A program made the position numbers and the translations under genes. Shown here in pieces: positions 1 to 64,000 of a DNA stretch of 64,000 nucleotides (within the stretch, counting starts at the first letter, position 1; every line of letters starts with the position of its first letter). Source of the stretch: Aminobacter sp. AP02. GTDB lineage: Bacteria; Pseudomonadota; Alphaproteobacteria; Rhizobiales; Rhizobiaceae. The notes beneath the pieces are model-generated. The model searched no databases. It was not told the DNA's origin and worked only from the letters and a program-made list of their open reading frames with translations. The stretch is taken from NCBI RefSeq assembly GCF_003148805.1, contig NZ_QGGX01000005.1, positions 1 through 64,000 of the forward strand, given 5' to 3'.

Positions 1-110
1 CGTTTCACTGACATCATCAGGTCTCCGCCAAATCACGGAAACCTATGAATCACGCTTCCATCCCGCCGGGAATCCTGAATGTCGATTGGCCCTAGTCTCG
101 TCACTGCGCA

Positions 111-168
111 TTGACGAACTCATACCCGATTGGCTATACGTCTACACATAGTCAATCGGGTATGAGTT
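111..168 (+). promoter_or_regulatory. Promoter and overlapping ArsR-type operator
   Basis: A long inverted repeat lies directly in front of the ArsR gene. Its arms at 117-137 and 148-168 are complementary over 21 positions with one G/T mismatch (133 against 152), and the outer 16 bases (AACTCATACCCGATTG) match perfectly. The right arm ends on the base before the ATG at 169. TTGACG at 111-116 and CTATAC at 134-139 sit 17 bases apart as -35 and -10 boxes, so the left arm fills the spacer and -10. ArsR-family regulators usually bind such palindromes at their own promoter; autorepression is inferred. The leader would be only about 20 nt. Nothing gene-like is visible in 1-110. Confidence 0.8.
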
Positions 169-492
169 ATGTCCCAGCTTCACGACGCGGTGTTCCGGGC
201 GCTTGCCGATCCCACACGACGCGGGCTTTTCGAGCGACTGTGCCGCCAGGGGGATACGACCGTCGCGGGGCTGTTGGCCGATGCCGGCGTCTCGCAGCCC
301 GTCGTATCCAAGCATCTCAAGATACTGAAAGCCGCGGGGCTCGTGCGCGATCGGCACGAGGGCCGCTACACCTACTACAGCGCGCGACGCGAAGCCCTCA
401 CGACACTGATCGACTGGACAGACCAGATGACCGGGTTCTGGCAGGACCGCTTCGACGATCTCGACAATCTGCTCAAGAGGATGGACCAATGA
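169..492 (+). CDS. ArsR/SmtB-family winged-helix transcriptional regulator
   Basis: A 107-residue DNA-binding regulator of the ArsR family, the usual size. The start HDAVFRALADPTRRG is the standard ArsR opening, and the recognition helix (VSQPVVSKHLKILK) lies near residues 42-55, followed by the wing (HEGRYTYYS). There is no metal-binding Cys pair, so this is the non-metal branch commonly paired with AHSA1/SRPBCC proteins. Its stop overlaps the next start (ATGA at 489-492), so the two genes are translationally coupled. The large palindrome abutting the start codon suggests it represses its own operon. The ligand is unknown. Confidence 0.93.
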   Translation: MSQLHDAVFRALADPTRRGLFERLCRQGDTTVAGLLADAGVSQPVVSKHLKILKAAGLVRDRHEGRYTYYSARREALTTLIDWTDQMTGFWQDRFDDLDNLLKRMDQ

Positions 493-899
493 CCGATGCT
501 ATGGAATCGACGCGCTCTGTTGTCGTCGAGCGCGAATTTCCCTACCCACCGGAAAAGCTCTGGCGCGCGCTCACGCAACCTCATTTGATCGCCGAATGGC
601 TGATGAGCAACGATTTCGGCCTCGAGGCGGGCCGCCGCTTCACCCTTACCGCCGACTGGGGCCAGGTCGACTGCGAGGTCGAGACGGTCGAGCCGAACCG
701 ATCGCTCTCCTACCGTTGGGACACCAAGGATTTGCGCAGCGTCGTAACCTGGACGCTCGACCCCACCGATACAGGAACCAGCCTGCGGATGGAGCAGCAT
801 GGATTCACGGCGCAGCAGAAGTCGTATTTCCAAGGCGCGTCAGTTGGATGGCCGCGCTTCATCACCCGGTTGGGCGAGGTTGCAGCAGGGCTGGACTGA
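489..899 (+). CDS. SRPBCC (AHSA1-like) ligand-binding fold protein
   Basis: A 136-residue START/Bet v1-type protein of the AHSA1 group. It opens with the typical VVVEREFPYPPEKLWRALT strand-helix followed by IAEWLM, and ends with the long C-terminal helix. It starts inside the stop of the ArsR gene (ATGA). ArsR-AHSA1 pairs are a widespread two-gene unit in proteobacteria in which the SRPBCC partner is thought to bind a hydrophobic ligand; no enzymatic activity can be read from the sequence. The frame is open upstream, but the ATG at 489 is chosen because of the overlap and the domain boundary. Confidence 0.88.
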   Translation: MTDAMESTRSVVVEREFPYPPEKLWRALTQPHLIAEWLMSNDFGLEAGRRFTLTADWGQVDCEVETVEPNRSLSYRWDTKDLRSVVTWTLDPTDTGTSLRMEQHGFTAQQKSYFQGASVGWPRFITRLGEVAAGLD

Positions 900-945
900 G
901 CGCGTGTCGCCAGGCGGCCATCAATCGAATTCGGGAGTTGTCGGA

Positions 946-1170
946 ATGACGTTCGTTATCCGGAAAGTCCATCGCTGGGCGTCCCTGGTTTTCACCTTGG
1001 TCGTATCGGCCATATTTGCCGGCATGACCTTCATGGAACTGCCGGAGTGGTTTTACTATTTGCCGCTGCCTCCGCTCGCCGTGCTTTTGCCGACCGGGAT
1101 CTACATGTTCGTTCTGCCTTACTTCAGCGGGCAACGCGACGGAACGCCAGCTCACGAGGGCCGCACGTGA
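946..1170 (+). CDS. Small two-helix membrane protein
   Basis: A 74-residue protein with two hydrophobic segments (about residues 11-30 and 40-60) separated by an aromatic LPEWFYYLP stretch. The start at 946 follows GGGAGTTGTCGGA, a reasonable ribosome-binding site, and removes an uncharacteristic upstream extension of the frame. Its last base is shared with the next start (TGATG at 1168-1172), which ties it to the same operon as the ArsR and AHSA1 genes. I do not recognise a specific family; an integral membrane role is all that can be supported. Confidence 0.7.
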   Translation: MTFVIRKVHRWASLVFTLVVSAIFAGMTFMELPEWFYYLPLPPLAVLLPTGIYMFVLPYFSGQRDGTPAHEGRT

Positions 1171-1592
1171 TGGCGGAAAAAGATTCTGCCAAGCCGATCC
1201 TCCTGGCTGGTGGTAACCCACAGATATCAAAGGGTTATGGAGACCCTGTCGTACAGGCTTACATCGACGCCATGCCCGGCTGGAAATCTGGCGTCGGACG
1301 CCGCCTGGACGCCCTAATCTCCGAAGCGGTTCCAGGTGTCGCCAAGGCCGTGAAGTGGAATTCGCCATTTTACGGGGTAGAGCAGGGATTCTGGTTCCTC
1401 GGGTTCCACTGTCTCACCAAATACGTCAAGGTCGCGTTCTTCAAGGGCGCGTCCCTTTCGCCGCTCCCGCCCGGCACCTCGAAGCAGGCGGATGTCCGCT
1501 ATCTCGACATCTACGAAGACCGCCCATTCGACGAGCGGCAGTTCTCCGACTGGGTGAAGCAGGCAAGCACCTTGCCTGGCGAAAAGATGTGA
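1170..1592 (+). CDS. DUF1801 domain protein (first copy)
   Basis: A 140-residue protein of the DUF1801 group, recognised from VKWNSPFYGV, the YVKVAFFKGASL strand and the C-terminal LDIYEDRPFDERQ region. The fold is related to the iron-chaperone-like YdhG/frataxin-type small proteins, but the biochemical role is unknown. The start at 1170 overlaps the stop of the membrane-protein gene, making this the fourth member of the ArsR operon. A second, diverged DUF1801 gene follows on the opposite strand at 1613-2008, so the two are convergent with only 20 bases between their stops. Confidence 0.85.
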   Translation: MAEKDSAKPILLAGGNPQISKGYGDPVVQAYIDAMPGWKSGVGRRLDALISEAVPGVAKAVKWNSPFYGVEQGFWFLGFHCLTKYVKVAFFKGASLSPLPPGTSKQADVRYLDIYEDRPFDERQFSDWVKQASTLPGEKM

Positions 1593-1612
1593 GGCGCTCG
1601 CGGCGCCTTCGA

Positions 1613-2008
1613 TCATCGTGCCTTGGATCTGTTCAGGGCCGCAGCTGACTTTATAAGCGCCTTGAAGGCATGCTCATCCACTTCGTCGCTCTCATGGAGG
1701 TCGATGGCGCGTCGTGTGTTGCCTTCTAGGCTGGAGTTGAACAGGCCTGAAGGGTCCTCCAGCGAAGCGCCCTTGGCGAAAGTCAGCTTCACAACGCTTT
1801 TGTATGTTTCGCCGGTGCAGATGATTCCGTGGTCAGACCATACCGGAACACCTCGCCACTTCCATTCCTCGACGACTTCAGGAACGGCCTGCCTGATGAG
1901 CGCGCGGACACGGGCGAGCGTCTTGCCTCTCCAGTCGTCCAAATCCTTGATCCTCGCGTCGATCAGCAAGGATGGGTCAGCGGCCTCGGTCGTTGCGCTC
2001 TTGTTCAT
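1613..2008 (-). CDS. DUF1801 domain protein (second copy)
   Basis: A 131-residue DUF1801 protein. EEWKWRGVPVWS and VVKLTFAKGASL correspond to the equivalent motifs of the neighbouring copy at 1170-1592, but overall similarity is low, so they are paralogous subfamilies rather than a recent duplication. The start at 2008 is preceded by GGAGTTGCAATCGTC; an upstream in-frame alternative exists but would add an unstructured 16-residue tail. The role is unknown; a cytosolic small-molecule or metal-handling function is the usual guess for the family. Confidence 0.85.
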   Translation of the reverse strand: MNKSATTEAADPSLLIDARIKDLDDWRGKTLARVRALIRQAVPEVVEEWKWRGVPVWSDHGIICTGETYKSVVKLTFAKGASLEDPSGLFNSSLEGNTRRAIDLHESDEVDEHAFKALIKSAAALNRSKAR

Positions 2009-2080
2009 GACGATTGCAACTCCTTCGGCTCCGCGCGGCCGATGGCGAAGCTGCACCTCAGGTGAGGGCCGCTTCGCAAA

Positions 2081-2899
2081 TCACTTCGGAAACAGGAATG
2101 TCACGGCGGTGCGGAAGCCAAAGCCGTCTGGGCCGCTGTCAGGAGACTCGGCCCAGTAGCGTACGCCAGCCATCAGGCTGATCGGCTGCTTGTCGAGGAC
2201 GATGAGCTTTGAGACGGTGAAATTGATCGGAACCGACCACTGCGAGGCCTCCCAGTTGTAGGTGCTCTCGGTGTTGAGCGCGAACGTCCATGCGTCCTTG
2301 GTGGTGTACGAGACGAAGGGCTGCAGGAAGGTCGAATTGATGCTGCTACGGTCGCCGTCACCAGCGAAGGACCAGATGTGGTTCGCCAATACGCCTACGG
2401 TCCAGGGGCCGGACTGTTTCAGCAGCACACCGGTTGGGCCCGCGCCCCATTTTTCACCCCCCAGCAGATCGTCGGTTGCCGTAGGTATCAAAAAGACCGG
2501 GCCGGCACCCCAGATGATGCCGCTGGGGCCGGGAGCCTTTGGCGAGAAGAACAGGCTCTGTGTGATATCGCCCAGGCCGAACTGGCTGCCCGAATCCCCG
2601 GCAATGTCGTTCTGCCAGGCGACCGGCAGGATCGTGCGCGAGATGATGTTCCAATTGTCGTTCAGCGAGAACGGGATGACGGGCTGGATGTTGACATAGG
2701 CCTTGTCGCCGTCATTCGGACCATAGCCGCTGTCATAGTTGAACTGGAAAGGCACGCTGATCATCGAGGCGATGGGATTGGACAGTTTCTTGGCCAGATC
2801 CGTCGCATCCTGAGCCAAGGCAGTGCTTGTCAGAAAGAGTGCAGGCAAGACTATAGCCGCGACCCCAGTCGCAGCCGATTTCGACACCACGATCGACAT
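2081..2899 (-). CDS. Outer-membrane beta-barrel protein (MetA/phenol-degradation transporter-like)
   Basis: A 272-residue exported protein. The N-terminus has a signal peptide ending in STALAQ, and the mature part alternates polar and aromatic residues as in a beta-barrel, with a C-terminal FLFPK resembling an outer-membrane assembly signal. Segments such as NIQPVIPFSLNDNWN and GLGDITQSLFFSP are typical of the PF13557-like family of putative outer-membrane transporters found near aromatic or metal metabolism genes. The start at 2899 has a strong GGAGAGGTGATTGC site; earlier in-frame codons lack one. It appears monocistronic. The substrate cannot be inferred. Confidence 0.8.
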   Translation of the reverse strand: MSIVVSKSAATGVAAIVLPALFLTSTALAQDATDLAKKLSNPIASMISVPFQFNYDSGYGPNDGDKAYVNIQPVIPFSLNDNWNIISRTILPVAWQNDIAGDSGSQFGLGDITQSLFFSPKAPGPSGIIWGAGPVFLIPTATDDLLGGEKWGAGPTGVLLKQSGPWTVGVLANHIWSFAGDGDRSSINSTFLQPFVSYTTKDAWTFALNTESTYNWEASQWSVPINFTVSKLIVLDKQPISLMAGVRYWAESPDSGPDGFGFRTAVTFLFPK

Positions 2900-3001
2900 G
2901 CAATCACCTCTCCGAGCCACGCCTTTGTCAAGCATCACCCGTGGGGCGAAAGCCGTCAAGGAAGGGCGGAGATTTTTGGCGACGTTGTGGCCAGCAGGCG
3001 T

Positions 3002-3184
3002 CTACCTGACCGAGCCATGCGGCTCCCTGCCGTCGAGATAGCCCAGGTCGCGATTGAGGTGGTCGGAAACGTCGCGCGGGTCGAACATTGCGCGGCGGCG
3101 GCTGCGACCATTGCTCGCCGCCAACAGGGCAAACCATGTCTGGAGCGGGCCAAATACGGCGGCAAGGCGGCTCGTGTCGTTCAT
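3002..3184 (-). CDS. DUF1127-like small protein
   Basis: A 60-residue basic protein whose C-terminal half (DHLNRDLGYLDGR) resembles the DUF1127/YjiS motif (DxxLxDIGL-R) common in rhizobia. The start at 3184 follows GGAATTTGGCAG; the open frame extends upstream, but that part looks random. It is divergent from the LysR gene at 3291. DUF1127 proteins in Agrobacterium are known RNA-binding small proteins, and in Brucella several are activated by the LysR regulator VtlR; whether this one is controlled by its LysR neighbour is inference. Confidence 0.65.
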   Translation of the reverse strand: MNDTSRLAAVFGPLQTWFALLAASNGRSRRRAMFDPRDVSDHLNRDLGYLDGREPHGSVR

Positions 3185-3290
3185 CTGCCAAATTCCGATG
3201 GTCAAATTCTGTTGAGGTGGTGTCGCGATATACGTATTGTTTTTGCTATGAATCCAACTCAATCTCGAAAGGTGGGCATAAGGAAATCTT
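3185..3290. promoter_or_regulatory. Divergent LysR / small-gene intergenic region
   Basis: This 106-base, relatively AT-rich gap separates the DUF1127-like gene (leftward) from the LysR gene (rightward). It holds the palindrome ATACGTAT at 3230-3237 inside an AT-rich patch, a plausible LysR half-site of the T-N11-A type. AAGGAAATCTT immediately before 3291 is the LysR ribosome-binding site. Confidence 0.4.
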
Positions 3291-4202
3291 ATGTACAGGA
3301 TCAATCAGTTGCCGCCGCTCACGGCGATCCGGGCGTTCGAGGCCTCCGCGCGGCTCGGCAGCTTCACCAAGGCCGCTGAGGAGCTCGGAACGACTCAGGC
3401 GGCGGTCAGCTATCAGATCAAGCTGTTGGAGGAGCGCGCCGGCACGCCGCTGTTTCTGAGGCGGCCCAAGCAGACCGAGCTGACCGACGCGGGCAGGGCG
3501 CTTGCACCCAAGGTGAGTGCGGCATTCGAGATGCTGGGCGAGGCGTGGGGCGAGACTCGCGGCGGTGCGCGCGGGGTGCTGGTGGTCAGCACGCTGCCAA
3601 CCTTTGCCGCGAGCTGGCTCGCGCACCATCTCGGCGCGTTCCAGATGGTGCAGCCTGACCTGGCGGTCCGGCTTGAGACGACGACGCGGCAGACCGACTT
3701 CAAATCGGAGGAGGTCGACGTCGTCATCCGCAGGGACTACGGGCGCTTTCCGAAGGGGCTCGTGGGCAATCTGCTGGTGCCCAGTGACTTCGCTCCGATG
3801 CTGAGCCCGAAGCTTGCGGCGACGATCGGCGGGGTCAGGGAGCCGGCGGACCTGCTGAAACTGCCCCAGGTTGACCCTGGCGACAGCTGGTGGCGAGCCT
3901 GGTTCGAAGGTGCGGGATGGCCGACCGAGGCACTGCCAACGCACCAGGCGCCTAACATGGGTTCGCAGGCCTATGAGGCGATCGCAGCGATTGCCGGGCG
4001 CGGCGTGGCGATGCTGACCCCCATTTTCTACAAGCAAGAACTTGAAAACGGCACCCTGATCCAGCCATTTGACCATGTCGGCTCCGACGGCTCCGGCTTC
4101 TGGCTGGTCTATCCCGAGGAGCGGCGCAACGTTCCCAAGATCAGGGTGTTTCGCGAATGGATCCTGGCCGAGGTCAAGCGAACGCTCGGAACGGTTGGGT
4201 AG
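3291..4202 (+). CDS. LysR-family regulator, GcvA-like
   Basis: A 303-residue LysR regulator. The opening LPPLTAIRAFEASARLGSFT, the helix-turn-helix (TQAAVSYQIKLLEERAGTPLF, about residues 34-54) and RRPKQTELTDAG are characteristic of the GcvA subgroup. The C-terminal substrate-binding domain contains TLPTFAASWLAHHL and the GVAMLTP segment. AAGGAAATCTT precedes the ATG. It is divergent from the DUF1127-like gene and upstream of, but not obviously co-transcribed with, the racemase at 4277 (74-base gap). The effector is unknown. Confidence 0.92.
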   Translation: MYRINQLPPLTAIRAFEASARLGSFTKAAEELGTTQAAVSYQIKLLEERAGTPLFLRRPKQTELTDAGRALAPKVSAAFEMLGEAWGETRGGARGVLVVSTLPTFAASWLAHHLGAFQMVQPDLAVRLETTTRQTDFKSEEVDVVIRRDYGRFPKGLVGNLLVPSDFAPMLSPKLAATIGGVREPADLLKLPQVDPGDSWWRAWFEGAGWPTEALPTHQAPNMGSQAYEAIAAIAGRGVAMLTPIFYKQELENGTLIQPFDHVGSDGSGFWLVYPEERRNVPKIRVFREWILAEVKRTLGTVG

Positions 4203-4276
4203 TCCGGACCCTTGCGGCCTCAGTGTCGAGCGCGATAGAGCGGTGATCGCAATCGAACCGTCGGAGGAGGTCTCAC

Positions 4277-4975
4277 ATGGCGCAGAAGGTGATCGGCCTG
4301 TTGGGTGGCCTGAGCTGGGAAAGCTCGGCCGAATACTACAGGATCATCAACGAGCTCGTGCGCGAACGTCTCGGCGGTTTGCATTCGGCACGGTGCCTCA
4401 TGTGGTCGTTCGACTTCGCCGAGATCGAGGCGCTGCAAAGCGCCGATCGCTGGCAAGAGGCGACCGTCGAGATGATCGACGCCGCGCGGCGGCTTGAGCG
4501 CGGTGGGGCCGACTTTGCCGTCATCTGCAGCAACACCATGCACCGCATGGCCGATGAGGTGCATGCTGCAATCGACATTCCGTTGCTGCATATCGCCGAC
4601 CCGACCGCCGAGCGGATACGCGAGGCGGGCCTGCGGCGAATCGGGCTGCTCGGCACTGCCTTCACCATGGAACAGGATTTCTACAAGGGCCGGCTGATCG
4701 AGCGTCACGGACTGGAGGTGCTGGTGCCCGAGGCCGAGGACCGGCAGGTGGTGCATCGCATCATCTACGAGGAACTGGTGCAGGGCCGCATCGACGCTTC
4801 GTCGCGCGACGCCTATCGCGAAGTGATCGCGCGGCTGGTCAGGCGCGGAGCGGAGGCGATTATCCTGGGCTGCACCGAGATCATGCTGCTGGTCGGTGCC
4901 GAAGACAGTGCCGTGCCGCTATTCGATACGACCGCCATCCATGCCGAAGCGGCCGTTGCGTTGGCGCTTTCTTGA
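4277..4975 (+). CDS. Aspartate/glutamate racemase family protein
   Basis: A 232-residue cofactor-independent racemase of the aspartate racemase (YgeA-like) group. Two catalytic cysteines are visible: C84 in ICSNTMH and C199 in LGCTEI, the acid/base pair that interconverts L and D amino acids. The glycine-rich IGLLGGLSWESSAEYY start is the family signature. The ribosome-binding site GGAGGAGG stands 7 bases from the ATG. Substrate (aspartate, glutamate or a hydantoin-type analogue) cannot be decided from the sequence. Its stop lies 3 bases from the convergent DUF502 stop. Confidence 0.9.
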   Translation: MAQKVIGLLGGLSWESSAEYYRIINELVRERLGGLHSARCLMWSFDFAEIEALQSADRWQEATVEMIDAARRLERGGADFAVICSNTMHRMADEVHAAIDIPLLHIADPTAERIREAGLRRIGLLGTAFTMEQDFYKGRLIERHGLEVLVPEAEDRQVVHRIIYEELVQGRIDASSRDAYREVIARLVRRGAEAIILGCTEIMLLVGAEDSAVPLFDTTAIHAEAAVALALS

Positions 4976-4978
4976 GCC

Positions 4979-5593
4979 TCACGCCGTGCTTGCGGGCAGT
5001 GTCAGGTCCGCGTGCCGCAGGGCGTCGCCCGAACCGGCGCCGATGCGTTTCACGATCGCCGTTGCCTGAACCATGGTGATATCAAGCGGGCGAACGCGGT
5101 CGGCGGGCAGATACATCACGTTGCCGGACAGCGGCGTCGGCGCCTGCGGCAGGAATACGGTGACCCAGCCTTCGGCGACTTCCTCGACCAGATGGCCCAA
5201 CTGCCAGCCGTCTTCGATGTTGATCAGGGCCGGCTTCAGGCTTCCGGAATTCTCAAGCTGCATCAGCCCTTCGGCCATGGTCCTTATCATCCGGTAAGGG
5301 GGGAGGCCGCCGATCAGGGATTGCTCGACCCACACCGAGAGCCGGGTGCCCGTGGCCGTCCGCGCGATCATGCCCGCGGCGAAGGAAACGACAATCAATG
5401 CCGCTACCGCCACGGTCGTGACGACGCTGAAGCCAGCCACGGCGCCCATCTGGTCGAGCTGCAGGCTATGAGAGAGAGGCGCGACGAACTGATGCGCCAG
5501 TTTCAAGGCGTGGCTCAGAAGGAGCGACAGCAGCACGACGGGCAAAAGGAATATGATGCCGCCGACAACCGTCGTTTTCAGGAAATTCGCCAT
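4979..5593 (-). CDS. DUF502 family inner-membrane protein
   Basis: A 204-residue membrane protein with two hydrophobic segments near the N-terminus (residues 8-30 and 51-76) followed by a soluble domain. GLPPYRMIRTMAEG and VTVFLPQAPTPLSGNVMYLPADRV are conserved DUF502 motifs. Family members are found across bacteria and plants (COV-like), with no defined biochemistry. It lies 41 bases downstream of the ABC-F gene on the same strand and may share its transcript. Confidence 0.85.
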   Translation of the reverse strand: MANFLKTTVVGGIIFLLPVVLLSLLLSHALKLAHQFVAPLSHSLQLDQMGAVAGFSVVTTVAVAALIVVSFAAGMIARTATGTRLSVWVEQSLIGGLPPYRMIRTMAEGLMQLENSGSLKPALINIEDGWQLGHLVEEVAEGWVTVFLPQAPTPLSGNVMYLPADRVRPLDITMVQATAIVKRIGAGSGDALRHADLTLPASTA

Positions 5594-5634
5594 GTACCGT
5601 CTCCGATATCCGATCCCGAAAGGTAGACATGGAT

Positions 5635-7266
5635 TCAGCTGATGGCGAAAGGCTTTTCGCTTTGATACGCCGCAGATGACTGCCGCGGCGACAGTTCAAG
5701 CCTATGGGTAATGCCGATGCCCCTCAGGAACGCTTCGTCGTGGCTGACCACAAGAAGCGCTCCGTCATAGGCGCGCAATCCCGCCTCGACCGTCTCGATG
5801 GAATCGATGTCGAGGTGGTTGGTCGGCTCGTCGAGGATGAGCAGCGGCGGTGGCTTCGTACCGCCCAGAACGCAGGCAAGGCCGGCGCGCAGCAACTGGC
5901 CGCCGCTGAGGCTCGAAACGATCTGCAGGGCGGCATCGGCGCGAAACATGAAGCGCGCAAGGGCCGAGCGGCAGGCATTTTCACCGGCGTCGGGGTTGAT
6001 GCGACGGAAATTGTCGCGGATCGAGGCGGAAGGATCGAGGAGGCTGACCTGCTGGTCGAGCATGGCGAAATCTGCCATGACCCGCACGCTGCCTGACCAT
6101 GGCTGCAATTGTCCCGAGACTAGGGCGAGCAGGGTGGTCTTGCCCGAGCCGTTGGCACCGGTGATGGCGACACGCTCCGGCCCCGTTATGGCGAACGACA
6201 GGTCCTCGATGATCGGCCGGTCTTGGTGATAGCCGGCTTTGGCTTCTTCAATGCGCAATACGAGCTTGCTGGCCGGCAGGCCAGTCGTTGGCAGGACGAC
6301 CGTGAACGGCTCGATGATCTCCAATTGCGCGCGGGCGGCAGCGGCGGCGTCGGCGGCCTGTGCGAGACGGCGTTCAGCCAGGCGTGCGTTGTCGCCAGCA
6401 GTATTTTCGCTGCGGTTCTTCTGTCGGTCGAGCAGGATGCGCGGCGCGTCGCCCTTGGCGCGCTTCTTGTGGCCGGCGCTGTCCTTGCGTGCCTTGCGTT
6501 CGGCAACTTTCTGGCTACTGCGCGCCACGTCCGCGGCGCGGCGCTCGGCTTCGGCCAAGTCCAGTCGGGCTGCTGCGAGCGCCGCCATCTTGCGCTCGTG
6601 GTAGTGGCTCCAGTTGCCGCCATGGCGCGTGGCACCCAGGGCGGTCAGCTCGACGATGGTGTCCATGGTGTCGAGCAGTTCGCGGTCATGGCTGACAACG
6701 ATCGCACCCGCTCGCCAGCTCGCCATAAGCGCCAGGACAGCCGCTTTGCCTTCGCGGTCGAGATTGTTCGTTGGTTCGTCGAGCAAGATGAAATCTGGTT
6801 CACTGAAGATCAGCGCGGCAAGGCCGGCGCGGGTGCACTGGCCGCCTGAAAGCATTGCCAGGGGCGTTTCGGCAGGCATGTCGAGGCCGAGCCGGGCGAG
6901 GGCGGACGCGACGCGTGTCTCCAGAGACCAGTCGGCGTCGGCGAGCTCAGCGACATCCGCCTGGCCAGCTTCGGCGCGGCGCAGCAGCTCAAGGCCTTCG
7001 CTGGCGCCAAACAGGTCGGCAATGGTTTCATTGGCGGCAGGGCGGACCGACTGGCGCAGAAGGCCCAGGCTGCCGCTCACCGATACAGTGCCGGCTTGCG
7101 CCGGCAGACTGCCCGAAATCAGCTTCAGCAGCGTCGACTTGCCAACGCCGTTGCGCCCGACAAGCCCGGTGCGGCCGGTGTCGAAACTGATGTCGAGATC
7201 GGAAAAAAGCGTCCGGCCGTCAGGCGTGGACCAGGTGAGATTGGACAGTGAAACGGAAGCAGGCAT
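5635..7266 (-). CDS. ABC-F family ATPase (Uup/YbiT-like)
   Basis: A 543-residue soluble protein with two ABC ATPase domains and no membrane segment. The first Walker A is GRNGVGKST at residues 37-45 and the second is GANGSGKTT near residue 370. Signatures LSGGQCTRAGL and LSGGQLLRAGL and Walker B motifs LLDEPTNNLD and LILDEPTNHLD are all intact. The linker is charged and Arg/Ala-rich. ABC-F proteins act on the ribosome E-site region; some give antibiotic protection, others act in translation. Start 7266 begins the first domain; the in-frame region upstream has no ribosome-binding site. Confidence 0.92.
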   Translation of the reverse strand: MPASVSLSNLTWSTPDGRTLFSDLDISFDTGRTGLVGRNGVGKSTLLKLISGSLPAQAGTVSVSGSLGLLRQSVRPAANETIADLFGASEGLELLRRAEAGQADVAELADADWSLETRVASALARLGLDMPAETPLAMLSGGQCTRAGLAALIFSEPDFILLDEPTNNLDREGKAAVLALMASWRAGAIVVSHDRELLDTMDTIVELTALGATRHGGNWSHYHERKMAALAAARLDLAEAERRAADVARSSQKVAERKARKDSAGHKKRAKGDAPRILLDRQKNRSENTAGDNARLAERRLAQAADAAAAARAQLEIIEPFTVVLPTTGLPASKLVLRIEEAKAGYHQDRPIIEDLSFAITGPERVAITGANGSGKTTLLALVSGQLQPWSGSVRVMADFAMLDQQVSLLDPSASIRDNFRRINPDAGENACRSALARFMFRADAALQIVSSLSGGQLLRAGLACVLGGTKPPPLLILDEPTNHLDIDSIETVEAGLRAYDGALLVVSHDEAFLRGIGITHRLELSPRQSSAAYQSEKPFAIS

Positions 7267-7421
7267 GAATATCCTCGATGGCAAAACGGCTTGGCGTTGC
7301 TGTCGAGTTGAAATCCATTGCTGCACATATCCTGTCGGAATTGATAACAGGTTTCAAATAAGCTCTATGAGAGCCTTGTTCAAGGCAATTGTTTGCCGTG
7401 ATTTCGAAGTAGGGGGATGGC

Positions 7422-7805
7422 ATGGAAACCAAGCAATATCTCGGCGGTTGCCTGTGCGGCAATATCAGGTTCAGGGCGACGGGCGTGCCGGCCAATCCGC
7501 ACAGCTGCTCATGCAGATTTTGCCAGCGGCATTCCGGAGCACCGACCTTGTGCTGGGTCGAGTTTCCAAGGGACGCCGTCGAATGGGTTGGCGAAGGCGG
7601 AGCGCCAGCGCTCTACCGCTCGTCGGATTATTCGAGCCGCTCGTTTTGCCCGCGCTGCGGCAGCACGCTGGGGGCGATCGACGATGACCCCACCGTCGCC
7701 CTGGTGACCGGCAGTTTCGATGCCGGTGAGGACGCGGAGCTGCGCCCGCTGTCGCATTCATTCGAAGATGGCTGCCCGAACTGGTGGAGGATCGACGTCA
7801 GGTAA
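7422..7805 (+). CDS. GFA-family (glutathione-dependent formaldehyde-activating fold) protein
   Basis: A 127-residue GFA/CENP-V-fold protein. Zinc-binding cysteines are present in the usual pattern: [15 protein letters not shown] and FCPRCGS. Family members may bind glutathione-type adducts, but most have no proven substrate. A purine-rich GTAGGGGGATGGC precedes the ATG at 7422. It is followed at 7964 by a second GFA-type gene, the better-characterised Gfa, so two related folds sit side by side; they differ enough in size and motif spacing not to be a recent duplication. Confidence 0.88.
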
Positions 7806-7963
7806 GCGCGGGGGAGCGTGGCAGGGCGTTGGCCGGCGGTCCTCATTTCGACCAAGTGGACGCGCAGCACCTTGGGTGTATCGTATGGGACCAGCCGCAC
7901 AGAGTTCTTTGTTGCATACCATTAGAGGCGCCCGGCGGGCGCGAAATCAGGGAGGAACAGGAC

Positions 7964-8536
7964 ATGGCTTCAGTTTCGATACATCCGGCACTCGATGGCG
8001 GGGTCAAACCCGGCAGCGCCAGTTTCAGCGGCGGCACTCTGGTCTGCGCCTGCACGGACAGGCCGGTGAAAGTGGCAATCAAGGGGCAGGTCGCGCACAA
8101 CCATGCCTGCGGCTGCACCAAGTGCTGGAAGCCAGCGGGTGCCAAGTTTTCGGTCGTGGCCGTCACAGCGCATGAAAACGTCACGGTGCTGGAAAACGGC
8201 GACAAGCTTGCCGTGGTCGATCCTTCGGCTCTCATTCTGCGCCATGCCTGCAAGGGGTGCGGCGTGCACATGTATGGCCCGGTCGAGCGCGACCATGCTT
8301 TCAAGGGACTCGACTTCATTCATCCCGAGCGCTTCCAGGAAGCGGGCTGGGCGGAACCCGGCTTTGCCGCTTTCGTGTCGTCGATCATCGAAGCGGGTAT
8401 CGATCCCTCCGAGATGGACGGCGTGCGCGCCCGACTGCGGGAACTTGGCCTTGAACCTTACGACTGCCTGTCGCCTGGCTTAATGGATTACATCGCCACC
8501 TGGGTAGCGAAGAAGTCGGGCGTGCTGAAGTCCTGA
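7964..8536 (+). CDS. gfa: S-(hydroxymethyl)glutathione synthase (Gfa)
   Basis: A 190-residue zinc protein matching Gfa, which speeds condensation of formaldehyde with glutathione in glutathione-dependent formaldehyde oxidation. Cysteines are arranged as [16 protein letters not shown] and [12 protein letters not shown]. Length and the C-terminal [18 protein letters not shown] agree with the Paracoccus-type enzyme. The start at 7964 follows AGGGAGGAACAGGAC; the frame is open further upstream but without a site. The oxidising partners (glutathione-dependent formaldehyde dehydrogenase, S-formylglutathione hydrolase) are not in the window. Confidence 0.93.
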
Positions 8537-8679
8537 CGCCAGGAGTTCGAGCGATTTCTAGCTCCTAAGACCTATGCCCCGCCTGCATCAAAGCACGGTG
8601 ATCCGTGCTAGGGTGCCGGCGGGAGAAACGGCGGCAACGCTGATGCGCCCGCACGCCTCCTCAATCGAGGGAGGTCAGC

Positions 8680-8973
8680 ATGGCATATTATGTTTTCCTG
8701 ACGAACTTCACCGATCAAGGCGTCAAGTCCGTACGGGACACGACCAAGCGAGCCGATGCATTCAGGGCCATGGCCGAGAAGGGCGGGGCCAAGGTGCACA
8801 CCTTGTTGTGGACGCTTGGCAAGCATGATGTGGTCAGCATTGTCGAAGCGCCCGACGACTTGACGGCGACTGCACTCAGCCTTTCCATTTCAGCGCTCGG
8901 CAATGTCAAGAACCAGACACTCAAGGCCTTTGACGCAGCCGACATGCGCCAGATACTGGGCAAGATGAGCTGA
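8680..8973 (+). CDS. GYD domain protein
   Basis: A 97-residue protein of the GYD family. It has the ferredoxin-like core with YYVFLTNFTDQGVKSV at the start, TLLWTLGKHDVVSIVEAPDD in the middle and NVKNQTLKAF near the end. Start 8680 has a clear GAGGGAGGTCAGC site. The family is found widely in soil bacteria and is of unknown function, often single-gene as here. The preceding 143 bases after gfa contain nothing recognisable, so it probably has its own promoter. Confidence 0.85.
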   Translation: MAYYVFLTNFTDQGVKSVRDTTKRADAFRAMAEKGGAKVHTLLWTLGKHDVVSIVEAPDDLTATALSLSISALGNVKNQTLKAFDAADMRQILGKMS

Positions 8974-9149
8974 GCTCTTTCTCAATGCGGGGTGGAAGCC
9001 GCTTGCTCGAATTACCAGTCTCCTGCTTCTACCCCGTTCACGACCGATCTTCCCTTGCCCCTGATGTCTGATGTCACCGCCGGCGCGGGCTTGCGCGCCG
9101 CGCGAAGTCAGCCATTGTGCGGCGACGGCACGCTGCATAGGATCCGACA

Positions 9150-9821
9150 TTGAATTTCCAACTTTCAAGGCGCAGCGCGCGCCCCGATCCGGCGGCGTTC
9201 ATCGCGGCCAATCTATTGATAACACCGGTGCCCTCGCTGCCGGATGTCCGGCTCTATACCGCCCATCCCGCGAGCGGGTTGGCACAGCTTGCCGGAAACG
9301 ACACCAACGACGACGCGCCGCCGCCCTACTGGGCCTATCAATGGGCCGGCGGGCTCGTGCTTGCCCGCCACATACTCGACCGGCCGGAGACGGTGAGGGG
9401 GCGGCGCGTGCTCGATCTTGGGGCGGGTTCAGGGCTCGTCGGCATCGCCGCGGCCAAGGCGGGCGCGCGCTCGGTGCTGGCTGCGGAGATCGACAGCAAC
9501 GGCATCGCCGCGATCGGGCTCAATGCGGCACTGAATGACGTGGCCCTGACGGCGGCTTGCGACGACCTGACCAACGGTCCGCCGCCAGAAGTCGACCTGG
9601 TCTTGGTCGGCGACCTGTTTTACGCGCCCGATCTGGCAAGCCGCGTGACCGCTTTCCTTGATCGCTGTGTGTCGGCCGGCATCGAAGTGCTGGTTGGAGA
9701 TCCCGGCCGGGCATACCTGCCGCATGTACGGCTTCGGCTGGTCGCCGAACATGCTGTGGCGGATGTCGGCACCGCCAGTACCGCCACGACAAAACCGAGC
9801 GCTGTGTATTCGTTCGTATAA
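9150..9821 (+). CDS. Class I SAM methyltransferase, ETFB lysine methyltransferase (METTL20)-like
   Basis: A 223-residue methyltransferase. Motif I is LDLGAGSGLVGIAAA near residues 91-105, followed by the acidic AAEIDSN, and a DLVLVGDLFYAP stretch matches the D/E-x-Y/F-Y motif of the ETFB lysine methyltransferase group, also called nicotinamide N-methylase-like. The start is a TTG at 9150 after AGGATCCGACA; no ATG lies in frame nearby. The probable substrate, the electron-transfer flavoprotein beta subunit, is inferred from homologues. It is followed by an independently regulated XRE gene. Confidence 0.8.
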   Translation: MNFQLSRRSARPDPAAFIAANLLITPVPSLPDVRLYTAHPASGLAQLAGNDTNDDAPPPYWAYQWAGGLVLARHILDRPETVRGRRVLDLGAGSGLVGIAAAKAGARSVLAAEIDSNGIAAIGLNAALNDVALTAACDDLTNGPPPEVDLVLVGDLFYAPDLASRVTAFLDRCVSAGIEVLVGDPGRAYLPHVRLRLVAEHAVADVGTASTATTKPSAVYSFV

Positions 9822-9860
9822 GCGACGCTTGCCCATCCCGAAGAGGTGAATGTTGCGATC

Positions 9861-9889
9861 TTGACTTATTCCCATATGTGAGAATATTT
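9861..9889 (+). promoter_or_regulatory. Promoter with palindromic operator of the XRE-cupin gene
   Basis: TTGACT at 9861-9866 is a good -35 box, and ATATTT/AATATT at 9883-9889 serves as the -10. Between them lies an inverted repeat: TATTCCCA (9867-9874), TATG, TGAGAATA (9879-9886), with one mismatch in 8. The palindrome fills the spacer and touches the -10, so binding would block RNA polymerase. Control by the XRE protein encoded 8 bases downstream is inferred from position. The leader would be very short. Confidence 0.6.
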
Positions 9890-9896
9890 CTCTATT

Positions 9897-10469
9897 ATGG
9901 ATATGGCGGATTTGCATAACGACACAATCGACAATCGTATCGCCCAGCGGCTAAGGGCACTCAGGGCGGAGCGCGGCTGGCCGCTGGACGAACTGGCCAG
10001 GCGCAGCGCGGTGAGCCGGGCGACGCTGTCGCGGCTTGAGAACGCAGAGGTCAGCCCGACCGCAAGCGTGCTCGGAAAGCTTTGTGCCGCCTACGGGCTG
10101 ACAATGTCGCGGCTGATGCACATGGTCGAAGGGGAGTTCGCTCCTGTGGTGCGGCGACGGGCCCAAGAGGTCTGGTCGGACCCGGAAATCGGCTTTCGCA
10201 GGCGTTCGATCTCGCCGCCGGCCCAGACACTGGCGGGCGAGGCACTCGAATGCGAGCTCCATGCCGACACGCGCATTTCCTATGACGCGCCGCCGCGGCC
10301 GGGCCTCGAACATCATCTGATTTTGCTCGATGGCGCGCTTTCAGTGACCGTCGACGGCAAGTCCCATGACCTCAATCCCGGTGACTGCCTGCGCTACCAG
10401 TTGTTTGGTCCCAGCGCCTTTGAGACGTCCGCCCGGGCGGGCGCCAAATACATTCTTTTTGTTGTGTGA
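9897..10469 (+). CDS. XRE-family regulator with C-terminal cupin domain
   Basis: A 190-residue two-domain regulator. The N-terminal helix-turn-helix (residues about 15-70: LRALRAERGWPLDELARRSA, then VSRATLSRLENAEVSPTASV) is XRE type. The C-terminal part (about 115-188) is a cupin with HHLILLDGALSVTVDG and LNPGDCLRYQL. This HTH-cupin layout (PuuR/SutR-like) is common for regulators of small-metabolite genes. The gene ends 6 bases before the GNAT gene, and the two form an operon. A palindrome in the promoter suggests autoregulation. Confidence 0.9.
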   Translation: MDMADLHNDTIDNRIAQRLRALRAERGWPLDELARRSAVSRATLSRLENAEVSPTASVLGKLCAAYGLTMSRLMHMVEGEFAPVVRRRAQEVWSDPEIGFRRRSISPPAQTLAGEALECELHADTRISYDAPPRPGLEHHLILLDGALSVTVDGKSHDLNPGDCLRYQLFGPSAFETSARAGAKYILFVV

Positions 10470-10475
10470 GGCATC

Positions 10476-10997
10476 ATGAGCATTTCGATCTTCTCCGCCG
10501 CTGACATCGCAAGCCATCTCGGAGAGTTGGGCCGATTGCTGCACGCTTGTGTCCATGACGGTGCGAGCATCAGTTTCGTGCTGCCCTACTCGCAGGCCGA
10601 CAGCGAGGCGTTCTGGAGCACCAAGGTTTTGCCAGGCGTGGAAGAGGGGACGCGGCTGGTGTTGGTGGCCATGGTCGAGGGCAGGATCGCCGGCTCGGTG
10701 CAGCTGAACCGCGATACCCCGCCCAACCAGCCGCACCGCGCCGAGGTCAACAAGCTTCTTGTCCATCCCGATTTCCGCCGCCAAGGCATCGGGCTGCAAC
10801 TGATGGCGGAACTCGAGAGGTTGGCGCGCGAGATAGGCCGCAGCCTGATCACGCTGGACACGCGCACCGGCGACAAGGCCGAGCCGCTCTATGCCGCCCT
10901 GGGCTACCAGACTGTCGGCGTCATCCCTGGCTTCGCACGCGATCCGATGGGCGGCGACCGGCTCGATGCAACGACGATCATGTACAAGACGCTTTAA
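10476..10997 (+). CDS. GNAT-family N-acetyltransferase
   Basis: A 173-residue acetyltransferase. Motif A is visible as VNKLLVHPDFRRQGIGLQLM, with the R-R-Q-G-I-G acetyl-CoA pyrophosphate loop, and motif B as EPLYAALGYQTVG. It sits 6 bases behind the XRE-cupin gene, which makes it the likely target of that regulator. The acceptor (amino acid, polyamine or drug) is not predictable. Followed by a 152-base gap to the antiporter gene, in which I see no gene. Confidence 0.9.
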   Translation: MSISIFSAADIASHLGELGRLLHACVHDGASISFVLPYSQADSEAFWSTKVLPGVEEGTRLVLVAMVEGRIAGSVQLNRDTPPNQPHRAEVNKLLVHPDFRRQGIGLQLMAELERLAREIGRSLITLDTRTGDKAEPLYAALGYQTVGVIPGFARDPMGGDRLDATTIMYKTL

Positions 10998-11149
10998 GAC
11001 AGGCGAAAGCCTGAAGCCGATTTCCGTCGGGTCTCCAGATTTTTCTTCGTTTCCGCCGCTGACGGTCTATATCACGCCGGTGCCATCAACGCTGGCGGGT
11101 AGCCGGCCCCGACATGCGAGCGCAAGGCGCCGCTTGCCAAGGAGCCTTC

Positions 11150-12883
11150 ATGGGCGGAGCATTACACGGTACCTGGCTCAATGACGCCCTTGTGTTCCTA
11201 TTTGCCGCCGGCGTTCTGGCCCCCGTGCTCAGGTTGTTGCGGGTTCCAAGCGTTCTGGCTTTCCTGCTCGCAGGGGTGGTGCTGGGCCCCTTCGGCATAG
11301 GAGCTCTGGCCGAACACTGGCCGTTATTGGGGCACCTGACCTTTTCCGACCCGAAGGTGGCGGAGCCGTTTGCCGAGTTCGGCGTGCTGTTCTTGCTGTT
11401 CCTGCTCGGCACAGAGTTGTCCTTTGAAAAGCTGAAGTCGTTGTGCGGACTGGTGTTCGGGGCCGGCGGGCTGCAGGCGCTTGTGAGCGTATTGGCCATC
11501 ACCTTGGCCGTCATGCTGATGGGCGTGGAGCATCATGTAGCGCTGGCGATCGGATTGGCTTTGGCGCTGTCGTCAACGGCAGTCGTCATGCAGACCCTGG
11601 TCGAGGAAAGGCGGGCGACTGGCCCAGTGGGGCGCGCAGCGCTGGCGGTGCTGCTGTTTCAGGACATGCTGGTGGCGCCGATCCTCATCCTGATCGGCTT
11701 TCTGGCGCAGGGGCCGGAAGCGAATCTCTTTCCGGCGCTGCTGGAGGCGCTGATCCAGGGCGGTATCGCTGTCGCGTTCCTCCTGCTGTTTGGGCGTTTC
11801 GTGCTGAAGGACGCCTTCCGCCTGGCTGCGCGCGCCGGTGGCCGCGACTTTTTGATGGGGCTGACGCTACTGGTGATCATCGGCGGCGCGGTTCTGACCG
11901 CTTCGGCAGGGCTGTCCATGGCGCTCGGCGCGTTCCTGGCCGGCCTGCTGCTCGGCGAGACAGAGTTCAAGCATCAAGCCGAAGTCGACCTGGAGCCGTT
12001 CAAGGGCTTGCTGCTCGGCCTGTTCTTCATGACGGTCGGTCTCAACCTCGACCTGACCACGATCTGGGGTTCCTGGCCGATCGTGTTGGGCGGTCTGGTC
12101 CTGCTCCTGGCTGCCAAGGCGGCGATTGCGGCCTTTGCATTGCGCGCGTTCGGCCTGAAACCCGCACTGGCAATCGAAACCGCGTTTCTGCTCGCACCGG
12201 CGAGCGAATTCGCCTTCGTGGTGGTGACCACTGCGACGGCCGTCGCGTTGTTCGATTCCGCCACCCCGACACTGATCGCCGGCATTGCCGGGCTGTCGAT
12301 GCTGACGACGCCCCTGATGGCGCGGATCGGGCGAGCGCTGGCGGCCCGTTTTGAAGAAAAGACGTCCAACGACGCCGTGGCGGAATCCTATCCCGACCTT
12401 GGCGGCCATGTCGTGATCGCCGGCTTCGGCCGGGTCGGGCGTACGATTGCGCGAATTCTCGATGCCGAGGAAGCCGACATCGTGGCGCTGGAGCGCAATG
12501 CCGAGGTCGTTGCGCGCGAGCGCAAGGCGGGGCGCAAGATCTACCTCGGCGACGGCTCGCGCCCGGAGATCCTCACCCACGCGGGTCTTGCCGGCGCGAG
12601 CATGCTCATTGTCACCGTCGATGATCCCAAGGACGCCGCGGCCATGGTAAAGGCAGCGCGCCAGTTGCGGGGCGACATTCCGGTGCTGGCACGGGCGCGC
12701 GATGCCGAACATGCCCGCGAACTGTACGCCGCCGGCGCCGAATTCGTGATCCCGGATGCAATCGAGGCCGGGCTGCAGCTGGCTGGCAGGGCGCTGTCCG
12801 AGTTCGGCTATTCCAGCGAGGTTCTGGAGGATCGCATCGCAAGCGAGCGCAGCGTCGAATACCAGCGTGCCGGCACGAACTAG
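11150..12883 (+). CDS. Kef-type monovalent cation:proton antiporter (CPA2 family)
   Basis: A 577-residue membrane transporter: a hydrophobic region of about 12 helices (residues 1-390) with conserved FLLAGVVLGPFGIG, LFLLGTELSFEKL and the ion-site segment ALSSTAVVMQTL, followed by a cytoplasmic TrkA-N (RCK) domain with the NAD-binding HVVIAGFGRVGRTIA near residue 420. It resembles KefB/KefC, which exchange K+ for H+ and are gated by glutathione adducts. No KefF/KefG-like partner is adjacent. The start at 11150 has AAGGAGCCTTC before it; a more upstream ATG at 11114 lacks a site. Confidence 0.9.
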   Translation: MGGALHGTWLNDALVFLFAAGVLAPVLRLLRVPSVLAFLLAGVVLGPFGIGALAEHWPLLGHLTFSDPKVAEPFAEFGVLFLLFLLGTELSFEKLKSLCGLVFGAGGLQALVSVLAITLAVMLMGVEHHVALAIGLALALSSTAVVMQTLVEERRATGPVGRAALAVLLFQDMLVAPILILIGFLAQGPEANLFPALLEALIQGGIAVAFLLLFGRFVLKDAFRLAARAGGRDFLMGLTLLVIIGGAVLTASAGLSMALGAFLAGLLLGETEFKHQAEVDLEPFKGLLLGLFFMTVGLNLDLTTIWGSWPIVLGGLVLLLAAKAAIAAFALRAFGLKPALAIETAFLLAPASEFAFVVVTTATAVALFDSATPTLIAGIAGLSMLTTPLMARIGRALAARFEEKTSNDAVAESYPDLGGHVVIAGFGRVGRTIARILDAEEADIVALERNAEVVARERKAGRKIYLGDGSRPEILTHAGLAGASMLIVTVDDPKDAAAMVKAARQLRGDIPVLARARDAEHARELYAAGAEFVIPDAIEAGLQLAGRALSEFGYSSEVLEDRIASERSVEYQRAGTN

Positions 12884-12962
12884 GCTGGCGGCACGCCTGG
12901 CCGGTGGTAGCAGCCGGTGGCAGCATATGTCAGTTTTTGCAGCGCGGTGGATTGACGACGGG

Positions 12963-13013
12963 CGATTTACGTTTTACGAATGACGAAATTTAAAAATCGT
13001 CAGTCGTAAATCG
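12963..13013 (+). promoter_or_regulatory. Nested inverted repeats, probable TetR operator
   Basis: Just before the TetR start (13025) lie two nested palindromes. The outer arms are CGATTTACG at 12963-12971 and CGTAAATCG at 13005-13013, a perfect 9-base match. The inner arms are TGACGA at 12981-12986 and TCGTCA at 12997-13002, with an AT-rich core. TTTACG half-sites also recur at 12974-12979. TetR dimers commonly bind such sites over their own promoter; self-regulation and control of the RND genes is inference. Confidence 0.6.
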
Positions 13014-13024
13014 AGCGACCCGAA

Positions 13025-13630
13025 ATGAACGATGTAGCCGAAAACCCCGTTGATCTGGCGCGACAGGAGACTGTCGGGCGCATTCTCGATTCAGCCGACC
13101 GGCTTTTCCGTCACTACGGCTATGCCAAGACCAACGTGGCCGACATCGCCCGCGATCTCGGCATGTCGCCGGCCAACATCTACCGCTTCTTCGCCTCCAA
13201 GGTCGAAATCCACCAGGCGATCTGCGGCCGCATGCTAGGCTTCGTCTACCAGATGGCCTGCGAGATATTGCGGTCCGAGGGCAGCGCCACCGAGCGCCTG
13301 CGCCGCTTCATTCACGCCCAGCACCGCCTGACCGTCGAGACGATGCTCGACCAGGAAAAGGTACACGAGATGGTCATCGTCGCGCTGGAGCGTGACTGGC
13401 ATGTCATCGAAAAGCATATCGACCGGCTGCACGACCTGATGGCGGAAGTCATCCGCGAGGGCATCGAGTCGGGCGAATTTTCCAAGCAGGATCCGCAGAT
13501 CGCCGCGCGATGCTTTGGCGCGGCGACTGCAACGCTGTGCCACCCGCAGATGGTGTCGCAGTGCGTCAACAAGCCTAACCGCGCGACGTTCGAAGAACTT
13601 ACGGAATACGCCCTCAGGGCGCTGAAATAG
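13025..13630 (+). CDS. TetR/AcrR-family repressor of the RND system
   Basis: A 201-residue TetR regulator. The N-terminal HTH (residues about 15-60) reads ILDSADRLFRHYGYAKTNVA followed by DIARDLGMSPANIYRFFASK, a canonical TetR helix set. The C-terminal ligand domain is less conserved. It is 57 bases upstream of the membrane-fusion gene in the same direction, a standard TetR-MFP-RND arrangement, so it is the likely repressor of the pump. Its own operator is probably the palindrome at 12963-13013. Confidence 0.92.
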   Translation: MNDVAENPVDLARQETVGRILDSADRLFRHYGYAKTNVADIARDLGMSPANIYRFFASKVEIHQAICGRMLGFVYQMACEILRSEGSATERLRRFIHAQHRLTVETMLDQEKVHEMVIVALERDWHVIEKHIDRLHDLMAEVIREGIESGEFSKQDPQIAARCFGAATATLCHPQMVSQCVNKPNRATFEELTEYALRALK

Positions 13631-13687
13631 CAGGGCGGCTTCCGGGCCGTCATCCCACATCCCGCTAGACAATCAGGAGTGCGAACG

Positions 13688-14833
13688 ATGAATTCGTTCA
13701 AGACCTTCAATCCGAAACTGCGCCCTCTCGCCAGCCTGGCACTGGTGTCGTTGATCGGCATTGGCGTTTCCGCCTGCTCTGAAGCCAAGACGGAAACTGC
13801 CGCCTTGGTGCGGCCGGTCAAGGTGGTGGAGATCGCCAACGCCGGCACGACCCGCGAGCTTAACTATTCGGGAGGGGTAAAGGCCCGTACCGAGATGAAC
13901 CTCGGTTTCCGCGTTGCCGGCAAGATGACCGAACGGGTTGTCAACATCGGCGACAAGGTGAAGGCTGGCGATCTTCTGGCCCGCATCGACCCGACCGACT
14001 ACCAGCTTGCGGTGAGCAGTGCCGCGGCCAATCTCGAAGCGGCGGACAAGCAGGTCGAGACGGCCCATCTCGTCGATCAGCGTGCCCAACAGCTGTTTGA
14101 CCGGAAATTCGCCTCCGAAGCCCAGCGCGAGCAGGCGGCACTGAGCTACAAGCAGGCCGTTTCATTGCGCGACGCGGCGGCTTCGTCGCTCAAGCAGGCG
14201 AAGAACCAGGTCGGCTATGCCGAACTGCGCGCCGACCAGAATGGCATCGTGACCGCCGTCAACGCCGACACCGGCCAGGTCGTCGGCTCTGGCACCCCGG
14301 TGGTCAGCGTTGCCGTCGACGGCGAAAAGGAAGTGCAGATTGCGGTGCCCGAGCTGGAAATCGCCCAGTTCACGCCCGGCAAGGCGGTCAAGGTCAGCTT
14401 CTGGTCGGACGACAAGCTCGTGCTGGACGGCAAGGTGCGCGAGGTCGCCGGCAGCGCCGACCAGCTGTCGCGGACCTTTTCCGTGCGCGTCAGCCTGCCT
14501 GATGACTCACGCGTGCTGCTTGGCATGACCGCGACCATCGAGGCGTCGGTCAACAACGGCAAGGCATTCGTTTCGATCCCTCTCAGCTCTCTCGCCAAGC
14601 AAGACGGCAAGCAGATCGTGTGGGTAGTCGACAACGACCGGCAAACGGTGCATGCGCGCGACATCAAGGTAGCAAGCTTCGCCGATGACGGCGTCGAGGT
14701 CGCCGACGGCCTGAAGCCCGGCGATATCGTGGTGGCCGCCGGCACCCAGTTCATGACTGAGAACCTGAAGGTCAAGCTGCCGACGGCTGAACAGCGCTCG
14801 GCCGCGAACGAGGCCACAGCAGCGGTCCGCTAA
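13688..14833 (+). CDS. RND efflux periplasmic adaptor (membrane fusion lipoprotein)
   Basis: A 381-residue adaptor. A lipoprotein signal ends at C30 (VSAC). The mature protein has the barrel-sandwich/lipoyl pieces (GFRVAGKMTERVVNIGDKVKAG and ELRADQNGIVTAV), a coiled hairpin between them (about residues 110-175) and beta-barrel and membrane-proximal domains. Start 13688 follows AGGAGTGCGAACG; a GTG 9 bases earlier is possible but overlaps that site. The permease follows at 14955, while no outer-membrane TolC-like factor is in the window, so the pump must borrow one. Confidence 0.92.
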   Translation: MNSFKTFNPKLRPLASLALVSLIGIGVSACSEAKTETAALVRPVKVVEIANAGTTRELNYSGGVKARTEMNLGFRVAGKMTERVVNIGDKVKAGDLLARIDPTDYQLAVSSAAANLEAADKQVETAHLVDQRAQQLFDRKFASEAQREQAALSYKQAVSLRDAAASSLKQAKNQVGYAELRADQNGIVTAVNADTGQVVGSGTPVVSVAVDGEKEVQIAVPELEIAQFTPGKAVKVSFWSDDKLVLDGKVREVAGSADQLSRTFSVRVSLPDDSRVLLGMTATIEASVNNGKAFVSIPLSSLAKQDGKQIVWVVDNDRQTVHARDIKVASFADDGVEVADGLKPGDIVVAAGTQFMTENLKVKLPTAEQRSAANEATAAVR

Positions 14834-14954
14834 GGACAACAATCCCGCTAGGCGCCGGGCGGCCGATAGGGCTGGCGACGCCGTAGAAAAACCTGAACCT
14901 GCGCATGTCTCGGTGCCGCTGACGGCACCCTTGCGCCAGCGTGGAACCACGGCC

Positions 14955-17900
14955 ATGGATAATTCCAGCCAGAGCAAGCAGCCCTTCAACCTGTCGCGCT
15001 GGGCAATCGGGCATCCGAGCATCGCGCGTTTCCTGTTCGGGCTGATCATCATTACCGGCGCGCTCGGCCTGATGCGCATGGGCCAGAGCGAGGACCCGGA
15101 CTTCACCTTCAGCGTCATGGTGGTGCAGGCGGTCTGGCCTGGCGCCTCGATCGAGGAGATGCAGGACCAGGTCGTCAACAAGATCGAGCGCAAGCTGCAG
15201 GAAACGCCGCATCTCGACTGGGTGAAGTCCTACACGCGCGCCGGCAGCGCCATCATCACCGTGCAGGTCAAGGGCAATACGGATACCGCCCAGGTGAAGG
15301 ACGCCTTCTACCAGGTGCGCAAGAAGGTCGGCGATATATCGAGCGAGCTGCCGCAAGGCCTGATCGGCCCGTTCTTCAACGACGAATTCGGCGACACGTT
15401 CATCACGCTGCATTCGATATCGGGCGAAGGCTACAGCTATCCCGAACTCAAGAAGATCGCCATCAAGGCGCGCGACATGCTGCTGACGACGCCCGGCGTC
15501 GAGAAGGCCGTAATCCTCGGCGACCAGCCGCAACGTATCTATATCGACGTCTCCTCCAAGGCGCTGGCCGAACGTGGGCTGACGCTGAACGACGTGCGCG
15601 CCACCATCGCCGGGCAAAACAACATCGACCCGGCTGGCGCTGTCGACACCAGCACGCATTCGGTACGCATCTCGGTCGAGGGCGACCTTTCCAAGGCCTC
15701 CGACATTCGCGAGCTGCGCCTGCGCGCCGGCACCCAGGTCACGCGGCTTGGCGACATCGCCACGGTGACGACCGGCCTCGAAGACCCTTACCAGCGCAAG
15801 TTCCGCTACAACGGCCAGGACAGCGTCCAGGTCGGCGTGGTGATGGCCAAGGGCTTCAAGGTCACCGATGTCGGCAATGCCGTCGAGGAGACCTACAAGC
15901 GTTTCGAGGAATCGCTGCCTTATGGCGTGTCGGTCGACCAGATTTCCAACCAGCCCGAGGTGGTGACGGAGGCCATCGGCGAGTTCATGAAGGCGCTGGT
16001 CGAGGCGTTGCTGATCGTGCTTGTGGTGTCGTTCCTGTCGATCGGCTGGCGCTCGGGCATGGTCATCGCGATCACCATTCCGCTGGTGCTGGCCGCGACC
16101 TTCGCCGTCATGTACCAGCTTGGCATCGACCTGCAGCGCATCTCGCTTGGCGCGCTGATCATCGCGCTCGGGCTGCTGGTGGACGACGCCATGATCGTCG
16201 TCGAGATGATGGAGCGGAAGCTCGAGGAAGGGCTCGTCAAGGTCGACGCGGCATCCTTTGCCTATTCGTCGACGGCGTTTCCGATGCTGACCGGTACGTT
16301 GATCACCACGGCAGGCTTCATCCCCGTCGGCTTTGCGGCCTCGACGGCGGGCGAGTACGTACGATCGCTGTTCTACGTCGTTGGCATCGCGCTGGTGATC
16401 TCGTGGTTCGTGGCGGTCTATTTCACGCCCTGGCTTGGCAACGTGATCCTCAAGCAGCGCAAGCATGCCGGCAGCCACCACGATGCCTTCGATACCAATT
16501 TCTACCGCCGCCTGCGCGCGACGGTGAGCTGGGCGGTGCGCCACCGCATCATCGTGCTGGTGATGACGCTGGTGACTTTCTTCGGCAGCCTGTTTGCCTT
16601 CCAGTTCATCCCGCAGAACTTCTTCCCGCAGTCGTCGCGGCCCGAAATCCTTGTCGATCTTTGGCTGCCCGAAGGCACCAGCATCAAGGAGGTCGAAAAG
16701 CAGGCCGAGGCGCTGGAAGCAAAGATGATGGACGATCCCGACAAGAAGTTCATCGCCACCTATATCGGCGAGGGCGCGCCGCGCTTTTTCCTGCCGCTCG
16801 ACCAGCAGCTGCGCAACCCCAACTACGCCCAGCTTCTGATCATGGCCAATGACGAGCCGGCCCGCGAAAGGCTGATCGTCAAGCTGCGCACCATCCTGGC
16901 CGAGGATTTCCCTTCGATCCGCGGCAAGGTCGACCGCCTGTTCCTCGGGCCGCCCACCGGCTGGCCGGTGCAGCTGCGCGTGATGGGTCCGGACCGCGCC
17001 GAGGTCAGGCGCATCGCCGACGAGGTGAAGGCGAAGTTCGCCGCGACCCCCGAACTCGGCGCCATTCACGACGACTGGCTCGAGCCGGTGCCAGGGATGA
17101 AGCTGGTCGTCGATCAGGACAGGGCGCGGGCGCTGGGCGTTTCCTCGCAGCGCATCCGCCAGATGCTGCAGGCGACCATGTCGGGTGCGCCGCTGGACGA
17201 TTTCCGCGACGGCGAGGAAACGGTGTCGATCGTTGCTCGCGAGCCGGAGGCCAACAGGCACCTGCTGTCGGCGGTCAACTCTGTCTACATTCCGACCGAC
17301 TTCGGTGGCTTCGTGCCGCTGTCGCAGGTGGCCAAGGTAGTGCCTGTGATGGAGCAGGGCATCGAATGGCGCCGTGATCGCCTGCCCACGATCACGGTCA
17401 GGGCGACGCTGCCTGACGGCATCCAGCCGAACGACGTGGCGATGAAGCTGTATGCCGACCTCAAGCCGCTGCGCGACGGCCTTGCTCCGGGCTACAAGGT
17501 CGAGATTCAGGGCGGTGCGGAGGATGCGGCCGAAAGCCAGGCTTCGATCGCCGCCAAGGCGCCGATCATGCTGCTGGTCATCGTTCTCCTGCTGATGGTT
17601 CAGCTCCAGCACTTCGGCAAGTCGATGCTGGTGCTGGCGACCGGACCGCTCGGCATCATCGGGGCGGCGGCAGCCTTGCTGATATCGGGCGCGCCCTTCG
17701 GTTTCGTCGCGATCCTCGGCGTCATCGCGCTGCTCGGCATCATCATCCGCAACTCGATCATCCTGGTCGACCAGATCGACCAGGACATCGCGGCGGGCAT
17801 GGAGCGATACGAAGCGATCGTGGGGGCTGCGGTGCGCCGCTTCCGGCCGATCGTGTTGACGGCGATGACGGCGGTACTGGCGCTGATCCCGATCTCGCGC

Positions 17901-18098
17901 GGCGTGTTCTGGGGCCCGCTCGCCTATGCCATGATGGGCGGCATCCTGGTGGCGACCGTGCTGACGATCCTTGTGCTGCCGGCTGGCTACGCGCTCTTCT
18001 TCGGCAAGGAGCCGAAGAAGAGGGTGGCCGAACCAGAAAGCGCGGACCACGGCAACGTCACCGAGATCGCGCCCCGTCCGGCCTTGGCTGCTGAGTAG
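14955..18098 (+). CDS. RND-family efflux permease
   Basis: A 1047-residue inner-membrane pump, the usual AcrB-type length. The first helix (RFLFGLIIITGALGL) is followed by the pore domain, and helix 4 carries the proton-relay pair in LLVDDAMIVVEMME. Helix 10 reads IIIRNSIILVDQ, with Arg-Asn where drug pumps such as AcrB have Lys-Asn. Two periplasmic repeats and a second six-helix block follow. It pairs with the adaptor at 13688 and the TetR gene at 13025. The substrate is unknown. The ATG at 14955 is preferred to a GTG at 14913. Confidence 0.93.
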   Translation: MDNSSQSKQPFNLSRWAIGHPSIARFLFGLIIITGALGLMRMGQSEDPDFTFSVMVVQAVWPGASIEEMQDQVVNKIERKLQETPHLDWVKSYTRAGSAIITVQVKGNTDTAQVKDAFYQVRKKVGDISSELPQGLIGPFFNDEFGDTFITLHSISGEGYSYPELKKIAIKARDMLLTTPGVEKAVILGDQPQRIYIDVSSKALAERGLTLNDVRATIAGQNNIDPAGAVDTSTHSVRISVEGDLSKASDIRELRLRAGTQVTRLGDIATVTTGLEDPYQRKFRYNGQDSVQVGVVMAKGFKVTDVGNAVEETYKRFEESLPYGVSVDQISNQPEVVTEAIGEFMKALVEALLIVLVVSFLSIGWRSGMVIAITIPLVLAATFAVMYQLGIDLQRISLGALIIALGLLVDDAMIVVEMMERKLEEGLVKVDAASFAYSSTAFPMLTGTLITTAGFIPVGFAASTAGEYVRSLFYVVGIALVISWFVAVYFTPWLGNVILKQRKHAGSHHDAFDTNFYRRLRATVSWAVRHRIIVLVMTLVTFFGSLFAFQFIPQNFFPQSSRPEILVDLWLPEGTSIKEVEKQAEALEAKMMDDPDKKFIATYIGEGAPRFFLPLDQQLRNPNYAQLLIMANDEPARERLIVKLRTILAEDFPSIRGKVDRLFLGPPTGWPVQLRVMGPDRAEVRRIADEVKAKFAATPELGAIHDDWLEPVPGMKLVVDQDRARALGVSSQRIRQMLQATMSGAPLDDFRDGEETVSIVAREPEANRHLLSAVNSVYIPTDFGGFVPLSQVAKVVPVMEQGIEWRRDRLPTITVRATLPDGIQPNDVAMKLYADLKPLRDGLAPGYKVEIQGGAEDAAESQASIAAKAPIMLLVIVLLLMVQLQHFGKSMLVLATGPLGIIGAAAALLISGAPFGFVAILGVIALLGIIIRNSIILVDQIDQDIAAGMERYEAIVGAAVRRFRPIVLTAMTAVLALIPISRGVFWGPLAYAMMGGILVATVLTILVLPAGYALFFGKEPKKRVAEPESADHGNVTEIAPRPALAAE

Positions 18099-18104
18099 GC
18101 AATT

Positions 18105-18135
18105 AATAGGTGCGCGAGAAAATCGCGCGCCTATT
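18105..18135 (+). terminator. Stem-loop terminator after the RND operon
   Basis: AATAGGTGCGCGA (18105-18117) pairs with TCGCGCGCCTATT (18123-18135) over 13 bases with one T/G wobble and a GAAAA loop. It is 6 bases beyond the RND stop. The following T tract is weak (CTATTG). It abuts the 3' end of the leftward remnant gene at 18136 and may serve both strands. Confidence 0.65.
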
Positions 18136-18378
18136 CTATTGCGTATTGGCGATGAAGCGTGAGGGGTGAATGTTCATCGTGTTGATGTCTACGCGGGCGT
18201 CGTACGCTACCAGACTTTCGAACAGGTCGACCAAGATGTGGGCTTCGTTGACCGTCGAAGCCTTGTGCGGATCGAGCGAACCCGGTTCGTGGGTATTGCC
18301 GCGATGATAGACCGTTTCGGCGTAGGTGCCGCTCGACGAAATCAGGGCAACAATGAGTGCTGCTGCCAGTCTCAGCAT
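18136..18378 (-). pseudogene. Internally deleted peptide-type ABC substrate-binding protein remnant
   Basis: An 80-residue frame that begins like a complete family-5 (OppA-type) solute-binding protein: signal peptide ending in SGTYA, then ETVYHRGNTHEPGSLDPHK and HILVDLFESLVAYD. Full members have about 500-600 residues. After about 60 residues the sequence jumps to DINTMNIHPSRFIANTQ, which resembles the usual C-terminal tail of such proteins (NxHxSRF). I infer an in-frame deletion of nearly the whole ligand-binding core. No permease or ATPase genes are nearby. A short start site (GGGGGCGAT) precedes 18378. Confidence 0.6.
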
Positions 18379-18450
18379 ATCGCCCCCACACATGCCTGAT
18401 AAATATCAGGGGGGCTAATGTACACTTGCGCAGGACTTCTGGGGAGTGGG

Positions 18451-19803
18451 CTATTCATCTACCCGCATTGCTGGCTGGTCGACGCCGTTTTGATGAAGCG
18501 TCAGGCCTTTTGCCTGCCCGCGGGAATCGACATCGAAGGTGATCTGGGCATTGACTGCAGTGCAGAAGAACGATGTTTCGCTCTCCGGCAGGATTTCCAC
18601 CCGTGACTGCCCGGTGGCCTGGACAGCAAGGCCGTTGCCGTGGCGGGTGATGCTGAGCACAAAGTCGGGGCTGAGCGGGTAGTCGCCGACATAGCGGTCG
18701 TAGGTTGCCGGATCGAGCGTGACCGCGACGCGTTCTCTTGGCGGTTCGGCCAGCGGGTTCCTGCCGTCGAGCAGGTGCCTGCCGATGTCGTCGACACCGA
18801 TTTCGGTCGCGGTGTTGGACAAAGCGACAACGCCGACGCCCTTTGCCGGCATGAAGCCGAGAAAGGCGCGATAGCCGCCGGTGCCGCCATTGTGCCAGAC
18901 GATCTGGCCGTCGCCGCTGCCTGAGATGACCCATCCAAGCCCGGTCTCGTCGCCTTCGGCACCGATCGGGCGCCGAATCGAAAGCGTGGTCGCGAGTGCG
19001 GCCTCAAGCGGTGAGGACCTGGCGCCGACCAGCATCTCGATGAAATTCACCATGTCGTCGGGGGTGGACAAGAGCGCGCCCGCGCCGGCAAGCGTTGGCA
19101 GATCCCAGTTCAGCACCGGCATCAGCTTGGCGTCGTGGCCGTTGGCGAGGCGCGACTTCATGTAGACGGCCGAAGTGTCGGCGGTGGAACGCATGTTGAG
19201 CGGCGAAAGGATACGCTCGCGCACCAGCGCGCCATAGCTAAGGCCGGCACGGCGGGACAGCGCATGGCCAAGCAGGCCCATGCCTAGATTGGAGTACTCG
19301 TACTGGCTGCCGATGTCGCGGGGCAGCTCATAGGCGGACAGGAACGCGTACATCTGATCGACGCTGTAGTCAGCATAGGGATTGTCGACGTCGTCAGGCG
19401 CGAGGTTTCCAGGGAGGCGCGGCAAAGCAGAGGTGTGGGTGGCGAGGTCGATCAGGGTGATCTCGCGGCCATTGCGCCGGGGCATATGGACGGTGGCCGG
19501 CAGGTACATGGCGACCGGATCATCGAGCCCAACCTCGCCGCGCCCGGCCATCTCGGCGAGTGCAAGGGCTGTGAAGACCTTGGTGATAGAGCCGATTTCG
19601 AAGCCGGTATCGGCATCGACCGGTCGGGCGTAGTAGGCACCGAAATTGCCGTGCGAGACGATGTGGCGGCCGTCCGGACCAAAGGTGCCGACGACGATGC
19701 CAAGGCTCTGGCGCTGCTCGTCGATGCGTTCGGCGAGGATGCGTCTGATCTCGGCATCGGAAGGAAAGTGCGAGGCTGTTTGAACAGGAACAGAAACCGT
19801 CAT
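18451..19803 (-). CDS. Serine hydrolase of the class C beta-lactamase/D-aminopeptidase type
   Basis: A 450-residue serine hydrolase with the three penicillin-binding-type motifs: S72-I-T-K75 (GSITKVF), Y170-S-N172 (YEYSNLG) and HNGG (about residue 310, WHNGGTGGY). After the catalytic domain comes a 90-residue C-terminal beta domain of the DUF3471 type (YDRYVGDYPLSPDF). No signal peptide is evident, so it is probably cytosolic. Substrate options are D-amino-acid peptides or esters. The dpaL gene lies upstream on the same strand with a 130-base gap. Confidence 0.88.
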   Translation of the reverse strand: MTVSVPVQTASHFPSDAEIRRILAERIDEQRQSLGIVVGTFGPDGRHIVSHGNFGAYYARPVDADTGFEIGSITKVFTALALAEMAGRGEVGLDDPVAMYLPATVHMPRRNGREITLIDLATHTSALPRLPGNLAPDDVDNPYADYSVDQMYAFLSAYELPRDIGSQYEYSNLGMGLLGHALSRRAGLSYGALVRERILSPLNMRSTADTSAVYMKSRLANGHDAKLMPVLNWDLPTLAGAGALLSTPDDMVNFIEMLVGARSSPLEAALATTLSIRRPIGAEGDETGLGWVISGSGDGQIVWHNGGTGGYRAFLGFMPAKGVGVVALSNTATEIGVDDIGRHLLDGRNPLAEPPRERVAVTLDPATYDRYVGDYPLSPDFVLSITRHGNGLAVQATGQSRVEILPESETSFFCTAVNAQITFDVDSRGQAKGLTLHQNGVDQPAMRVDE

Positions 19804-19933
19804 CGCGCGAAATGCCCTCTCATCTCAGACCGGATGGCGGCTGATATCGAGCGGACATTGCAGCAGCATGTCGAAACTGCGGGAGAGGGCGGCTCGCCTT
19901 GTTCCGGCGCGGGACAAGGCGAGGCCCTGCTGG

Positions 19934-21145
19934 TCACTTGACCTCAATCGACGCTGCGTTGCTCATGAGATCGGCAGGGGTGAGGCCGACAAGTTCGCGA
20001 TACCGGTCGGGGTCGGTGGCGCCTTCGGTGACGACAAGCAGCACGCGCGATTTGTCGTCGAGGCCGATCGCTGCGCGCATGCCTGGATCGCGGGCGGCTG
20101 TCAGCAGCCCGGCGAGGCCGGCACCGCCGCTTTCGCCCGATACAACAACCGGGTCATGTCCGAGCGGGCGGGCGAGGCGGTTCATCACTTCGACCGCGGT
20201 CTCGTCCTCGACGGTCATGAAGGCATCGGCGACACGCGACAGGATGCGCCAGGCAAGCAATGAAGGCTCGTAGCACTCCAGCATCGCCATGACTGTTGGT
20301 TCGCCGTGATGCAGCTTCACCGGCCTGCCGGTACGCGCGGTCTCGAAGATGCAGGCGGCACGTGCTGGGTCGACGACGACGAATGTCGGGCGTGCCGCGC
20401 CGAAGCGGCTGGCCAGATAGGCGGCAGCCGCGGCGGCGATGCCGCCAACACCTGATTGGACGAAGACATGGGTCGGCGGCAGCGGCAGCTTTTCGAGGGC
20501 TTCGCGCATGATTGCGGTATAACCCTGCATGACCAGCCCGGGGATGCGCTCGTATCCCGGCCAGGACGTGTCGGAGACCACGGTCCAGCCGTTCTGGTCG
20601 CAGACGCGGGCGGCTTCGGCGACGGAATCGTCATAGGTGCCGGCAACGCGCGTTATCTCGGCGCCATAGCGGGCAATGGCTGCGATGCGCGCGTCACTGA
20701 CGCCGCCATGGACAAAGATGACCGACTTCGCGCCGACAAGTTGCGCTCCTTGCGCCACCGAGCGGCCATGGTTGCCGTCCGTGGCGCAGCCGAAGGTCAT
20801 GGCGGCGGAAATTCTCGTCACTTCCGGGCTGTACAGTTCGGCGATTTCGACCGGACGTTTGAGCTCCTTTTCCGCAGCTTCAAGCACAAGGCGGATGACC
20901 GCATAGGCGCCGCCGAGCGCCTTGAAGCTGCCGAGGCCGAGACGATAGCCTTCGTCCTTGAGGTGGATGGTGCCAAGGCCAAGCCCGTGGGCGAGCGCGG
21001 GCAAGGAACGGAGTGGCGTGGGCCGATGGTTGGGCCGGTGCGACAGGAAGCGCTCGACCGCTTCGGCTGCTGCGATGCCGAGCGTTTCGGCATCGACTGC
21101 TTCAAGCGGCTTGCGATAGTCGGGGTGTTGGTTGCGGATAAGCAT
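19934..21145 (-). CDS. dpaL: Diaminopropionate ammonia-lyase (PLP-dependent)
   Basis: A 403-residue fold-type II PLP enzyme. The Schiff-base lysine is K75 in LGSFKALGGAYAV; CATDGNHGRSVA is the substrate/PLP phosphate region and SGESGGAGLAGL the C-terminal glycine-rich loop. It converts 2,3-diaminopropionate to pyruvate and ammonia. Length and motifs match DpaL (YgeX), which is about 400 residues. Start 21145 is preceded by AGGAGCCCCTCGTC; the frame is open upstream, but that part overlaps the divergent regulator. The divergent Lrp gene is the probable regulator. Confidence 0.88.
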   Translation of the reverse strand: MLIRNQHPDYRKPLEAVDAETLGIAAAEAVERFLSHRPNHRPTPLRSLPALAHGLGLGTIHLKDEGYRLGLGSFKALGGAYAVIRLVLEAAEKELKRPVEIAELYSPEVTRISAAMTFGCATDGNHGRSVAQGAQLVGAKSVIFVHGGVSDARIAAIARYGAEITRVAGTYDDSVAEAARVCDQNGWTVVSDTSWPGYERIPGLVMQGYTAIMREALEKLPLPPTHVFVQSGVGGIAAAAAAYLASRFGAARPTFVVVDPARAACIFETARTGRPVKLHHGEPTVMAMLECYEPSLLAWRILSRVADAFMTVEDETAVEVMNRLARPLGHDPVVVSGESGGAGLAGLLTAARDPGMRAAIGLDDKSRVLLVVTEGATDPDRYRELVGLTPADLMSNAASIEVK

Positions 21146-21245
21146 GACGAGGGGCTCCTGTTTCCATGCATTGATATTGCGTGACGACAGAGAAAGGCGC
21201 TCTAATTGGCGACGCGTGATGCAAGTTTGTTTCGCGAGGACGCTG

Positions 21246-21731
21246 ATGTTGAAACATGCCGGGCAGGGAAACGATCTGGACGCCTTCGACCTGAAGATCC
21301 TCGACATCCTGCAACGCGACAATTCTACGCCGCAGCGCGAGATCGGTGAGGCCGTCAACCTCTCGGCGCCGGCGGTGCAAAGGCGTATCAAGCGCATGGA
21401 GGAGAGCGGCGTTATTGCCGCCAATGTCGCCGTGGTCGACCCCGACAAGGTCGGGCAGTCGATCACGGTCATCGTCGAGGTCGAGGTGGAGAGCGAGCGG
21501 ATCGACCTGCTCGACGCGACCAAGGCGAGCTTTGCCGGTGCTCCCGAAGTGCAGCAATGTTACTACGTCACCGGCGAGGCGGATTTCGTGCTCGTCGTCA
21601 CGGTCGCCAGCATGGGAGAATATGAGGCGCTGACACGGCGGCTGTTTTTCGCCAATCCCAACATCAGGCGGTTTCGCACGCTGGTGGCGATGGACAGGGT
21701 GAAGGCGGGCCTGACGGTACCGCTAGGTTAA
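21246..21731 (+). CDS. Lrp/AsnC-family regulator, likely of dpaL
   Basis: A 161-residue Lrp/AsnC regulator: HTH near residues 15-60 (DLKILDILQRDNSTPQREIG, SAPAVQRRIKRMEESGVI) and the C-terminal ligand-sensing RAM domain (VTGEADFVLVVTVASMGEYE). The start at 21246 follows GCGAGGACGCTG. It is divergent from dpaL with about 100 bases between starts, the usual place for an Lrp-type local activator of amino-acid catabolism. That it senses diaminopropionate or a related amino acid is inference. Confidence 0.9.
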   Translation: MLKHAGQGNDLDAFDLKILDILQRDNSTPQREIGEAVNLSAPAVQRRIKRMEESGVIAANVAVVDPDKVGQSITVIVEVEVESERIDLLDATKASFAGAPEVQQCYYVTGEADFVLVVTVASMGEYEALTRRLFFANPNIRRFRTLVAMDRVKAGLTVPLG

Positions 21732-21774
21732 AGAAGGCCCGCCGAAGCATGCGGACTGCCCGGCTGTGCCGAGA

Positions 21775-22119
21775 TCAGTTCGAGTTTGTCGACCGGTTGT
21801 TGTTCTTGGATGAGCTGCTGCTTGTCGACGTGCTGGTGCTGGTCGACGAGTTCGTGCCGGAATCGCTCTTTGAATCGCTGTCGGAGGAGCAGGTGCCGTT
21901 CGAGCAACTTGTCGAACTCGCACTCGACGTGCTCGTCGATTTCGACACACCGCTCGACCTCTTGCCGATCAGGATGAGGTCCGCGCCGCCCGAACTGGAC
22001 AGGAAGGTCAGATCGAATGGCGCGGATGCCACCGGTGCGGCACCGGCGTCCGAAAATGTCATTGCCGTGCCCAGAATGCCGGCTGCTAAGGCGACAGTGC
22101 CGAGACTTGCCATGGCCAT
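21775..22119 (-). CDS. Exported Ser/Thr/Asn-rich low-complexity protein
   Basis: A 114-residue protein with an N-terminal hydrophobic signal or anchor segment (ASLGTVALAAGILGTAMTF) and a small neutral middle (PFDLTFLSSSGGADLIL). The last about 60 residues consist almost only of Ser, Thr, Asn, Asp and Lys, with runs such as STSTSTSTSSSSS and a TSCSNGTC Cys pair. The strong GGGAAAGGAGCAC site before 22119 argues that it is translated. The function is unknown; the tail looks like a disordered surface or periplasmic spacer. The lower DNA complexity of the tail is visible as repeated TCG/ACG triplets. Confidence 0.6.
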   Translation of the reverse strand: MAMASLGTVALAAGILGTAMTFSDAGAAPVASAPFDLTFLSSSGGADLILIGKRSSGVSKSTSTSSASSTSCSNGTCSSDSDSKSDSGTNSSTSTSTSTSSSSSKNNNRSTNSN

Positions 22120-22223
22120 GTGCTCCTTTCCCACCAACTGCCTGGAAGTGGCAGCCAATCGGGCATTGGACCACAGCCCGATGGAGCCGTGAATTGCCAC
22201 ATTGGAGCTAGATTAAATTGCCC

Positions 22224-22493
22224 CTAGTGGCGGCCGGGAACGGCTACAGCAGCGGTGCCCAAATCTGAAAGCGGGTCGAGGCTGAGCGTGACCTCGCAGG
22301 GCGCACAGAATACGGCGCCGGGCATATGATCGCTCTCGGTCAGGGCAAACCTGACGGCCGATTCCTTGTCGGCGAAGATGCCGCCAACCATGCCCAGTTC
22401 GTCACTGACAACCCAGCGCCCCTGGGGGTCGCGGCCAACCATGAAGCGGTGGAGCGTCGAAGCGGGATGGATGTCGCGAGCCAGCGTGCCCAT
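22224..22493 (-). CDS. Small conserved hypothetical protein
   Basis: An 89-residue protein of unknown family. The sequence LHRFMVGRDPQGRWVVSDELGMVGG followed by IFADKESAVRFALTESD looks like the compact beta-alpha DUF2188-like fold used by small rhizobial proteins that couple a strand pair with an AV/AVRFA helix. The start at 22493 follows AAAGGCAAACCACA. It lies between the Ser-rich gene and dapA, all leftward, with gaps of over 100 bases. No function can be assigned. Confidence 0.6.
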   Translation of the reverse strand: MGTLARDIHPASTLHRFMVGRDPQGRWVVSDELGMVGGIFADKESAVRFALTESDHMPGAVFCAPCEVTLSLDPLSDLGTAAVAVPGRH

Positions 22494-22617
22494 TGTGGTT
22501 TGCCTTTCTCGATCTTCACGGCGAATTGCCGTGCGTTTGATGCAAGCATTGCATTGGTGATGTGATGCGCCCGCCATATGAATTCGATGGGCGGCATGAC
22601 GCCAAGAAATCTGGATT

Positions 22618-23598
22618 TCATAAATGCCGGCCGATCGAAGCAGAGCCGGAGGCAACGCGTGCGGGGCGCTGCGAGCGCGTGGGACGTACCCCGTTGTCCA
22701 GCACCGACAATGCGTCGCGGATAGCCAGGGCCGTATTCGGCTCGACCTCGATCAGCGGCAACCGGACATCTGGTGACATCTTTCCCATCAGGTGAAGCGC
22801 GTGCTTGACCGGCACCGGGTTGGTTTCGAGTTCGAGCGCCGCAATGAGCGGGCGCAGGCGGTTCTGGATTTCCCGTGCCGTGTGCGGATCGCCACGCCGG
22901 CAGGCGCCGTGCAGGGCGGCGCAAAGGCGTGGCGCCAGATTGGCAACCACCGAGATGGTGCCGCTGCCGCCCATGGTGTTGAAGCCGAAGGCGGTGGCGT
23001 CGTGGCCGGACAGCCAGACGAAGCGGTCGCCGTATTTTTGCACCAGCGTCATCGGTCGCGACAGGTCTCCGGTCGCGTCCTTGAAACCGACGATGTTGGG
23101 GATGTCGGCCAGCCGCTCGATGGTGGCGGTTGTCAGGTCGATGCCGGTACGCGCAGGAACGTTGTAGACAATGATCGGAATGTCGACCTTGGCGGCGATT
23201 GTCTCGAAATGCCTGACGATTCCGGCCTGGGTTGGCCTGTTGTAGTAGGGCGTGACGATAAGGGCGGCGTCGGCGCGGAAATCGCGAGCGGCGGCGGTGT
23301 AGGCGACCGTCGCATCCGTACTGTTGGTTCCGGTGCCTGCAATGACCGGCACGCGCCCGGCAGCGACGCCCACGCAACGGCGGATGATGGCCATGCGCTC
23401 GTGCCAGGACAAGGTCGGAGCCTCGCCTGTGGTCCCGCAGGGAACAAGGCCGTTGATGCCTTCAGCGATCTGCCATTCGACAAGCGTGCCAAGGCTTTTC
23501 AGGTCGACCTCGCCGTTCCTGAAGGGTGTGACGAGGGCGGACAGCGCGCCCGACAGGCGCTGGCGAAGCTGTTCAATGGTCGCGGCTGGGGTGGTCAT
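22618..23598 (-). CDS. Dihydrodipicolinate synthase family lyase (DapA-like)
   Basis: A 326-residue class I aldolase-fold enzyme. The Schiff-base lysine is K173 (GFKDATGD); GTTGE near 55-59, TPYYNRP near 116-122, and Y145/R150 in YNVPARTG match the catalytic set of DapA, which joins pyruvate and aspartate semialdehyde in lysine synthesis. It is about 30 residues longer than E. coli DapA, with an N-terminal extension and an Arg-rich C-terminal tail. The absence of other lysine genes leaves open whether it is the housekeeping DapA or a catabolic paralogue. The ATG at 23616 is an alternative start. Confidence 0.87.
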   Translation of the reverse strand: MTTPAATIEQLRQRLSGALSALVTPFRNGEVDLKSLGTLVEWQIAEGINGLVPCGTTGEAPTLSWHERMAIIRRCVGVAAGRVPVIAGTGTNSTDATVAYTAAARDFRADAALIVTPYYNRPTQAGIVRHFETIAAKVDIPIIVYNVPARTGIDLTTATIERLADIPNIVGFKDATGDLSRPMTLVQKYGDRFVWLSGHDATAFGFNTMGGSGTISVVANLAPRLCAALHGACRRGDPHTAREIQNRLRPLIAALELETNPVPVKHALHLMGKMSPDVRLPLIEVEPNTALAIRDALSVLDNGVRPTRSQRPARVASGSASIGRHL

Positions 23599-24007
23599 GG
23601 CTGTCGGCCCGATCAAGCTGGAGGAAAGAAGTGGTTCGCCGGCGACGATGCGCGGACGGCTGCTGAAAGCTCACCAGCAGCGCAGCGAGCACCGCCGCCG
23701 CGAGGTCGGCATGTTCGGCCGTGCTGGACCGGCTGCCGCCTGGAAAGGCATGGCGCGTGGAGCAGACCCAGCGCCCGGCATGGTTCCTGATGGTTTCGAT
23801 CGATCTCGGCGGCTCGGCATTGGCGGCGAGCAACAGCACCGCGTCGACCAATGCGTCGGCCTCCATGAGCGTCCGGAATTTTCGGCGAGATCTGTCGTCG
23901 AGTTCGTCCAAGCCAAGAATGTCGGCGGCGGCCCAGACGTGGTGCTCGCGGAGGATCCTGATGTCTGCGACACGTTCGGCCAGCGCGGGGATGTTTTCCG
24001 GCTTCAT
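23573..24007 (-). CDS. Hypothetical protein overlapping the DapA-family start
   Basis: A 144-residue protein without a family I recognise. The first 110 residues look folded and alpha-helical (IPALAERVADIRILREHHV, DILGLDELDDRSRRKFRTL, ALVDAVLLLAANAEPP), with WVCSTRHAFPGG in the middle; the last 30 are basic and poorly structured where the frame overlaps the dapA start by 26 bases. The overlap suggests translational coupling with the lyase. Codon positions favour G/C in the third base as in neighbours, supporting a real gene. Confidence 0.55.
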   Translation of the reverse strand: MKPENIPALAERVADIRILREHHVWAAADILGLDELDDRSRRKFRTLMEADALVDAVLLLAANAEPPRSIETIRNHAGRWVCSTRHAFPGGSRSSTAEHADLAAAVLAALLVSFQQPSAHRRRRTTSFLQLDRADSHDHPSRDH

Positions 24008-24250
24008 GATGAGGGAACAGATAGTCCGTCATCGCGTGTGAATTCGAGAGAGGGTAACGACCAGCTTTATAGGAATTGCATAGGGATTGCGGCTGCCGAA
24101 CTGGACCGCGGCGCTGAAGCGGAAAGGCATCGGGCGGGTGGGCTGATGCGCAATGAACTTGCGTCCCCCGAGCGCAATGAGAGCGCAATACTCTCCGCCC
24201 AAGGGCTAGAAAGGCACGGACTAGCGACTGCCGATCCGCACGGAAAAACG

Positions 24251-24862
24251 ATGATCCTCTATTACCAGACCCATTCACCCTTTGCCCGCAAGGCGCTCGT
24301 CTTCGCCCATGAGGTCGGTATCGCCGATCGGCTCAAGGTGATCCATCACGAAACCAGCCCGACCTTGCGCAACGCCAGCGTCTACGCCGAAAATCCGCTC
24401 GGCAAGGTGCCGGTGCTACTGCGCCCGGACGGCGAGCCGATCTTCGATTCCGATGTCATCTGCGACTTTCTCGACACGCTGCATGACGGTCCGAAGCTGA
24501 TCCCCGAGCGCGGCGAGGCGCGCTGGCAGGCACTGCGGCTGCAGGCCGTGGCGCAAGGGCTGGCGCAGACAGGCATTGGCTTGCGCTGGGAAACCGAGAG
24601 GCGACCGGAACTCCTGCGTTATGAGCCGCTTGCAGACGGCTTCAGGGAAAAGATCGAGGCGACCTATGACTGGCTCGAAGCGTCGCTCGATGACGACGCT
24701 CTCAATATCGGCCATGTGGCGCTGGCGACTGCGTTGTCGTGGATGGCGTTTCGCGACTTGCCGTCGTTTCGCGGCCGGACGCGGCTGACGCGCTGGTTCG
24801 ATGCATTCGAAAAGCGCCCCTCAATGCTGGCGACGCCTTTGTCGGGCGAAACGCACGACTGA
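24251..24862 (+). CDS. Glutathione S-transferase
   Basis: A 203-residue GST. The N-terminal thioredoxin-like domain begins ILYYQTHSPFARKALVFAHE, with the S-P-F-A-R catalytic/GSH loop and the cis-proline/gamma-glutamyl site in GKVPVLLRPDGEPIFDSDVI. The C-terminal half is all-helical with the D-x-x-L cap motif region (ALSWMAFRDLPSFRGR). The long open frame upstream of 24251 has no protein-like content. The 243 bases before it (24008-24250) hold three GCGCAAT copies but no gene I can support. Substrate class is not predictable. Confidence 0.88.
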   Translation: MILYYQTHSPFARKALVFAHEVGIADRLKVIHHETSPTLRNASVYAENPLGKVPVLLRPDGEPIFDSDVICDFLDTLHDGPKLIPERGEARWQALRLQAVAQGLAQTGIGLRWETERRPELLRYEPLADGFREKIEATYDWLEASLDDDALNIGHVALATALSWMAFRDLPSFRGRTRLTRWFDAFEKRPSMLATPLSGETHD

Positions 24863-24907
24863 GGGATTGCTGCGCGCCCTTGCGGCGTGCAGCAAGTTTC
24901 AACGGCG

Positions 24908-25336
24908 TCAGGCCGGCTTGACCGGAGAATTCATCGCCCAGCTTATGCCGAAGGGATCGCGGAGTTGGCCCCAGCGGTCGCCCCAGAACATGACGTCGAG
25001 CGGCGCGACGACCTCGCAGCCTGCGTCCACCGCGCGCTTCCACCACGCGTCGATGTCGTCGCCGAGAATGAGCTGCATGGTGTAGCCTTGCGCCTTTTCG
25101 TGGGGATGGCCGTGATCGGGATAGGCGTCGCTCAGCATCAGGGACGAGCCATTGATGTACAGGTGCACGTGCATCGTGCGGCCCTGCTCGTCCGGCGGGT
25201 AGGCGAATACCTGTTCGGCGCCGAAGGCGCGCTTGTAGAACTCGGCTGCCTTGAAGGCGCCGTCGACCTGCAGGTAGGCGATCAGGCCGCCAAGGACCTT
25301 CGCGGCGGGATATTCGACTTTCTGTGCTTCCGACAT
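24908..25336 (-). CDS. VOC-family (PhnB/glyoxalase-like) protein
   Basis: A 142-residue vicinal-oxygen-chelate protein: two beta-alpha-beta-beta-beta modules, with YLQVDGAFKAAEFYKRAFGA at the start, MHVHLYINGSSLMLSDAYPD, and the second module ending LRDPFGISWAM. This is the PhnB-like subgroup, often without proven enzymatic activity. The start at 25336 follows GAGGAACGGAGAAAAAG. It is convergent with the GST gene (45-base gap) and separated from uvrB by 164 bases. Confidence 0.85.
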   Translation of the reverse strand: MSEAQKVEYPAAKVLGGLIAYLQVDGAFKAAEFYKRAFGAEQVFAYPPDEQGRTMHVHLYINGSSLMLSDAYPDHGHPHEKAQGYTMQLILGDDIDAWWKRAVDAGCEVVAPLDVMFWGDRWGQLRDPFGISWAMNSPVKPA

Positions 25337-25500
25337 CTTTTTCTCCGTTCCTCGCTTGAGCCAATCGCCGCCTTGGCGGCGTCTGTTCCGGGCATCGTGA
25401 ACCGCCATCGGCCGATGCCTCGCCTCAAGGACGAGCGAAGCGGGCGGAAACCGACATGGCCCGCCGAACTTTTTTCAGTCAGGCTTGGGGCAAAGCCGGG

Positions 25501-28491
25501 TCATTGCCCGGGCCGACCTGACTTGCCTGGCCGCCTCTTCTCGCGGGCGGCTTCCGCCGGATCCTCGTAGGAACCTGCGCCGATCTTGGCACGCTTGATC
25601 GGCTTGACGCCCTCGACGGGTTTTTCGGTGCGCCGCACCGTCATTTCGTCCAGGTCATTCTTCCTGAACAGGGATTTGCCATCGTCGGGGACGCCATAAT
25701 CCGAGCCATGGGCCTCGGCCGCCGACTGCTTCTTGAACAGCGAGCGCGAGACGGCACCTGCGGGCGTGGTCATGTCGGTGCCCGGGCCCATGTCGTCGAT
25801 ATGCGGCTTGCGGAACAGGTTGGGCCGTGCCGCCTTGGCCGCTTCCTCGGCGGCGCGCGCTTCGTCGAGCTTGCGAAAACGCTCCTGCTCCTCGGCCGTG
25901 CGGTGCTTGGCCACGCCCTTGTTGTGTTTGCCTTTTTCGCGGCCCGACGAGGGACTCTGCGACTCGACTTCGCGCGCCAGCGGATCGTCCGAGATCGCCA
26001 GTTCCATCTCGCGCAGGCGCTTGATCTCGTCGCGGATGCGGGCCGCCTTTTCGAAGTCGAGATCGGTGGCGGCGTTGCGCATCTGCTTGTCGAGCGCTTC
26101 GAGATGGGCCTTGAGGTTGTTGCCGATCATCGCACCGGCTTCGTCGGTGAACTGCGAGATGTCGGCGCGGACGTGGTCCTTCTCGTAGACCGAGTCGAGG
26201 ATGTCGGAGATGCGCGACTTGACGCTTTCCGGTGTGATGCCGTTGGCCTGGTTCCACGCCATCTGCTTTTCGCGGCGGCGCGTCGTTTCGGCCATGGCGC
26301 GTTCCATCGAGCCGGTGATCTGGTCGGCGTAGAGGATGACCTTGCCGTCGACGTTTCTTGCCGCGCGGCCGATAGTCTGGATCAGCGACGTTTCGGAACG
26401 CAGAAAACCTTCCTTGTCAGCGTCGAGAATGGCGACGAAGCCGCATTCGGGAATGTCGAGGCCCTCGCGCAGCAGGTTGATGCCGACGAGCACATCGAAC
26501 GCGCCAAGGCGCAGGTCGCGGAGAATCTCGATGCGCTCGAGCGTGTCGATGTCGGAGTGCATGTAGCGGACGCGCACGCCGTTCTCATGCAGGTACTCCG
26601 TCAGGTCCTCGGCCATGCGCTTGGTCAGCACCGTGACCAGCGTGCGATAGCCGGCCTGCGTGGTGGCGCGGATCTCGCCGACGACATCGTCTACCTGGGT
26701 TTTTGCCGGGCGCACCTCGACCGGCGGGTCGATCAGGCCGGTTGGGCGGATGACCTGCTCGGCGAAGACACCGCCGGCCTCTTCCATTTCCCAGGCGCCG
26801 GGCGTCGCAGACACCGCGACCGAAAGCGGGCGCATGGCGTCCCATTCCTCGAAGCGCAGCGGCCGGTTGTCCATGCAGGAGGGCAGGCGGAAGCCGTATT
26901 CGGCCAGCGTCGCCTTGCGGCGGAAGTCGCCGCGATACATGCCGCCGATTTGCGGAACGGTGACGTGGCTTTCGTCGATGAAGACGAGCGCGTTGTCGGG
27001 GATGTACTCGAACAGCGTTGGCGGCGGATCGCCGGGGCGGCGGCCGGTGAGATAGCGCGAATAGTTCTCGATGCCGGCGCAGGAACCGGTGGCTTCCAGC
27101 ATCTCCAGGTCGAAGCGGGTGCGCTGTTCCAGGCGCTGCGCCTCGAGCAGGCGGCCAGCCTTTTCAAGCTCTTGCAGGCGGTGCTGCAGCTCTTCCTTGA
27201 TCGACTTGATGGCTTGATTCAAGGTCGGGCGCGGCGTCACATAGTGCGAGTTGGCGTAAATCTTGACCGACTTGAGGTCGCCGGTCTTCTGGCCGGTGAG
27301 CGGGTCGAACTCGGTGATGGAGTCGATCTCGTCGCCGAACAGCGAGATGCGCCAGGCCGAATCCTCAAGGTGGGCCGGGAAGATTTCGATCGTGTCGCCG
27401 CGCACCCGGAACGAGCCGCGGACGAAATTGATGTCCTGGCGCTTGTATTGCTGGGCAACGAGGTCGGCCAGCAACTGGCGCTGGTCGAGCCGGTCGCCGA
27501 CCGACATCTGGAAGGTCATCGCCGTATACGTCTCGACCGAGCCGATACCGTAGATGCAGGAGACCGAGGCTACGATGATGACGTCGTCACGCTCAAGCAG
27601 CGAGCGCGTCGCCGAGTGGCGCATGCGGTCGATCTGCTCGTTGATCGTCGATTCCTTCTCGATATAGGTGTCGGTGCGCGGAACGTAGGCTTCGGGCTGG
27701 AAATAGTCGTAATACGAGACGAAATACTCGACCGCGTTGTCGGGGAAGAACTTCTTGAACTCGGAATAGAGCTGGGCGGCCAACGTCTTGTTGGGCGCCA
27801 GGATCAGCGCCGGACGCTGTGTCTGCTCGATCACCTTGGCCATGGTGAAGGTCTTGCCGGAGCCGGTGACGCCGAGCAGCACCTGGGTGCGCTCGGCCGA
27901 GCTCACGCCCTCGACGAGATCCTTGATGGCGGTGGGCTGGTCGCCGGCCGGCTCGAATTCCGACTGCATGACGATCTGGATGCCGCCTTCGGATTTTTCC
28001 GGGCGGGCAGGGCGGTGCGGCACCCAGATTTCGCCGTCCTTGTGCAGCGGGTTGCCGCTTTCGATCAGCGCCGACAGCGCAGCCACGGTTGCGGTGACGC
28101 CGGAATTGGAAAGCGAGGCCGCGTCTTCAAGCGAAATGTCGAGGCCGGCGACCGGGTTGAGGCCGGCAGCGGCGCGATCCTTGGCTGAGGCAGCACCGCC
28201 CATCGAGGTGCCGCGTGACGAGCGCGTCGGCGCGGAGCTTTTCTCGGGGATCTTCTTGGGCTTGGGCTGAGGTTTTTCGGCCTCCCTGGCGATCTCGTCG
28301 GCCCAGTCGGCGATCGAACCTGACAGCGGCGCGCCTGACAATGCGGCCTGCGGTGCCTCACCGAAGCCGGGGCGGTTCAATGGCTCGGAAGCGTCGAGGA
28401 AGTCGGTTACGCCATTGCCACCGCGCTTGCGCTGCGCGGCACGGTTGTCAGCCGCCGAAGCGGTCGATTTCTTGTCAGGAGATTTGGCCAT
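25501..28491 (-). CDS. uvrB: Excinuclease ABC subunit B with long N- and C-terminal tails
   Basis: A 996-residue UvrB, the DNA-damage-verifying helicase of nucleotide excision repair. Motifs are intact: Walker A G207-VTGSGKT, the beta-hairpin [12 protein letters not shown], Walker [16 protein letters not shown] (motif VI) and the C-terminal UVR segment [17 protein letters not shown]. Standard UvrB is about 670 residues. Here about 175 residues rich in Ala, Pro and charge precede the core (FEPAGDQP at 179-186), and about 150 follow the UVR motif, including two LFRK motifs. Such extensions occur in rhizobia. The ATG at 28491 has weak site information. Confidence 0.96.
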
Positions 28492-28572
28492 GGGCGAAAT
28501 ATGGGCGGTATCGGCTGAAATGAAAAGAGCGCCGGAGCCGGAAAGCCGGCACCCGCGCGACGCATGCAGGCG

Positions 28573-28596
28573 CTCCTGACATCAGGCTGTCAGGAG
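28573..28596 (-). terminator. Stem-loop after the SH3-protein gene
   Basis: CTCCTGACA at 28573-28581 pairs perfectly with TGTCAGGAG at 28588-28596 across a 6-base loop. It lies 4 bases beyond the stop of the leftward SH3 gene and 82 bases before uvrB. No T run follows on the minus strand, so it may be an RNA-stabilising or partial terminator structure. Confidence 0.45.
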
Positions 28597-28600
28597 GTGG

Positions 28601-29035
28601 TCACCGTGGGCAAGGGAAGCCCGGAGCGATCCTGCAATTGGCACCGGGTGGGCCTGGCCTGGGAGGGCGTGGGCTCGGCGGGCGATTCCAGCTGGGAGGA
28701 CGGTTCCAGTAGGGTGGGCGGTAAGCCGGGGGACGGACGAAGATCGGCGGCGGGACCACGACCACCGGAGGCCGATAGTTCGCGCGCGTCAGGAAGTTGG
28801 CGGAGACCCAACCGCGAAGGCGATCGCCGCGGACGTTGCACCAATTTGCCTGGCAGCTGCGTATGTCCACCGGCGTGCCGGCCAGAAGCATTCCGACAGC
28901 GGCGTAGCGTGTTCCTGGACCGGCGCGCACGTTGACGTTGCCGGTTGTAAAGCCATTGGCTGCCGAGGCGGCGGCCGGTAAAATTACCAAGCCTGCGAGT
29001 ATGGTCGCGGCAGAGACAAGTCTTCGAAAAATCAT
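28601..29035 (-). CDS. Secreted SH3-domain protein with Pro-rich tail
   Basis: A 144-residue exported protein: signal peptide ending PAAASA, then a bacterial SH3 (SH3_3) domain with NVNVRAGPGTRYAAVGML, the disulfide-suited pair CQANWCNV, and LRGWVSANFL. The last 50 residues are Pro/Arg/Tyr-rich repeats (PPxWNRPPS). Such proteins are common periplasmic, perhaps wall-binding, proteins in Mesorhizobium. It ends with a hairpin at 28573-28596 and lies upstream of uvrB on the same strand. A 250-base gap upstream (29036-29288) holds no gene I can support. Confidence 0.82.
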   Translation of the reverse strand: MIFRRLVSAATILAGLVILPAAASAANGFTTGNVNVRAGPGTRYAAVGMLLAGTPVDIRSCQANWCNVRGDRLRGWVSANFLTRANYRPPVVVVPPPIFVRPPAYRPPYWNRPPSWNRPPSPRPPRPGPPGANCRIAPGFPCPR

Positions 29036-29288
29036 GCGCAGTGCTCCAGACCGGATCTAGTTCCGGCCGGCTGCAGATTACTGTCTATTCCGGGGCGCGC
29101 CAGTGTGCTGGTGCCATTATCCTTTATGCCTGCGTAACCAAACGGCAAACGCCATGGGTGCGCGGCGATGTTTCGGCACAAGCCGTGTATGCCTGATCGT
29201 CGGGGGATGTTAGAGAGCGTCCATTCAGTTCCCGATCCGGACGCCAGATGACCTTCCCGACCAACCGTTTGTTGCAGATGCCAGCGCA

Positions 29289-30389
29289 ATGAAGATCGCG
29301 CACATGATGAGCCATGGCGGGCTAAATGGAGTGTCGACCAGCTCGATGACGCTGATCCAGGCGCAGCTCGATGCAGGGCACGAGGTCATGCTCGTACACA
29401 CGCCCAATTCATGGATTGATCGTCAGCAATTTTCCGGTCCCCTCACCAAGATGGCATCAGGCTTTGCCACCAAACCGGACGAGATCAGGCGCGTTGGCTA
29501 TGCCATCCGAGACTGGGGATCGGACGTGGTACATACGCACGGGAGCCGAGCCAACAAGTTCGGACTGGTGTTTCGCTGCGCGTCCGGCGCGCCGATCGTC
29601 ATGACGGCACATACGAGGCAGTTCCAGCTGCCGTGGCTGTTTGCCCACGCGGTCATCGCACCGAGCCAGCAGACGGCAGACTATTATCTGTCGCATTGGC
29701 TGGTGCGGCGGCGGAACATGCACCTTGTCCGACACATGTTCGACGTTGACAGCGTCGCGACGGTGACACCGCAGAGTCGTGGCGCAGCACGTGCCGATTT
29801 GGGTATCAGCGCGTCCGCTTTCGTCGTCGGTTCGGTCGGCGAGATCACCGAGCGCAAGAACCAGATCGATGCCGTACGTATATTGCAGGGCCTGGTGGCC
29901 GCGGGCGTCGATGCTGAGTTGCTGCTGGTGGGGGGACTGTCCGACTTTACCCGCCGCGATCCTTGGAACGCCGCCATTTCTGATCCGGCAATCGCCGGCC
30001 GCTTGCATCTGACGGGCGAACGACAGGACGCAACGGCGCTTCTTCATGCCATGGATGTATACCTTTGCACCTCGAAGTCGGAGGAGGGGCCCATTGCCAC
30101 TCTCGAGGCAATGGCCACCGGCTTACCGGTGCTTTCGGTTGATGTCGGCTATTCGTCGGCGTTGCTGCGCAACGGCATCAACGGTTGGATTTTCGAGCAT
30201 GGCGATGTCGGGCGCATGGTCGAGACGGCGACGAGACTAGCCACTGATGCTCCATTGCGTGAAACGATCGGCCGGGCGGCCAGGAAGACTGTAGCTGAAC
30301 GTCTTGCCCCCCAGTCGATCGTGCCAGAGATCGACGCGGTCTACCGCGTCGCTGTCGGACGATCCGGCAATGGACGCCGGCAAAAGTAG
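29289..30389 (+). CDS. GT4-family glycosyltransferase
   Basis: A 366-residue GT-B glycosyltransferase of family GT4. The N-terminal Rossmann domain starts KIAHMMSHGGLNGVST, and the donor-binding half shows VVGSVGEITERKNQIDAV and the E-x7-E type motif in SEEGPIATLEAMATGLPVLS. It acts in the cytoplasm on a sugar nucleotide, most likely for surface polysaccharide. It is 72 bases upstream of a CapA-family gene in the same direction, suggesting a small envelope operon. Donor and acceptor are unknown. Confidence 0.87.
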   Translation: MKIAHMMSHGGLNGVSTSSMTLIQAQLDAGHEVMLVHTPNSWIDRQQFSGPLTKMASGFATKPDEIRRVGYAIRDWGSDVVHTHGSRANKFGLVFRCASGAPIVMTAHTRQFQLPWLFAHAVIAPSQQTADYYLSHWLVRRRNMHLVRHMFDVDSVATVTPQSRGAARADLGISASAFVVGSVGEITERKNQIDAVRILQGLVAAGVDAELLLVGGLSDFTRRDPWNAAISDPAIAGRLHLTGERQDATALLHAMDVYLCTSKSEEGPIATLEAMATGLPVLSVDVGYSSALLRNGINGWIFEHGDVGRMVETATRLATDAPLRETIGRAARKTVAERLAPQSIVPEIDAVYRVAVGRSGNGRRQK

Positions 30390-30461
30390 CGGTTGGCTGA
30401 AAGCGCCAGCCGCGCGCAATGAACTGCTGGTAGGGTCGAGCCGGTCAAATACGGGCGCAGC

Positions 30462-31499
30462 GTGTCCAACTATCCTTTCTCCTACAAGGTTTCCTGGCCT
30501 GGCCGCTTTCTCAAGCCGTCGTTGCACGGCGACGCGTCGGGCTTTCTGCCGGCGTACGGCGCGTTCCTGCCGAAGCCCGGCATAAGCGTGCGGCTGGCCT
30601 TTGTCGGCGATATCTCCGCTGTGGCCAATCGGCGACCGCCGGTGTGCTACACTGAACTGTCGGCGCTTCTGGGATCGGCAGATCTGGTTGTCGGCAATTG
30701 CGAAAGCCCCATCGTGGACATGCCGAGCGCGAGGTTAGGCACCCTGGTCGGCACGCACCACGCCATGACGCGCGGGTTTTTGGCCGGTGCGCTGGAGGCG
30801 GTGGGCGTCGCACCGGGTCGTTTGGTGCTGTCGCTTGCCAATAACCATGTGCTCGACCAAGGCATTTCAGGGTTCGAGGCGACGCGGACGGCACTCGATA
30901 CACTTGGCATTGCGACGATCGGGACGGCGCCTACGCTCACCAAAGTTGCCGTTGGGCCGCTGACGCTCGGGCTTGTTGCGTTCACGCAATGGCGCAATGC
31001 GCCTGCCGGGCAGTTTACCGGGCGGGTGGCAATGGCTGACGATTTCTTTGCCGCCGCCGACAAAGGGCTTTCTGACGGGACGGACCTGGTTTGCGCGGTG
31101 CCGCACTGGGATTGGGAGTTCCGGCATTTTCCGCAACCTCGGACCCGCGCTTGGGCGCAACGACTGGCGGAACTGGGTGTCGGGCTGATAGCCGGGCATC
31201 ACGCCCATGTCGTGCAGCCCATTGCCCGCATCGGCGAAACGCTGGTGGCCTATGGTCTCGGCGACTTCCTTGGCACGGCCCTGTCACGCCAAACCTGGCC
31301 GGGGCGAATCGGGGCTATCTTGGTTGTCGAAGTCAGTGCGGATTCGGCAACGCGCGGGCAGATCGCCAGCTATCGCGTGGTGCCGTTCGTGCGCCTGCGC
31401 GACGGCGACCGCGAGAAGATGCTGCCTCTGGAAAAAGTCGAGGGGCGACTGGGGGGTAAGGTACGGGCGCGGTGGAATGTCGTGTTCGCGCCAGGCTAG
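30462..31499 (+). CDS. CapA-family (poly-gamma-glutamate/capsule-type) metallophosphatase-like protein
   Basis: A 345-residue protein of the CapA/PGA_cap group. The calcineurin-like metal motifs are all visible: FVGDIS, GNCESPI, LANNHVLDQG, HWDWEF and GHHAHVVQP, followed by YGLGDFLG. CapA proteins take part in capsule or poly-gamma-glutamate processes in Bacillus and as phosphatase-like enzymes elsewhere. The start is a GTG at 30462; no close ATG with a site exists. The upstream GT4 gene makes an exopolysaccharide role likely. No signal peptide is seen. Confidence 0.85.
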   Translation: MSNYPFSYKVSWPGRFLKPSLHGDASGFLPAYGAFLPKPGISVRLAFVGDISAVANRRPPVCYTELSALLGSADLVVGNCESPIVDMPSARLGTLVGTHHAMTRGFLAGALEAVGVAPGRLVLSLANNHVLDQGISGFEATRTALDTLGIATIGTAPTLTKVAVGPLTLGLVAFTQWRNAPAGQFTGRVAMADDFFAAADKGLSDGTDLVCAVPHWDWEFRHFPQPRTRAWAQRLAELGVGLIAGHHAHVVQPIARIGETLVAYGLGDFLGTALSRQTWPGRIGAILVVEVSADSATRGQIASYRVVPFVRLRDGDREKMLPLEKVEGRLGGKVRARWNVVFAPG

Positions 31500-31653
31500 C
31501 GGCGTTGGCAGTTTGATTCCGCATGCTGCGCCATGTCTTTGGTTTCACAGGGTTTGCGCCTGTGCGTGCCGGCGAAAGACACCGCGACTTTCGCGCGGAA
31601 GCCGCTATCATTCGACGGGGCCAGCCAGCGATGCCGGTATTGGGGAGTGGTGA

Positions 31654-32607
31654 ATGAGTGCAGCAGGTTTCATGCCTGACGAGGCGGTTGTCGCGGGCAT
31701 CAGGCGAGACATCGAGGCCTACGAGGCGCAGCGCAAGGCAGCCGCTCGATCGGTGCGATGGCGCGTGCCGCTCTATCTTGGCCTGCTCGTTCTGGTCGTC
31801 CTCGGCCTGGCCATGGTTCTCAATCTTGGCGCCGATCCCTACGAGCAGTGGTTCTCGACGCTGCACATCTACCTCTATTTGGCAGGCTTCCTGCTCTCCT
31901 TCGCCGTCTATGTGCTGGCTTCGAGCGCCGGCGGTAACCTGCAGGCATCACTGCGCGACAAGTTGCTGCCTATCGTGTTCGGCTTCGTCCAGGACCTTAG
32001 GCTCCAGAAGGCCGTGACGCCGGAAAGCTTCGCGCGGCTGCCGCGCGCGACCGTTGGAAACTATGACGCCAGCCTCTTCGACGACGTCATCTCCGGCAGC
32101 TACGACGGGTTCTCATTCGAGCTCTACGAGGCGGCGCTGTGGCGGCGCTCCGGCAAGGCGGATGTCGAGCTGTTCGATGGGGTCATCGTCGCTTTCGACA
32201 TGGTCAAGCCGTTCGACGGCACCCTGATCGCGACGGTCCGCACGCATGCGGTCATGAGCTTCTTCAGCGAAATCTTCGGCACCGGTCTGAAGGAGGTCAG
32301 GTCTGGCGTGCAGGAACTGGACATGGCCTACGACTTCCGGACCGGAAATGTCGAAGCAGCGCAGCCGCTGGTGTCAGGCCAGATGGCGCAGGCGCTGACC
32401 TGGCTCAAGGAGGCGTGGCCCGGCGAGCCGGCGCGTATCGCCCTCAAGGGCAAGGACGGTTTTCTGCTGTTGCCGGACAAGAGGAATTTCTTCGAGCTGC
32501 CAGCCTCGAACGTGCCGCTGGACTACAAGGCACATATCGAACCGATGATCGCCGACATGGCGACGTTGCTGGCCATCACGGCACTGGTGCGCAAGATAGG
32601 CACCTGA
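31654..32607 (+). CDS. DUF3137 family membrane protein
   Basis: A 317-residue protein with two adjacent transmembrane helices (about residues 39-60 and 72-92) and a large C-terminal soluble domain. FDDVISGSYDGFSFELYEAAL and FDGVIVAFDMVKPFDGTLIATV are DUF3137 motifs, found in an alphaproteobacterial family possibly related to Galanin-like envelope proteins. The start has GGGGAGTGGTGA. Gap 31500-31653 to CapA has no gene I can support. Function unknown. Confidence 0.8.
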   Translation: MSAAGFMPDEAVVAGIRRDIEAYEAQRKAAARSVRWRVPLYLGLLVLVVLGLAMVLNLGADPYEQWFSTLHIYLYLAGFLLSFAVYVLASSAGGNLQASLRDKLLPIVFGFVQDLRLQKAVTPESFARLPRATVGNYDASLFDDVISGSYDGFSFELYEAALWRRSGKADVELFDGVIVAFDMVKPFDGTLIATVRTHAVMSFFSEIFGTGLKEVRSGVQELDMAYDFRTGNVEAAQPLVSGQMAQALTWLKEAWPGEPARIALKGKDGFLLLPDKRNFFELPASNVPLDYKAHIEPMIADMATLLAITALVRKIGT

Positions 32608-32616
32608 GGCGTGGAG

Positions 32617-32874
32617 TTAGCCGAAGCGCAGCTTCAGGCCGACGATGGCGAGGATGAAGACCAGCGTGATCGAGTTCGACAGGATTACCGGCAGCGAGCC
32701 GATGGCGACGCCATAGACGATCCATAGCGAGATGCCGGTGGCGAGCGCCGCGTTGGTGCCAAGCGAGATGTCGCTGGTCTTGCGCTCGCGCAGGATCTTC
32801 ATGATCTGCGGCAGCCAGGCAAGCGTGGTCAGGATGGCGGCGACGGCGCCGACGATTTCGAAGAGGGGGTTCAA
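32617..32874 (-). CDS. SemiSWEET-type sugar transporter (PQ-loop)
   Basis: An 85-residue three-helix protein with the PQ-loop motif in LTTLAWLPQIMKILRERKTSDIS, followed by NAALATGISLWIVYG and a third helix. Size and layout match SemiSWEETs, which dimerise to move sugars by facilitated diffusion. Two TTG codons are candidate starts; the one at 32874 (LNPLFEIVG) has AGGGAAGC upstream and gives the standard length. It is convergent with DUF3137, with a 9-base gap. Confidence 0.82.
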   Translation of the reverse strand: MNPLFEIVGAVAAILTTLAWLPQIMKILRERKTSDISLGTNAALATGISLWIVYGVAIGSLPVILSNSITLVFILAIVGLKLRFG

Positions 32875-33337
32875 GGCGGGAGCTTCCCTAAGGCACAAAT
32901 CGTGCGGCGCGACCTATGCCAGATTGGCTCTGGGCTGTGAAGCGGATGCAATGGGCTGGATCAACGAAAAGCCGGCGCAAAACGTCGCGGCATCGTGCCG
33001 AGATCGCCTCGGAAATTTGCCTTCGCGTGTGTCGGAATGTCGTTTTGTGATCGCTGATCTGGAAATCCGGCCATGGGGTGGCGAGGCGATGACGGTGATG
33101 TGACAGGGCCCAGGCCATGGCTGGCAAGGGAGACGGTGGTTTCGCAATCATTGCAAATCAGCGCGAAGGAGGGTGGTTACGTCGGAATGTGGCAGAAATA
33201 AGCTTATGATTCTGTTGGATAATTTCACGCAACGTGATTTGCCCTTTGCCGGCTCGGCGGTCAGTCTCCAGGTCGTTCGGCGGGTCTTGCTGCGAAAGCG
33301 AAGCCCGCGAGGACGAGATAGAACGGGAGTACCTGAC
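32875..33337. other. Gene-poor interval upstream of the DUF1344 gene
   Basis: These 463 bases hold no gene I can support. There is a repeated GTCGGAATGT (about 33024-33033 and 33181-33190) and a hairpin-capable stretch around 33283-33312 (GCGGGTCTTGC ... AAGCCCGC) shortly before the DUF1344 start, probably its leader. An AT-richer patch near 33195-33235 (AAATAAGCTTATGATTC) is the best candidate promoter region. Confidence 0.4.
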
Positions 33338-33580
33338 ATGAACAAGTTCCTTGCAACTACCGTCGCTTCGCTTGCCTTCATCGGTGCCGCTTACGCCGCG
33401 GATATCGAAGGCACGGTCCAGTCGGTCGATCCGGCGACACGGTCGATCACGCTTGACGACGGCAAGATCTATGTCGTGCCGGAAAGCATCAAGGTCGATG
33501 GCCTTGCCGCCGGCGCCAAGGTGAAGGTGACCGTTGACGACACCACAGGTGCCGTGACCGCGATCGAGAAGGCCTCCTAA
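33338..33580 (+). CDS. DUF1344 periplasmic protein
   Basis: An 80-residue exported protein: signal peptide ending in GAAYA, then a single small beta domain (IEGTVQSVDPATRSITLDDG, YVVPESIKV, GAKVKVTVDD) typical of DUF1344, a family almost restricted to rhizobia and relatives. The start follows GGGAGTACCTGAC. The frame is open upstream to 33173, but that stretch is not protein-like. It has its own terminator at 33665-33694. Role unknown. Confidence 0.88.
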   Translation: MNKFLATTVASLAFIGAAYAADIEGTVQSVDPATRSITLDDGKIYVVPESIKVDGLAAGAKVKVTVDDTTGAVTAIEKAS

Positions 33581-33664
33581 ACCTCCTTTGCGAACTCGCC
33601 TCGGCGGTGCTGCCATGCGCCCCGGCCGGGCGAGCGATATTCTCGACACCTTCCAAGTACCTTT

Positions 33665-33694
33665 CGGCCGGCCCCTTGGGGTCGGCCGTTTTTT
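33665..33694 (+). terminator. Rho-independent terminator for the DUF1344 gene
   Basis: CGGCCGGCCCC (33665-33675) pairs with GGGGTCGGCCG (33678-33688) with one G/T wobble, followed by TTTTTT to 33694. It lies 85 bases past the DUF1344 stop and just before the 3' end of the leftward gene at 33712. Confidence 0.8.
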
Positions 33695-33711
33695 GAAGCG
33701 CGATAGAGGCT

Positions 33712-34116
33712 TTAGAAACCGATGTTTTCGGCGAGCCAGTTGGACGAGCGCTTTGCCGCGGCCAAGGTGCCATCGGCAAAACGATCGAGCCCGGAACGCA
33801 CGAGCGCATAGCCGTGGGCCGTGCGGTAGAGCACCGAGCCGTTGTCCTGCGGCATGCCGGCATAGGCGGCCGGTTGGACTTCGGGCTGGGTGGCGGTGGC
33901 TGATGCAAGCTGCGGATCGGCGAAGGTCGTAGTGCGGCAGATGCCGGTGACCAGCGGATAGTCATGATTGCCTTCGCGCAGGATGCGGCTCCTCATCGAC
34001 GCCTCGCAGTCTGCGACGGTGGTCCACTGCGCTGGCGTCTCGCCGATGTATTCGCAAAGCTTGGCATCGCAGTCACAGCCGACGATGGTCATGGCGACAA
34101 GGGCTGACTTGATCAC
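33712..34116 (-). CDS. Hypothetical Cys-rich small protein
   Basis: A 134-residue protein of no family I know. Near the N-terminus it has VGCDCDAKLCEYI, then DCEASMRSRI and GICRTTTF: five cysteines in about 60 residues, suggesting an exported, disulfide-bonded product, although the leading hydrophobic segment (SALVAMTIVG) is short for a signal peptide. The C-terminal 60 residues are low in complexity, then SGLDRFADGTLAAAKRSS. A GTG start at 34116 follows AAGGATTCGGACC; an ATG at 34092 is an alternative. Confidence 0.6.
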   Translation of the reverse strand: MIKSALVAMTIVGCDCDAKLCEYIGETPAQWTTVADCEASMRSRILREGNHDYPLVTGICRTTTFADPQLASATATQPEVQPAAYAGMPQDNGSVLYRTAHGYALVRSGLDRFADGTLAAAKRSSNWLAENIGF

Positions 34117-34341
34117 GGTCCGAATCCTTCGGGTTGGTCACGAAGGATTTCTCAACTGCGATCGCGGCGCCAGTTGGCCGCAATCATGGCATGACGGTGG
34201 CGTCCATCATTCGGCTTCAGGTTGTGTCCGGAAATCCCCGTAGATGTGAACTTCGCAACCTTTCCCTTGCGCAATCGTGGCAGCGGCTAACAATGGCGCC
34301 GGTGGCTGCGGCGCTTATGCCGCGGGGGAGGGTATGGTTTC

Positions 34342-35280
34342 GTGAAGATCGGCGTCGTCAGGAATCCGGTGGCCGGCGGCGGTAGGCTGGAAACGCATTG
34401 GACGGAAGTTGCAACGGCACTTTCCGAACGCTTCGGCGATGTCGAGATGCGCGAGACGGAAGAGCCCGGGGATGGTGCGGTGATCGCGCGCGATCTCGTG
34501 GCGCTGGGCTGCCAGATCGTGGTCGCTGCCGGAGGCGACGGCACGATCAGCGAAGTGGCCGACGGGATCTTGCAGATGCAGGCCGAGACCGGGGTAGATA
34601 CAATCCTCGGCGTGTTGCCATGCGGTACCGGTTCCGACTTCGCCCGCGGCATGGGCATTCCGGCGGAAGTCAAGGCTGCGATCGCACGCATCGCCGAAGG
34701 CAAGGATCGTCTCATCGACGCCGGCCGCATCTCCTTCATCGACGAGCATGGGCGGTTGGCGAGCCGCCATTTCGTCAACATCGCAAGCTTGGGCATGTCG
34801 GGCGCGACTGTGCGGGCAGTGAACGCCGACCGGCGCAAGGGCCGCGTTTCGGCCAAGGCGCTGTTTTTCTGGCGCACGGTCACCGAGTTCCTGCGCTACC
34901 GTTTCCAGGACGTGCGCATCGTTGTCGACGATGGCGCCCCGGTCGAGACCAGGGTGGCACTGGTGGCGGTGGCCAATGAACGGTTCTTCGGTGGCGGCAT
35001 GATGATCGCCCCTGATGCCGAACCCGATGACGGGCTGTTCGACATCGTAATCCTGCGCGCCGCAAGCAAGCTCAGGCTGATCTTCGACATCCGGCTGCTT
35101 TACGGCGGCCGCCATCGCAATCATCCCGCGATTACCATCCTGCGCGGCCGCAAGGTGACGGTCGAGCCGCTGGGCGATCCGCTCGCCAATGCAGCGCTCG
35201 TCGACATTGACGGGGAATCGCCCGGGCATATCCCGGCGACTTATGAGATGGTGCCAAAGGCGCTGAAGGTGAGGTGCTGA
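34342..35280 (+). CDS. Diacylglycerol/lipid kinase family protein (YegS-like)
   Basis: A 312-residue lipid kinase of the DAGK catalytic family. It opens KIGVVRNPVAGGGR and carries the nucleotide-binding GGDGTISEVADG and the PCGTGSDFARGM motif; a C-terminal beta domain ends with the conserved DGESPGH. It would phosphorylate a lipid such as diacylglycerol or sphingoid base at the inner membrane surface. The start is a GTG at 34342 with GGGGGAGGG upstream. Gap 34117-34341 holds no gene I can support; a palindromic repeat follows. Confidence 0.87.
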   Translation: MKIGVVRNPVAGGGRLETHWTEVATALSERFGDVEMRETEEPGDGAVIARDLVALGCQIVVAAGGDGTISEVADGILQMQAETGVDTILGVLPCGTGSDFARGMGIPAEVKAAIARIAEGKDRLIDAGRISFIDEHGRLASRHFVNIASLGMSGATVRAVNADRRKGRVSAKALFFWRTVTEFLRYRFQDVRIVVDDGAPVETRVALVAVANERFFGGGMMIAPDAEPDDGLFDIVILRAASKLRLIFDIRLLYGGRHRNHPAITILRGRKVTVEPLGDPLANAALVDIDGESPGHIPATYEMVPKALKVRC

Positions 35281-35337
35281 TTCAACGGGGCTGAGAGGGA
35301 GAGTCGGGAACTTGGGCTATGTGCCTGATTTCGCAGC

Positions 35338-35462
35338 GCTGCCCCTCATCCGCCTGCCGGCACCTTCTCCCCGTAAGGGACGGGGAGAAGGCACGCAGCC
35401 GCAACGCCGACGCCCTCCCTCTCCCCGTTCTTTACGGGGAGAGGGTAAGGGTGAGGGGCAGC
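35338..35462. repeat. Composite palindromic intergenic repeat, copy 1
   Basis: A 125-base element with three nested inverted repeats. The outer arms GCTGCCCCTCA (35338-35348) and TGAGGGGCAGC (35452-35462) match perfectly. Inside are two hairpins: CCTTCTCCCCGT (35363-35374) with ACGGGGAGAAGG (35380-35391), and CCCTCTCCCCGT (35417-35428) with ACGGGGAGAGGG (35434-35445). A close copy is at 37966-38089. It resembles the RIME-type mosaic repeats scattered between rhizobial genes. It lies after the lipid kinase and beside the 3' end of the gene at 35476. Confidence 0.85.
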
Positions 35463-35475
35463 TCGACGCAGATTG

Positions 35476-35697
35476 CTAGCCGTCCATTGCCCTGACCATC
35501 GCTTCGATCTTCGTTGCCTTCTCGAAATGGTCGAGCCTGTGGGTGCGGATCCACCATTCTGCGGCTTCCATCAGAAGCTCCGGATCGTCGTTCCTGTTGG
35601 CGAAGAAGGCGTAGAAGGACAGGCCGACATCTGGAACCTTGGCGGCGATCTTGCGCGCGCAGACGTCAAGTATTTTGGCACGCAGGCTCGGCCGCAT
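35476..35697 (-). CDS. Small conserved hypothetical protein
   Basis: A 73-residue protein of unknown function. The sequence LRAKILDVCARKIAAKVPDVG followed by LSFYAFFANRNDDPELLMEA and EWWIRTHRLDHFEKATKIEAM looks like a compact helical protein, and similar short proteins occur in Mesorhizobium genomes as far as I recall. Third codon positions are GC-rich as in neighbours. It lies 13 bases past the palindromic repeat. No partner gene is evident. Confidence 0.6.
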   Translation of the reverse strand: MRPSLRAKILDVCARKIAAKVPDVGLSFYAFFANRNDDPELLMEAAEWWIRTHRLDHFEKATKIEAMVRAMDG

Positions 35698-35809
35698 TGG
35701 AGAATCCTTCTCGTATGGTCGCGAGAGCTAAGTCGAGCGGAGGTCGGTGTCAAAGGGCCGGGGCGGAGCCGGTTACCTCCTCACAAGGGGAGGGTAGCGA
35801 TGGCGCCTG

Positions 35810-36727
35810 CTACAGCTTCGCCGGAAAGCCCGGTGCGCGCAGATCGGTTCGGGTGGCGTCTTCCAACAATTTGACGATCATCGTCGACCAGGCGTCGCCG
35901 CCATAGGCGGCCTTGCCCTGCTCGAAGATGGCGTTGACGCGCTCGGCGAGGTCCAGCGGCACGCCGCCCTCACGCGCCATGTCAAGCGCGAAGCCGAGGT
36001 CCTTCAGGGCCAGATCCATCGTGAAGCCGATGTCGTAGGAGCCGTTGAGGATGAGCTGGCTTTCGGTCTCGTGCACGAAGCTGTTGCCGGAGGAGGCAAC
36101 GATGGCGTGGTAGGCCTGGGCGAGGTCGAGCCCGCCCTTTTTAGCCAGCATCAGCGCCTCGCCGGCAGCGACCAGATGGATGAAGGCCAGCATGTTGGTG
36201 ATGACCTTGATCACCGCGGCCGAGCCGATCGGCCCCATGAGAAAGGCGCGGGCGCACATGGCTTCGAGCGCCGGGCGATGACGCTCGAAAAGGGCGGGAT
36301 CGCCGCCGACAAGTGCTGTCATCTTGCCCTCCGCGGCGAGATGCACGCCGCCGGTGACGGGGCATTCCAGCGCATAGACGCCGGCTTCGGCAGCAATATC
36401 GGCAAGTCGCAAGATCTTGTCGCGACCGTTGGTCGACATCTCGATCCACGTGCCGCCCTTGGGCAAGCCGGCAAGCAGTCCGTCGGCGCCTGCCAGCACT
36501 GCTTCGCTGATCCTGGGCGAGGGCAGGCAGGTGATGGCGTTGCCAGCACGGGCGGCTGCCGCAGCCGGGCTCGTCGCGGCGCTTGCGCCCAATGCAACAA
36601 GTCGCGCGATGGCTGCCGGGTCGCGGTCATAGACGATCACTTCGAAGCCGCCCCGCACCAGACACGCCGCAAGATTGGCGCCGAGATGGCCGAGGCCGAT
36701 GAAGGCGTAGGCAAGGGTCTGTGTCAT
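35810..36727 (-). CDS. NAD(P)-dependent beta-hydroxyacid dehydrogenase (3-hydroxyisobutyrate dehydrogenase family)
   Basis: A 305-residue oxidoreductase. The N-terminal Rossmann domain begins YAFIGLGHLGANLAACLVRGG, a GxGxxG NAD(P)-binding motif; the substrate segment CPVTGGVHLAAEGKMTALVGG and the catalytic lysine in VIKVITNM (G-x-x-K-x-x-N-N-like) match the family. It oxidises or reduces a short 3-hydroxyacid such as tartronate semialdehyde or 3-hydroxyisobutyrate. Its start overlaps the stop of the enolase-superfamily gene (ATGA at 36724-36727), so the two are coupled and probably act in one sugar-acid pathway. Confidence 0.88.
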   Translation of the reverse strand: MTQTLAYAFIGLGHLGANLAACLVRGGFEVIVYDRDPAAIARLVALGASAATSPAAAAARAGNAITCLPSPRISEAVLAGADGLLAGLPKGGTWIEMSTNGRDKILRLADIAAEAGVYALECPVTGGVHLAAEGKMTALVGGDPALFERHRPALEAMCARAFLMGPIGSAAVIKVITNMLAFIHLVAAGEALMLAKKGGLDLAQAYHAIVASSGNSFVHETESQLILNGSYDIGFTMDLALKDLGFALDMAREGGVPLDLAERVNAIFEQGKAAYGGDAWSTMIVKLLEDATRTDLRAPGFPAKL

Positions 36728-37935
36728 GGCATCAGCGGTTCTTGCACCATCTGAAGGTGCAGATGGGGACCATCATACGGGTTGGCCTCGCAGACCCCCT
36801 CGTCGAGTTCGACGCCGAGACCCGGTTCCTTCGAGGGAATGACGTTGCCGTCCTGCCATTCGATCTTCTTTTTCAGCAGCTTGGCGTGAAATCCATCCCA
36901 CTGCTTGAGCGATTCCAGGATCAGGAAGTTGGGCAGGGTGACGGCGAGCTGGATGTTGGCGGCGCCGACGATCGGTCCGCAATAGCAATGCGGTGCCACC
37001 TGGATGTGATAGGCCTCGGCCATGGCGGCGATCTTCTTGGTCTCGAGGATGCCGCCCGAACGGCCGAGGTCGGGCTGCAGGATGGTGGCGGCGCGGTTTT
37101 CGATGACGCGGGCGAACTCGAATTTTGTCGTCAGCCGCTCGCCCGTAGCGATCGGGATCGATGTGCCGCGTGCCACTTGCGCCATCACCTCGGGCATATC
37201 TGGCGGCACCGGCTCCTCGAACCACAGGGGATCGTAGGGTTCGATGGCTCGCGCCATGCGCAGCGCGCCAGAGGCGGTGAACTGGCCATGGGTGCCGAAC
37301 AATATGTCGGCGCGGGTGCCGACCGCCTCGCGTATGGCCTTCATCATCCGCGTGGACAAATCGATGTCGATGAGGCGGGGCTGGTGGCCGTCATAGGCGG
37401 TCCACGGGCCGGCCGGGTCGAGCTTCACGGCGTTGAAGCCCTGGCTGACATAGAGGGCGGCGCATTCGGCGGCCATGTCGGGGTCGTTGTAGACGTTCTT
37501 GGGTGCTGCGTCCTCGGTGTGGACGCTGCCCGTGTGCGGGTAAAGATAGGTGTAGGAGCGCAGCGTCTCGTGCACCTGGCCGCCAAGCAACTTGTAGACG
37601 GGCTGGCCGGCCTCTTTGCCGATGATGTCCCAGCAGGCCATTTCCAGGGCCGAGAAACAGCCCATGGCCGAAACGTCGGGGCGCTGGGTGAAGCCGGAGG
37701 AATAGCAGCGGCGGAACAGGTTTTCGACGTCGTGCGGGTCCTGGCCGACGAGATAGCGCTCGGCCATGTCCTCGATCATCTTCGCCGTGACATGGGCGGA
37801 AAAGGTCGCGTTGTAGGCTTCGCCGTAACCCACCACGCCGCCATCGGTGGTGAGCTTAACGAAGATGAAATACTTGCCGCCGATGCCGGGCGGCGGGTTG
37901 TTGACCACGAAGGTCTTGACGTCAGTGATCTTCAT
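36724..37935 (-). CDS. Mandelate racemase/muconate lactonizing family (sugar-acid dehydratase-like) enzyme
   Basis: A 403-residue enolase-superfamily enzyme: N-terminal capping domain (KITDVKTFVVNNPPPG), then a TIM barrel with LDPAG, FGTHGQF, WFEEPVPP, ATGERL, QPDLGRSGG and APHCYCGP in order. It resembles D-galactonate/mannonate dehydratase-type proteins, which dehydrate sugar acids. The third-strand position that normally offers a metal-binding Asp (DxH) reads G-T-H here, so metal binding may differ. It is translationally coupled to the 3-hydroxyisobutyrate-dehydrogenase-like gene; no transporter or aldolase is visible in the cluster. Confidence 0.82.
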   Translation of the reverse strand: MKITDVKTFVVNNPPPGIGGKYFIFVKLTTDGGVVGYGEAYNATFSAHVTAKMIEDMAERYLVGQDPHDVENLFRRCYSSGFTQRPDVSAMGCFSALEMACWDIIGKEAGQPVYKLLGGQVHETLRSYTYLYPHTGSVHTEDAAPKNVYNDPDMAAECAALYVSQGFNAVKLDPAGPWTAYDGHQPRLIDIDLSTRMMKAIREAVGTRADILFGTHGQFTASGALRMARAIEPYDPLWFEEPVPPDMPEVMAQVARGTSIPIATGERLTTKFEFARVIENRAATILQPDLGRSGGILETKKIAAMAEAYHIQVAPHCYCGPIVGAANIQLAVTLPNFLILESLKQWDGFHAKLLKKKIEWQDGNVIPSKEPGLGVELDEGVCEANPYDGPHLHLQMVQEPLMP

Positions 37936-37965
37936 GCGGGTTCCTCCCGTAACCTAGTTGACGTC

Positions 37966-38089
37966 GCGCCGCCCCTCATCCCCTGCCGGACCTTCTCCCC
38001 GTAAGGACGGGGAGAAGGAGGCTGGCCGCAACGTTGGCGGCCCCTCTCCCCGTCCTCCACGGGGAGAGGGTAAGGGTGAGGGGCGGCGC
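37966..38089. repeat. Composite palindromic intergenic repeat, copy 2
   Basis: A 124-base element of the same design as the one at 35338. Outer arms GCGCCGCCCCTCA (37966-37978) and TGAGGGGCGGCGC (38077-38089) are perfect. Two hairpins follow the same order: CCTTCTCCCCGT with ACGGGGAGAAGG, and CCTCTCCCCGT with ACGGGGAGAGG. The loops differ from copy 1 and the outer arms have changed in step (GCTGCCCC against CGCCGCCCC), so pairing is kept. It sits between the enolase-superfamily gene and the GMC oxidoreductase gene. Confidence 0.85.
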
Positions 38090-38105
38090 CGACGGTCGAA
38101 ATTGC

Positions 38106-39722
38106 TCACCACGCATCCTCCAGCACCATCTCCGCACCCTTCCATCCAGTCATGATCGACGCAGCGTTGGTGTTGCCGGTGATGTTGTCGGGGAAAATCG
38201 AGGCGTCGATGACGCGCAGGCGGCTTAGGCCATGTACGCGCAGGCGCGGGTCGACGACCGAAGTCGTGGGGTCGGGGCCCATGCGGCAGGTGGAAACCGG
38301 GTGGTAGACTGTGCCCGAGCGCTTGCGAAAATCCTGAATCAGGTCGGGGTCGGAAGTGATTGACGGCCCAGGCAAAACCTCTTCCGCGATGATGTCTGAC
38401 ATGGGCGACTGGGAGGCCAGCTTGCGCAGGAATTTTACCGCGTCCAGCATCTCGGCGACGTCTGTCTCGGTCGAATAGGCGTTCACAGTGATACGCGGGT
38501 GGACGGTCGGGTCAGCGGAGCGGATCATGATCTCGCCTCGGCTCGACGGGCGGCAATTGGAAAGCCCGATGGAGAAGCCGGGGAAGGGGTCGGGTGTCAG
38601 GATCGGACGCTCGCCGGCCCTGGGCAGGACGGTGGAAAAGACCTGGAAATAGAGCTGCATGTTGGGCCGCGCGCGGGCCGGATCGGACCGGAAGAAGCCG
38701 CCGCCCTGGTTCATGCTCATCGACAGCGGCCCGGTGCGCAACGCGAGATACTGCATGCCGACCAGAAGCTTGCCCCACCAGGGACGCAGGGTCTGGTTGA
38801 GCGTCGGTACCTTGGCCTTCCAGGTGTAGTTGATGCCCTGATGGTCCTGCAGGTTGCGGCCGACCTGTTCGGCCGCATGAACCACCGGTATGCCGAGTTC
38901 GCCGAGCAAAGCTGCAGGGCCGACACCGGAGAGCTGCAGCAACTGTGGCGAGTTGACCGATCCGCCTGACAGGATCACCTCGCGGCGGGCACGGACGCTC
39001 AGCTTCGTGCCATGTTGCAGATACTCGATGCCGACGGCCCGTTTGCCCTCGAACAGGATTTTCGTGACCAGCGCGCCGGTTTCGACGCACACATTGGCGC
39101 GCTTCATCGCCGGGCGCAGGAAGGCGCGGGCGGCAGACATGCGGCGACCGTCCCTGGTCGTGATTTGATAAACGCCGACACCCTCTTGCGAGGAACCGTT
39201 GAAGTCTTGATTCAGGGCAAGGCCGGCCTTTTGCCCCGCCGCGAGAAAGCGCTGCGTCAGCGGATGAACCTTCTTGCGGTTGTCGGTGACATGGATAGGG
39301 CCGCCGGTGCCGCGCAGCGCATTGCCGCCGGCCTCGTTGTCTTCGATCGCCTTGAAGGCCGGCAGCAGGTCGTCAAACCCCCAGCCGGGATTGCCGGCAT
39401 CGCGCCAGGCGTCGAAATCTTCGGCAGCACCCCTGATCCAGACCATGGCGTTGATCGAGCTCGACCCGCCCAAGATCTTGCCGCGCGGCCAGTGGTCCTT
39501 GTTGCCGGCAAGACCCGGATCGGCCTCGGCGGCATAGTTCCAGTTCACCGCAGGGTCGAAGAAGGTCTTGCCGTAGCCGAGCGGCATCTGGACGAAAAAA
39601 CGGCGGTCGGTGCCGCCGGCCTCCAGCACCAGCACCGAAAAGCGCCCGCTCGCCGACAGCCGCTCGGCCACCACCGAACCGGCGGAACCCGAACCGACAA
39701 CAATGAAATCGAACGTCTGCAT
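38106..39722 (-). CDS. GMC-family FAD oxidoreductase (choline dehydrogenase-like)
   Basis: A 538-residue glucose-methanol-choline oxidoreductase. The FAD motif is FIVVGSGSAGSVVAERL at the N-terminus; signature 1 is HWPRGKILGGSSSINAMVWI and signature 2 is VILSGGSVNSPQLLQLSG. The C-terminal YHPVSTCRMG and the NTNAASIM stretch hold the catalytic His and Asn of the family. It oxidises an alcohol; choline is possible, but no betaine aldehyde dehydrogenase is near. The intact start is ATG at 39722. It is the third leftward gene in the catabolic block, though separated by a palindromic repeat. Confidence 0.9.
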   Translation of the reverse strand: MQTFDFIVVGSGSAGSVVAERLSASGRFSVLVLEAGGTDRRFFVQMPLGYGKTFFDPAVNWNYAAEADPGLAGNKDHWPRGKILGGSSSINAMVWIRGAAEDFDAWRDAGNPGWGFDDLLPAFKAIEDNEAGGNALRGTGGPIHVTDNRKKVHPLTQRFLAAGQKAGLALNQDFNGSSQEGVGVYQITTRDGRRMSAARAFLRPAMKRANVCVETGALVTKILFEGKRAVGIEYLQHGTKLSVRARREVILSGGSVNSPQLLQLSGVGPAALLGELGIPVVHAAEQVGRNLQDHQGINYTWKAKVPTLNQTLRPWWGKLLVGMQYLALRTGPLSMSMNQGGGFFRSDPARARPNMQLYFQVFSTVLPRAGERPILTPDPFPGFSIGLSNCRPSSRGEIMIRSADPTVHPRITVNAYSTETDVAEMLDAVKFLRKLASQSPMSDIIAEEVLPGPSITSDPDLIQDFRKRSGTVYHPVSTCRMGPDPTTSVVDPRLRVHGLSRLRVIDASIFPDNITGNTNAASIMTGWKGAEMVLEDAW

Positions 39723-39903
39723 GTGGGCGGCGGCCTGTCGAACTTCCTCGGTCCGGCCAGACTATCGCCTCGGCTGGAGGCTTCGGCGTCGGTTACGGCA
39801 TGGCCTGTGAAAAATACGACCGGCCGATGCAAGAGATGCGGCGTTGACGCGGCAGCCGCTGCAAAGATACGGGTGGGGCGAGGAAATTCGCAGAGGAATG
39901 ACG

Positions 39904-40296
39904 ATGGTTCAGTATGCCGATGGCCAGCCGCGCGGCGAACTCACGCTGAGGACGCTTGCCATGCCGGCCGACGCGAACGCCGCCGGCGACATTTTCGGCG
40001 GCTGGGTGATGGCGCAGATGGACCTTGCCTGCGGCATCCGCGCCGCCGAGCGCGCACGCGGCCGCGTGGTGACTGCGGCGGTCAAGGAAATGGCCTTCGC
40101 CAAGCCAATGAAGATCGGCGACACGCTGTGCATCTACACTCATGTCGATCGTGTTGGCCGCACCTCGATGACGCTCAAGGTAGAAGCCTGGGCACAGCGC
40201 TATCTCTCCGACATGATGGAAAAGGTGACCGACGCCGATTTCGTCATGGTGGCCCTGGACGGGCAGGGCAAGCCGAAGCCGGTGCCGGCGGAGTAG
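39904..40296 (+). CDS. Acyl-CoA thioesterase (YciA-type hotdog fold)
   Basis: A 130-residue hotdog thioesterase. PADANAAGDIFGGWVMAQMDLA contains the catalytic Asp region of the YciA/acyl-CoA hydrolase group, followed by VTAAVKEMAFAKPMKIGD and the last strand MMEKVTDADFVMVALD. It would hydrolyse a range of acyl-CoAs in the cytosol. Start 39904 is 7 bases after AGAGGA; an ATG at 39898 is possible. The region between it and the divergent GMC gene (39723-39903) is the shared promoter. Confidence 0.88.
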   Translation: MVQYADGQPRGELTLRTLAMPADANAAGDIFGGWVMAQMDLACGIRAAERARGRVVTAAVKEMAFAKPMKIGDTLCIYTHVDRVGRTSMTLKVEAWAQRYLSDMMEKVTDADFVMVALDGQGKPKPVPAE

Positions 40297-40391
40297 GCCG
40301 GGCGGCGGCTACAGGCAAAGGTCCCCAAATAGCCGACGGGTTGAGTTCTCGGTAACCGGAAACCAGCCTTCAAGGCCGTAGGGCCACAAAG

Positions 40392-40760
40392 CTACTCCAC
40401 CGCCGCATCAAACTTCATCCTGGCCTCGGCGACGCGGCGCTGGTTGAGCCGCGCCCATTCGCCGAGCGCATAGACGGGAACGAGCAACTCTCGGCCAAGA
40501 TCGGTCAGTTCGTATTCGACACGCGGCGGGATGGTCGGGAAGACCGTGCGCGTGACGAAGCCGTCGCGCTCGAGCCCGCGCACCGTGGTGGTCAGCATCT
40601 TTTGCGAGATGCCGCCAATTGCATGGCGCAACTCGTTGAAACGCATGGACCCATCGCCGAGCTTGCCGACGACGAGCACGGTCCATTTGTCGCCGACACG
40701 CTGCAGGATATCGCTGACGGCGCGGCAATCCTCGGTGCGGTGCGGGTGCCTCGGTATCAA
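40392..40760 (-). CDS. HxlR-family redox/electrophile-type regulator
   Basis: A 122-residue winged-helix regulator of the HxlR family. The start is taken as TTG at 40760 because a near-perfect AAGGAGG stands 7 bases before it; the frame runs on upstream but through the promoter. C12 (RTEDCRAVSDIL) sits where HypR- and YodB-type members keep their sensing cysteine. The DNA-binding core reads RFNELRHAIGGISQKMLTTTVRG. It is divergent from an FMN reductase gene across a GTATCC...GGATAC palindrome, a common HxlR-oxidoreductase pair. Confidence 0.88.
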   Translation of the reverse strand: MIPRHPHRTEDCRAVSDILQRVGDKWTVLVVGKLGDGSMRFNELRHAIGGISQKMLTTTVRGLERDGFVTRTVFPTIPPRVEYELTDLGRELLVPVYALGEWARLNQRRVAEARMKFDAAVE

Positions 40761-40808
40761 AAAGGTGCCTCCTTGTGCGCTCGAAAACCAGTCACCTATA
40801 TAGCGCGA

Positions 40809-40823
40809 GTATCCAATGGATAC
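40809..40823. promoter_or_regulatory. HxlR-type operator between divergent genes
   Basis: GTATCC (40809-40814), AAT, GGATAC (40818-40823) is a perfect inverted repeat in the 103-base gap between the HxlR and FMN reductase genes. CTATATAG at 40796-40803 alongside could be a -10 region. The spacing and sequence fit binding by an HxlR dimer, which would control both divergent genes; this is inferred from position. Confidence 0.55.
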
Positions 40824-40863
40824 CAGTTTTCGCCCACACCATCGTGCCTGAGAGGTTCCTGCC

Positions 40864-41469
40864 ATGTCCAAACCCAAGATCGCCATCGTCGTCGGCTCGA
40901 CACGCGCCGCCCGCTTCGCCGACACGCCGGTGGAATGGATCGCCAAGATCGCCAAATCCCATGCGGATATCGAGGTCGAGGTCGTCGACCTCAGAGATTT
41001 CCCGCTGCCGTTTTTCGATGAGGTCGCCTCGTCCGCCTGGGTACCTTCGCAGAACGAGGTCGCCCAGCGCTGGCAGAAGAAAGTCGCGGAGTTCGACGGT
41101 TACATCTTCACCGCAGCCGAATACAACCACGGTCCGACCGCCGTGCTGAAGAATGCACTCGATTACGCCGCCAAGGAATGGAACAAGAAGCCCGCTGGTT
41201 TCGTCGGCTACGGCGGCGTCGGTGGCGCGCGTGCCGTCGAGCAGTTGCGCATGCACGCGGTGGAGTTGCAGATGGCGCCGACCAAGTCGGCCGTGCACAT
41301 CGTGTGGGGCGATTTCCTGGCCGTTCGTCAGGGCGAAAAGAAGCTCTCGGACATCGAGCATCTCAACCAGGCAGCCAACGGGCTGATCGAAGAGATCACC
41401 TGGTGGGCCAAGGCACTGAAGATCGCGCGCGAAGCGGATGTGCTTTCCGAAGAAGCCAAGGCTGCCTGA
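40864..41469 (+). CDS. NADPH-dependent FMN reductase family protein
   Basis: A 201-residue flavodoxin-like oxidoreductase. The FMN phosphate loop is IVVGSTRAARFAD near residue 10, and the flavin-contacting loop is AAEYNHGPTAVLKNALDY, followed by FVGYGGVGGARA. Members reduce quinones, azo compounds or chromate with NADPH and protect against electrophiles. It is divergent from an HxlR regulator, which in related systems represses such reductases until its cysteine is oxidised. A strong terminator follows at 41494-41518. Confidence 0.9.
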   Translation: MSKPKIAIVVGSTRAARFADTPVEWIAKIAKSHADIEVEVVDLRDFPLPFFDEVASSAWVPSQNEVAQRWQKKVAEFDGYIFTAAEYNHGPTAVLKNALDYAAKEWNKKPAGFVGYGGVGGARAVEQLRMHAVELQMAPTKSAVHIVWGDFLAVRQGEKKLSDIEHLNQAANGLIEEITWWAKALKIAREADVLSEEAKAA

Positions 41470-41493
41470 GCAGCGAGGTTTTCTCAGGCAATG

Positions 41494-41518
41494 AAGGGCG
41501 GCCGCGAGCCGCCCTTTT
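41494..41518 (+). terminator. Bidirectional terminator
   Basis: AAGGGCGGC (41494-41502) pairs with GCCGCCCTT (41508-41516) across CGCGA and is followed by TTTTCGTTT. It separates the rightward FMN reductase gene from the leftward CorC-like gene, whose stop is 9 bases further on. Confidence 0.85.
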
Positions 41519-41526
41519 CGTTTGGA

Positions 41527-42837
41527 TTAGCGCACCTGCTCGCGCTGGCTGCCGGGCAGGCGGGAAGCCAACACCTTGTCGATGCGGCGGCCGTCGAGGT
41601 CGACGACCTCGAAGCGCCAGCCTTGCGCGTCGACACATTCGCCGGTCGCGGGCAGATGGTGCATGTGCGACAGCACATAACCGGCGACCGTCTCATAGTC
41701 ACGATTTTCGGGCAGGTCGATGCCGAGATGGTCGGCCATTTCGTCCGCCTGCATGTAACCTGCAAGCAGCCATGAGCCGTCGTCGCGCTGGACGGCCGTC
41801 TCTTCCTCGTCCTCGTCAAGATCGGAGCGGAACACGCCGGTGATGGCCTCGAGAATGTCGGCTGGCGAAACGACGCCTTCGAAGTGGCCGTATTCGTCAT
41901 GGACCAGCGCCATCGGCACATCGGACTGCTTGAGCGTGGCGAGCACGTCGAGCGCATCGGCCTGATCGTGGACGATGGGAGCGGTGCGGACATGCTTGCG
42001 CGGATCGAAGGCGCGACCGGCCAGCAGCGAGGCGAGTAGCTCGCGGCTCTGGATCACGCCGACCATGGCGTCGACCGAGCCTTCGCCAGCGGGCAGGCGC
42101 GAGTGCTGGGTTTCCATCAAAAGCTTGCGGGTGACGGCTTCGTCGGCTTGCAGATTGATCCAGTCTACCTCGGTGCGTGGGGTCATGACGGCGCGCACGG
42201 CGCGGTCACCCAGACGCATGACGCCAGCGATCATGCGGCGCTCGTCCGATTCGATGGTGCCGTGATGTTCTGCTTCGGCGACCAGCATCTTGATTTCTTC
42301 GTCTGTGACCTTTTCCTCGCTCTCGCCGCGCTGCCCGAGCAGCCACAACACGGCGCGTCCGGAAATGTCCAGCAGCCACACAAGTGGCAGCGCGACCTTG
42401 GCGAGCAGCGACATTGCAGGGGCGACGCGAACGGCGACCCCCTCGGGATCGCGCAGGGCGATCTGCTTGGGCACGAGTTCGCCGATGATCAGCGATGCGT
42501 AGGTGATGATGGCGACGACGATACCGACGCCAAGCGCATCGGCAACACCGGGGCGCATACCATATTCGGCGAGCATGCCGCTCAGCCGCTGGCCGAGGGT
42601 TGCACCCGAAAAGGCGCCCGACAGCACGCCGACCAGCGTGATGCCGATCTGCACCGACGACAGGAATTTGCCCGGGTTGGCGCCAAGATCGAGTGCGCGG
42701 CCGGCTCCCTTGACGTCTCGGTCGATCATCGCCTTGAGGCGCGCCGGGCGGGAAGAAACGATGGCAAGCTCGGACATTGCCAAGAGGCCGTTCACGCAGA
42801 TGAGGACGACCACGATACCGATTTCAGCATATAGCAT
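41527..42837 (-). CDS. CNNM/CorC-like hemolysin-family transporter-associated protein
   Basis: A 436-residue membrane protein: a DUF21 (CNNM) domain with about four helices at residues 1-180, two CBS domains around 215-335, and a CorC_HlyC domain at the C-terminus (WRFEVVDLDGRRIDKVLASRL). Internal landmarks are MSELAIVSSRPARLK, GIVVAIITYASLIIGELVPK and MTPRTEVDWIN. Relatives take part in Mg2+/Co2+ efflux or transport; hemolysin in the family name is historic. The start at 42837 is chosen at the first helix; upstream codons have no better site. Confidence 0.88.
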   Translation of the reverse strand: MLYAEIGIVVVLICVNGLLAMSELAIVSSRPARLKAMIDRDVKGAGRALDLGANPGKFLSSVQIGITLVGVLSGAFSGATLGQRLSGMLAEYGMRPGVADALGVGIVVAIITYASLIIGELVPKQIALRDPEGVAVRVAPAMSLLAKVALPLVWLLDISGRAVLWLLGQRGESEEKVTDEEIKMLVAEAEHHGTIESDERRMIAGVMRLGDRAVRAVMTPRTEVDWINLQADEAVTRKLLMETQHSRLPAGEGSVDAMVGVIQSRELLASLLAGRAFDPRKHVRTAPIVHDQADALDVLATLKQSDVPMALVHDEYGHFEGVVSPADILEAITGVFRSDLDEDEEETAVQRDDGSWLLAGYMQADEMADHLGIDLPENRDYETVAGYVLSHMHHLPATGECVDAQGWRFEVVDLDGRRIDKVLASRLPGSQREQVR

Positions 42838-42922
42838 AATGGTCGCTGCATAGCATTCCTTCAGCCCTTTCGAAAAGACGGCATCGAAAATACTGTTTGG
42901 CGGCGATATGACGGTTGCAGAG

Positions 42923-43627
42923 CTACTTGTGCGGCACAAGAACCGCCATCAGCACCTTGCCGTCGGTGAAGTAGGGATCTCCACCGCCGTTGCGGCCAGC
43001 GCTGGTGAAGCCGATTCCGGGAATCGTCTTGACCGACTCGGTTCGCCCGGCAGCAGTCAGGTCGCGAATGAGCGAATCGCGTTCTGCGTCGATGTCGGGC
43101 GCAATGTGGTGGGTGATTTCGCCGGTGTCGTGGCTTAGGCCGACGCCACGGTCGAAGCTCGCCGAGCCGTACCAGGTCGGACGGCCATCGGCACCCGGGT
43201 TAAAAGTCAGCCACAGGCGGACGTGGTGGCGCTGATCGGCGCTGTGGCCGACCGGCTTTTCGAAAGCGATGTCCTCTCGGCGGCCATCGAACAGCAGCGT
43301 AGACACAGGGGCGTCGACATCGGGGCGGTCAAGCAGCACGCTTTCGCCTATCATGATGTCGGATTTCACCGACAGGCCGGCTGCCCGGTCCCAATGGGCA
43401 GCGTCGAAGGCGCCGATGACGTCTTCTTCGGTACCGACCAGGCTGATGTTGATCGGATCGCCGGGGATGCCGTCCGGGGTGGTCGTCAGCATGGCCTCGG
43501 GCTTCAGGCCCTCGCGCAGGATTCGGAACGACCAGAATTCGGGTGCAGCGAAATACGCAAGGCCGAGATAGCCTGCGCAAATAACCGCAAACCACAGGGT
43601 CGCCTGTCTACGCAGTTTCCCCGCCAT
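42923..43627 (-). CDS. LssY C-terminal domain protein
   Basis: A 234-residue protein with an N-terminal membrane anchor (residues 9-28) and a soluble LssY_C-type domain: INISLVGTEEDVIGAFDAAHW, followed by HVRLWLTFNPGADGRPTWYGSASFDRGVG, then HHIAPDIDAERD. In Legionella LssY this domain follows a phosphatase-like module; here it stands alone behind one helix. It is upstream of the CorC-like gene on the same strand (85-base gap) and could share a transcript. Role unknown; probably periplasmic. Confidence 0.78.
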   Translation of the reverse strand: MAGKLRRQATLWFAVICAGYLGLAYFAAPEFWSFRILREGLKPEAMLTTTPDGIPGDPINISLVGTEEDVIGAFDAAHWDRAAGLSVKSDIMIGESVLLDRPDVDAPVSTLLFDGRREDIAFEKPVGHSADQRHHVRLWLTFNPGADGRPTWYGSASFDRGVGLSHDTGEITHHIAPDIDAERDSLIRDLTAAGRTESVKTIPGIGFTSAGRNGGGDPYFTDGKVLMAVLVPHK

Positions 43628-43744
43628 CGGATGCAGCCGTCGCAGGTGGATTGAACTGATCCTATCTATCGCGAAATAGAAGGCGGGGCAAACTGGTGCT
43701 CCCTTTGCGCTTTGGGCCGCTGCGCTGCTGCCTTGGCAGATACC

Positions 43745-44764
43745 TCAGCGGCAGGCGCGATAGCCGTTCCGGCGCTGCTTGATGTCGAAATGGAAGTGGT
43801 TGCGGTGGTCGTAATTGTAGCCGGGGCCGAGCACAGTATTGAAATAGCTGCAGCCGTCGGCGCGGATGGTGTTGAGGAACCCACGTGTGCGGAAGGCAAA
43901 CAGGCCGGGTTTCTTGACGTCGATGTCGCGGCCGCTGTTGAGCTCGATGCGCATGATGTCAAGCGCGTTGCCCTTGCCGTGTTCCGACAAGGTGCGCGAG
44001 CCGGCGATCTTGCGGCACGAATAGCTCGAACCCTGGTGGATGGTCTTGACGCCGGAGAAGTAGCGCAGGCGCGCTGCTGGAACCAGATCGCGCTTGGTCC
44101 ACGCGGCGAAACTGGCGGCCATCTGGCAGGTGACGGTCGCGGCGGGCTTCATCTGCACCGATCCGATGGCCGAGACCTTGACCGGGTAGTCGATGCCGCA
44201 GGCGGCACCGTCGCGGATTGGCGGCAGGTCGCGGTACTGCACGTCGAGCTTCTTGAGGTCGGCGCGGCAATCGACCTCGTCAGCCGGCATGACGGCGGGC
44301 CTCATTGGTGCTGTCTGCGGCCTCTCGGAGGGATCGTCGAGCTTGGGATAGGCGACCATGTAGGGGTTGGACGGCACCAATGTCTGCAGCCCGCGCGCCG
44401 GAACAAGGGCCGCGGTCTGGACGGGTGGCGGCGCGGCAGCGGTGATCTCGGGCATCGATTGTGCCTGGGCGTCGAGCGTCGGCTCGATGGCCTGGGGTGC
44501 GGTCGCCATCATCGTGGTGTCGGGCAGAGGTGCCGCGGCGATCGGGACGGGTGCGGATTGGGGCGCAACCTCGACGATCGGCAAGGAAGCCGTCTGCGAG
44601 CCGACATCGACCGCGGGCTGGAGCGCGAAGACGTCGCCGGTGGTGCAGGAACTGGCGCCAAGCCCTGCGACCAGCAGCGTCGTGGCAAGCAGCAGCGCGC
44701 GCTGGCGCGAGTTGCGGCGCGGCGATGTGGGGGTTGCGATGGCGGCGCGCGAATCTGCGGCCAT
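43745..44764 (-). CDS. Extensin-like (D-Ala-D-Ala carboxypeptidase fold) protein 1
   Basis: A 339-residue exported protein. An N-terminal basic patch and hydrophobic segment precede GASSC, a possible though weak lipobox around C40, then about 120 Pro/Ala/Thr-rich residues, then the extensin-like C-terminal domain (about residues 165-339): CRADLKKLDVQY, TLSEHGKGNALDIMRIEL and DHRNHFHFDIKQRRNGYRAC. The HxxGxAxD and H-x-H groups look like the zinc ligands of the peptidase M15-type fold, which suggests an envelope peptidase. A second family member lies next to it at 44860. Confidence 0.85.
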   Translation of the reverse strand: MAADSRAAIATPTSPRRNSRQRALLLATTLLVAGLGASSCTTGDVFALQPAVDVGSQTASLPIVEVAPQSAPVPIAAAPLPDTTMMATAPQAIEPTLDAQAQSMPEITAAAPPPVQTAALVPARGLQTLVPSNPYMVAYPKLDDPSERPQTAPMRPAVMPADEVDCRADLKKLDVQYRDLPPIRDGAACGIDYPVKVSAIGSVQMKPAATVTCQMAASFAAWTKRDLVPAARLRYFSGVKTIHQGSSYSCRKIAGSRTLSEHGKGNALDIMRIELNSGRDIDVKKPGLFAFRTRGFLNTIRADGCSYFNTVLGPGYNYDHRNHFHFDIKQRRNGYRACR

Positions 44765-44859
44765 GCGAAGGCTCCTGTACCCTTGGAGAGACGAGCCTAG
44801 CTGCCAAGGGTAAAGGAAAGATCAGCGGCCGGATTTACGGCTGAGGCGGAAATGGGGCG

Positions 44860-45714
44860 CTACTGGCAAAACGTTCCGCCGTTGCGCCGGGGGGCGAGGT
44901 CCAGATGGAAATGCAGCGCATGGTCGGCGTCGCTGCCGGGGCCGAGCACCGTCTTGAACGGTCCGCAGGCGGCCTTGCGGATCGAAGAAAGGAATTTTTC
45001 GTTCTTTTCGGGCGGCGCCGGCTCGACGTCGATGGTTGTGCCCTTGGCTAGCGTAAAGCGGGCAATGTCGAGCGCATTGCCGAACGCGTGTTCGGACAGT
45101 TTCCTGGTCCCGTTGCGCGGTCGGCAGACATAGGCCGAGGCCTGACTTATGGCCGCCAGATCCTCATCGAACATGGCTTTTGCGGTCGATGAGATGACGT
45201 CGGCCGCGAAACGCGCCGAGGCTTCGGCGGCGGCGCAGTTGATGACCGCATCCGGCTCTATGTCGATCGACCGGGTCAGCCGCTTGAGCTTGAGCGGAAA
45301 GGGCAGGGCGCAGCCTTCGGCATCGCGCTGGGGCGCGACTTCCTCGAATTCGGCGCCAAGCACCTTGAGGCGCGCGCGGCAGGCAGATTCCTCGGCTGGC
45401 ATCGACGCCGGTCGCGGAACATTCGAACGTGGGTCGGGCAGCATCCTTGGTGCAGGAGGACCGATAAATCCCTTGTCCGATGGCGTGGTCGAAGACTTTG
45501 GCAAATCGGGACGCGCCTGCGGAACGGGGATCGAGGCCTGCCTTTGTGTCGGTTTGGCAGCAGGCAACGGCACACCAGGGGCCGGCGCGAATTGCGGAAC
45601 TGGCACCCGGTCGGGCAGTTCGATCGTTTTTGGGCGAGCGTCGGCAAATTGCGGCAAGCTTGCCAGTGCCAGGATCAAAAGCAGCGATGGGCGGTGAAGT
45701 CTGCGGAAATGCAT
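44860..45714 (-). CDS. Extensin-like (D-Ala-D-Ala carboxypeptidase fold) protein 2
   Basis: A 284-residue exported protein and paralogue of the one at 43745. It has a signal peptide ending ADA, a Pro-rich linker with PVPQ/PxPAAK repeats, and the same domain: CRARLKVLGAEFEEV, KLSEHAFGNALDIARF, and DADHALHFHLDLAPRRNG with the C-terminal Cys. Zinc ligands are conserved. The two genes face the same direction with a 95-base gap and share overall layout but little linker sequence, so they are an old tandem duplication. Probable peptidoglycan or surface-polymer processing. Confidence 0.85.
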   Translation of the reverse strand: MHFRRLHRPSLLLILALASLPQFADARPKTIELPDRVPVPQFAPAPGVPLPAAKPTQRQASIPVPQARPDLPKSSTTPSDKGFIGPPAPRMLPDPRSNVPRPASMPAEESACRARLKVLGAEFEEVAPQRDAEGCALPFPLKLKRLTRSIDIEPDAVINCAAAEASARFAADVISSTAKAMFDEDLAAISQASAYVCRPRNGTRKLSEHAFGNALDIARFTLAKGTTIDVEPAPPEKNEKFLSSIRKAACGPFKTVLGPGSDADHALHFHLDLAPRRNGGTFCQ

Positions 45715-45814
45715 CGCCGTCAACGGCAAGAACCCCTGATGGGTTGCCTTCGGAACTGGACGCACGGCATCACATTCGGTGACGGCATTGTCATCATCCC
45801 ACCGGCAAGACAGA

Positions 45815-46240
45815 TCAGGCGCCCAGGACGTCGAGCCCTTCTTCGAGCCAGTCGCCCAGCATCGGCATGCCGAGCAGGTATTTGGCCGTCCGGCGATTGC
45901 CGCGCTGGCGGGCTTCGGTGACGGCGTCCTGCCATTCCGACGCGTCGTAGTCGCCACGGCCGACCCATGCGAGCGCCACGAGTTCGGCCGCCTCATCGAC
46001 ATTGAGGTCGCTGATCAGCTGGCGCAGCTCCTTTTCGGTGAGATTTTCTTCCTCTTCCTCGGCCAGCCCGTCGTGGCGGTGGTTGTCATGGGTGCCGCCG
46101 TCATATTCGATCTCGTGCTCGGCGCCGTCCTCATAGTCCTCGTTGACGCCAGCACTGATGGCCTTGGCCTTGAGGATGAACAGACGGACGGTGTCCGGTC
46201 CGATGGACAGGTCCCATTCCTTTTCGCGCCGCTGCTGCAC
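45815..46240 (-). CDS. DUF3775 family protein
   Basis: A 141-residue acidic protein. It starts at a GTG (46240) with CAGGAG 7 bases before; the frame continues upstream to 46345, but that stretch overlaps the divergent gene's start region. WDLSIGPDTVRLFILKAKAIS is the opening of DUF3775; a very acidic linker (DGLAEEEEENLTEKEL) leads into a helical part ending TAKYLLGMPMLGDWLEEGLDVLG. The family is alphaproteobacterial and uncharacterised; the GMPxLGDxLEEGL ending is its hallmark. Confidence 0.78.
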   Translation of the reverse strand: MQQRREKEWDLSIGPDTVRLFILKAKAISAGVNEDYEDGAEHEIEYDGGTHDNHRHDGLAEEEEENLTEKELRQLISDLNVDEAAELVALAWVGRGDYDASEWQDAVTEARQRGNRRTAKYLLGMPMLGDWLEEGLDVLGA

Positions 46241-46393
46241 GAGCGTGCTCCTGGTTGCCTTCCCCCGCACCGATGATAGCGCATTTGGCGGCAACGTCAC
46301 TGCCCCGATATTCGCGGTGCGGTTGTCATGGTTGACAGAATGCATCGGGTGGCGGAAATGGCTGTGCTTCCTCCCTCATGCGGTATCCCCCCA

Positions 46394-46744
46394 ATGGCAT
46401 TCTTGCTTTCGCCGAAGATATTTCCGGTGCTGATGCTGATCGCATCCAACGTGTTCATGACCTTCGCCTGGTACGGCCATCTCAAGTTCAAGGCGGCTCC
46501 GCTCTACGCGGCGGTGATCTTCAGCTGGCTGATCGCCTTTTTCGAATACTGGCTCGCCGTGCCGGCCAATCGCATCGGCCACGAGGTCTATACGGCGGCA
46601 GAGCTGAAGACGATGCAGGAAGTGATCACGCTTTCGGTCTTCGTCATCTTCTCGGTGTTCTATCTCAAGGAAGGCATCACCTGGAACCACGCCATGGGCT
46701 TTGCCCTGATCGCAGGCGGCGCGGCACTGATTTTCCGCGGCTGA
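46394..46744 (+). CDS. DMT superfamily (DUF486) small transporter
   Basis: A 116-residue membrane protein with four helices, as in the EmrE-related DUF486 family: FPVLMLIASNVFMTFAWYGH, YAAVIFSWLIAFFEYWLAVP, then the conserved NRIGHEVYTAAELKTMQEVI and a final AMGFALIAGGAALIF. The start is set at 46394 to give the usual length; the frame is open upstream to 46328 but overlaps the DUF3775 promoter side. Substrate unknown. Its stop is 68 bases before the first of three tandem secreted-protein genes. Confidence 0.85.
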   Translation: MAFLLSPKIFPVLMLIASNVFMTFAWYGHLKFKAAPLYAAVIFSWLIAFFEYWLAVPANRIGHEVYTAAELKTMQEVITLSVFVIFSVFYLKEGITWNHAMGFALIAGGAALIFRG

Positions 46745-46747
46745 CGT

Positions 46748-46812
46748 CGGACGAAATGCCGCCGCCGATGCGTTGATCTCGCCGGAGGGGACGCAATGGT
46801 GGAGGTTAAACC
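46748..46812 (+). promoter_or_regulatory. Duplicated leader of the first tetracysteine repeat-protein gene
   Basis: This 65-base leader closely matches the one before the next paralogue (47462-47524): both contain GGACGAAATGCCGCCGCC, a TGCGTTGA block, GAGGGGACGCA, and a G-rich ribosome-binding site (GGAGGTT) just before the ATG. Here the potential hairpin is TGCGT with ACGCA. The match extends upstream of the coding region, so the duplication unit includes the regulatory part. Confidence 0.6.
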
Positions 46813-47382
46813 ATGCAAACCCTCAAACTCCTGGCAAGCGTGCTCGTTTCATTGCCGTTGTTCGCGGCTCCCGTGCTTTCGTCCGGCGGCGGAGGTGGTG
46901 GCGGTGGCGGCGGTATGTCCAGCGGTGGGGGCGGTGGCAGCAGCAGCGCCCAGGTCAAATGCCGTACCGGTCTGATCTACAACATGAGAAGCAAAAAATG
47001 CGAACATCCCAGAGCGGGCATGATCGACGACGAAAGCCTGTTCCTGGCTGGCCGCTCGCTTGCCATGGACGGCAAATATGACGATGCGATCAAGGTTTTG
47101 ACGCTCGCCGCCGACAAGACCGATGCGCGCATCCTCAACTATCTCGGTTATTCGCACCGCAAGGCCGGGAGAACGCTGGTCGGTCTGGGCTACTACAATG
47201 AAGCGATCCTCAACGACCCCAACTACATGCCTGTCCGGGAATATCTCGGCGAAGCGCATCTGACTTTCGGCGATATAGCGGGTGCTCGGGCGCAACTCAC
47301 CGAGATCGCCAATCGCTGCGGCACGACTTGCCGCGAATATGGGCTGCTGTCGGAGCAGATCCACGCTTACGTCAGGAGTTAG
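46813..47382 (+). CDS. Secreted tetracysteine repeat protein, tandem paralogue 1
   Basis: A 189-residue exported protein. A signal peptide ends near PVLS; then a poly-Gly linker (GGGGGGGGG) with Ser; then C-RTGLIYNMRSKK-C; then a TPR-like helical core (LAMDGKYDDAIKVLTLAADK, ILNYLGYSHRKAGRTL, EAILNDPNYMPVREYLG) and a final CGTTCREYGLLSEQIHAY. Four cysteines are conserved with its two downstream neighbours. Periplasmic TPR proteins often bind protein partners. The function of this family is not known to me. Confidence 0.8.
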   Translation: MQTLKLLASVLVSLPLFAAPVLSSGGGGGGGGGGMSSGGGGGSSSAQVKCRTGLIYNMRSKKCEHPRAGMIDDESLFLAGRSLAMDGKYDDAIKVLTLAADKTDARILNYLGYSHRKAGRTLVGLGYYNEAILNDPNYMPVREYLGEAHLTFGDIAGARAQLTEIANRCGTTCREYGLLSEQIHAYVRS

Positions 47383-47461
47383 GAAACCTGTCCAGGCGCG
47401 CCCGCGGCTCTTCGCTCTCAAATTCGAAAACTACGGGCGTTTGGCGTTTCCAGTGCTCAGG

Positions 47462-47524
47462 CCGGACGAAATGCCGCCGCCAGTGCGTTGACTTCGCGAG
47501 GGGACGCACTGGCGGAGGTTGACC
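47462..47524 (+). promoter_or_regulatory. Leader hairpin of the second tetracysteine repeat-protein gene
   Basis: CCAGTGCGT (47480-47488) pairs perfectly with ACGCACTGG (47504-47512) over a 15-base loop and ends one base before the GCGGAGGTTGACC ribosome-binding site and the ATG at 47525. Sequence similar to the leader of the first paralogue (46748-46812) surrounds it. A hairpin touching the ribosome site could affect translation or mRNA stability. Confidence 0.55.
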
Positions 47525-48106
47525 ATGCAAGTCCGATTTCTGAAGCTCCTGGCAAGCGCACTCGTGTCCCTGCCGTTGTTCGCAATTCCTGTCCTTTCGG
47601 CTGACGGTGGTGGTGGTGGTGGCGGTGGCGGAGGCGGAGGTGGAGGCGGAGGCGGAGGTGACAATGGCAGCAGTCAGGTCAAATGCCGCACGGGGCTCGT
47701 CTACAACGCAAGAACCAAAAAGTGCGAGCGGCCAAAGGCCGGCATGATCGACGACGACAGCCTTTATCTGGCAGGTCGTGCGCTCGCCATGGACGGCAAG
47801 TATGACGACGCAATCAAGGTTTTGGCGCTAGCAGCCGACAAGACCGATGCACGCATTCTTAACTATCTCGGTTATTCGCATCGCAAGGCAGGCAGGATTG
47901 TCGTCGGCCTCGGCTATTACCAGGAGGCGATCCTCAACGATCCCGACTACATGCCTGTACGCGAGTACATGGGCGAGGCTCATCTCTCGCTTGGCGATGT
48001 CGCCGGCGCGCGGCTGCAGCTGACCGAGATCGCCAATCGCTGCGGCACGACTTGCCGCGAATACGGCCTGCTGTCGGAGCAGATCCACAGCTACGTCAGG
48101 AGCTAG
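47525..48106 (+). CDS. Secreted tetracysteine repeat protein, tandem paralogue 2
   Basis: A 193-residue exported protein, the closest relative of paralogue 1. The poly-Gly linker is longer (an uninterrupted run of about 18 Gly, encoded by GGN triplets), the first cysteine pair is C-RTGLVYNARTKK-C, and the core GKYDDAIKVLALAADKTDAR and C-terminal CGTTCREYGLLSEQIHSYVRS are nearly identical to its neighbour. The start at 47525 follows GGCGGAGGTTGACC. The difference in Gly run length between paralogues points to slippage in the GGN tract. Confidence 0.82.
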   Translation: MQVRFLKLLASALVSLPLFAIPVLSADGGGGGGGGGGGGGGGGGGDNGSSQVKCRTGLVYNARTKKCERPKAGMIDDDSLYLAGRALAMDGKYDDAIKVLALAADKTDARILNYLGYSHRKAGRIVVGLGYYQEAILNDPDYMPVREYMGEAHLSLGDVAGARLQLTEIANRCGTTCREYGLLSEQIHSYVRS

Positions 48107-48244
48107 GCTCCCGACCCTGATACTGGTGGCTTTTCGCCGCCCAAGCGAAAAGCCACTGATGTTCATCGTCTTGCGGCGCTCAGGCCGGATGAAACGTCGG
48201 CCGAAATGCGTTAGCTTACGTATGGGCAATCTCAGGAGGTGGCA

Positions 48245-48772
48245 ATGCAGTCCCGATATCTGATGCTTGTGGCAGGCGCCGTCGTGGCCTTGCCGTTGTT
48301 TGCGGCTCCGGCGCTTGCGGCCGACAGTGGCGGCTCGACCCCGCCGACCTGCAAGGCAGGCATGGTCTACAACAAGAAGACGCAGAAATGCGAACCTGCC
48401 AAAGCAGGCATGATCGATGACGACAGCATCTATGAAACCGGGCGCGCGCTGGCCATGAACGGCAAGTATGACGAGGCGATCAAGGTGCTGACCCTTGCCG
48501 CCGACAAGACCGACCCGCGCATCCTGAACTATCTCGGCTACTCGCACCGCAAGGCAGGCCGCGTGCTGGTCGGTCTCGGCTATTACCAGGAAGCGCTGCG
48601 CAACAATCCCGATTACGCGCTGGTGCGTGAATATATGGGCGAGGCCCATCTGATGCTCGGCGACGTTGCCGCCGCGCGCGTGCAGCTGTCGGAAATCGAA
48701 AAGCGCTGTGGCAAGGGCTGCCGAGAATACGGGATGCTGGAAGAAAACATCGAGGCGTATCTGAGAGGTTAG
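48245..48772 (+). CDS. Secreted tetracysteine repeat protein, tandem paralogue 3
   Basis: A 175-residue exported protein and the most diverged of the three. It has a signal peptide ending ALAA, almost no Gly linker (DSGGSTPP), the first pair C-KAGMVYNKKTQK-C, the same TPR-like core (NGKYDEAIKVLTLAADKTDPR) and a final CGKGCREYGMLEENIEAYL. The start at 48245 follows CAGGAGGTGGCA. The shared leader motif (CAGGCCGGATGAAA) is degenerate. It is likely the oldest copy, or the one under different selection, with the poly-Gly run gained or lost in the others. Confidence 0.82.
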   Translation: MQSRYLMLVAGAVVALPLFAAPALAADSGGSTPPTCKAGMVYNKKTQKCEPAKAGMIDDDSIYETGRALAMNGKYDEAIKVLTLAADKTDPRILNYLGYSHRKAGRVLVGLGYYQEALRNNPDYALVREYMGEAHLMLGDVAAARVQLSEIEKRCGKGCREYGMLEENIEAYLRG

Positions 48773-48778
48773 TAAGCA

Positions 48779-48857
48779 GGGCAGTAGGGCAGTAGGGCAG
48801 TAAAACAAGCTTTCCTTGTACCTCTCCTGCCCTACTGCCTTATTCCCTTACTGCCCT
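48779..48857. repeat. GGGCAGTA tandem repeat with inverted partner, possible terminator
   Basis: Three consecutive GGGCAGTA units occupy 48779-48802. Downstream, CTGCCCTACTGCC (48827-48839) is the reverse complement of 13 bases of that array, and a further TTACTGCCC follows at 48849-48856. The whole lies between the convergent third paralogue (stop 48772) and the PQQ-type dehydrogenase (stop 48860). It could form alternative long hairpins on either strand and probably acts as a bidirectional terminator. Confidence 0.6.
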
Positions 48858-48859
48858 AA

Positions 48860-49990
48860 TCAGTCACCCCTCGACAGGCGGATGATCGCGCCGTTGTCCT
48901 CGTCGGTCAAAAGCCAGACTGCGCCGTCGGGAGCAACCACGACATCGCGGATGCGCCCGAAGGCGCCTTCGAACATGCGCTCTTCACTCAGGATCTTGCC
49001 CGTGGCGTCGCGATGCAGCCGGCTGACAAGTTCGAACTTGAGCGCGCCGACCAGAAGGTCCCCGTTCCATTCGGGGAACATCTTGCCCTGGTAGCTCACA
49101 AGACCTGACGGGGCGATGGAGGGATCCCAATAAAACAATGGCTGTTCGTAGCCTGGTGCCGCAGTGCCGGTACCGATCTTCTTGCCGGAATATTCGACAC
49201 CGTAGCTGATGATCGGCCAGCCGTAGTTCTTTCCGGCCTCGGTATGGTTGACCTCGTCACCGCCCTGCGCGCCATGTTCGACGGTGATCAGCCCGCCCAT
49301 CACCGGATCGATGGCCGCCCCTTGAATGTTGCGATGGCCTTTCGACCAGATCTCGGGTGCCATTTTCTGGCCATCGGGCGAAGGGTTGTCGGCGGGAATT
49401 GAGCCGTCGGCGTTGATGCGGACAACCGCGCCTGCGGCATCGTGCATGTCCTGGGCGCGGTCGCGCTGGCCAAGGTCGCCTGTCGTGATGAACAGCGTGC
49501 CGTCGTCATTGACGACGATCCGCGAGCCGAAATGTACGCTGGCTTTCGATTTCGGCGCGACGGCGAAGATCACCTTGACGTCTTCGAGGCGAGGTGCGGC
49601 TCCAGTTACCAGCCTGGCGCGGGCGACGGCGGTGCTTACGCCGCCCTTGCCGGGCTCAACGTAACTGAAGAAGATCGTTCCGGATGTTTCGAAATCGCGG
49701 GCAATGGCAATGTCGAGCAACCCGCCTTCGCCGCCGACCGCGATTTTGGGCACACCGGCCACCGGTTTTGACAGGCCAGCTTTGGAGAGGATGCGAATTC
49801 GGCCGGGCCGCTCGGTGACGACAGCGCCCCCGTCGGGGAGTAAGGCGAGCCCCCAGGGACGTTCGAGATCCTTGGTCACGACGACGGAGCGCAGCTTGAC
49901 CTTTTGGCTTTCGAAATCGCGGCCCTGGGCAAGGGCTGGCGAAACCACAAGCAAGAAGGCGAGGGCGAAGAGGTGGGGCTTGATCGTCAT
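48860..49990 (-). CDS. PQQ-dependent sugar dehydrogenase family protein
   Basis: A 376-residue exported beta-propeller of the soluble glucose/sorbosone dehydrogenase (Asd/YliI-like) type. The signal peptide ends in PALAQ. Repeated propeller motifs include LERPWGLALLPDGGAVVTER, GGEGGLLDIAIARDF, FITTGDLGQRDRAQDMHDAAGAVVR, GHRNIQG and HGAQGGDEVN. Typical members oxidise aldose sugars in the periplasm with PQQ. No PQQ synthesis genes are in the window, so the cofactor would come from elsewhere or the enzyme may be inactive. Confidence 0.87.
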   Translation of the reverse strand: MTIKPHLFALAFLLVVSPALAQGRDFESQKVKLRSVVVTKDLERPWGLALLPDGGAVVTERPGRIRILSKAGLSKPVAGVPKIAVGGEGGLLDIAIARDFETSGTIFFSYVEPGKGGVSTAVARARLVTGAAPRLEDVKVIFAVAPKSKASVHFGSRIVVNDDGTLFITTGDLGQRDRAQDMHDAAGAVVRINADGSIPADNPSPDGQKMAPEIWSKGHRNIQGAAIDPVMGGLITVEHGAQGGDEVNHTEAGKNYGWPIISYGVEYSGKKIGTGTAAPGYEQPLFYWDPSIAPSGLVSYQGKMFPEWNGDLLVGALKFELVSRLHRDATGKILSEERMFEGAFGRIRDVVVAPDGAVWLLTDEDNGAIIRLSRGD

Positions 49991-50127
49991 TGGTCCGACA
50001 TAGTTGCAAAGGCAGGTACGGCAACCATGACAGAGCATCAAAGCGGCGCGGTTTCAATCACAAGCGGGTGAGTACGAATGGGAGCAGGTTCTCTGCGCCA
50101 AAAGGTCTATGGTGGTTAACGCATTTT

Positions 50128-50221
50128 TTGACGTGAATTCTGCGACAGGATTGCTATATTCGGCGGAGATAGAGGTGAGACGGTTCCGTTGGCCGAGGCT
50201 GCCGGACCGTTTTCTTTTTTT
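50128..50221 (+). promoter_or_regulatory. greA promoter and leader terminator (attenuator-like)
   Basis: TTGACG (50128-50133) and the TGCTATATT patch (50152-50160) form a candidate promoter. About 20 bases on, ACGGT/CCG (50180-50188) can pair with CGG/ACCGT (50203-50210), with one bulged T, directly followed by TTTTCTTTTTTTG (50210-50222). This is a terminator-like hairpin inside the 5' leader, 55 bases before the greA start. In E. coli a similar leader terminator yields the GraL RNAs; here premature termination and a short RNA are predicted, not shown. Confidence 0.5.
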
Positions 50222-50276
50222 GTGCCTCGCGGCAACAACAGACAAGCTGCGCGGCAAAGGCCAGGAGAGGTCGACT

Positions 50277-50750
50277 ATGAACAAGGTTCCGATGACGGCG
50301 GGTGGATTCGTCGCGCTGAAGGAAGAGCTGCGCTGGCGCCAGCAGGAAGAGCGTCCGCGCATCATCGAGGCCATTGCCGAGGCTCGCTCGCATGGCGACC
50401 TGTCGGAGAACGCCGAGTATCATGCGGCCAAGGAATCACAGAGCCTCAATGAGGGCAGGATCCACGAACTCGAGGACCTGATCGCACGCGCCGAGGTCAT
50501 CGACGTCACCAAGCTCAATGGCGACAAGGTCAAGTTCGGCGCTACCGTCGTTCTGCTTGACGAAGACACGGAAGAAGAAAAGACCTATCAGATCGTCGGC
50601 GACCAGGAAGCCGACGTGAAGTCGGGCCGTATTTCGATCTCCTCGCCGATCGCACGCGCGCTGATCGGCAAGGAAGTGGGCGACGCCATCGAGGTCAACG
50701 CGCCCGGCGGCGCGCGCGGCTACGAAATCGTCCAGGTGCAATTCATCTAA
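50277..50750 (+). CDS. greA: Transcription elongation factor GreA
   Basis: A 157-residue GreA: an N-terminal coiled coil ([28 protein letters not shown], with ENAEYHAAK at its tip side) and a C-terminal FKBP-like domain ([38 protein letters not shown]). The acidic tip pair needed to stimulate cleavage by RNA polymerase lies in the [16 protein letters not shown] segment. GreA rescues backtracked RNA polymerase. The start at 50277 has AGGAGAGGTCGACT upstream. The leader carries a terminator-like hairpin. The mannosyltransferase gene follows after 25 bases. Confidence 0.96.
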
Positions 50751-50775
50751 GGCGCGGGACGGCATTGGCCGTCGC

Positions 50776-51879
50776 ATGCCGCAACAGGCACCCATGACAA
50801 AAGCACAAAACCGCGCCGAACAATCCGGCGCGGTCGACATGGCGCGCATCGACGTTGTCGCGCCCAACCTCAAGAAACGGCTGTCAGGCGTCACCAGCAC
50901 CATCGTGCAGCTGGTGCCGGTGCAGGCACGCGACCTCGGTATTGCCGTTTGCGGACCTGGCCTGCCGGACACATTGCCCAAGATGCGCTGGTGGCAGCTG
51001 CCGTCGCTGCTCAGGCGACCGGCTTCCGGGCGGCAGCGCATCTGGCATGCACGGCGCAACACCGAGATGGTGGCCGGACTTGTGCTGCGCCACATCTTCC
51101 GGGCACGGATCAGACTGGTGTTCACTTCCGCCGCACAGCGCGACCACAGGCCTTTCACCAAATGGCTGATCCGCCGCATGGACGGAGTGATCGCGACGAG
51201 CCGGCTTTCGGGGCGGTTCCTCGAAGTGCCGCACAAGGTGGTGATGCACGGGGTCGATCTCGAAAAATTCCACCCCCCGCGCAGCGCTGACGATCAATTC
51301 GCGGCGGCTGGTTTGCCCGGCAAATATGCGATCGGCTGCTTCGGGCGCCTCCGGCACTCGAAGGGCACGGACCTGTTCGTCGACGCGATGATCGCCTTGC
51401 TGCCTCAACATCCCGAGTGGACGGCCGTCATCACCGGCCGCGTGACGGCGGAGCACAGGGGGTTTGCCGATGAGCTCAGGCAACGCATCGCCGCGGCCGG
51501 GCTTTCGGAGCGAATCTTGCTGCTCGGCGAGGTAGCAGACGTTGCCGTGTGGTATCGCAGGGTGACGCTCTACGTCGCGCCATCGCGCAATGAAGGTTTT
51601 GGCCTGACGCCGCTGGAGGCGATGGCCTCGCGCACCGCTGTCGTTGCGACCGATGCCGGCTCTTATTCCGAGATTGTCACGCCCGGCGTGACCGGCACTT
51701 TCGTTGCCGCTGGCGACGGCGTTGCCTTGCGCGAGGCGATCAGGCCGTATCTGGCCGATCCGGCAATTGCCGAAGCGCATGGTGTTGCGGGGCTTGAAGA
51801 CGTGTCCAGGCGGTTTCGTCTGGAAAATGAGGCGGCCGGACTGCGCGAGGTCTACGAGCAGGTTTGGGCCAAAGGCTAA
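50776..51879 (+). CDS. LPS core mannosyltransferase-like GT4 glycosyltransferase (LpcC/LpsB type)
   Basis: A 367-residue GT-B enzyme of family GT4: VVAPNLKKRLSGVTSTIVQL near the start, IGCFGRLRHSKGTDLFVDAM, and the donor motif PSRNEGFGLTPLEAMAS with two glutamates seven residues apart. Its place directly after greA and before the Lrp-trxB-lsrB block matches lpsB/lpcC of Sinorhizobium and Rhizobium, mannosyltransferases of the LPS core, from memory of those maps. I therefore propose core-LPS mannosyl transfer on the cytosolic membrane face. ATGs at 50776, 50794 and 50839 are possible starts. Confidence 0.78.
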   Translation: MPQQAPMTKAQNRAEQSGAVDMARIDVVAPNLKKRLSGVTSTIVQLVPVQARDLGIAVCGPGLPDTLPKMRWWQLPSLLRRPASGRQRIWHARRNTEMVAGLVLRHIFRARIRLVFTSAAQRDHRPFTKWLIRRMDGVIATSRLSGRFLEVPHKVVMHGVDLEKFHPPRSADDQFAAAGLPGKYAIGCFGRLRHSKGTDLFVDAMIALLPQHPEWTAVITGRVTAEHRGFADELRQRIAAAGLSERILLLGEVADVAVWYRRVTLYVAPSRNEGFGLTPLEAMASRTAVVATDAGSYSEIVTPGVTGTFVAAGDGVALREAIRPYLADPAIAEAHGVAGLEDVSRRFRLENEAAGLREVYEQVWAKG

Positions 51880-51901
51880 GTCCGCTGCCGTGCAGCTGCG
51901 G

Positions 51902-52372
51902 CTAGATCGCGACCAGCCCGTCATCCTTGACCTGGCGGATGGTCAGGGCCGTGCGCACGGTGTCGACGTTCGGCGACGACGTCAGTTCCTCGATGACGAA
52001 AGTCTGGAACGTGCCGAGGTCTGGCGCCAGGCAATGCAGCATGAAGTCGGATTCGCCCGAGACCATCCACGCGCTACGCACGATCGGCCAGCCGCGCGTG
52101 CGGTCGGCAAAGGATTTCAGGTCGACCTCAGACTGACGGTTGAGGCCCACGAGACAAAAGGCGACGACGTCCATGCCAAGGGCCGGCGCATTGAGCAGGG
52201 CCCGATAGCGCTGGATGATGCCTTCGTCTTCCAGGCGCTTGACGCGGCGCAGGCAAGGCGGTGCCGAGATACCGACGCGGCGCGACAATTCGACGTTGGT
52301 CATCCGTCCGTCGTCTTGAAGCTCGCGCAGGATCTTCCAGTCGATGGCGTCGAGATCGGCCTTGATGGGCAT
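51902..52372 (-). CDS. Lrp/AsnC-family regulator
   Basis: A 156-residue Lrp-type regulator: HTH near residues 8-55 (LDAIDWKILRELQDDGRMTN, GISAPPCLRRVKRLEDEGII) and a C-terminal RAM domain (MVSGESDFMLHCLAPDLGTF). It is divergent from trxB, 253 bases between starts, and convergent with the mannosyltransferase gene. The same gene sits at this place in other rhizobia. Ligand unknown, probably leucine or another amino acid. Confidence 0.9.
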   Translation of the reverse strand: MPIKADLDAIDWKILRELQDDGRMTNVELSRRVGISAPPCLRRVKRLEDEGIIQRYRALLNAPALGMDVVAFCLVGLNRQSEVDLKSFADRTRGWPIVRSAWMVSGESDFMLHCLAPDLGTFQTFVIEELTSSPNVDTVRTALTIRQVKDDGLVAI

Positions 52373-52625
52373 GTGCGCTCCGCGACTCGCGCAACAATCT
52401 TGCGCAATGACGTAATTAAACTACTCGTATCGGTTGGGAAACCCGAGGCGGAGAAAATGCAAATCACTCTGTTTTCAACAGGGTGTCGGATAAAAGGCAG
52501 TCAAGCTTTCGGGGGAGTAACATCTTGCCGCCTTGCGCGGAGTATGGGTGAACACCTAGATTAGGGATGATCCGCAGCCCGTTTTGACGGGTGCTGCTTT
52601 TTCCAATGACCATGAAGGCCCTTCG

Positions 52626-53600
52626 ATGACCGCCAAACATGCGCCAGTTCTCATCATCGGTTCGGGTCCCGCCGGATATACGGCGGCGATCTACGCGGCG
52701 CGCGCCATGCTCAAGCCGATGCTCGTTGCAGGCATGCAGCAGGGTGGCCAGCTGATGATCACCACCGACGTCGAAAACTATCCCGGCTTCGCCGAGCCGA
52801 TCCAGGGCCCCTGGCTGATGGAGCAGATGCGGGCGCAGGCCGAGCATGTCGGCACCGAGATGATCAACGACATCATCACCGAGGTCGACCTTGACGTGCG
52901 GCCTTTCCGCGCCAAGGGCGATTCCGGTACCGTGTACACCGCCGATGCGCTGATCATCGCCACCGGTGCTCAGGCCAAGTGGCTCGGGCTGCCGAGCGAG
53001 CAGGTCTTCCAGGGCTTTGGCGTTTCGGCATGCGCGACCTGCGACGGCTTCTTCTATCGCGGCAAGGACGTGGTGGTCGTCGGAGGCGGTAATTCGGCGG
53101 TCGAGGAATCGCTTTACCTCGCCAATCTCGCCAGGACGGTGACCGTTGTGCACCGGCGCGACCATTTCCGCGCCGAACGCATCCTGCAGGAGCGGCTGTT
53201 TGCCAAGGACAATATCAAGGTGATCTGGGATCACGCCGTCGAAGAGATCGTCGGGGCTCCGGCACAGAAGCCGCTGCCGCCGTCCGTCAACGCCGTCAGG
53301 CTCAAGAACGTGCATACGGGTGCCATCACCGAGATGGCGACGGACGGCGTGTTCGTGGCGATCGGCCACGCACCGGCGGTCGAGCTGTTCGTCGGCAAGC
53401 TCAAGCAGAAGCCGAACGGCTATCTGTGGACGGAGCCGAACTCGACGCGGACCAATGTGCCGGGCGTGTTCGCGGCCGGCGATGTGACCGACGACATCTA
53501 CCGTCAGGCAGTGACTGCGGCAGGCCTGGGCTGCATGGCGGCGCTTGAAGCAGAAAAATACCTGGCCGGAATTGAAGTGCATCGCGAAGCGGCCGAATAG
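52626..53600 (+). CDS. trxB: Thioredoxin reductase
   Basis: A 324-residue low-molecular-weight thioredoxin reductase. The FAD motif is LIIGSGPAGYTAAIYAARA, the redox-active disulfide is C136-A-T-C139 (SACATCDGFF), the NADPH motif is VVVGGGNSAVEESLYL, and the C-terminal FAD motif is FAAGDVTD. It reduces thioredoxin with NADPH. The start at 52626 is chosen because the ATG begins the family sequence; an upstream frame to 52584 has no site. It is followed after 32 bases by the LysR gene lsrB, and co-transcription is likely. Confidence 0.96.
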   Translation: MTAKHAPVLIIGSGPAGYTAAIYAARAMLKPMLVAGMQQGGQLMITTDVENYPGFAEPIQGPWLMEQMRAQAEHVGTEMINDIITEVDLDVRPFRAKGDSGTVYTADALIIATGAQAKWLGLPSEQVFQGFGVSACATCDGFFYRGKDVVVVGGGNSAVEESLYLANLARTVTVVHRRDHFRAERILQERLFAKDNIKVIWDHAVEEIVGAPAQKPLPPSVNAVRLKNVHTGAITEMATDGVFVAIGHAPAVELFVGKLKQKPNGYLWTEPNSTRTNVPGVFAAGDVTDDIYRQAVTAAGLGCMAALEAEKYLAGIEVHREAAE

Positions 53601-53632
53601 GCCGACCAAACGCCTGACATAAGAGGGGAAAA

Positions 53633-54529
53633 ATGGCGTTGGATTGGGATAAGTTGCGCGTGTTCCACGCAGCGGCGGAGGCTGGCTCGTTCACGCATGC
53701 GGCGGAGACGCTGAGGCTGTCGCAGTCGGCGATCTCGCGGCAGGTGAGCGCGCTCGAACACGACATCGGCGTGCCTCTGTTTCACCGGCACGCGCGCGGG
53801 CTCGTGCTGACCGAGCAAGGCGAGATGCTGTTTCGCACGGCGCACGACGTCTTGATGAAGCTCGAGACGATCAAGACCCGACTGACCGAGACCAAGGATC
53901 GGCCGTCCGGCGTGCTCAAGGTTACGACGACCGTCGGCCTCGGCGCGGGCTGGCTGACGCAGCGCATCCAGGAGTTCCTCGAACTCTATCCCGACATCCA
54001 CATTCAGCTGATCCTCGCCAACGAGGAGCTGGACCTGACCATGCGCCAGGCGGACTGCGCCATCCGCCTGCGCCAGCCGCAGCAGCCGGACCTGATCCAG
54101 CGCCGGCTGTTCACCGTGCATTTCCACCTCTATGCCTCGCCGGCCTACGTCAACAAATACGGCAAGCCCGAATCCATCGCCGATCTCAAGAACCATCGCA
54201 TCGTCACCTTCGGCGTGCCGGTTCCGACCCATTTGAGCGAGCTCAACTGGCTGGAGACGGTGGGCGATTTCGAAGGTGGCCAGCGCGTGCCGACACTGCA
54301 GATCAACGATATCTTGTCGATCAAGACCGCAGTGCAGACTGGTGCCGGCATCGCCATGCTGCCCGACTACGTCGTGGGCAAGGATGCCGGGCTGGTGCAG
54401 CTTCTGCCCGAGACCGAGGTGCCGTCCTTCGACACCTATTTCGCCTATCCCGACACGATGAAGGAACAGGCCAAGCTGCATGTGTTCCGCGACTTCGTGA
54501 TCTCCAAGTCGCGTAGCTGGGCTTACTAG
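53633..54529 (+). CDS. lsrB: LysR-family regulator LsrB/VtlR
   Basis: A 298-residue LysR regulator: HTH residues about 20-45 (SFTHAAETLRLSQSAISRQV), VPLFHRHARGLVLTEQG, then a substrate-binding domain. The only cysteine is C142 in QADCAIRL. Identity is proposed from the trxB-lsrB-AbcR gene order, known in Sinorhizobium (LsrB) and in Agrobacterium/Brucella (VtlR). There LsrB/VtlR supports redox balance and activates an AbcR small RNA and small ORFs. The AbcR candidate lies about 0.8 kb downstream. AAGAGGGGAAAA precedes the ATG. Its stop overlaps the convergent neighbour's stop (CTAG). Confidence 0.85.
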   Translation: MALDWDKLRVFHAAAEAGSFTHAAETLRLSQSAISRQVSALEHDIGVPLFHRHARGLVLTEQGEMLFRTAHDVLMKLETIKTRLTETKDRPSGVLKVTTTVGLGAGWLTQRIQEFLELYPDIHIQLILANEELDLTMRQADCAIRLRQPQQPDLIQRRLFTVHFHLYASPAYVNKYGKPESIADLKNHRIVTFGVPVPTHLSELNWLETVGDFEGGQRVPTLQINDILSIKTAVQTGAGIAMLPDYVVGKDAGLVQLLPETEVPSFDTYFAYPDTMKEQAKLHVFRDFVISKSRSWAY

Positions 54530-55023
54530 TCACCACGCCATGGCGTGATGCGGGGCACCCAGCCGGGAACGTTGGCGCGGTAGGTTTCGTATTGCGTGCC
54601 GTAGCGCTGGGTGAGAACCGGCTCTTCGTAGATGCGCACGAAGGTCGCCATGACAGCAGCGATGATCGCGCCATAGGCGGCGAGCGGCCAGTGGGCGAAG
54701 ATCTGCGCCTGGCCGAGGATGATCGACACCACCGCGACATACATCGGGTTGCGCACGTGACGGTAGACGCCACCGATCACCAGCCTGTCAGTCGGTGCAA
54801 CCGGGGCAGGGGTGCCCATGCCTTCGAGCGCGAAACGAGCGAAAGCGTGCAGCAGCACGCCGAGGCCTGTCGCGATGAGGAATGAACCCGCAACAATGTG
54901 CGGCCAGGGCGCCAGGGGCGGGGCATAGCGGGCTGTCAGCAGCCAGGGCACTAGGCCGGCAACCACACCCGGTGCGGCAATGAAGAAGACGGCGCTTCCG
55001 AGGATGGCGGACGGTTTGCGCAA
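54526..55023 (-). CDS. ICMT/phospholipid-methyltransferase-type membrane protein
   Basis: A 165-residue integral membrane protein with about four helices, ending in the isoprenylcysteine carboxyl methyltransferase-like motif GGVYRHVRNPMYVAVV and EEPVLTQRYGTQYETYRANVPGW (RHPxY plus E-E type). It may methylate a lipid or prenyl-type acceptor with SAM. The start is taken as TTG at 55023 after GAGGAG with 7 bases of spacing; a frame up to 55191 exists but has no better site. It is convergent with lsrB with a 4-base overlap. Confidence 0.8.
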   Translation of the reverse strand: MRKPSAILGSAVFFIAAPGVVAGLVPWLLTARYAPPLAPWPHIVAGSFLIATGLGVLLHAFARFALEGMGTPAPVAPTDRLVIGGVYRHVRNPMYVAVVSIILGQAQIFAHWPLAAYGAIIAAVMATFVRIYEEPVLTQRYGTQYETYRANVPGWVPRITPWRGD

Positions 55024-55330
55024 GCGTGCTCTCCTCTTGATCGGTCGGATCGAAATCCGGGCATGCTGCCTGTCGCTTTGGCTTTCGCTATGATGCTGCC
55101 CTTGTCTTGCCTGTTTTGTCATCATTGCGCTGCAGCATAAATTTTCGCAGGATTTGATTGGAAACTGGTCGGCGAAGGTGCAACGCAGCATCCGGAAACG
55201 GCAATTTTCACTGCTAAATCTGGTCCTACTCGGCTTCTAACATTGTTGGACCACAGCCTGCCTCTTTTTGCATGCGTGCGATGCAAAATAGGTGCTTGTT
55301 TGTTGGGCTGCGAGAGCACATATATTGATC

Positions 55331-55447
55331 ATCTCCGGGGCGCGTTCCTCCTCCCATTAGCGCCCCAGAGTGTTCCCCTCTGGAGGTTAGCCTTAATCGG
55401 CACTTCCAAACAAACTCAGCCGGATCTTCTTGGATCCGGCTTTTTTG
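55331..55447 (+). ncRNA. abcR: AbcR-type (alpha-r15) small RNA
   Basis: About 117 nt with three hairpins. Stem 1: GGGGCGC (55337-55343) with GCGCCCC (55360-55366), whose loop shows CCTCCTCCC, an anti-Shine-Dalgarno sequence. Stem 2: CCAGAG (55365-55370, sharing two bases with stem 1) with CTCTGG (55378-55383), loop TGTTCCC. Stem 3: AGCCGGATC (55418-55426) with GATCCGGCT (55433-55441) followed by a T run, a Rho-independent terminator. CATATA/TATATT (55319-55326) is the -10 box. Exposed CU-rich loops and the position beside lsrB fit AbcR RNAs, which bind Hfq and repress ABC-transporter mRNAs. One copy is present. Confidence 0.82.
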
Positions 55448-55885
55448 TTGCCTGAACTCAGGCCGGCGCATGACCTTCGAAAGTCGCGAACCGTGCGCCG
55501 GGGACCACACGGTTTCCAAGAGCCAAAACGTCGCTGAGCGTGTCGACGGCTACGCCGTGCTATAGGCCCCCCACCGCCTAGGGGCGCCCCGATGCTGATG
55601 AAGTCCACACTGCGCTTGGGGCCCCCGACACAGTCGCTCCAAGCCTACCACCGTGGGTGCCGAACTGCCCGCGTAACAGTGACATGTAACCCCCGGTAAC
55701 GTTCCTCCAACCTGCTGGCACGCCTAGTTTTTAGGTGGACGCGGTGATGGCGCGCCGGGAGATGGGGGCATCACCCGAACGTGCCAGGTTCAGGCAACGC
55801 GCCGCGTCCAGCAAATTGCCAACGGAGCAAAACGTTGGCCACGATGCGGCGGACCTGCCGTCCCGCCTCCCCGGAACGGTCCGCA
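55448..55885. other. Gene-free, highly structured interval
   Basis: No convincing gene in 438 bases. The DNA is full of long self-complementary segments: CCGGCGCA (55463-55470) with TGCGCCGG (55494-55501); GAGCGTGTCG (55536-55545), of which GTGTCG pairs with CGACAC (55626-55631) and GAGC with GCTC (55636-55639); GGCCCC (55565-55570) with GGGGCC (55618-55623); and a small ACGGC/GCCGT hairpin (55546-55558). These nest into a rod with a side hairpin. A short frame at 55735-55944 runs through the terminator at 55886 and is not credible. Confidence 0.5.
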
Positions 55886-55926
55886 AAAAGCGGCACTCGA
55901 GGATTTCCTCGGGTGCCGCTTTTGAT
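55886..55926. terminator. Strong bidirectional terminator before msrP's 3' end
   Basis: AAAAGCGGCACTCGAGG (55886-55902) pairs with CCTCGGGTGCCGCTTTT (55907-55923) over 17 bases with one T/G wobble and an ATTT loop. A-rich flank on one side and T-rich on the other make it active in both directions. It ends the leftward msrP transcript (stop at 55953) and could end a rightward RNA from the gene-free interval. Confidence 0.88.
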
Positions 55927-55952
55927 TTGTCGGGCAGGTGTTGATCTGCCGC

Positions 55953-56912
55953 TCACATATAGAGCTTGGCAGGGTCCTTGCCGGCATAGAGCTGGCCGAC
56001 CTCGGCCGCGTAGCCGTTGAACAGCTGGGTTGGTACCAACTCGCCGGTGGACAGGACGCGTTCCTTGGCCTGGCTCCAGCGCGGGTGCGGAACCTCAGGG
56101 TTCACATTGGCCCAGAAGCCATATTCGCTCGGCTGGATCGCTTCCCACAGACCGACCGGCTGCTCGGCGACGAAGTCGATCTTGCGGATCGACTTGATCG
56201 ACTTGAAGCCATACTTCCACGGCAGGGCAAGGCGCAGCGGTGCGCCGAACTGCTTTGCCAGAGGCTTGTCGTAGGCCCCGGTGACGAGGAAGGGAAGGTC
56301 GAGCGCGGCTTCCTCGATGGTGACGCCTTCGATATAGGGCCACGGGTAGACGAAGTCGTTCTGGCCTGGCGCCATGGCCGGATCGAGGAAGGTTTCGAAA
56401 CGGATGAATTTGGCGTCCGCCTTCGGACCGGCAAGCGCGACCAGCGACTTCAGCGGAAAGCCGCTCCACGGAATTGTCATCGACCAGGCCTCGACGCAAC
56501 GGTGGCGATAGAGACGTGTCTCCAGCGGGAACTTGCGGATCAGCTCGTCGATGCCAAGCGTCATCTGCTTGTCGACAAGGCCGCCGATCTGGACTTCCCA
56601 AGGCCGAGTCTTGAGCTGTTGGGCTGCCGCCGCGATCTCCTTGTAGGTGCCATATTCGTAGAAATTGTTGTAGTTGGCGTTGATCTCTTCGGGCGTCAGC
56701 GGACGATCGAGCTTGTAGGCCGTGTTCGGCTTGGCGGGATAGAGGTCGGCTGTGGGGTCGGCATCTTCGGCGCGTGCTCGCCGGGGCAGGGCCGCGGCCG
56801 CGAGGCCAAGTCCCATGCCGGCGAGGATGGTGCGGCGGTTGAGGAATATGTCTTCGGGCGTGGCCAGAGTTTCCGAAATTGCCCAGGACGGGCGTCGGTG
56901 TATGAATGCCAT
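55953..56912 (-). CDS. msrP: Protein-methionine-sulfoxide reductase, molybdenum catalytic subunit
   Basis: A 319-residue MsrP (YedY), the periplasmic molybdenum enzyme that repairs oxidised methionine in proteins. A Tat signal is clear (FLNRRTILAG, with twin Arg). The molybdenum-ligand cysteine is C139 in YRHRCVEAWSM; the GAPLRLALPWKYGFKSIKSIRKI segment is the pterin/heme-partner surface. Start 56912 follows GGGGAGAACCATTG. The membrane heme partner MsrQ is not adjacent, which is unusual because msrPQ is normally an operon. The gene ends at the terminator at 55886. Confidence 0.92.
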   Translation of the reverse strand: MAFIHRRPSWAISETLATPEDIFLNRRTILAGMGLGLAAAALPRRARAEDADPTADLYPAKPNTAYKLDRPLTPEEINANYNNFYEYGTYKEIAAAAQQLKTRPWEVQIGGLVDKQMTLGIDELIRKFPLETRLYRHRCVEAWSMTIPWSGFPLKSLVALAGPKADAKFIRFETFLDPAMAPGQNDFVYPWPYIEGVTIEEAALDLPFLVTGAYDKPLAKQFGAPLRLALPWKYGFKSIKSIRKIDFVAEQPVGLWEAIQPSEYGFWANVNPEVPHPRWSQAKERVLSTGELVPTQLFNGYAAEVGQLYAGKDPAKLYM

Positions 56913-57089
56913 CAATGGTTCTCCCCTCAGCCCATAGGCACAATCAGCCGGGCCGGATGCAAAATCAGCGGTAACGACTTCATATACGAGTGCCAACGCT
57001 CCGTTGTTGCGGCGCGCGGCCGAGATTGCACATCAACAGGCTGTGAAGAGAAGGACCGGACGACGGATCGCGCCCGGTCCTGATGGGTC

Positions 57090-59141
57090 TCAGGCGGCCC
57101 TGCCGCCCGACTGCATCGCCTCGTCGGCGAGGCGGCCGGTGAGCTCGGCCATATGGTCGAAGTCGGCGCGGTAAGTGGCGGCACCAGCGGTCGCGGAGCG
57201 TAGCTCGATGATCAGGTCGCCGATTTCCGATTGCGGCATCGTCGCCTCGACAACGTCCCAGCCAGCCCAGTCCGCGCGCGCGTCATAACCGAGGATCTGG
57301 CCACGGCGCTGCGGTACGAGCGCAATGATACGCGCGGTGGCATCGGACGGCGTGAAGATCTGGACCTTCATGACAGGTTCGAGCAGTACCGGCGAGCAGG
57401 CCGGCATGCCTTCCTTCATCGCGATCTTGGCGGCCATCTGGAAAGCCATGTCGGAAGAATCGACGGTATGGAACGAGCCGTCCGACAGGTTGACCGCGAT
57501 ATCGACAACCGGAAAACCAAGTGGGCCGGTCTTCAGGAAGTCGCGTGCGCCGGCCTCGACCGACTGGATGTACTGCTTGGGCACGACGCCGCCGGTGATG
57601 GTGTCGGTGAACTCGAAGCCCGAGCCGCGCGGCAGCGGCTTGATCTCGATGACGACGTCGCCGAACTGGCCGTGGCCGCCCGACTGCTTCTTGTGACGGC
57701 CACGCTGCTGGACGGACTTGCGGATCGTCTCGCGATACGGAACCGCCGGCGCATGGCCTTCAACGGCGATCTGGTTGCGGCCTTCAAGCCGTTCGCGCAC
57801 GACGCGCAGGTGCATTTCGCCATGGCCCGACAGAACGGTTTCCGCCGAATCCTGGTTGTGGTGCAAGGTGAGCGAGGGGTCTTCTTCGGCAAGGCGCTGG
57901 ATCGCCGCCGACATCTTCACCTCGTCCTTGCGCTCCTTGGGGCGAAGGGCGAAGGCATAGACCGGCTTCGGCGGCTCGAGCTTGACCAGAGGCTTGGTGC
58001 CACCCTTGGCCGAGGTCAGCGTCTGGCCGGTTGCGACGTTGTCGAGCTTGCCGAGCGCCACCGTTTCGCCGGCCGCGGCACTGGGCTGCTTGGTCTGCTC
58101 CTTGCCGAGCATGCGGTAGATGCCGGAGACCTTGGCGGTGTCGGTCGCGTTGAGCCAAAGCTCCGAACCGTCGGCGACTTGGCCCGACAGGATGCGCGAC
58201 ACCGACAGTTTTCCGGCATGCGAGGTGTGGATTGTCTTCATCACCTGCACGACCGAAGCGTTGCTGTTGGTCAACCCGAGCCGCTTGCATGTCGCCTCGA
58301 CATCGGGTGCGTCATGGCGAATGGCCTTGAGCAACCGCAGCGTACCGTTGCCCTTTTCGGCCGAACCGATGAGGACAGGGGTGATGGTGCCCTCGCGCAG
58401 ATCGGCGGCGAGGTCGTCGAATATCGCGTCCTTGGGCGGCTCGATCTCCTCGAGCAATTGCTCCATCAGCTGGTCGTCGTGGTCGGCAAGGGTTTCGAGC
58501 ATGGCGAAGCGCGCTTCGAGTTCCTGGGCCTTGTCGTCGCCGGGAATGTCGGCGATCTCGCTCTCGGCATATTCGCGGTAGATGTAGGCGCGCTCGAGCG
58601 CCAGGTCGATCGAGCCGACGATGACGCCGTCCTTGCGCAGCGGAATCTGGCGCAGCAGTAGCGGAGTGCGGCTGACCGGCTGCAAGAGCTTCAGCGTGTC
58701 GCGCACGCCGGCCGTCGCCTTGTCGATCTTGTTGAGAAACAGGACGCGCGGCACCCCGAGTTCGTCGAGCTTGCGCATGATGACTTGAAGGGCGGGGATC
58801 TTCTTTTCGTCGGGCTCGGCCACCACGACCGCGAGGTCGCAGGCTGCAAGCACCGGTTCGGCCTCGAAGGCGAACTCGACCGAGCCGGGGCAATCGACGA
58901 AGGTGATGCTCTCGCCCATGAACTGGGTGGTGGCGAAGACCGCCTCGACGCTCATGGCGTGGGCGCGAGCCTCGGCGGAGTGGTCGGACACGGTGCTGCC
59001 GGACGATACCGGCTGCTGCTTGGTGATGGCGCCCGTGCGGGCGAGAAGGGCTTCAAAGAGAGTGGTTTTTCCGCTGGCGAAGGGACCGACGATGGCGATG
59101 CATTTCGGTCCCGTGCATCTTCCTCCGGCGCGACTACCCAT
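57090..59141 (-). CDS. EF-G-like GTPase (EF-G2 type)
   Basis: A 683-residue translational GTPase of the fusA2/EF-G-like group. GTPase motifs: P-loop G19-PFASGKT26, a switch region with ITFVDCPGSVEF, and NKID. EF-G domains II-V follow: GSELWLNATD, the NQDSAETVLSGHGEMHLRVV region and PSDATARIIALVPQRRGQILG. Usual EF-G has 690-700 residues. Housekeeping EF-G is normally in the str operon; this stands alone, so it is the extra paralogue, whose role is less clear. The start at 59141 follows TGGAGGTTAGCGCTC. Confidence 0.9.
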   Translation of the reverse strand: MGSRAGGRCTGPKCIAIVGPFASGKTTLFEALLARTGAITKQQPVSSGSTVSDHSAEARAHAMSVEAVFATTQFMGESITFVDCPGSVEFAFEAEPVLAACDLAVVVAEPDEKKIPALQVIMRKLDELGVPRVLFLNKIDKATAGVRDTLKLLQPVSRTPLLLRQIPLRKDGVIVGSIDLALERAYIYREYAESEIADIPGDDKAQELEARFAMLETLADHDDQLMEQLLEEIEPPKDAIFDDLAADLREGTITPVLIGSAEKGNGTLRLLKAIRHDAPDVEATCKRLGLTNSNASVVQVMKTIHTSHAGKLSVSRILSGQVADGSELWLNATDTAKVSGIYRMLGKEQTKQPSAAAGETVALGKLDNVATGQTLTSAKGGTKPLVKLEPPKPVYAFALRPKERKDEVKMSAAIQRLAEEDPSLTLHHNQDSAETVLSGHGEMHLRVVRERLEGRNQIAVEGHAPAVPYRETIRKSVQQRGRHKKQSGGHGQFGDVVIEIKPLPRGSGFEFTDTITGGVVPKQYIQSVEAGARDFLKTGPLGFPVVDIAVNLSDGSFHTVDSSDMAFQMAAKIAMKEGMPACSPVLLEPVMKVQIFTPSDATARIIALVPQRRGQILGYDARADWAGWDVVEATMPQSEIGDLIIELRSATAGAATYRADFDHMAELTGRLADEAMQSGGRAA

Positions 59142-59438
59142 GAGCGCTAACCTCCACTCAGGCATTTTTCCCTGAATGCGGCGGCCGGCCTGTTCGGCCG
59201 TCGCGGGTAACAACGTTGGTGCAGTTCCTCCCGTTCGTCTGCATCGTCACACGGCTTTGAAGGCAGGGCAAGAGGAAGGCTTGTCGGGCTTCACCTGACG
59301 GCAACCAAAATGTCTGGAACTCCAAAAACGGCATCCGATGTCGTATCCGGCTCACTGACCCGATGCCGTCGCAAACCAATATCCGAGGCGGGAACAATGA
59401 CGACATGAAGTCGCGCCCATCAGGAGGAACGCAGTCGA
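59142..59438. other. Intergenic interval between divergent EF-G-like and peptide-binding genes
   Basis: This 297-base gap between divergent genes contains no gene I can support. The EF-G-like ribosome-binding site (GGAGGTTAGC, read leftward) is at its left end, and AGGAGGAACGC (about 59422-59432) for the substrate-binding protein at its right. No clear palindrome is visible. Confidence 0.4.
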
Positions 59439-61028
59439 ATGTCCAATGAACTCGATCACCTCAGCCATCTCGTTGTCAGCGGGCGTCTATCGCGCCGCGA
59501 TTTTCTCGGCCGCGCAGCGGCCCTTGGCGTCACTGCCTTGTCGGCCAACACGTTGCTTGGCAGCGCAGCCAGGGCGCAGGCACCCGCCAAGGGTGGAATA
59601 TTGAAGGCCGGCATGGTCGGCGGCGCCGCCACCGACAGCCTTGACCCGGCAAGCTGGGCGAGCCAGGTGCCCTATACGTTGGGCCGCAGCTGGGGCGAGC
59701 AGATGCTGGAAGTGTCGCCAGCCGGCGAGATCGAGCCGCGTCTAGCCGAGTCCTACGAAGCGTCGGACGATGCCAAGACCTGGCATTTCAAGATCCGCAA
59801 GGGCGTGACGTTCCACAATGGCAAGGATCTGACGCCAGCCGACGTGACGGCGACGCTGGAGCGGCATGCCGACGCCAATTCGAAGTCGGCGGCGCTTGCA
59901 TTCGTCAGCCAGTTCGAAAGCGTCAAGGTCGACGGCGACTATGTCGTGATCCAGCTCAAGGAGGCCAATGCCGACCTGCCTTACGTCGTCAGCGACTACC
60001 ATCTGATGATCCAGCCCAATGGCGGCAAGGACGATCCGATTGCCGGCATCGGAACCGGGCCCTACAAGGTCGCCGTCAACGAGCCTGGCGTGCGCCATGT
60101 CGGTGAGCTGAACAAGGGCTATTGGGGTTCGGACAAGCGCGGCCATGCCGACCAGATCGAGATCGTCGTGATCAACGATGCGACGGCCCGCACCGCCGCA
60201 CTTCAAGGCGGCCAGGTCGACATGATCAATCGCGTCGAGCCCAAGATCGTCGACCTGATCAAGCGCGTCCCTGGTGTCGAAATCCGCAACGTGCCGGGCA
60301 AGGGGCACTATGTGTTCATCGCCCATTGCAACACCAGCCCCTTCGACAACAACGACCTGAGGCTTGCGCTGAAATACGCCGTCGACCGCGAGGAGATGGT
60401 GCAAAAGATCCTGAGCGGTTACGGCTCGATCGGCAACGACATGCCTGTGACCAAGGCCTATGCGATGTTTCCCGACGATATCGAACAGCGCAAGTACGAT
60501 CCCGACAAGGCGGCGTTCCACTACAAGAAATCCGGCCACAGCGGGCCAGTGCTGCTGCGCACCTCGGATGTCGCCTTCCCGGGTGCTGTCGATGCGGCAC
60601 AGCTCTACCAGCAAAGTGCCGCCAAGGCCGGCATCACGCTTGAGGTCAAGCGCGAGCCCGGCGACGGCTACTGGTCGGAGGTGTGGAACAAGCAGCCGTT
60701 CTCGATGTCCTACTGGACCGGGCGTCCGACGCAGGATCAGGTCTATTCAATCGCCTATCTCTCCAAGGCTGAATGGAACGACACGCGCTTCCAGCGCGAG
60801 GATTTCGACAAGCTGATCTTTGCCGCTCGCGGTGAGCTCGACCAGGCCAAGCGCAAGGACCTTTACCGGCAGGCTGCAGTGATGCTGCGCGACGAGGGCG
60901 GCGTCATCGTTCCGATGTTCAACAACTACATCGACGCAACCGGCACCAAGGTCGGCGGCTGGGTCGACGATCCGAATGGCGAGCTGATGGGCGGCCATGC
61001 GCTGACCAAGTGCTGGGCCAACGCCTGA
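59439..61028 (+). CDS. Periplasmic peptide-type ABC substrate-binding protein (orphan)
   Basis: A 529-residue family-5 solute-binding protein (DppA/OppA class). The N-terminus has a Tat-like signal (LSRRDFLGRAA), then the mature domain with AKGGILKAGMVGGAATDSLDP, TWHFKIRKGVTFHNGKDLTPAD and the C-terminal ALTKCWANA. Typical ligands are peptides, opines or nickel. No permease or ATPase genes follow on either strand, so transport would use genes elsewhere. A perfect 26-base palindrome at 61067-61092 ends the transcript. Confidence 0.9.
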   Translation: MSNELDHLSHLVVSGRLSRRDFLGRAAALGVTALSANTLLGSAARAQAPAKGGILKAGMVGGAATDSLDPASWASQVPYTLGRSWGEQMLEVSPAGEIEPRLAESYEASDDAKTWHFKIRKGVTFHNGKDLTPADVTATLERHADANSKSAALAFVSQFESVKVDGDYVVIQLKEANADLPYVVSDYHLMIQPNGGKDDPIAGIGTGPYKVAVNEPGVRHVGELNKGYWGSDKRGHADQIEIVVINDATARTAALQGGQVDMINRVEPKIVDLIKRVPGVEIRNVPGKGHYVFIAHCNTSPFDNNDLRLALKYAVDREEMVQKILSGYGSIGNDMPVTKAYAMFPDDIEQRKYDPDKAAFHYKKSGHSGPVLLRTSDVAFPGAVDAAQLYQQSAAKAGITLEVKREPGDGYWSEVWNKQPFSMSYWTGRPTQDQVYSIAYLSKAEWNDTRFQREDFDKLIFAARGELDQAKRKDLYRQAAVMLRDEGGVIVPMFNNYIDATGTKVGGWVDDPNGELMGGHALTKCWANA

Positions 61029-61066
61029 GCCTGTCGAAGGGCTAACGAGCCCCCTCGCATACATTT

Positions 61067-61092
61067 CTAGGCGAGACGCGCGTCTCGCCTAG
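61067..61092. terminator. Perfect 26-base palindrome after the substrate-binding protein gene
   Basis: CTAGGCGAGACG (61067-61078), CG, CGTCTCGCCTAG (61081-61092) is a perfect inverted repeat. It lies 39 bases past the stop at 61028 and 59 bases before the convergent arylsulfatase stop (61151), so it probably stops transcription from both sides, although no long T run follows. Confidence 0.7.
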
Positions 61093-61150
61093 TCTATGGC
61101 GGTGTTTGCGACCTTTTGCGTGGCAGCTCAGCGGTCTACGCGCGATAACG

Positions 61151-62818
61151 TTACGTTTTTCCGACAGTTCCTTCTTGAAGGTTCTGCAGCACCTGGTCCA
61201 GCGAGAAGCTGCCCGGCTTCTGTCGCGGCGGGAAGTCGACATAGGTTTTCAGGTGGTTGGCGACGAACTCCTGCGCGGGACCGAGCGCGAACAGGCGTTC
61301 GGCCCGCCATTTGATGTATTCGCCCGAGTCACGGTCGGCCATCTCGAACGGATCGGCGCGAATATCGAAGAGCTTGGGAAGGCGCAGCGGCACCAACGGG
61401 TCCTGCCAGACGTCCAGTCCCGACGCTCGCTGTTCCAGAAACACGAGCTTCCATCGGTCGTAGCGCAACGCGGCGAGATTACCGTCATCAGTCCAGTAAT
61501 AGTACTCCTTGCGCAGGGTCGGGCCGGTGCCGGCCAGCACATCGTGCTGGTCGTAGCCGTCGAGGTGGACCTTGAAGGTCTTGCCCGCCGCATCGTAGCC
61601 AGTCAGCAGTTTCTCCGTGACGGCTGGCTCGCCGGCGGCTGCCACCAGTGTCGGAACCCAGTCCTCGTGGGAGAATATGTCGTTGATCTCGGTGCCCGGC
61701 TTCACCACCCCCGGCCAGCGGATCATGCCGGGGACGCGGTAGCCACCTTCCCAGTTCGTGTTCTTCTCCCCGCGGAACGGCGTGGTGCCGCCATCGGGCC
61801 ATCCGAAGACTTCGGCGCCGTTGTCAGTGGTGAACAGCAGGATGGTGTTGTCGGCGATGCCGAGGTCGTCGAGCTGCTGGAGCAACTGGCCGACGTAACC
61901 GTCGAGTTCGACCATGCCGTCAGCCTCCACCCCCAGGCCGGTCTTGCCTTTCGACGCTGCCTTGAGGCGAGTGAAGATGTGCATGCGGGTCGTGTTGAAC
62001 CAGCAGAAGAACGGCTTGTTGGCTTTGGCGTTCTTGTCAATGAAGCTCATTGCGGCCCCGATGAACTCTTCGTCCACCGTTTCCATGCGCTTGATGTCGA
62101 GCGGGCCCGTGTTCTCGATCTTCTGCTTGCCGACGCGGCCCCAGCGCGGGTCATCGGTCGCATCGTCGGTGTCGGTCGCAACGCACTTGAGTACTCCGCG
62201 CGGCCCGAACTTTTCAAAGAACGCGGGGTCCTTGGGATAGTCCGGATTCTCAGGTTCTTCCTCGGCATTGAGATGGTAGAGATTGCCGAAGAACTCGTCG
62301 AAGCCGTGGACGGTGGGCAGGAACTCGTTGCGGTCGCCGAGGTGGTTCTTGCCGAACTGGCCTGTGGTGTAGCCCTGGGGCTTCAGCAACTCGGCGAGCG
62401 TCGGGTCCTTCTCGGACAACCCTTCCTTGGCCCCGGGGAGGCCGACCTTGAGCAAGCCCGTGCGGAAGCAGCTCTGTCCGGTGATGAACGCGGCACGTCC
62501 GGCGGTGCAGGACTGCTGGGCGTAGAGGTCTGTGAAGATTGCGCCTTCCTTGGCGATGCGGTCGATGTTGGGCGTGCGGTAGCCCATCATGCCGCGATTG
62601 TAGGCGCTGATGTTCCAATAGCCGATGTCGTCGCCGAAGATGACCAGGATATTGGGCTTCTTGCCCGCTGACTGGGCTTGAGCGGATTTGATCGGAGCGA
62701 CCGATCCCAGGGCTGAGGCTGCCGCCAGCGAAACACCACTCAACAGCAGTTCGCGTCGCCCAATCGTAGGTCCAGTTTGCGGTGAAACGTGATTGTTGTC
62801 ATCCGCATGTGTGGTCAT
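61151..62818 (-). CDS. Arylsulfatase (formylglycine type)
   Basis: A 555-residue sulfatase. The Tat-like N-terminus (GRRELLLSGVSLAAAS) is followed by the fold's calcium site (NILVIFGDDIGYWN), the active-site C104-T-A-G-R108 (SCTAGRAAFITG), which needs conversion of Cys to formylglycine, and TTDNGAEVFGW. It is a periplasmic sulfate-ester hydrolase. No formylglycine-generating enzyme is in the window, so activation depends on a gene elsewhere. The start at 62818 follows AAAGGAGCTCGGT; upstream frame up to 62959 lacks a site. Confidence 0.88.
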   Translation of the reverse strand: MTTHADDNNHVSPQTGPTIGRRELLLSGVSLAAASALGSVAPIKSAQAQSAGKKPNILVIFGDDIGYWNISAYNRGMMGYRTPNIDRIAKEGAIFTDLYAQQSCTAGRAAFITGQSCFRTGLLKVGLPGAKEGLSEKDPTLAELLKPQGYTTGQFGKNHLGDRNEFLPTVHGFDEFFGNLYHLNAEEEPENPDYPKDPAFFEKFGPRGVLKCVATDTDDATDDPRWGRVGKQKIENTGPLDIKRMETVDEEFIGAAMSFIDKNAKANKPFFCWFNTTRMHIFTRLKAASKGKTGLGVEADGMVELDGYVGQLLQQLDDLGIADNTILLFTTDNGAEVFGWPDGGTTPFRGEKNTNWEGGYRVPGMIRWPGVVKPGTEINDIFSHEDWVPTLVAAAGEPAVTEKLLTGYDAAGKTFKVHLDGYDQHDVLAGTGPTLRKEYYYWTDDGNLAALRYDRWKLVFLEQRASGLDVWQDPLVPLRLPKLFDIRADPFEMADRDSGEYIKWRAERLFALGPAQEFVANHLKTYVDFPPRQKPGSFSLDQVLQNLQEGTVGKT

Positions 62819-63019
62819 ACCGAGCTCCTTTTCTGGAATACTCTGCCAAATGGGATGGGGTATGATGATACTCCCGTCCGTGCGGATGCGCCAGCGCGAC
62901 GGAGAGGCCCGAGCCGCCGCCAGCCGCCGGTTCCAGGGAACTCTATGGGCCGCCTCCACGCGAGAAGGGGCCTCGTGGTCCTGGCGATAGTGCCTGTTTG
63001 AGCCGAACCGTAATTCGCA

Positions 63020-63058
63020 AACAAAAAAAGCCCGGCAGGTGCGAACCTGCCGGGCTTT
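63020..63058 (-). terminator. Rho-independent terminator of the MHS transporter gene
   Basis: On the minus strand, AAAGCCCGGCAGGT (63045-63058) pairs with ACCTGCCGGGCTTT (63027-63040) perfectly over 14 bases with a 4-base loop, followed by a T run on the minus strand (63020-63026). It lies 19 bases beyond the stop of the transporter at 63077. Confidence 0.92.
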
Positions 63059-63076
63059 ATCGTCAGTGGGCCAGGA

Positions 63077-64000
63077 TCAGTCCTTGGCGTTGAGGTCGGT
63101 GCCGAGCGTGTCCTTGACGAACAGCGTGCCGATGATCAGCGTCATGGCGGCAATCGCGATCGGGTACCACAGGCCGTAGTAGATGTCGCCGGCCGCGGCA
63201 CTCATGGCGAATGCGGTTGCCGGAAGCAGGCCACCGAACCAGCCGTTGCCGATGTGGTAGGGCAGCGACATGCCGGTGTAGCGGATGCGGGTCGGGAACA
63301 TCTCGACCAGGATCGCGGCGATCGGGCCATACACCATCGTCACGTAGACGACGAGGATGAACAGGATGCCGATGACCATCGGCCAGTTGACCGCTGCCGG
63401 ATCGGCGACCATGGCAAAGCTGCCGCCGCCCGGGATGTTGAAGAAGCCGACTTCCGTCGCACCGGCCGCCTCTTCAGCGGTGACCAGCTTGTCCTTGATC
63501 GCCTGTTCGGTCGGAATAGTGGTCTTTTCGCCGGCGCGCAGAGCAGCAGCGTCAAGCTTCAGTTCCGGATTTGCAGCGATGAAGGCGTCGAGCTTCTGGT
63601 CGGCAACCTTCGCCGCGCCACGGACCAGCGGGTAGCCGGCGTCGTGAAGCGCGATGTTGACCGACTTGACGAAGGCCGCGTCGTTTGCCTTTGCGGCGTC
63701 GCCAGCGGCGATCGCATCGTAGGACGTGACCGTTTCGTTGCCGATCTTGACCGTTGCCGGGGTGCCCGGAGCGGCCGTGGTGACAACGTCATACGGAACC
63801 GAGTTCTTGGTCAGGAACGAAGTAGCGATATCGCACGAGGTGGTGAACTTCGCGGTGCCCACCGGGTTGAACTGGAACTTGCAGTCGCCAGGAGCGGCAG
63901 TGACGGTGGCGCGAACGTTCTGCTGCGCGGTGGCGAGTGCCGGGTTGGCGGCCCAGGTCAGCGCCTTGAACAGCGGGAAGTAGGTGACGATGGCAAGCGC
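63077..64000 (-). CDS. MFS transporter of the metabolite:proton symporter (MHS) type, partial
   Basis: The C-terminal 307 residues of a major-facilitator protein; the gene continues beyond the right edge. The open frame runs to base 64000 (ALAIVTYFPLFKALTWAANPAL at the edge), so the internal GTG at 63862 is not the start. EMFPTRIRYTGMSLPYHIGNGWFGG is the MHS-family signature (ProP/KgtP-like). About 180 hydrophilic residues are inserted between two helices, with two cysteines in the first third; most MFS proteins have no such domain. The final helices end before LGTDLNAKD. Confidence 0.85.
   Translation of the reverse strand, partial: ALAIVTYFPLFKALTWAANPALATAQQNVRATVTAAPGDCKFQFNPVGTAKFTTSCDIATSFLTKNSVPYDVVTTAAPGTPATVKIGNETVTSYDAIAAGDAAKANDAAFVKSVNIALHDAGYPLVRGAAKVADQKLDAFIAANPELKLDAAALRAGEKTTIPTEQAIKDKLVTAEEAAGATEVGFFNIPGGGSFAMVADPAAVNWPMVIGILFILVVYVTMVYGPIAAILVEMFPTRIRYTGMSLPYHIGNGWFGGLLPATAFAMSAAAGDIYYGLWYPIAIAAMTLIIGTLFVKDTLGTDLNAKD

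Follow-up and report, generated by a model that had tools for sequence, protein, structure and literature searches.

Three tandem genes for predicted exported TPR proteins

The window, by which we mean the whole stretch of DNA analyzed (64,000 nucleotides of Aminobacter sp. AP02, contig NZ_QGGX01000005.1), contains three consecutive genes, here called copies A, B and C, each with an ECF-type promoter element at its 5' side. The first-pass annotation had proposed three tandem paralogues encoding a secreted four-cysteine protein, and the translations bear this out, with A, B and C all intact on the plus strand. The interval originally marked begins at 46748, one base 5' of the -35-like element of copy A. 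The features of the locus are as follows.

46749..46774, plus strand: ECF-type promoter element of copy A, GGACGAAA-N13-GCGTT (regex scan, own-genome pattern searches)
46813..47382, plus strand: copy A, secreted TPR protein of 189 aa with a long interrupted Gly tail (translation, Pfam, tree)
46884..46914, plus strand: GGN array of copy A, coding for the Gly tail (Tandem Repeats Finder)
47464..47489, plus strand: ECF-type promoter element of copy B, GGACGAAA-N13-GCGTT (regex scan, own-genome pattern searches)
47525..48106, plus strand: copy B, secreted TPR protein of 193 aa with 18 Gly in a row (translation, Pfam, tree)
47605..47658, plus strand: GGN array of copy B, coding for the Gly tail (Tandem Repeats Finder, outer limits of overlapping rows)
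48187..48212, plus strand: ECF-type promoter element of copy C, GGATGAAA-N13-GCGTT (regex scan, own-genome pattern searches)
48245..48772, plus strand: copy C, secreted TPR protein of 175 aa (translation, AlphaFold, Pfam, tails, tree)
48350..48391, plus strand: hairpin formed by the Cx12C motif of copy C (C36-C49), modelled as two beta strands (conservation, AlphaFold, CBM_14 below cut-off)
48419..48766, plus strand: TPR part of copy C (residues 59-174), made up of three TPRs and a C-terminal capping helix and including the CxxxC motif (C155, C159) (AlphaFold, conservation)

Each gene product begins with a signal peptide-like leader, after which come a stretch containing Gly, the C-x12-C motif and a helical part of about 115 residues that has a C-x3-C motif close to its end. 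Both of the cysteine pairs that had been annotated, one near the N-terminus and one near the C-terminus, are found in all three copies, and the first cysteine (C50 in A, C54 in B, C36 in C) lies downstream of the Gly tail in each. The Gly stretch varies as had been claimed: copy A has 10 and 5 Gly separated by an MSS break, copy B has 18 consecutive Gly and copy C has two, its tail being short like that of most single-copy relatives. The leaders and 5' regions are near-duplicates in A and B, as the annotated duplication of leaders had implied, and those of C have diverged further. Identity of the core over 140 codons was 86% for A/B, 74% for B/C and 68% for A/C, and the dN/dS ratios of the core (NG86) were 0.08 for A/B, 0.12 for B/C and 0.20 for A/C, values that are rough since dS was about 1 or more. 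The ratios point to purifying selection among the three copies, and none of them looks like decay.

The core had been described as TPR-like. The evidence is stronger than that description, indicating a genuine TPR fold with Pfam scores over the cut-off in A, B and C. Copy C scored 44.8 bits with TPR_16 (PF13432, cut-off 32.7), 41.3 bits with TPR_17 (PF13431, cut-off 24.4) and 41.1 bits with TPR_2 (PF07719, cut-off 27), and copies A and B also exceeded the cut-offs of TPR_2 and TPR_17. An AlphaFold model of copy C, made with an alignment of 40 relatives, had a mean pLDDT of 85.3, and from residue 61 onwards the block means exceeded 90. The model places two strands (40-43 and 48-51) between and after the first two cysteines, followed by seven helices in residues 59-174; the helical core that had been annotated is thus present, at about 115 residues rather than about 100. 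Foldseek returned 53 PDB matches at E <= 0.001, and most of the 50 listed are designed or natural TPR proteins by title. None of the NCBIfam models listed for copy C reached its cut-off, the scores for MamA (20.7 of 200 bits), LcrH/SycD (20.2 of 104.8) and PilW (12.7 of 154) all being below the equivalog cut-off.

We evaluated conservation in 101 aligned rows, consisting of 40 rows of our set A1 and 61 of the 80 order-level copies (E < 1e-38). The N-terminal cysteine pair is kept in 101 of 101 rows. At the C-terminal pair, both cysteines are present in 68 rows, neither in 32 and one in a single row; this pairwise presence and absence would be expected of a disulfide, with the reservation that the rows share ancestry, and we regard both pairs as putative disulfides. 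The positions that line the TPR groove (2, 5, 9, 12 and 13, in a register set by eye) were more conserved, at 3.07 bits, than the remaining non-consensus positions, at 2.43 bits (one-sided p 0.009), with R102 in all 101 rows, K103 in 93 and N95 in 87. Such conservation would fit a groove that binds one conserved partner.

Spread of the family and classes of the Gly tail

Copies A, B and C belong, as tandem paralogues, to an old, little-noticed Hyphomicrobiales family of exported TPR proteins, found in soil and plant-associated bacteria. At E <= 1e-10, the family profile matched 103 of 199 sampled genomes of the bacterial family and 64 of 199 genomes of the order. At the class level, 56 of 240 genomes, including that of the window, matched at 1e-15; four others did so at E < 1e-40 over nearly the full length, and the remaining 51 matched only from model position 51 on, which corresponds to the TPR part without the hairpin. 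Related loci usually have the order two extensin-like genes, DUF3775, DMT_6 (DUF486), the TPR gene or genes, a GSDH sugar dehydrogenase, greA and a glycosyltransferase gene, the last two being named by eye. A distant TPR gene of the same genome, near an ABC transporter, lacks the hairpin and was set aside.

All ten Aminobacter genomes examined have the gene, nine with two matches and the present one with three. The suggestion of an expanding family holds to the extent that there are three copies here and two in the other nine; on the opposite side, the upstream copy is broken in one of these (G002), with a stop in the leader and with leader and core in different frames. The first-pass annotation had named two outcomes that would count against it, a core belonging to a well-known family with an established role, and genes disabled in relatives. 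The core matches TPR, but TPR has no single established role, and one of the nine relatives has a disabled copy, while its C copy is open; neither of these outcomes decides the question. The statement that the family has no described function agrees with our search of the open-access literature, which yielded none for the family or for its link to sigma factors.

The annotated 'hinge' did not hold up. The Gly stretch adjoins the leader and precedes the hairpin, and does not lie between two folded parts, so it belongs to a tail of the mature protein. Provided that the signal peptide is cleaved, as the leader sequence suggests, the stretch would form a free, flexible N-terminal tail. As to the periplasmic adaptors of differing reach that the annotation had suggested as a possible reading, a longer N-terminal tail would give no obvious reach without a membrane anchor. 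The proposal that the stretch is prone to slippage is possible for A and B, which have imperfect GGN arrays with units of 3 to 12 bases; against it, tail lengths are steady within each paralogue class. Counted from residue 26 in set A1, the tails of eight C-type copies have 9-14 residues with 0-4 Gly, and those of nine A/B-type copies have 22-30 residues with 14-20 Gly. Tail length followed class in eight loci, C-type short and A/B-type long, and slippage within the GGN arrays, if it occurs, does not scramble the two classes.

The same split is found in the gene pairs of M. albiziae (G178, locus L015) and of G096, where the short tails have 10 and 9 residues and the long tails 47 and 43 residues with 25 and 28 Gly, respectively; the leader of the short G096 copy is shorter, so its four Gly precede residue 26. 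In the core tree, which was built without G096, ten A/B copies form their own clade (100/99), in which copy A pairs with the upstream gene of G009 (100/99) and copy B stands next to that pair (96/93). Eight C copies group together (92/85, not starred), with the C copy of L007 outside. All 19 rows of the Aminobacter group form one clade (100/98), and the duplication behind the M. albiziae pair, whose long copy sits on a long branch, is therefore separate from theirs. Gly tail lengths probably diverged between paralogues after duplication.

Promoters and an ECF sigma factor encoded elsewhere

We searched the 5.6 Mb genome for the promoter pattern and found exact GGAYGAAA-N13-GCGTT at the three copies only; sites with one mismatch numbered 14, which is at background (18 for the reversed pattern). 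The wider pattern GGAHKAAA-N13-GCGTT occurs at five sites (one for the reversed control), namely the three copies and two more, one of them at the start of another ORF and the other 140 bases 5' of an ECF sigma gene. The latter gene (G000:C3:225185-225700, hereafter the C3 sigma) is encoded away from the TPR genes and has the same kind of promoter itself. Its product gave only general sigma matches in NCBIfam, and directly 3' lies a gene for an anti-sigma of 264 residues with one membrane-like segment.

Among 40 aligned copies of the TPR gene, 36 have a GGA/GAA-type -35 and a CGTT -10 upstream at near-fixed spacing, and a stricter pattern was found in 32 of the 40, as against 0 on the reverse strand and 0.1 in shuffles. 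Some TPR rows (e.g. L025-L028) and most sigma promoters have GGAATA as the -35; others have GGATGA, GGACGA or GGAAGA, and the window has GGAYGAAA.

Orthologues of the C3 sigma, with at least 57% identity and E <= 8e-60 (the next best match was 1.5e-40), are present in 34 of the 199 genomes of the family. The relaxed motif described below was found upstream of the sigma gene in 30 of 30 orthologues (0-1 on the reverse strand, about 1 in shuffles), and direct checking placed the anti-sigma gene immediately downstream in all 30. We compared genomes that have a strong TPR match with upstream sequence, using for the strict motif a spacer limit one base wider than in the 40-copy count. The strict promoter preceded the TPR gene in 20 of 30 genomes with the sigma and in 1 of 22 without it (p 4e-6; G105, whose match is at a contig edge, counted as a miss). 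In the single sigma-negative genome, G102, one site lies at -139 and a second overlaps the start. A relaxed motif, GGA[ACT][GT]-N16-18-CGTT, was found in 28 of 29 sigma-positive and 1 of 22 sigma-negative genomes (Fisher 4e-12), or in 33 of 34 copies (shuffle mean 0.2); it was chosen post hoc, after viewing the misses, which are part of the sequences counted. This 51-genome test left out G105, the TPR matches of G098, G117 and G146, and weaker TPR matches (E above about 5e-59), and G121 has a contig-edge fragment only.

Of the sigma-negative genomes, only G166 has a relaxed site; its assembly is 85% complete, and the sigma is present in its congener G071. The congeneric genomes G163 and G066 have either both sigma and promoter or neither of them, and in G068 the sigma and the TPR gene are present and the promoter was not found. 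Three genomes (G073, G106 and G168) have a sigma orthologue and no TPR match at 1e-10, which implies that in these genomes the sigma acts on other targets. The co-occurrence is genuinely confounded by phylogeny, as genomes with and without the sigma are clustered. Phylogenetic contrasts on well-supported branches yielded only four independent pairs for the relaxed motif, three for, none against and one neutral (median p 0.25), and for the strict motif about two for, none against and two neutral.

Elsewhere in the order the TPR gene itself can adjoin an ECF sigma gene. Of 79 order-level loci, 22 have such a sigma at a distance of no more than 2 kb and the other 57 have none nearby; beyond 2 kb, the sigma model had no match in these regions (average 13.6 kb). 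The loci were chosen from profile-search matches and not at random (an 80th region, L127, is filler of 100 bases), and the model, built from the cluster beside the first 39 loci, may miss other sigma types. The sigma-linked loci carry seven family labels, with the sigma downstream on the same strand in some and divergent in others. In Rhizobiaceae-type loci the TPR gene adjoins the sigma between metallophosphatase and leuA, a position that we take to be possibly that of RpoE3. A tree of the TPR-adjacent sigmas, flagged for long branches (L174 and L178 among them), has three groups, and the L178 group joins the C3-type sigmas (96% SH-aLRT, on a long branch). The pattern GAAT[AT]-N14-17-CGT, chosen after viewing the linked loci, occurs 5' of the TPR gene for 12 of the 22 linked copies and for 5 of the 58 unlinked ones (0 and 4 on the reverse strand). 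A GGA-N-CGTT regex gave sites in two of the first 39 order-level loci, where the start codons are uncertain.

Proposed role and comparison with known systems

We favor, as the probable reading of these sequences, a periplasmic TPR adaptor or holdase-like protein that stands at the output end of an ECF envelope-stress pathway without being essential to its switch. An envelope signal would free the C3 sigma from its anti-sigma, and the freed sigma would transcribe its own operon together with the three TPR genes. The TPR proteins would be exported via Sec to the periplasm, where their cysteines would oxidise and the conserved groove would bind a periplasmic partner. Sequence comparison supports the promoter and the way it co-occurs with the sigma; transcription by the C3 sigma, export, oxidation and partner binding are predicted steps. 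The TPR gene is kept without the sigma in 22 of 51 genomes, and sigmas of three groups adjoin it elsewhere; on both grounds it looks like an output with rewired control rather than a fixed switch part. A broader proposal, which we make tentatively and with more doubt than confidence, is that this unnamed TPR adaptor family might be a recurrent alphaproteobacterial ECF envelope-stress output, that at least three sigma clades may have gained control of it, either as neighbours or in trans, and that its duplicates may repeatedly have split into a short-tail and a long poly-Gly form which function as a pair.

The TPR protein might instead regulate the switch in the manner of RseB, binding the periplasmic part of the anti-sigma and tuning release of the sigma under feedback. 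Linkage of the gene to ECF sigma genes in several families and the promoter type common to the TPR genes and the sigma speak for such a role, as does the argument, made for the unrelated SMc01418 in the available part of PMC3511301, that genes cotranscribed with ECF sigmas often encode their regulators. We nevertheless consider it unlikely, given the 22 of 51 genomes that have the TPR gene without a C3 sigma orthologue (one of them, G166, 85% complete) and the adjoining sigmas of three clades; three copies unlinked to the sigma, as found here, suit an output better. It is improbable that the TPR genes simply belong to the EcfG general stress regulon, whose promoters they resemble in the -10 CGTT and the spacing: none of 51 genomes had GGAAC-N16-18-CGTT 5' of the TPR gene, on which ground we rejected this regulon, and none of 30 had it 5' of the sigma. 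The anti-sigma of the EcfG system is of the soluble NepR type, whereas presence of the promoter tracks a sigma whose anti-sigma has a membrane-like segment. Among the sigmas of the same genome, another ECF sigma (C1:281.7 kb, beside a subtilase gene) scores best with the model built on sigmas adjacent to TPR genes, and GGAATAA-N14-CCGTT sites occur at its locus. All four exact sites of this motif in the genome fall in that sigma's own region, and we rejected it as the driver; its motif differs from the TPR promoters in spacing and in the base before CGTT, in both of which the C3 sigma promoter agrees, so control by this sigma is very improbable.

Two further explanations concern the protein rather than its control. 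CBM_14 (peritrophin-A) is a six-cysteine domain, and weak matches to it lie over the hairpin in A, B and C (E 0.003 to 0.2), as would be expected if the hairpin were half of this chitin-binding domain, borne on a TPR scaffold, in a binder of cell wall or polysaccharide. The scores of 12.2 (A), 15.5 (B) and 18.1 (C) bits are all below the Pfam cut-off of 22.1, and we rejected a chitin-binding domain on that account; moreover, the hairpin has two cysteines instead of six, and the sequence between them is wholly different in some relatives (e.g. L160 and L166), which makes such a binder highly improbable. We also think it quite improbable that the proteins are secretion or secretin-assembly factors of the TadD/Y4yS/pilotin type with no special link to stress. 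Small exported rhizobial TPR proteins do act in this way (Y4yS, in the available part of PMC4311626), and the 51 further class genomes match only the TPR part of the family model. Against this, A, B and C have no lipobox cysteine at the leader end, no secretin gene is among the named conserved neighbours (extensin-like, DUF3775, DMT_6, GSDH, greA, glycosyltransferase), and the invariant Cx12C hairpin is absent from the description of Y4yS in the part of PMC4311626 available.

If output of the pathway is the correct reading, a large exported family would move from 'TPR protein' to probable output of a particular sigma/anti-sigma locus. The TPR genes would be ready-made reporters for the C3 sigma, and the sigma would point to conditions for finding the protein and its partner. 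The repeated split into short and long Gly tails offers a simple pattern for studying low-complexity N-terminal tails in the periplasm.

In common with the TPR superfamily (TPR_2, TPR_16, TPR_17), the proteins have three TPRs and a capping helix, scores over curated cut-offs and, among the PDB matches listed, best matches to designed and natural TPRs; A, B and C differ by the invariant Cx12C hairpin in front, the CxxxC at the end and the Gly tail. RseB is not a TPR protein. RseB of the sigma-E system is likewise periplasmic and tied to an ECF sigma and a membrane anti-sigma, according to the available part of PMC8103513, while the TPR gene here is often unlinked and is retained without the sigma. 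The pilotin-like Y4yS/TadD proteins are, like A, B and C, small exported rhizobial TPR proteins, but as described in the accessible part of PMC4311626 they have a lipobox (LGCC) and a secretin partner, and A, B and C are without a lipobox. The rpoE1 operon of Sinorhizobium meliloti encodes an exported protein, SMc01418, described in PMC3511301 (part available) as a 'lipoprotein 15' protein; it was rejected as a member of the family. RpoE1 and RpoE4 of S. meliloti respond to sulfite-generating compounds (PMC3511301; PMC6180224, each in part); nothing in the present analysis shows a sulfite response of the C3 sigma. The ECF26 sigmas of this species (RpoE1, RpoE3, RpoE4 and RpoE6) are described in the available part of PMC6180224 as having small, mostly autoregulated regulons, anti-sigmas with one membrane segment and a periplasmic part, and promoters with a -35 of the GGAATA type. 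An ECF26-type promoter would have -35 GGAATA and -10 GT; of these, GGAATA is seen in part of the rows compared, as given above, and GGAYGAAA stands in its place in the window. The C3 system would share with these regulons a small size and autoregulation, and its anti-sigma likewise has one membrane-like segment and a predicted periplasmic part.

Surroundings of the tandem TPR genes

An adjoining pair of genes with an extensin-like C-terminal domain lies in the window with the three tandem TPR genes (copies A, B and C), and the position of this pair is kept in many related loci.

43745-44764, - strand: extensin-like C-terminal domain gene
44860-45711, - strand: extensin-like C-terminal domain gene
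48778-48802, shortly 3' of the copy C stop: 8-base repeat AGGGCAGT, three times

A terminator is one possible reading of the AGGGCAGT region, and a small repeat element is another. By eye, we also noticed a reverse-complement stretch about 35 bases beyond the repeats.

Family members broken or far removed

The upstream TPR copy of a same-genus genome (G002:C1 near 2210684, L294) is broken, with a stop in the leader and different frames for leader and core; unlike it, the C copy of G002 is open. The genome of the window itself (G000) carries a distant relative that lacks the Cx12C hairpin but has a CxxxC end.

L154 (G000:C1:4000-19000), 7205-7678: distant relative

By eye, this gene was directly 3' of an ABC transporter ATPase and substrate-binding gene.

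ECF sigma factors and the TPR family

L153 (G000:C1:276000-289000), 4899-7784: second ECF sigma/anti-sigma pair, adjoining a divergent subtilase-type protease gene

All four exact GGAATAA-N14-CGTT sites in the G000 genome fall within the L153 region. The protease has an Asp-rich N-terminus followed by a Gly run. The ECF sigma at C3 is the proposed driver of the TPR genes. In genome G288 (L178), a sigma related to this C3 type adjoins a remote TPR family member in divergent orientation, and this locus is a second link between the C3-type sigma group and the TPR family.
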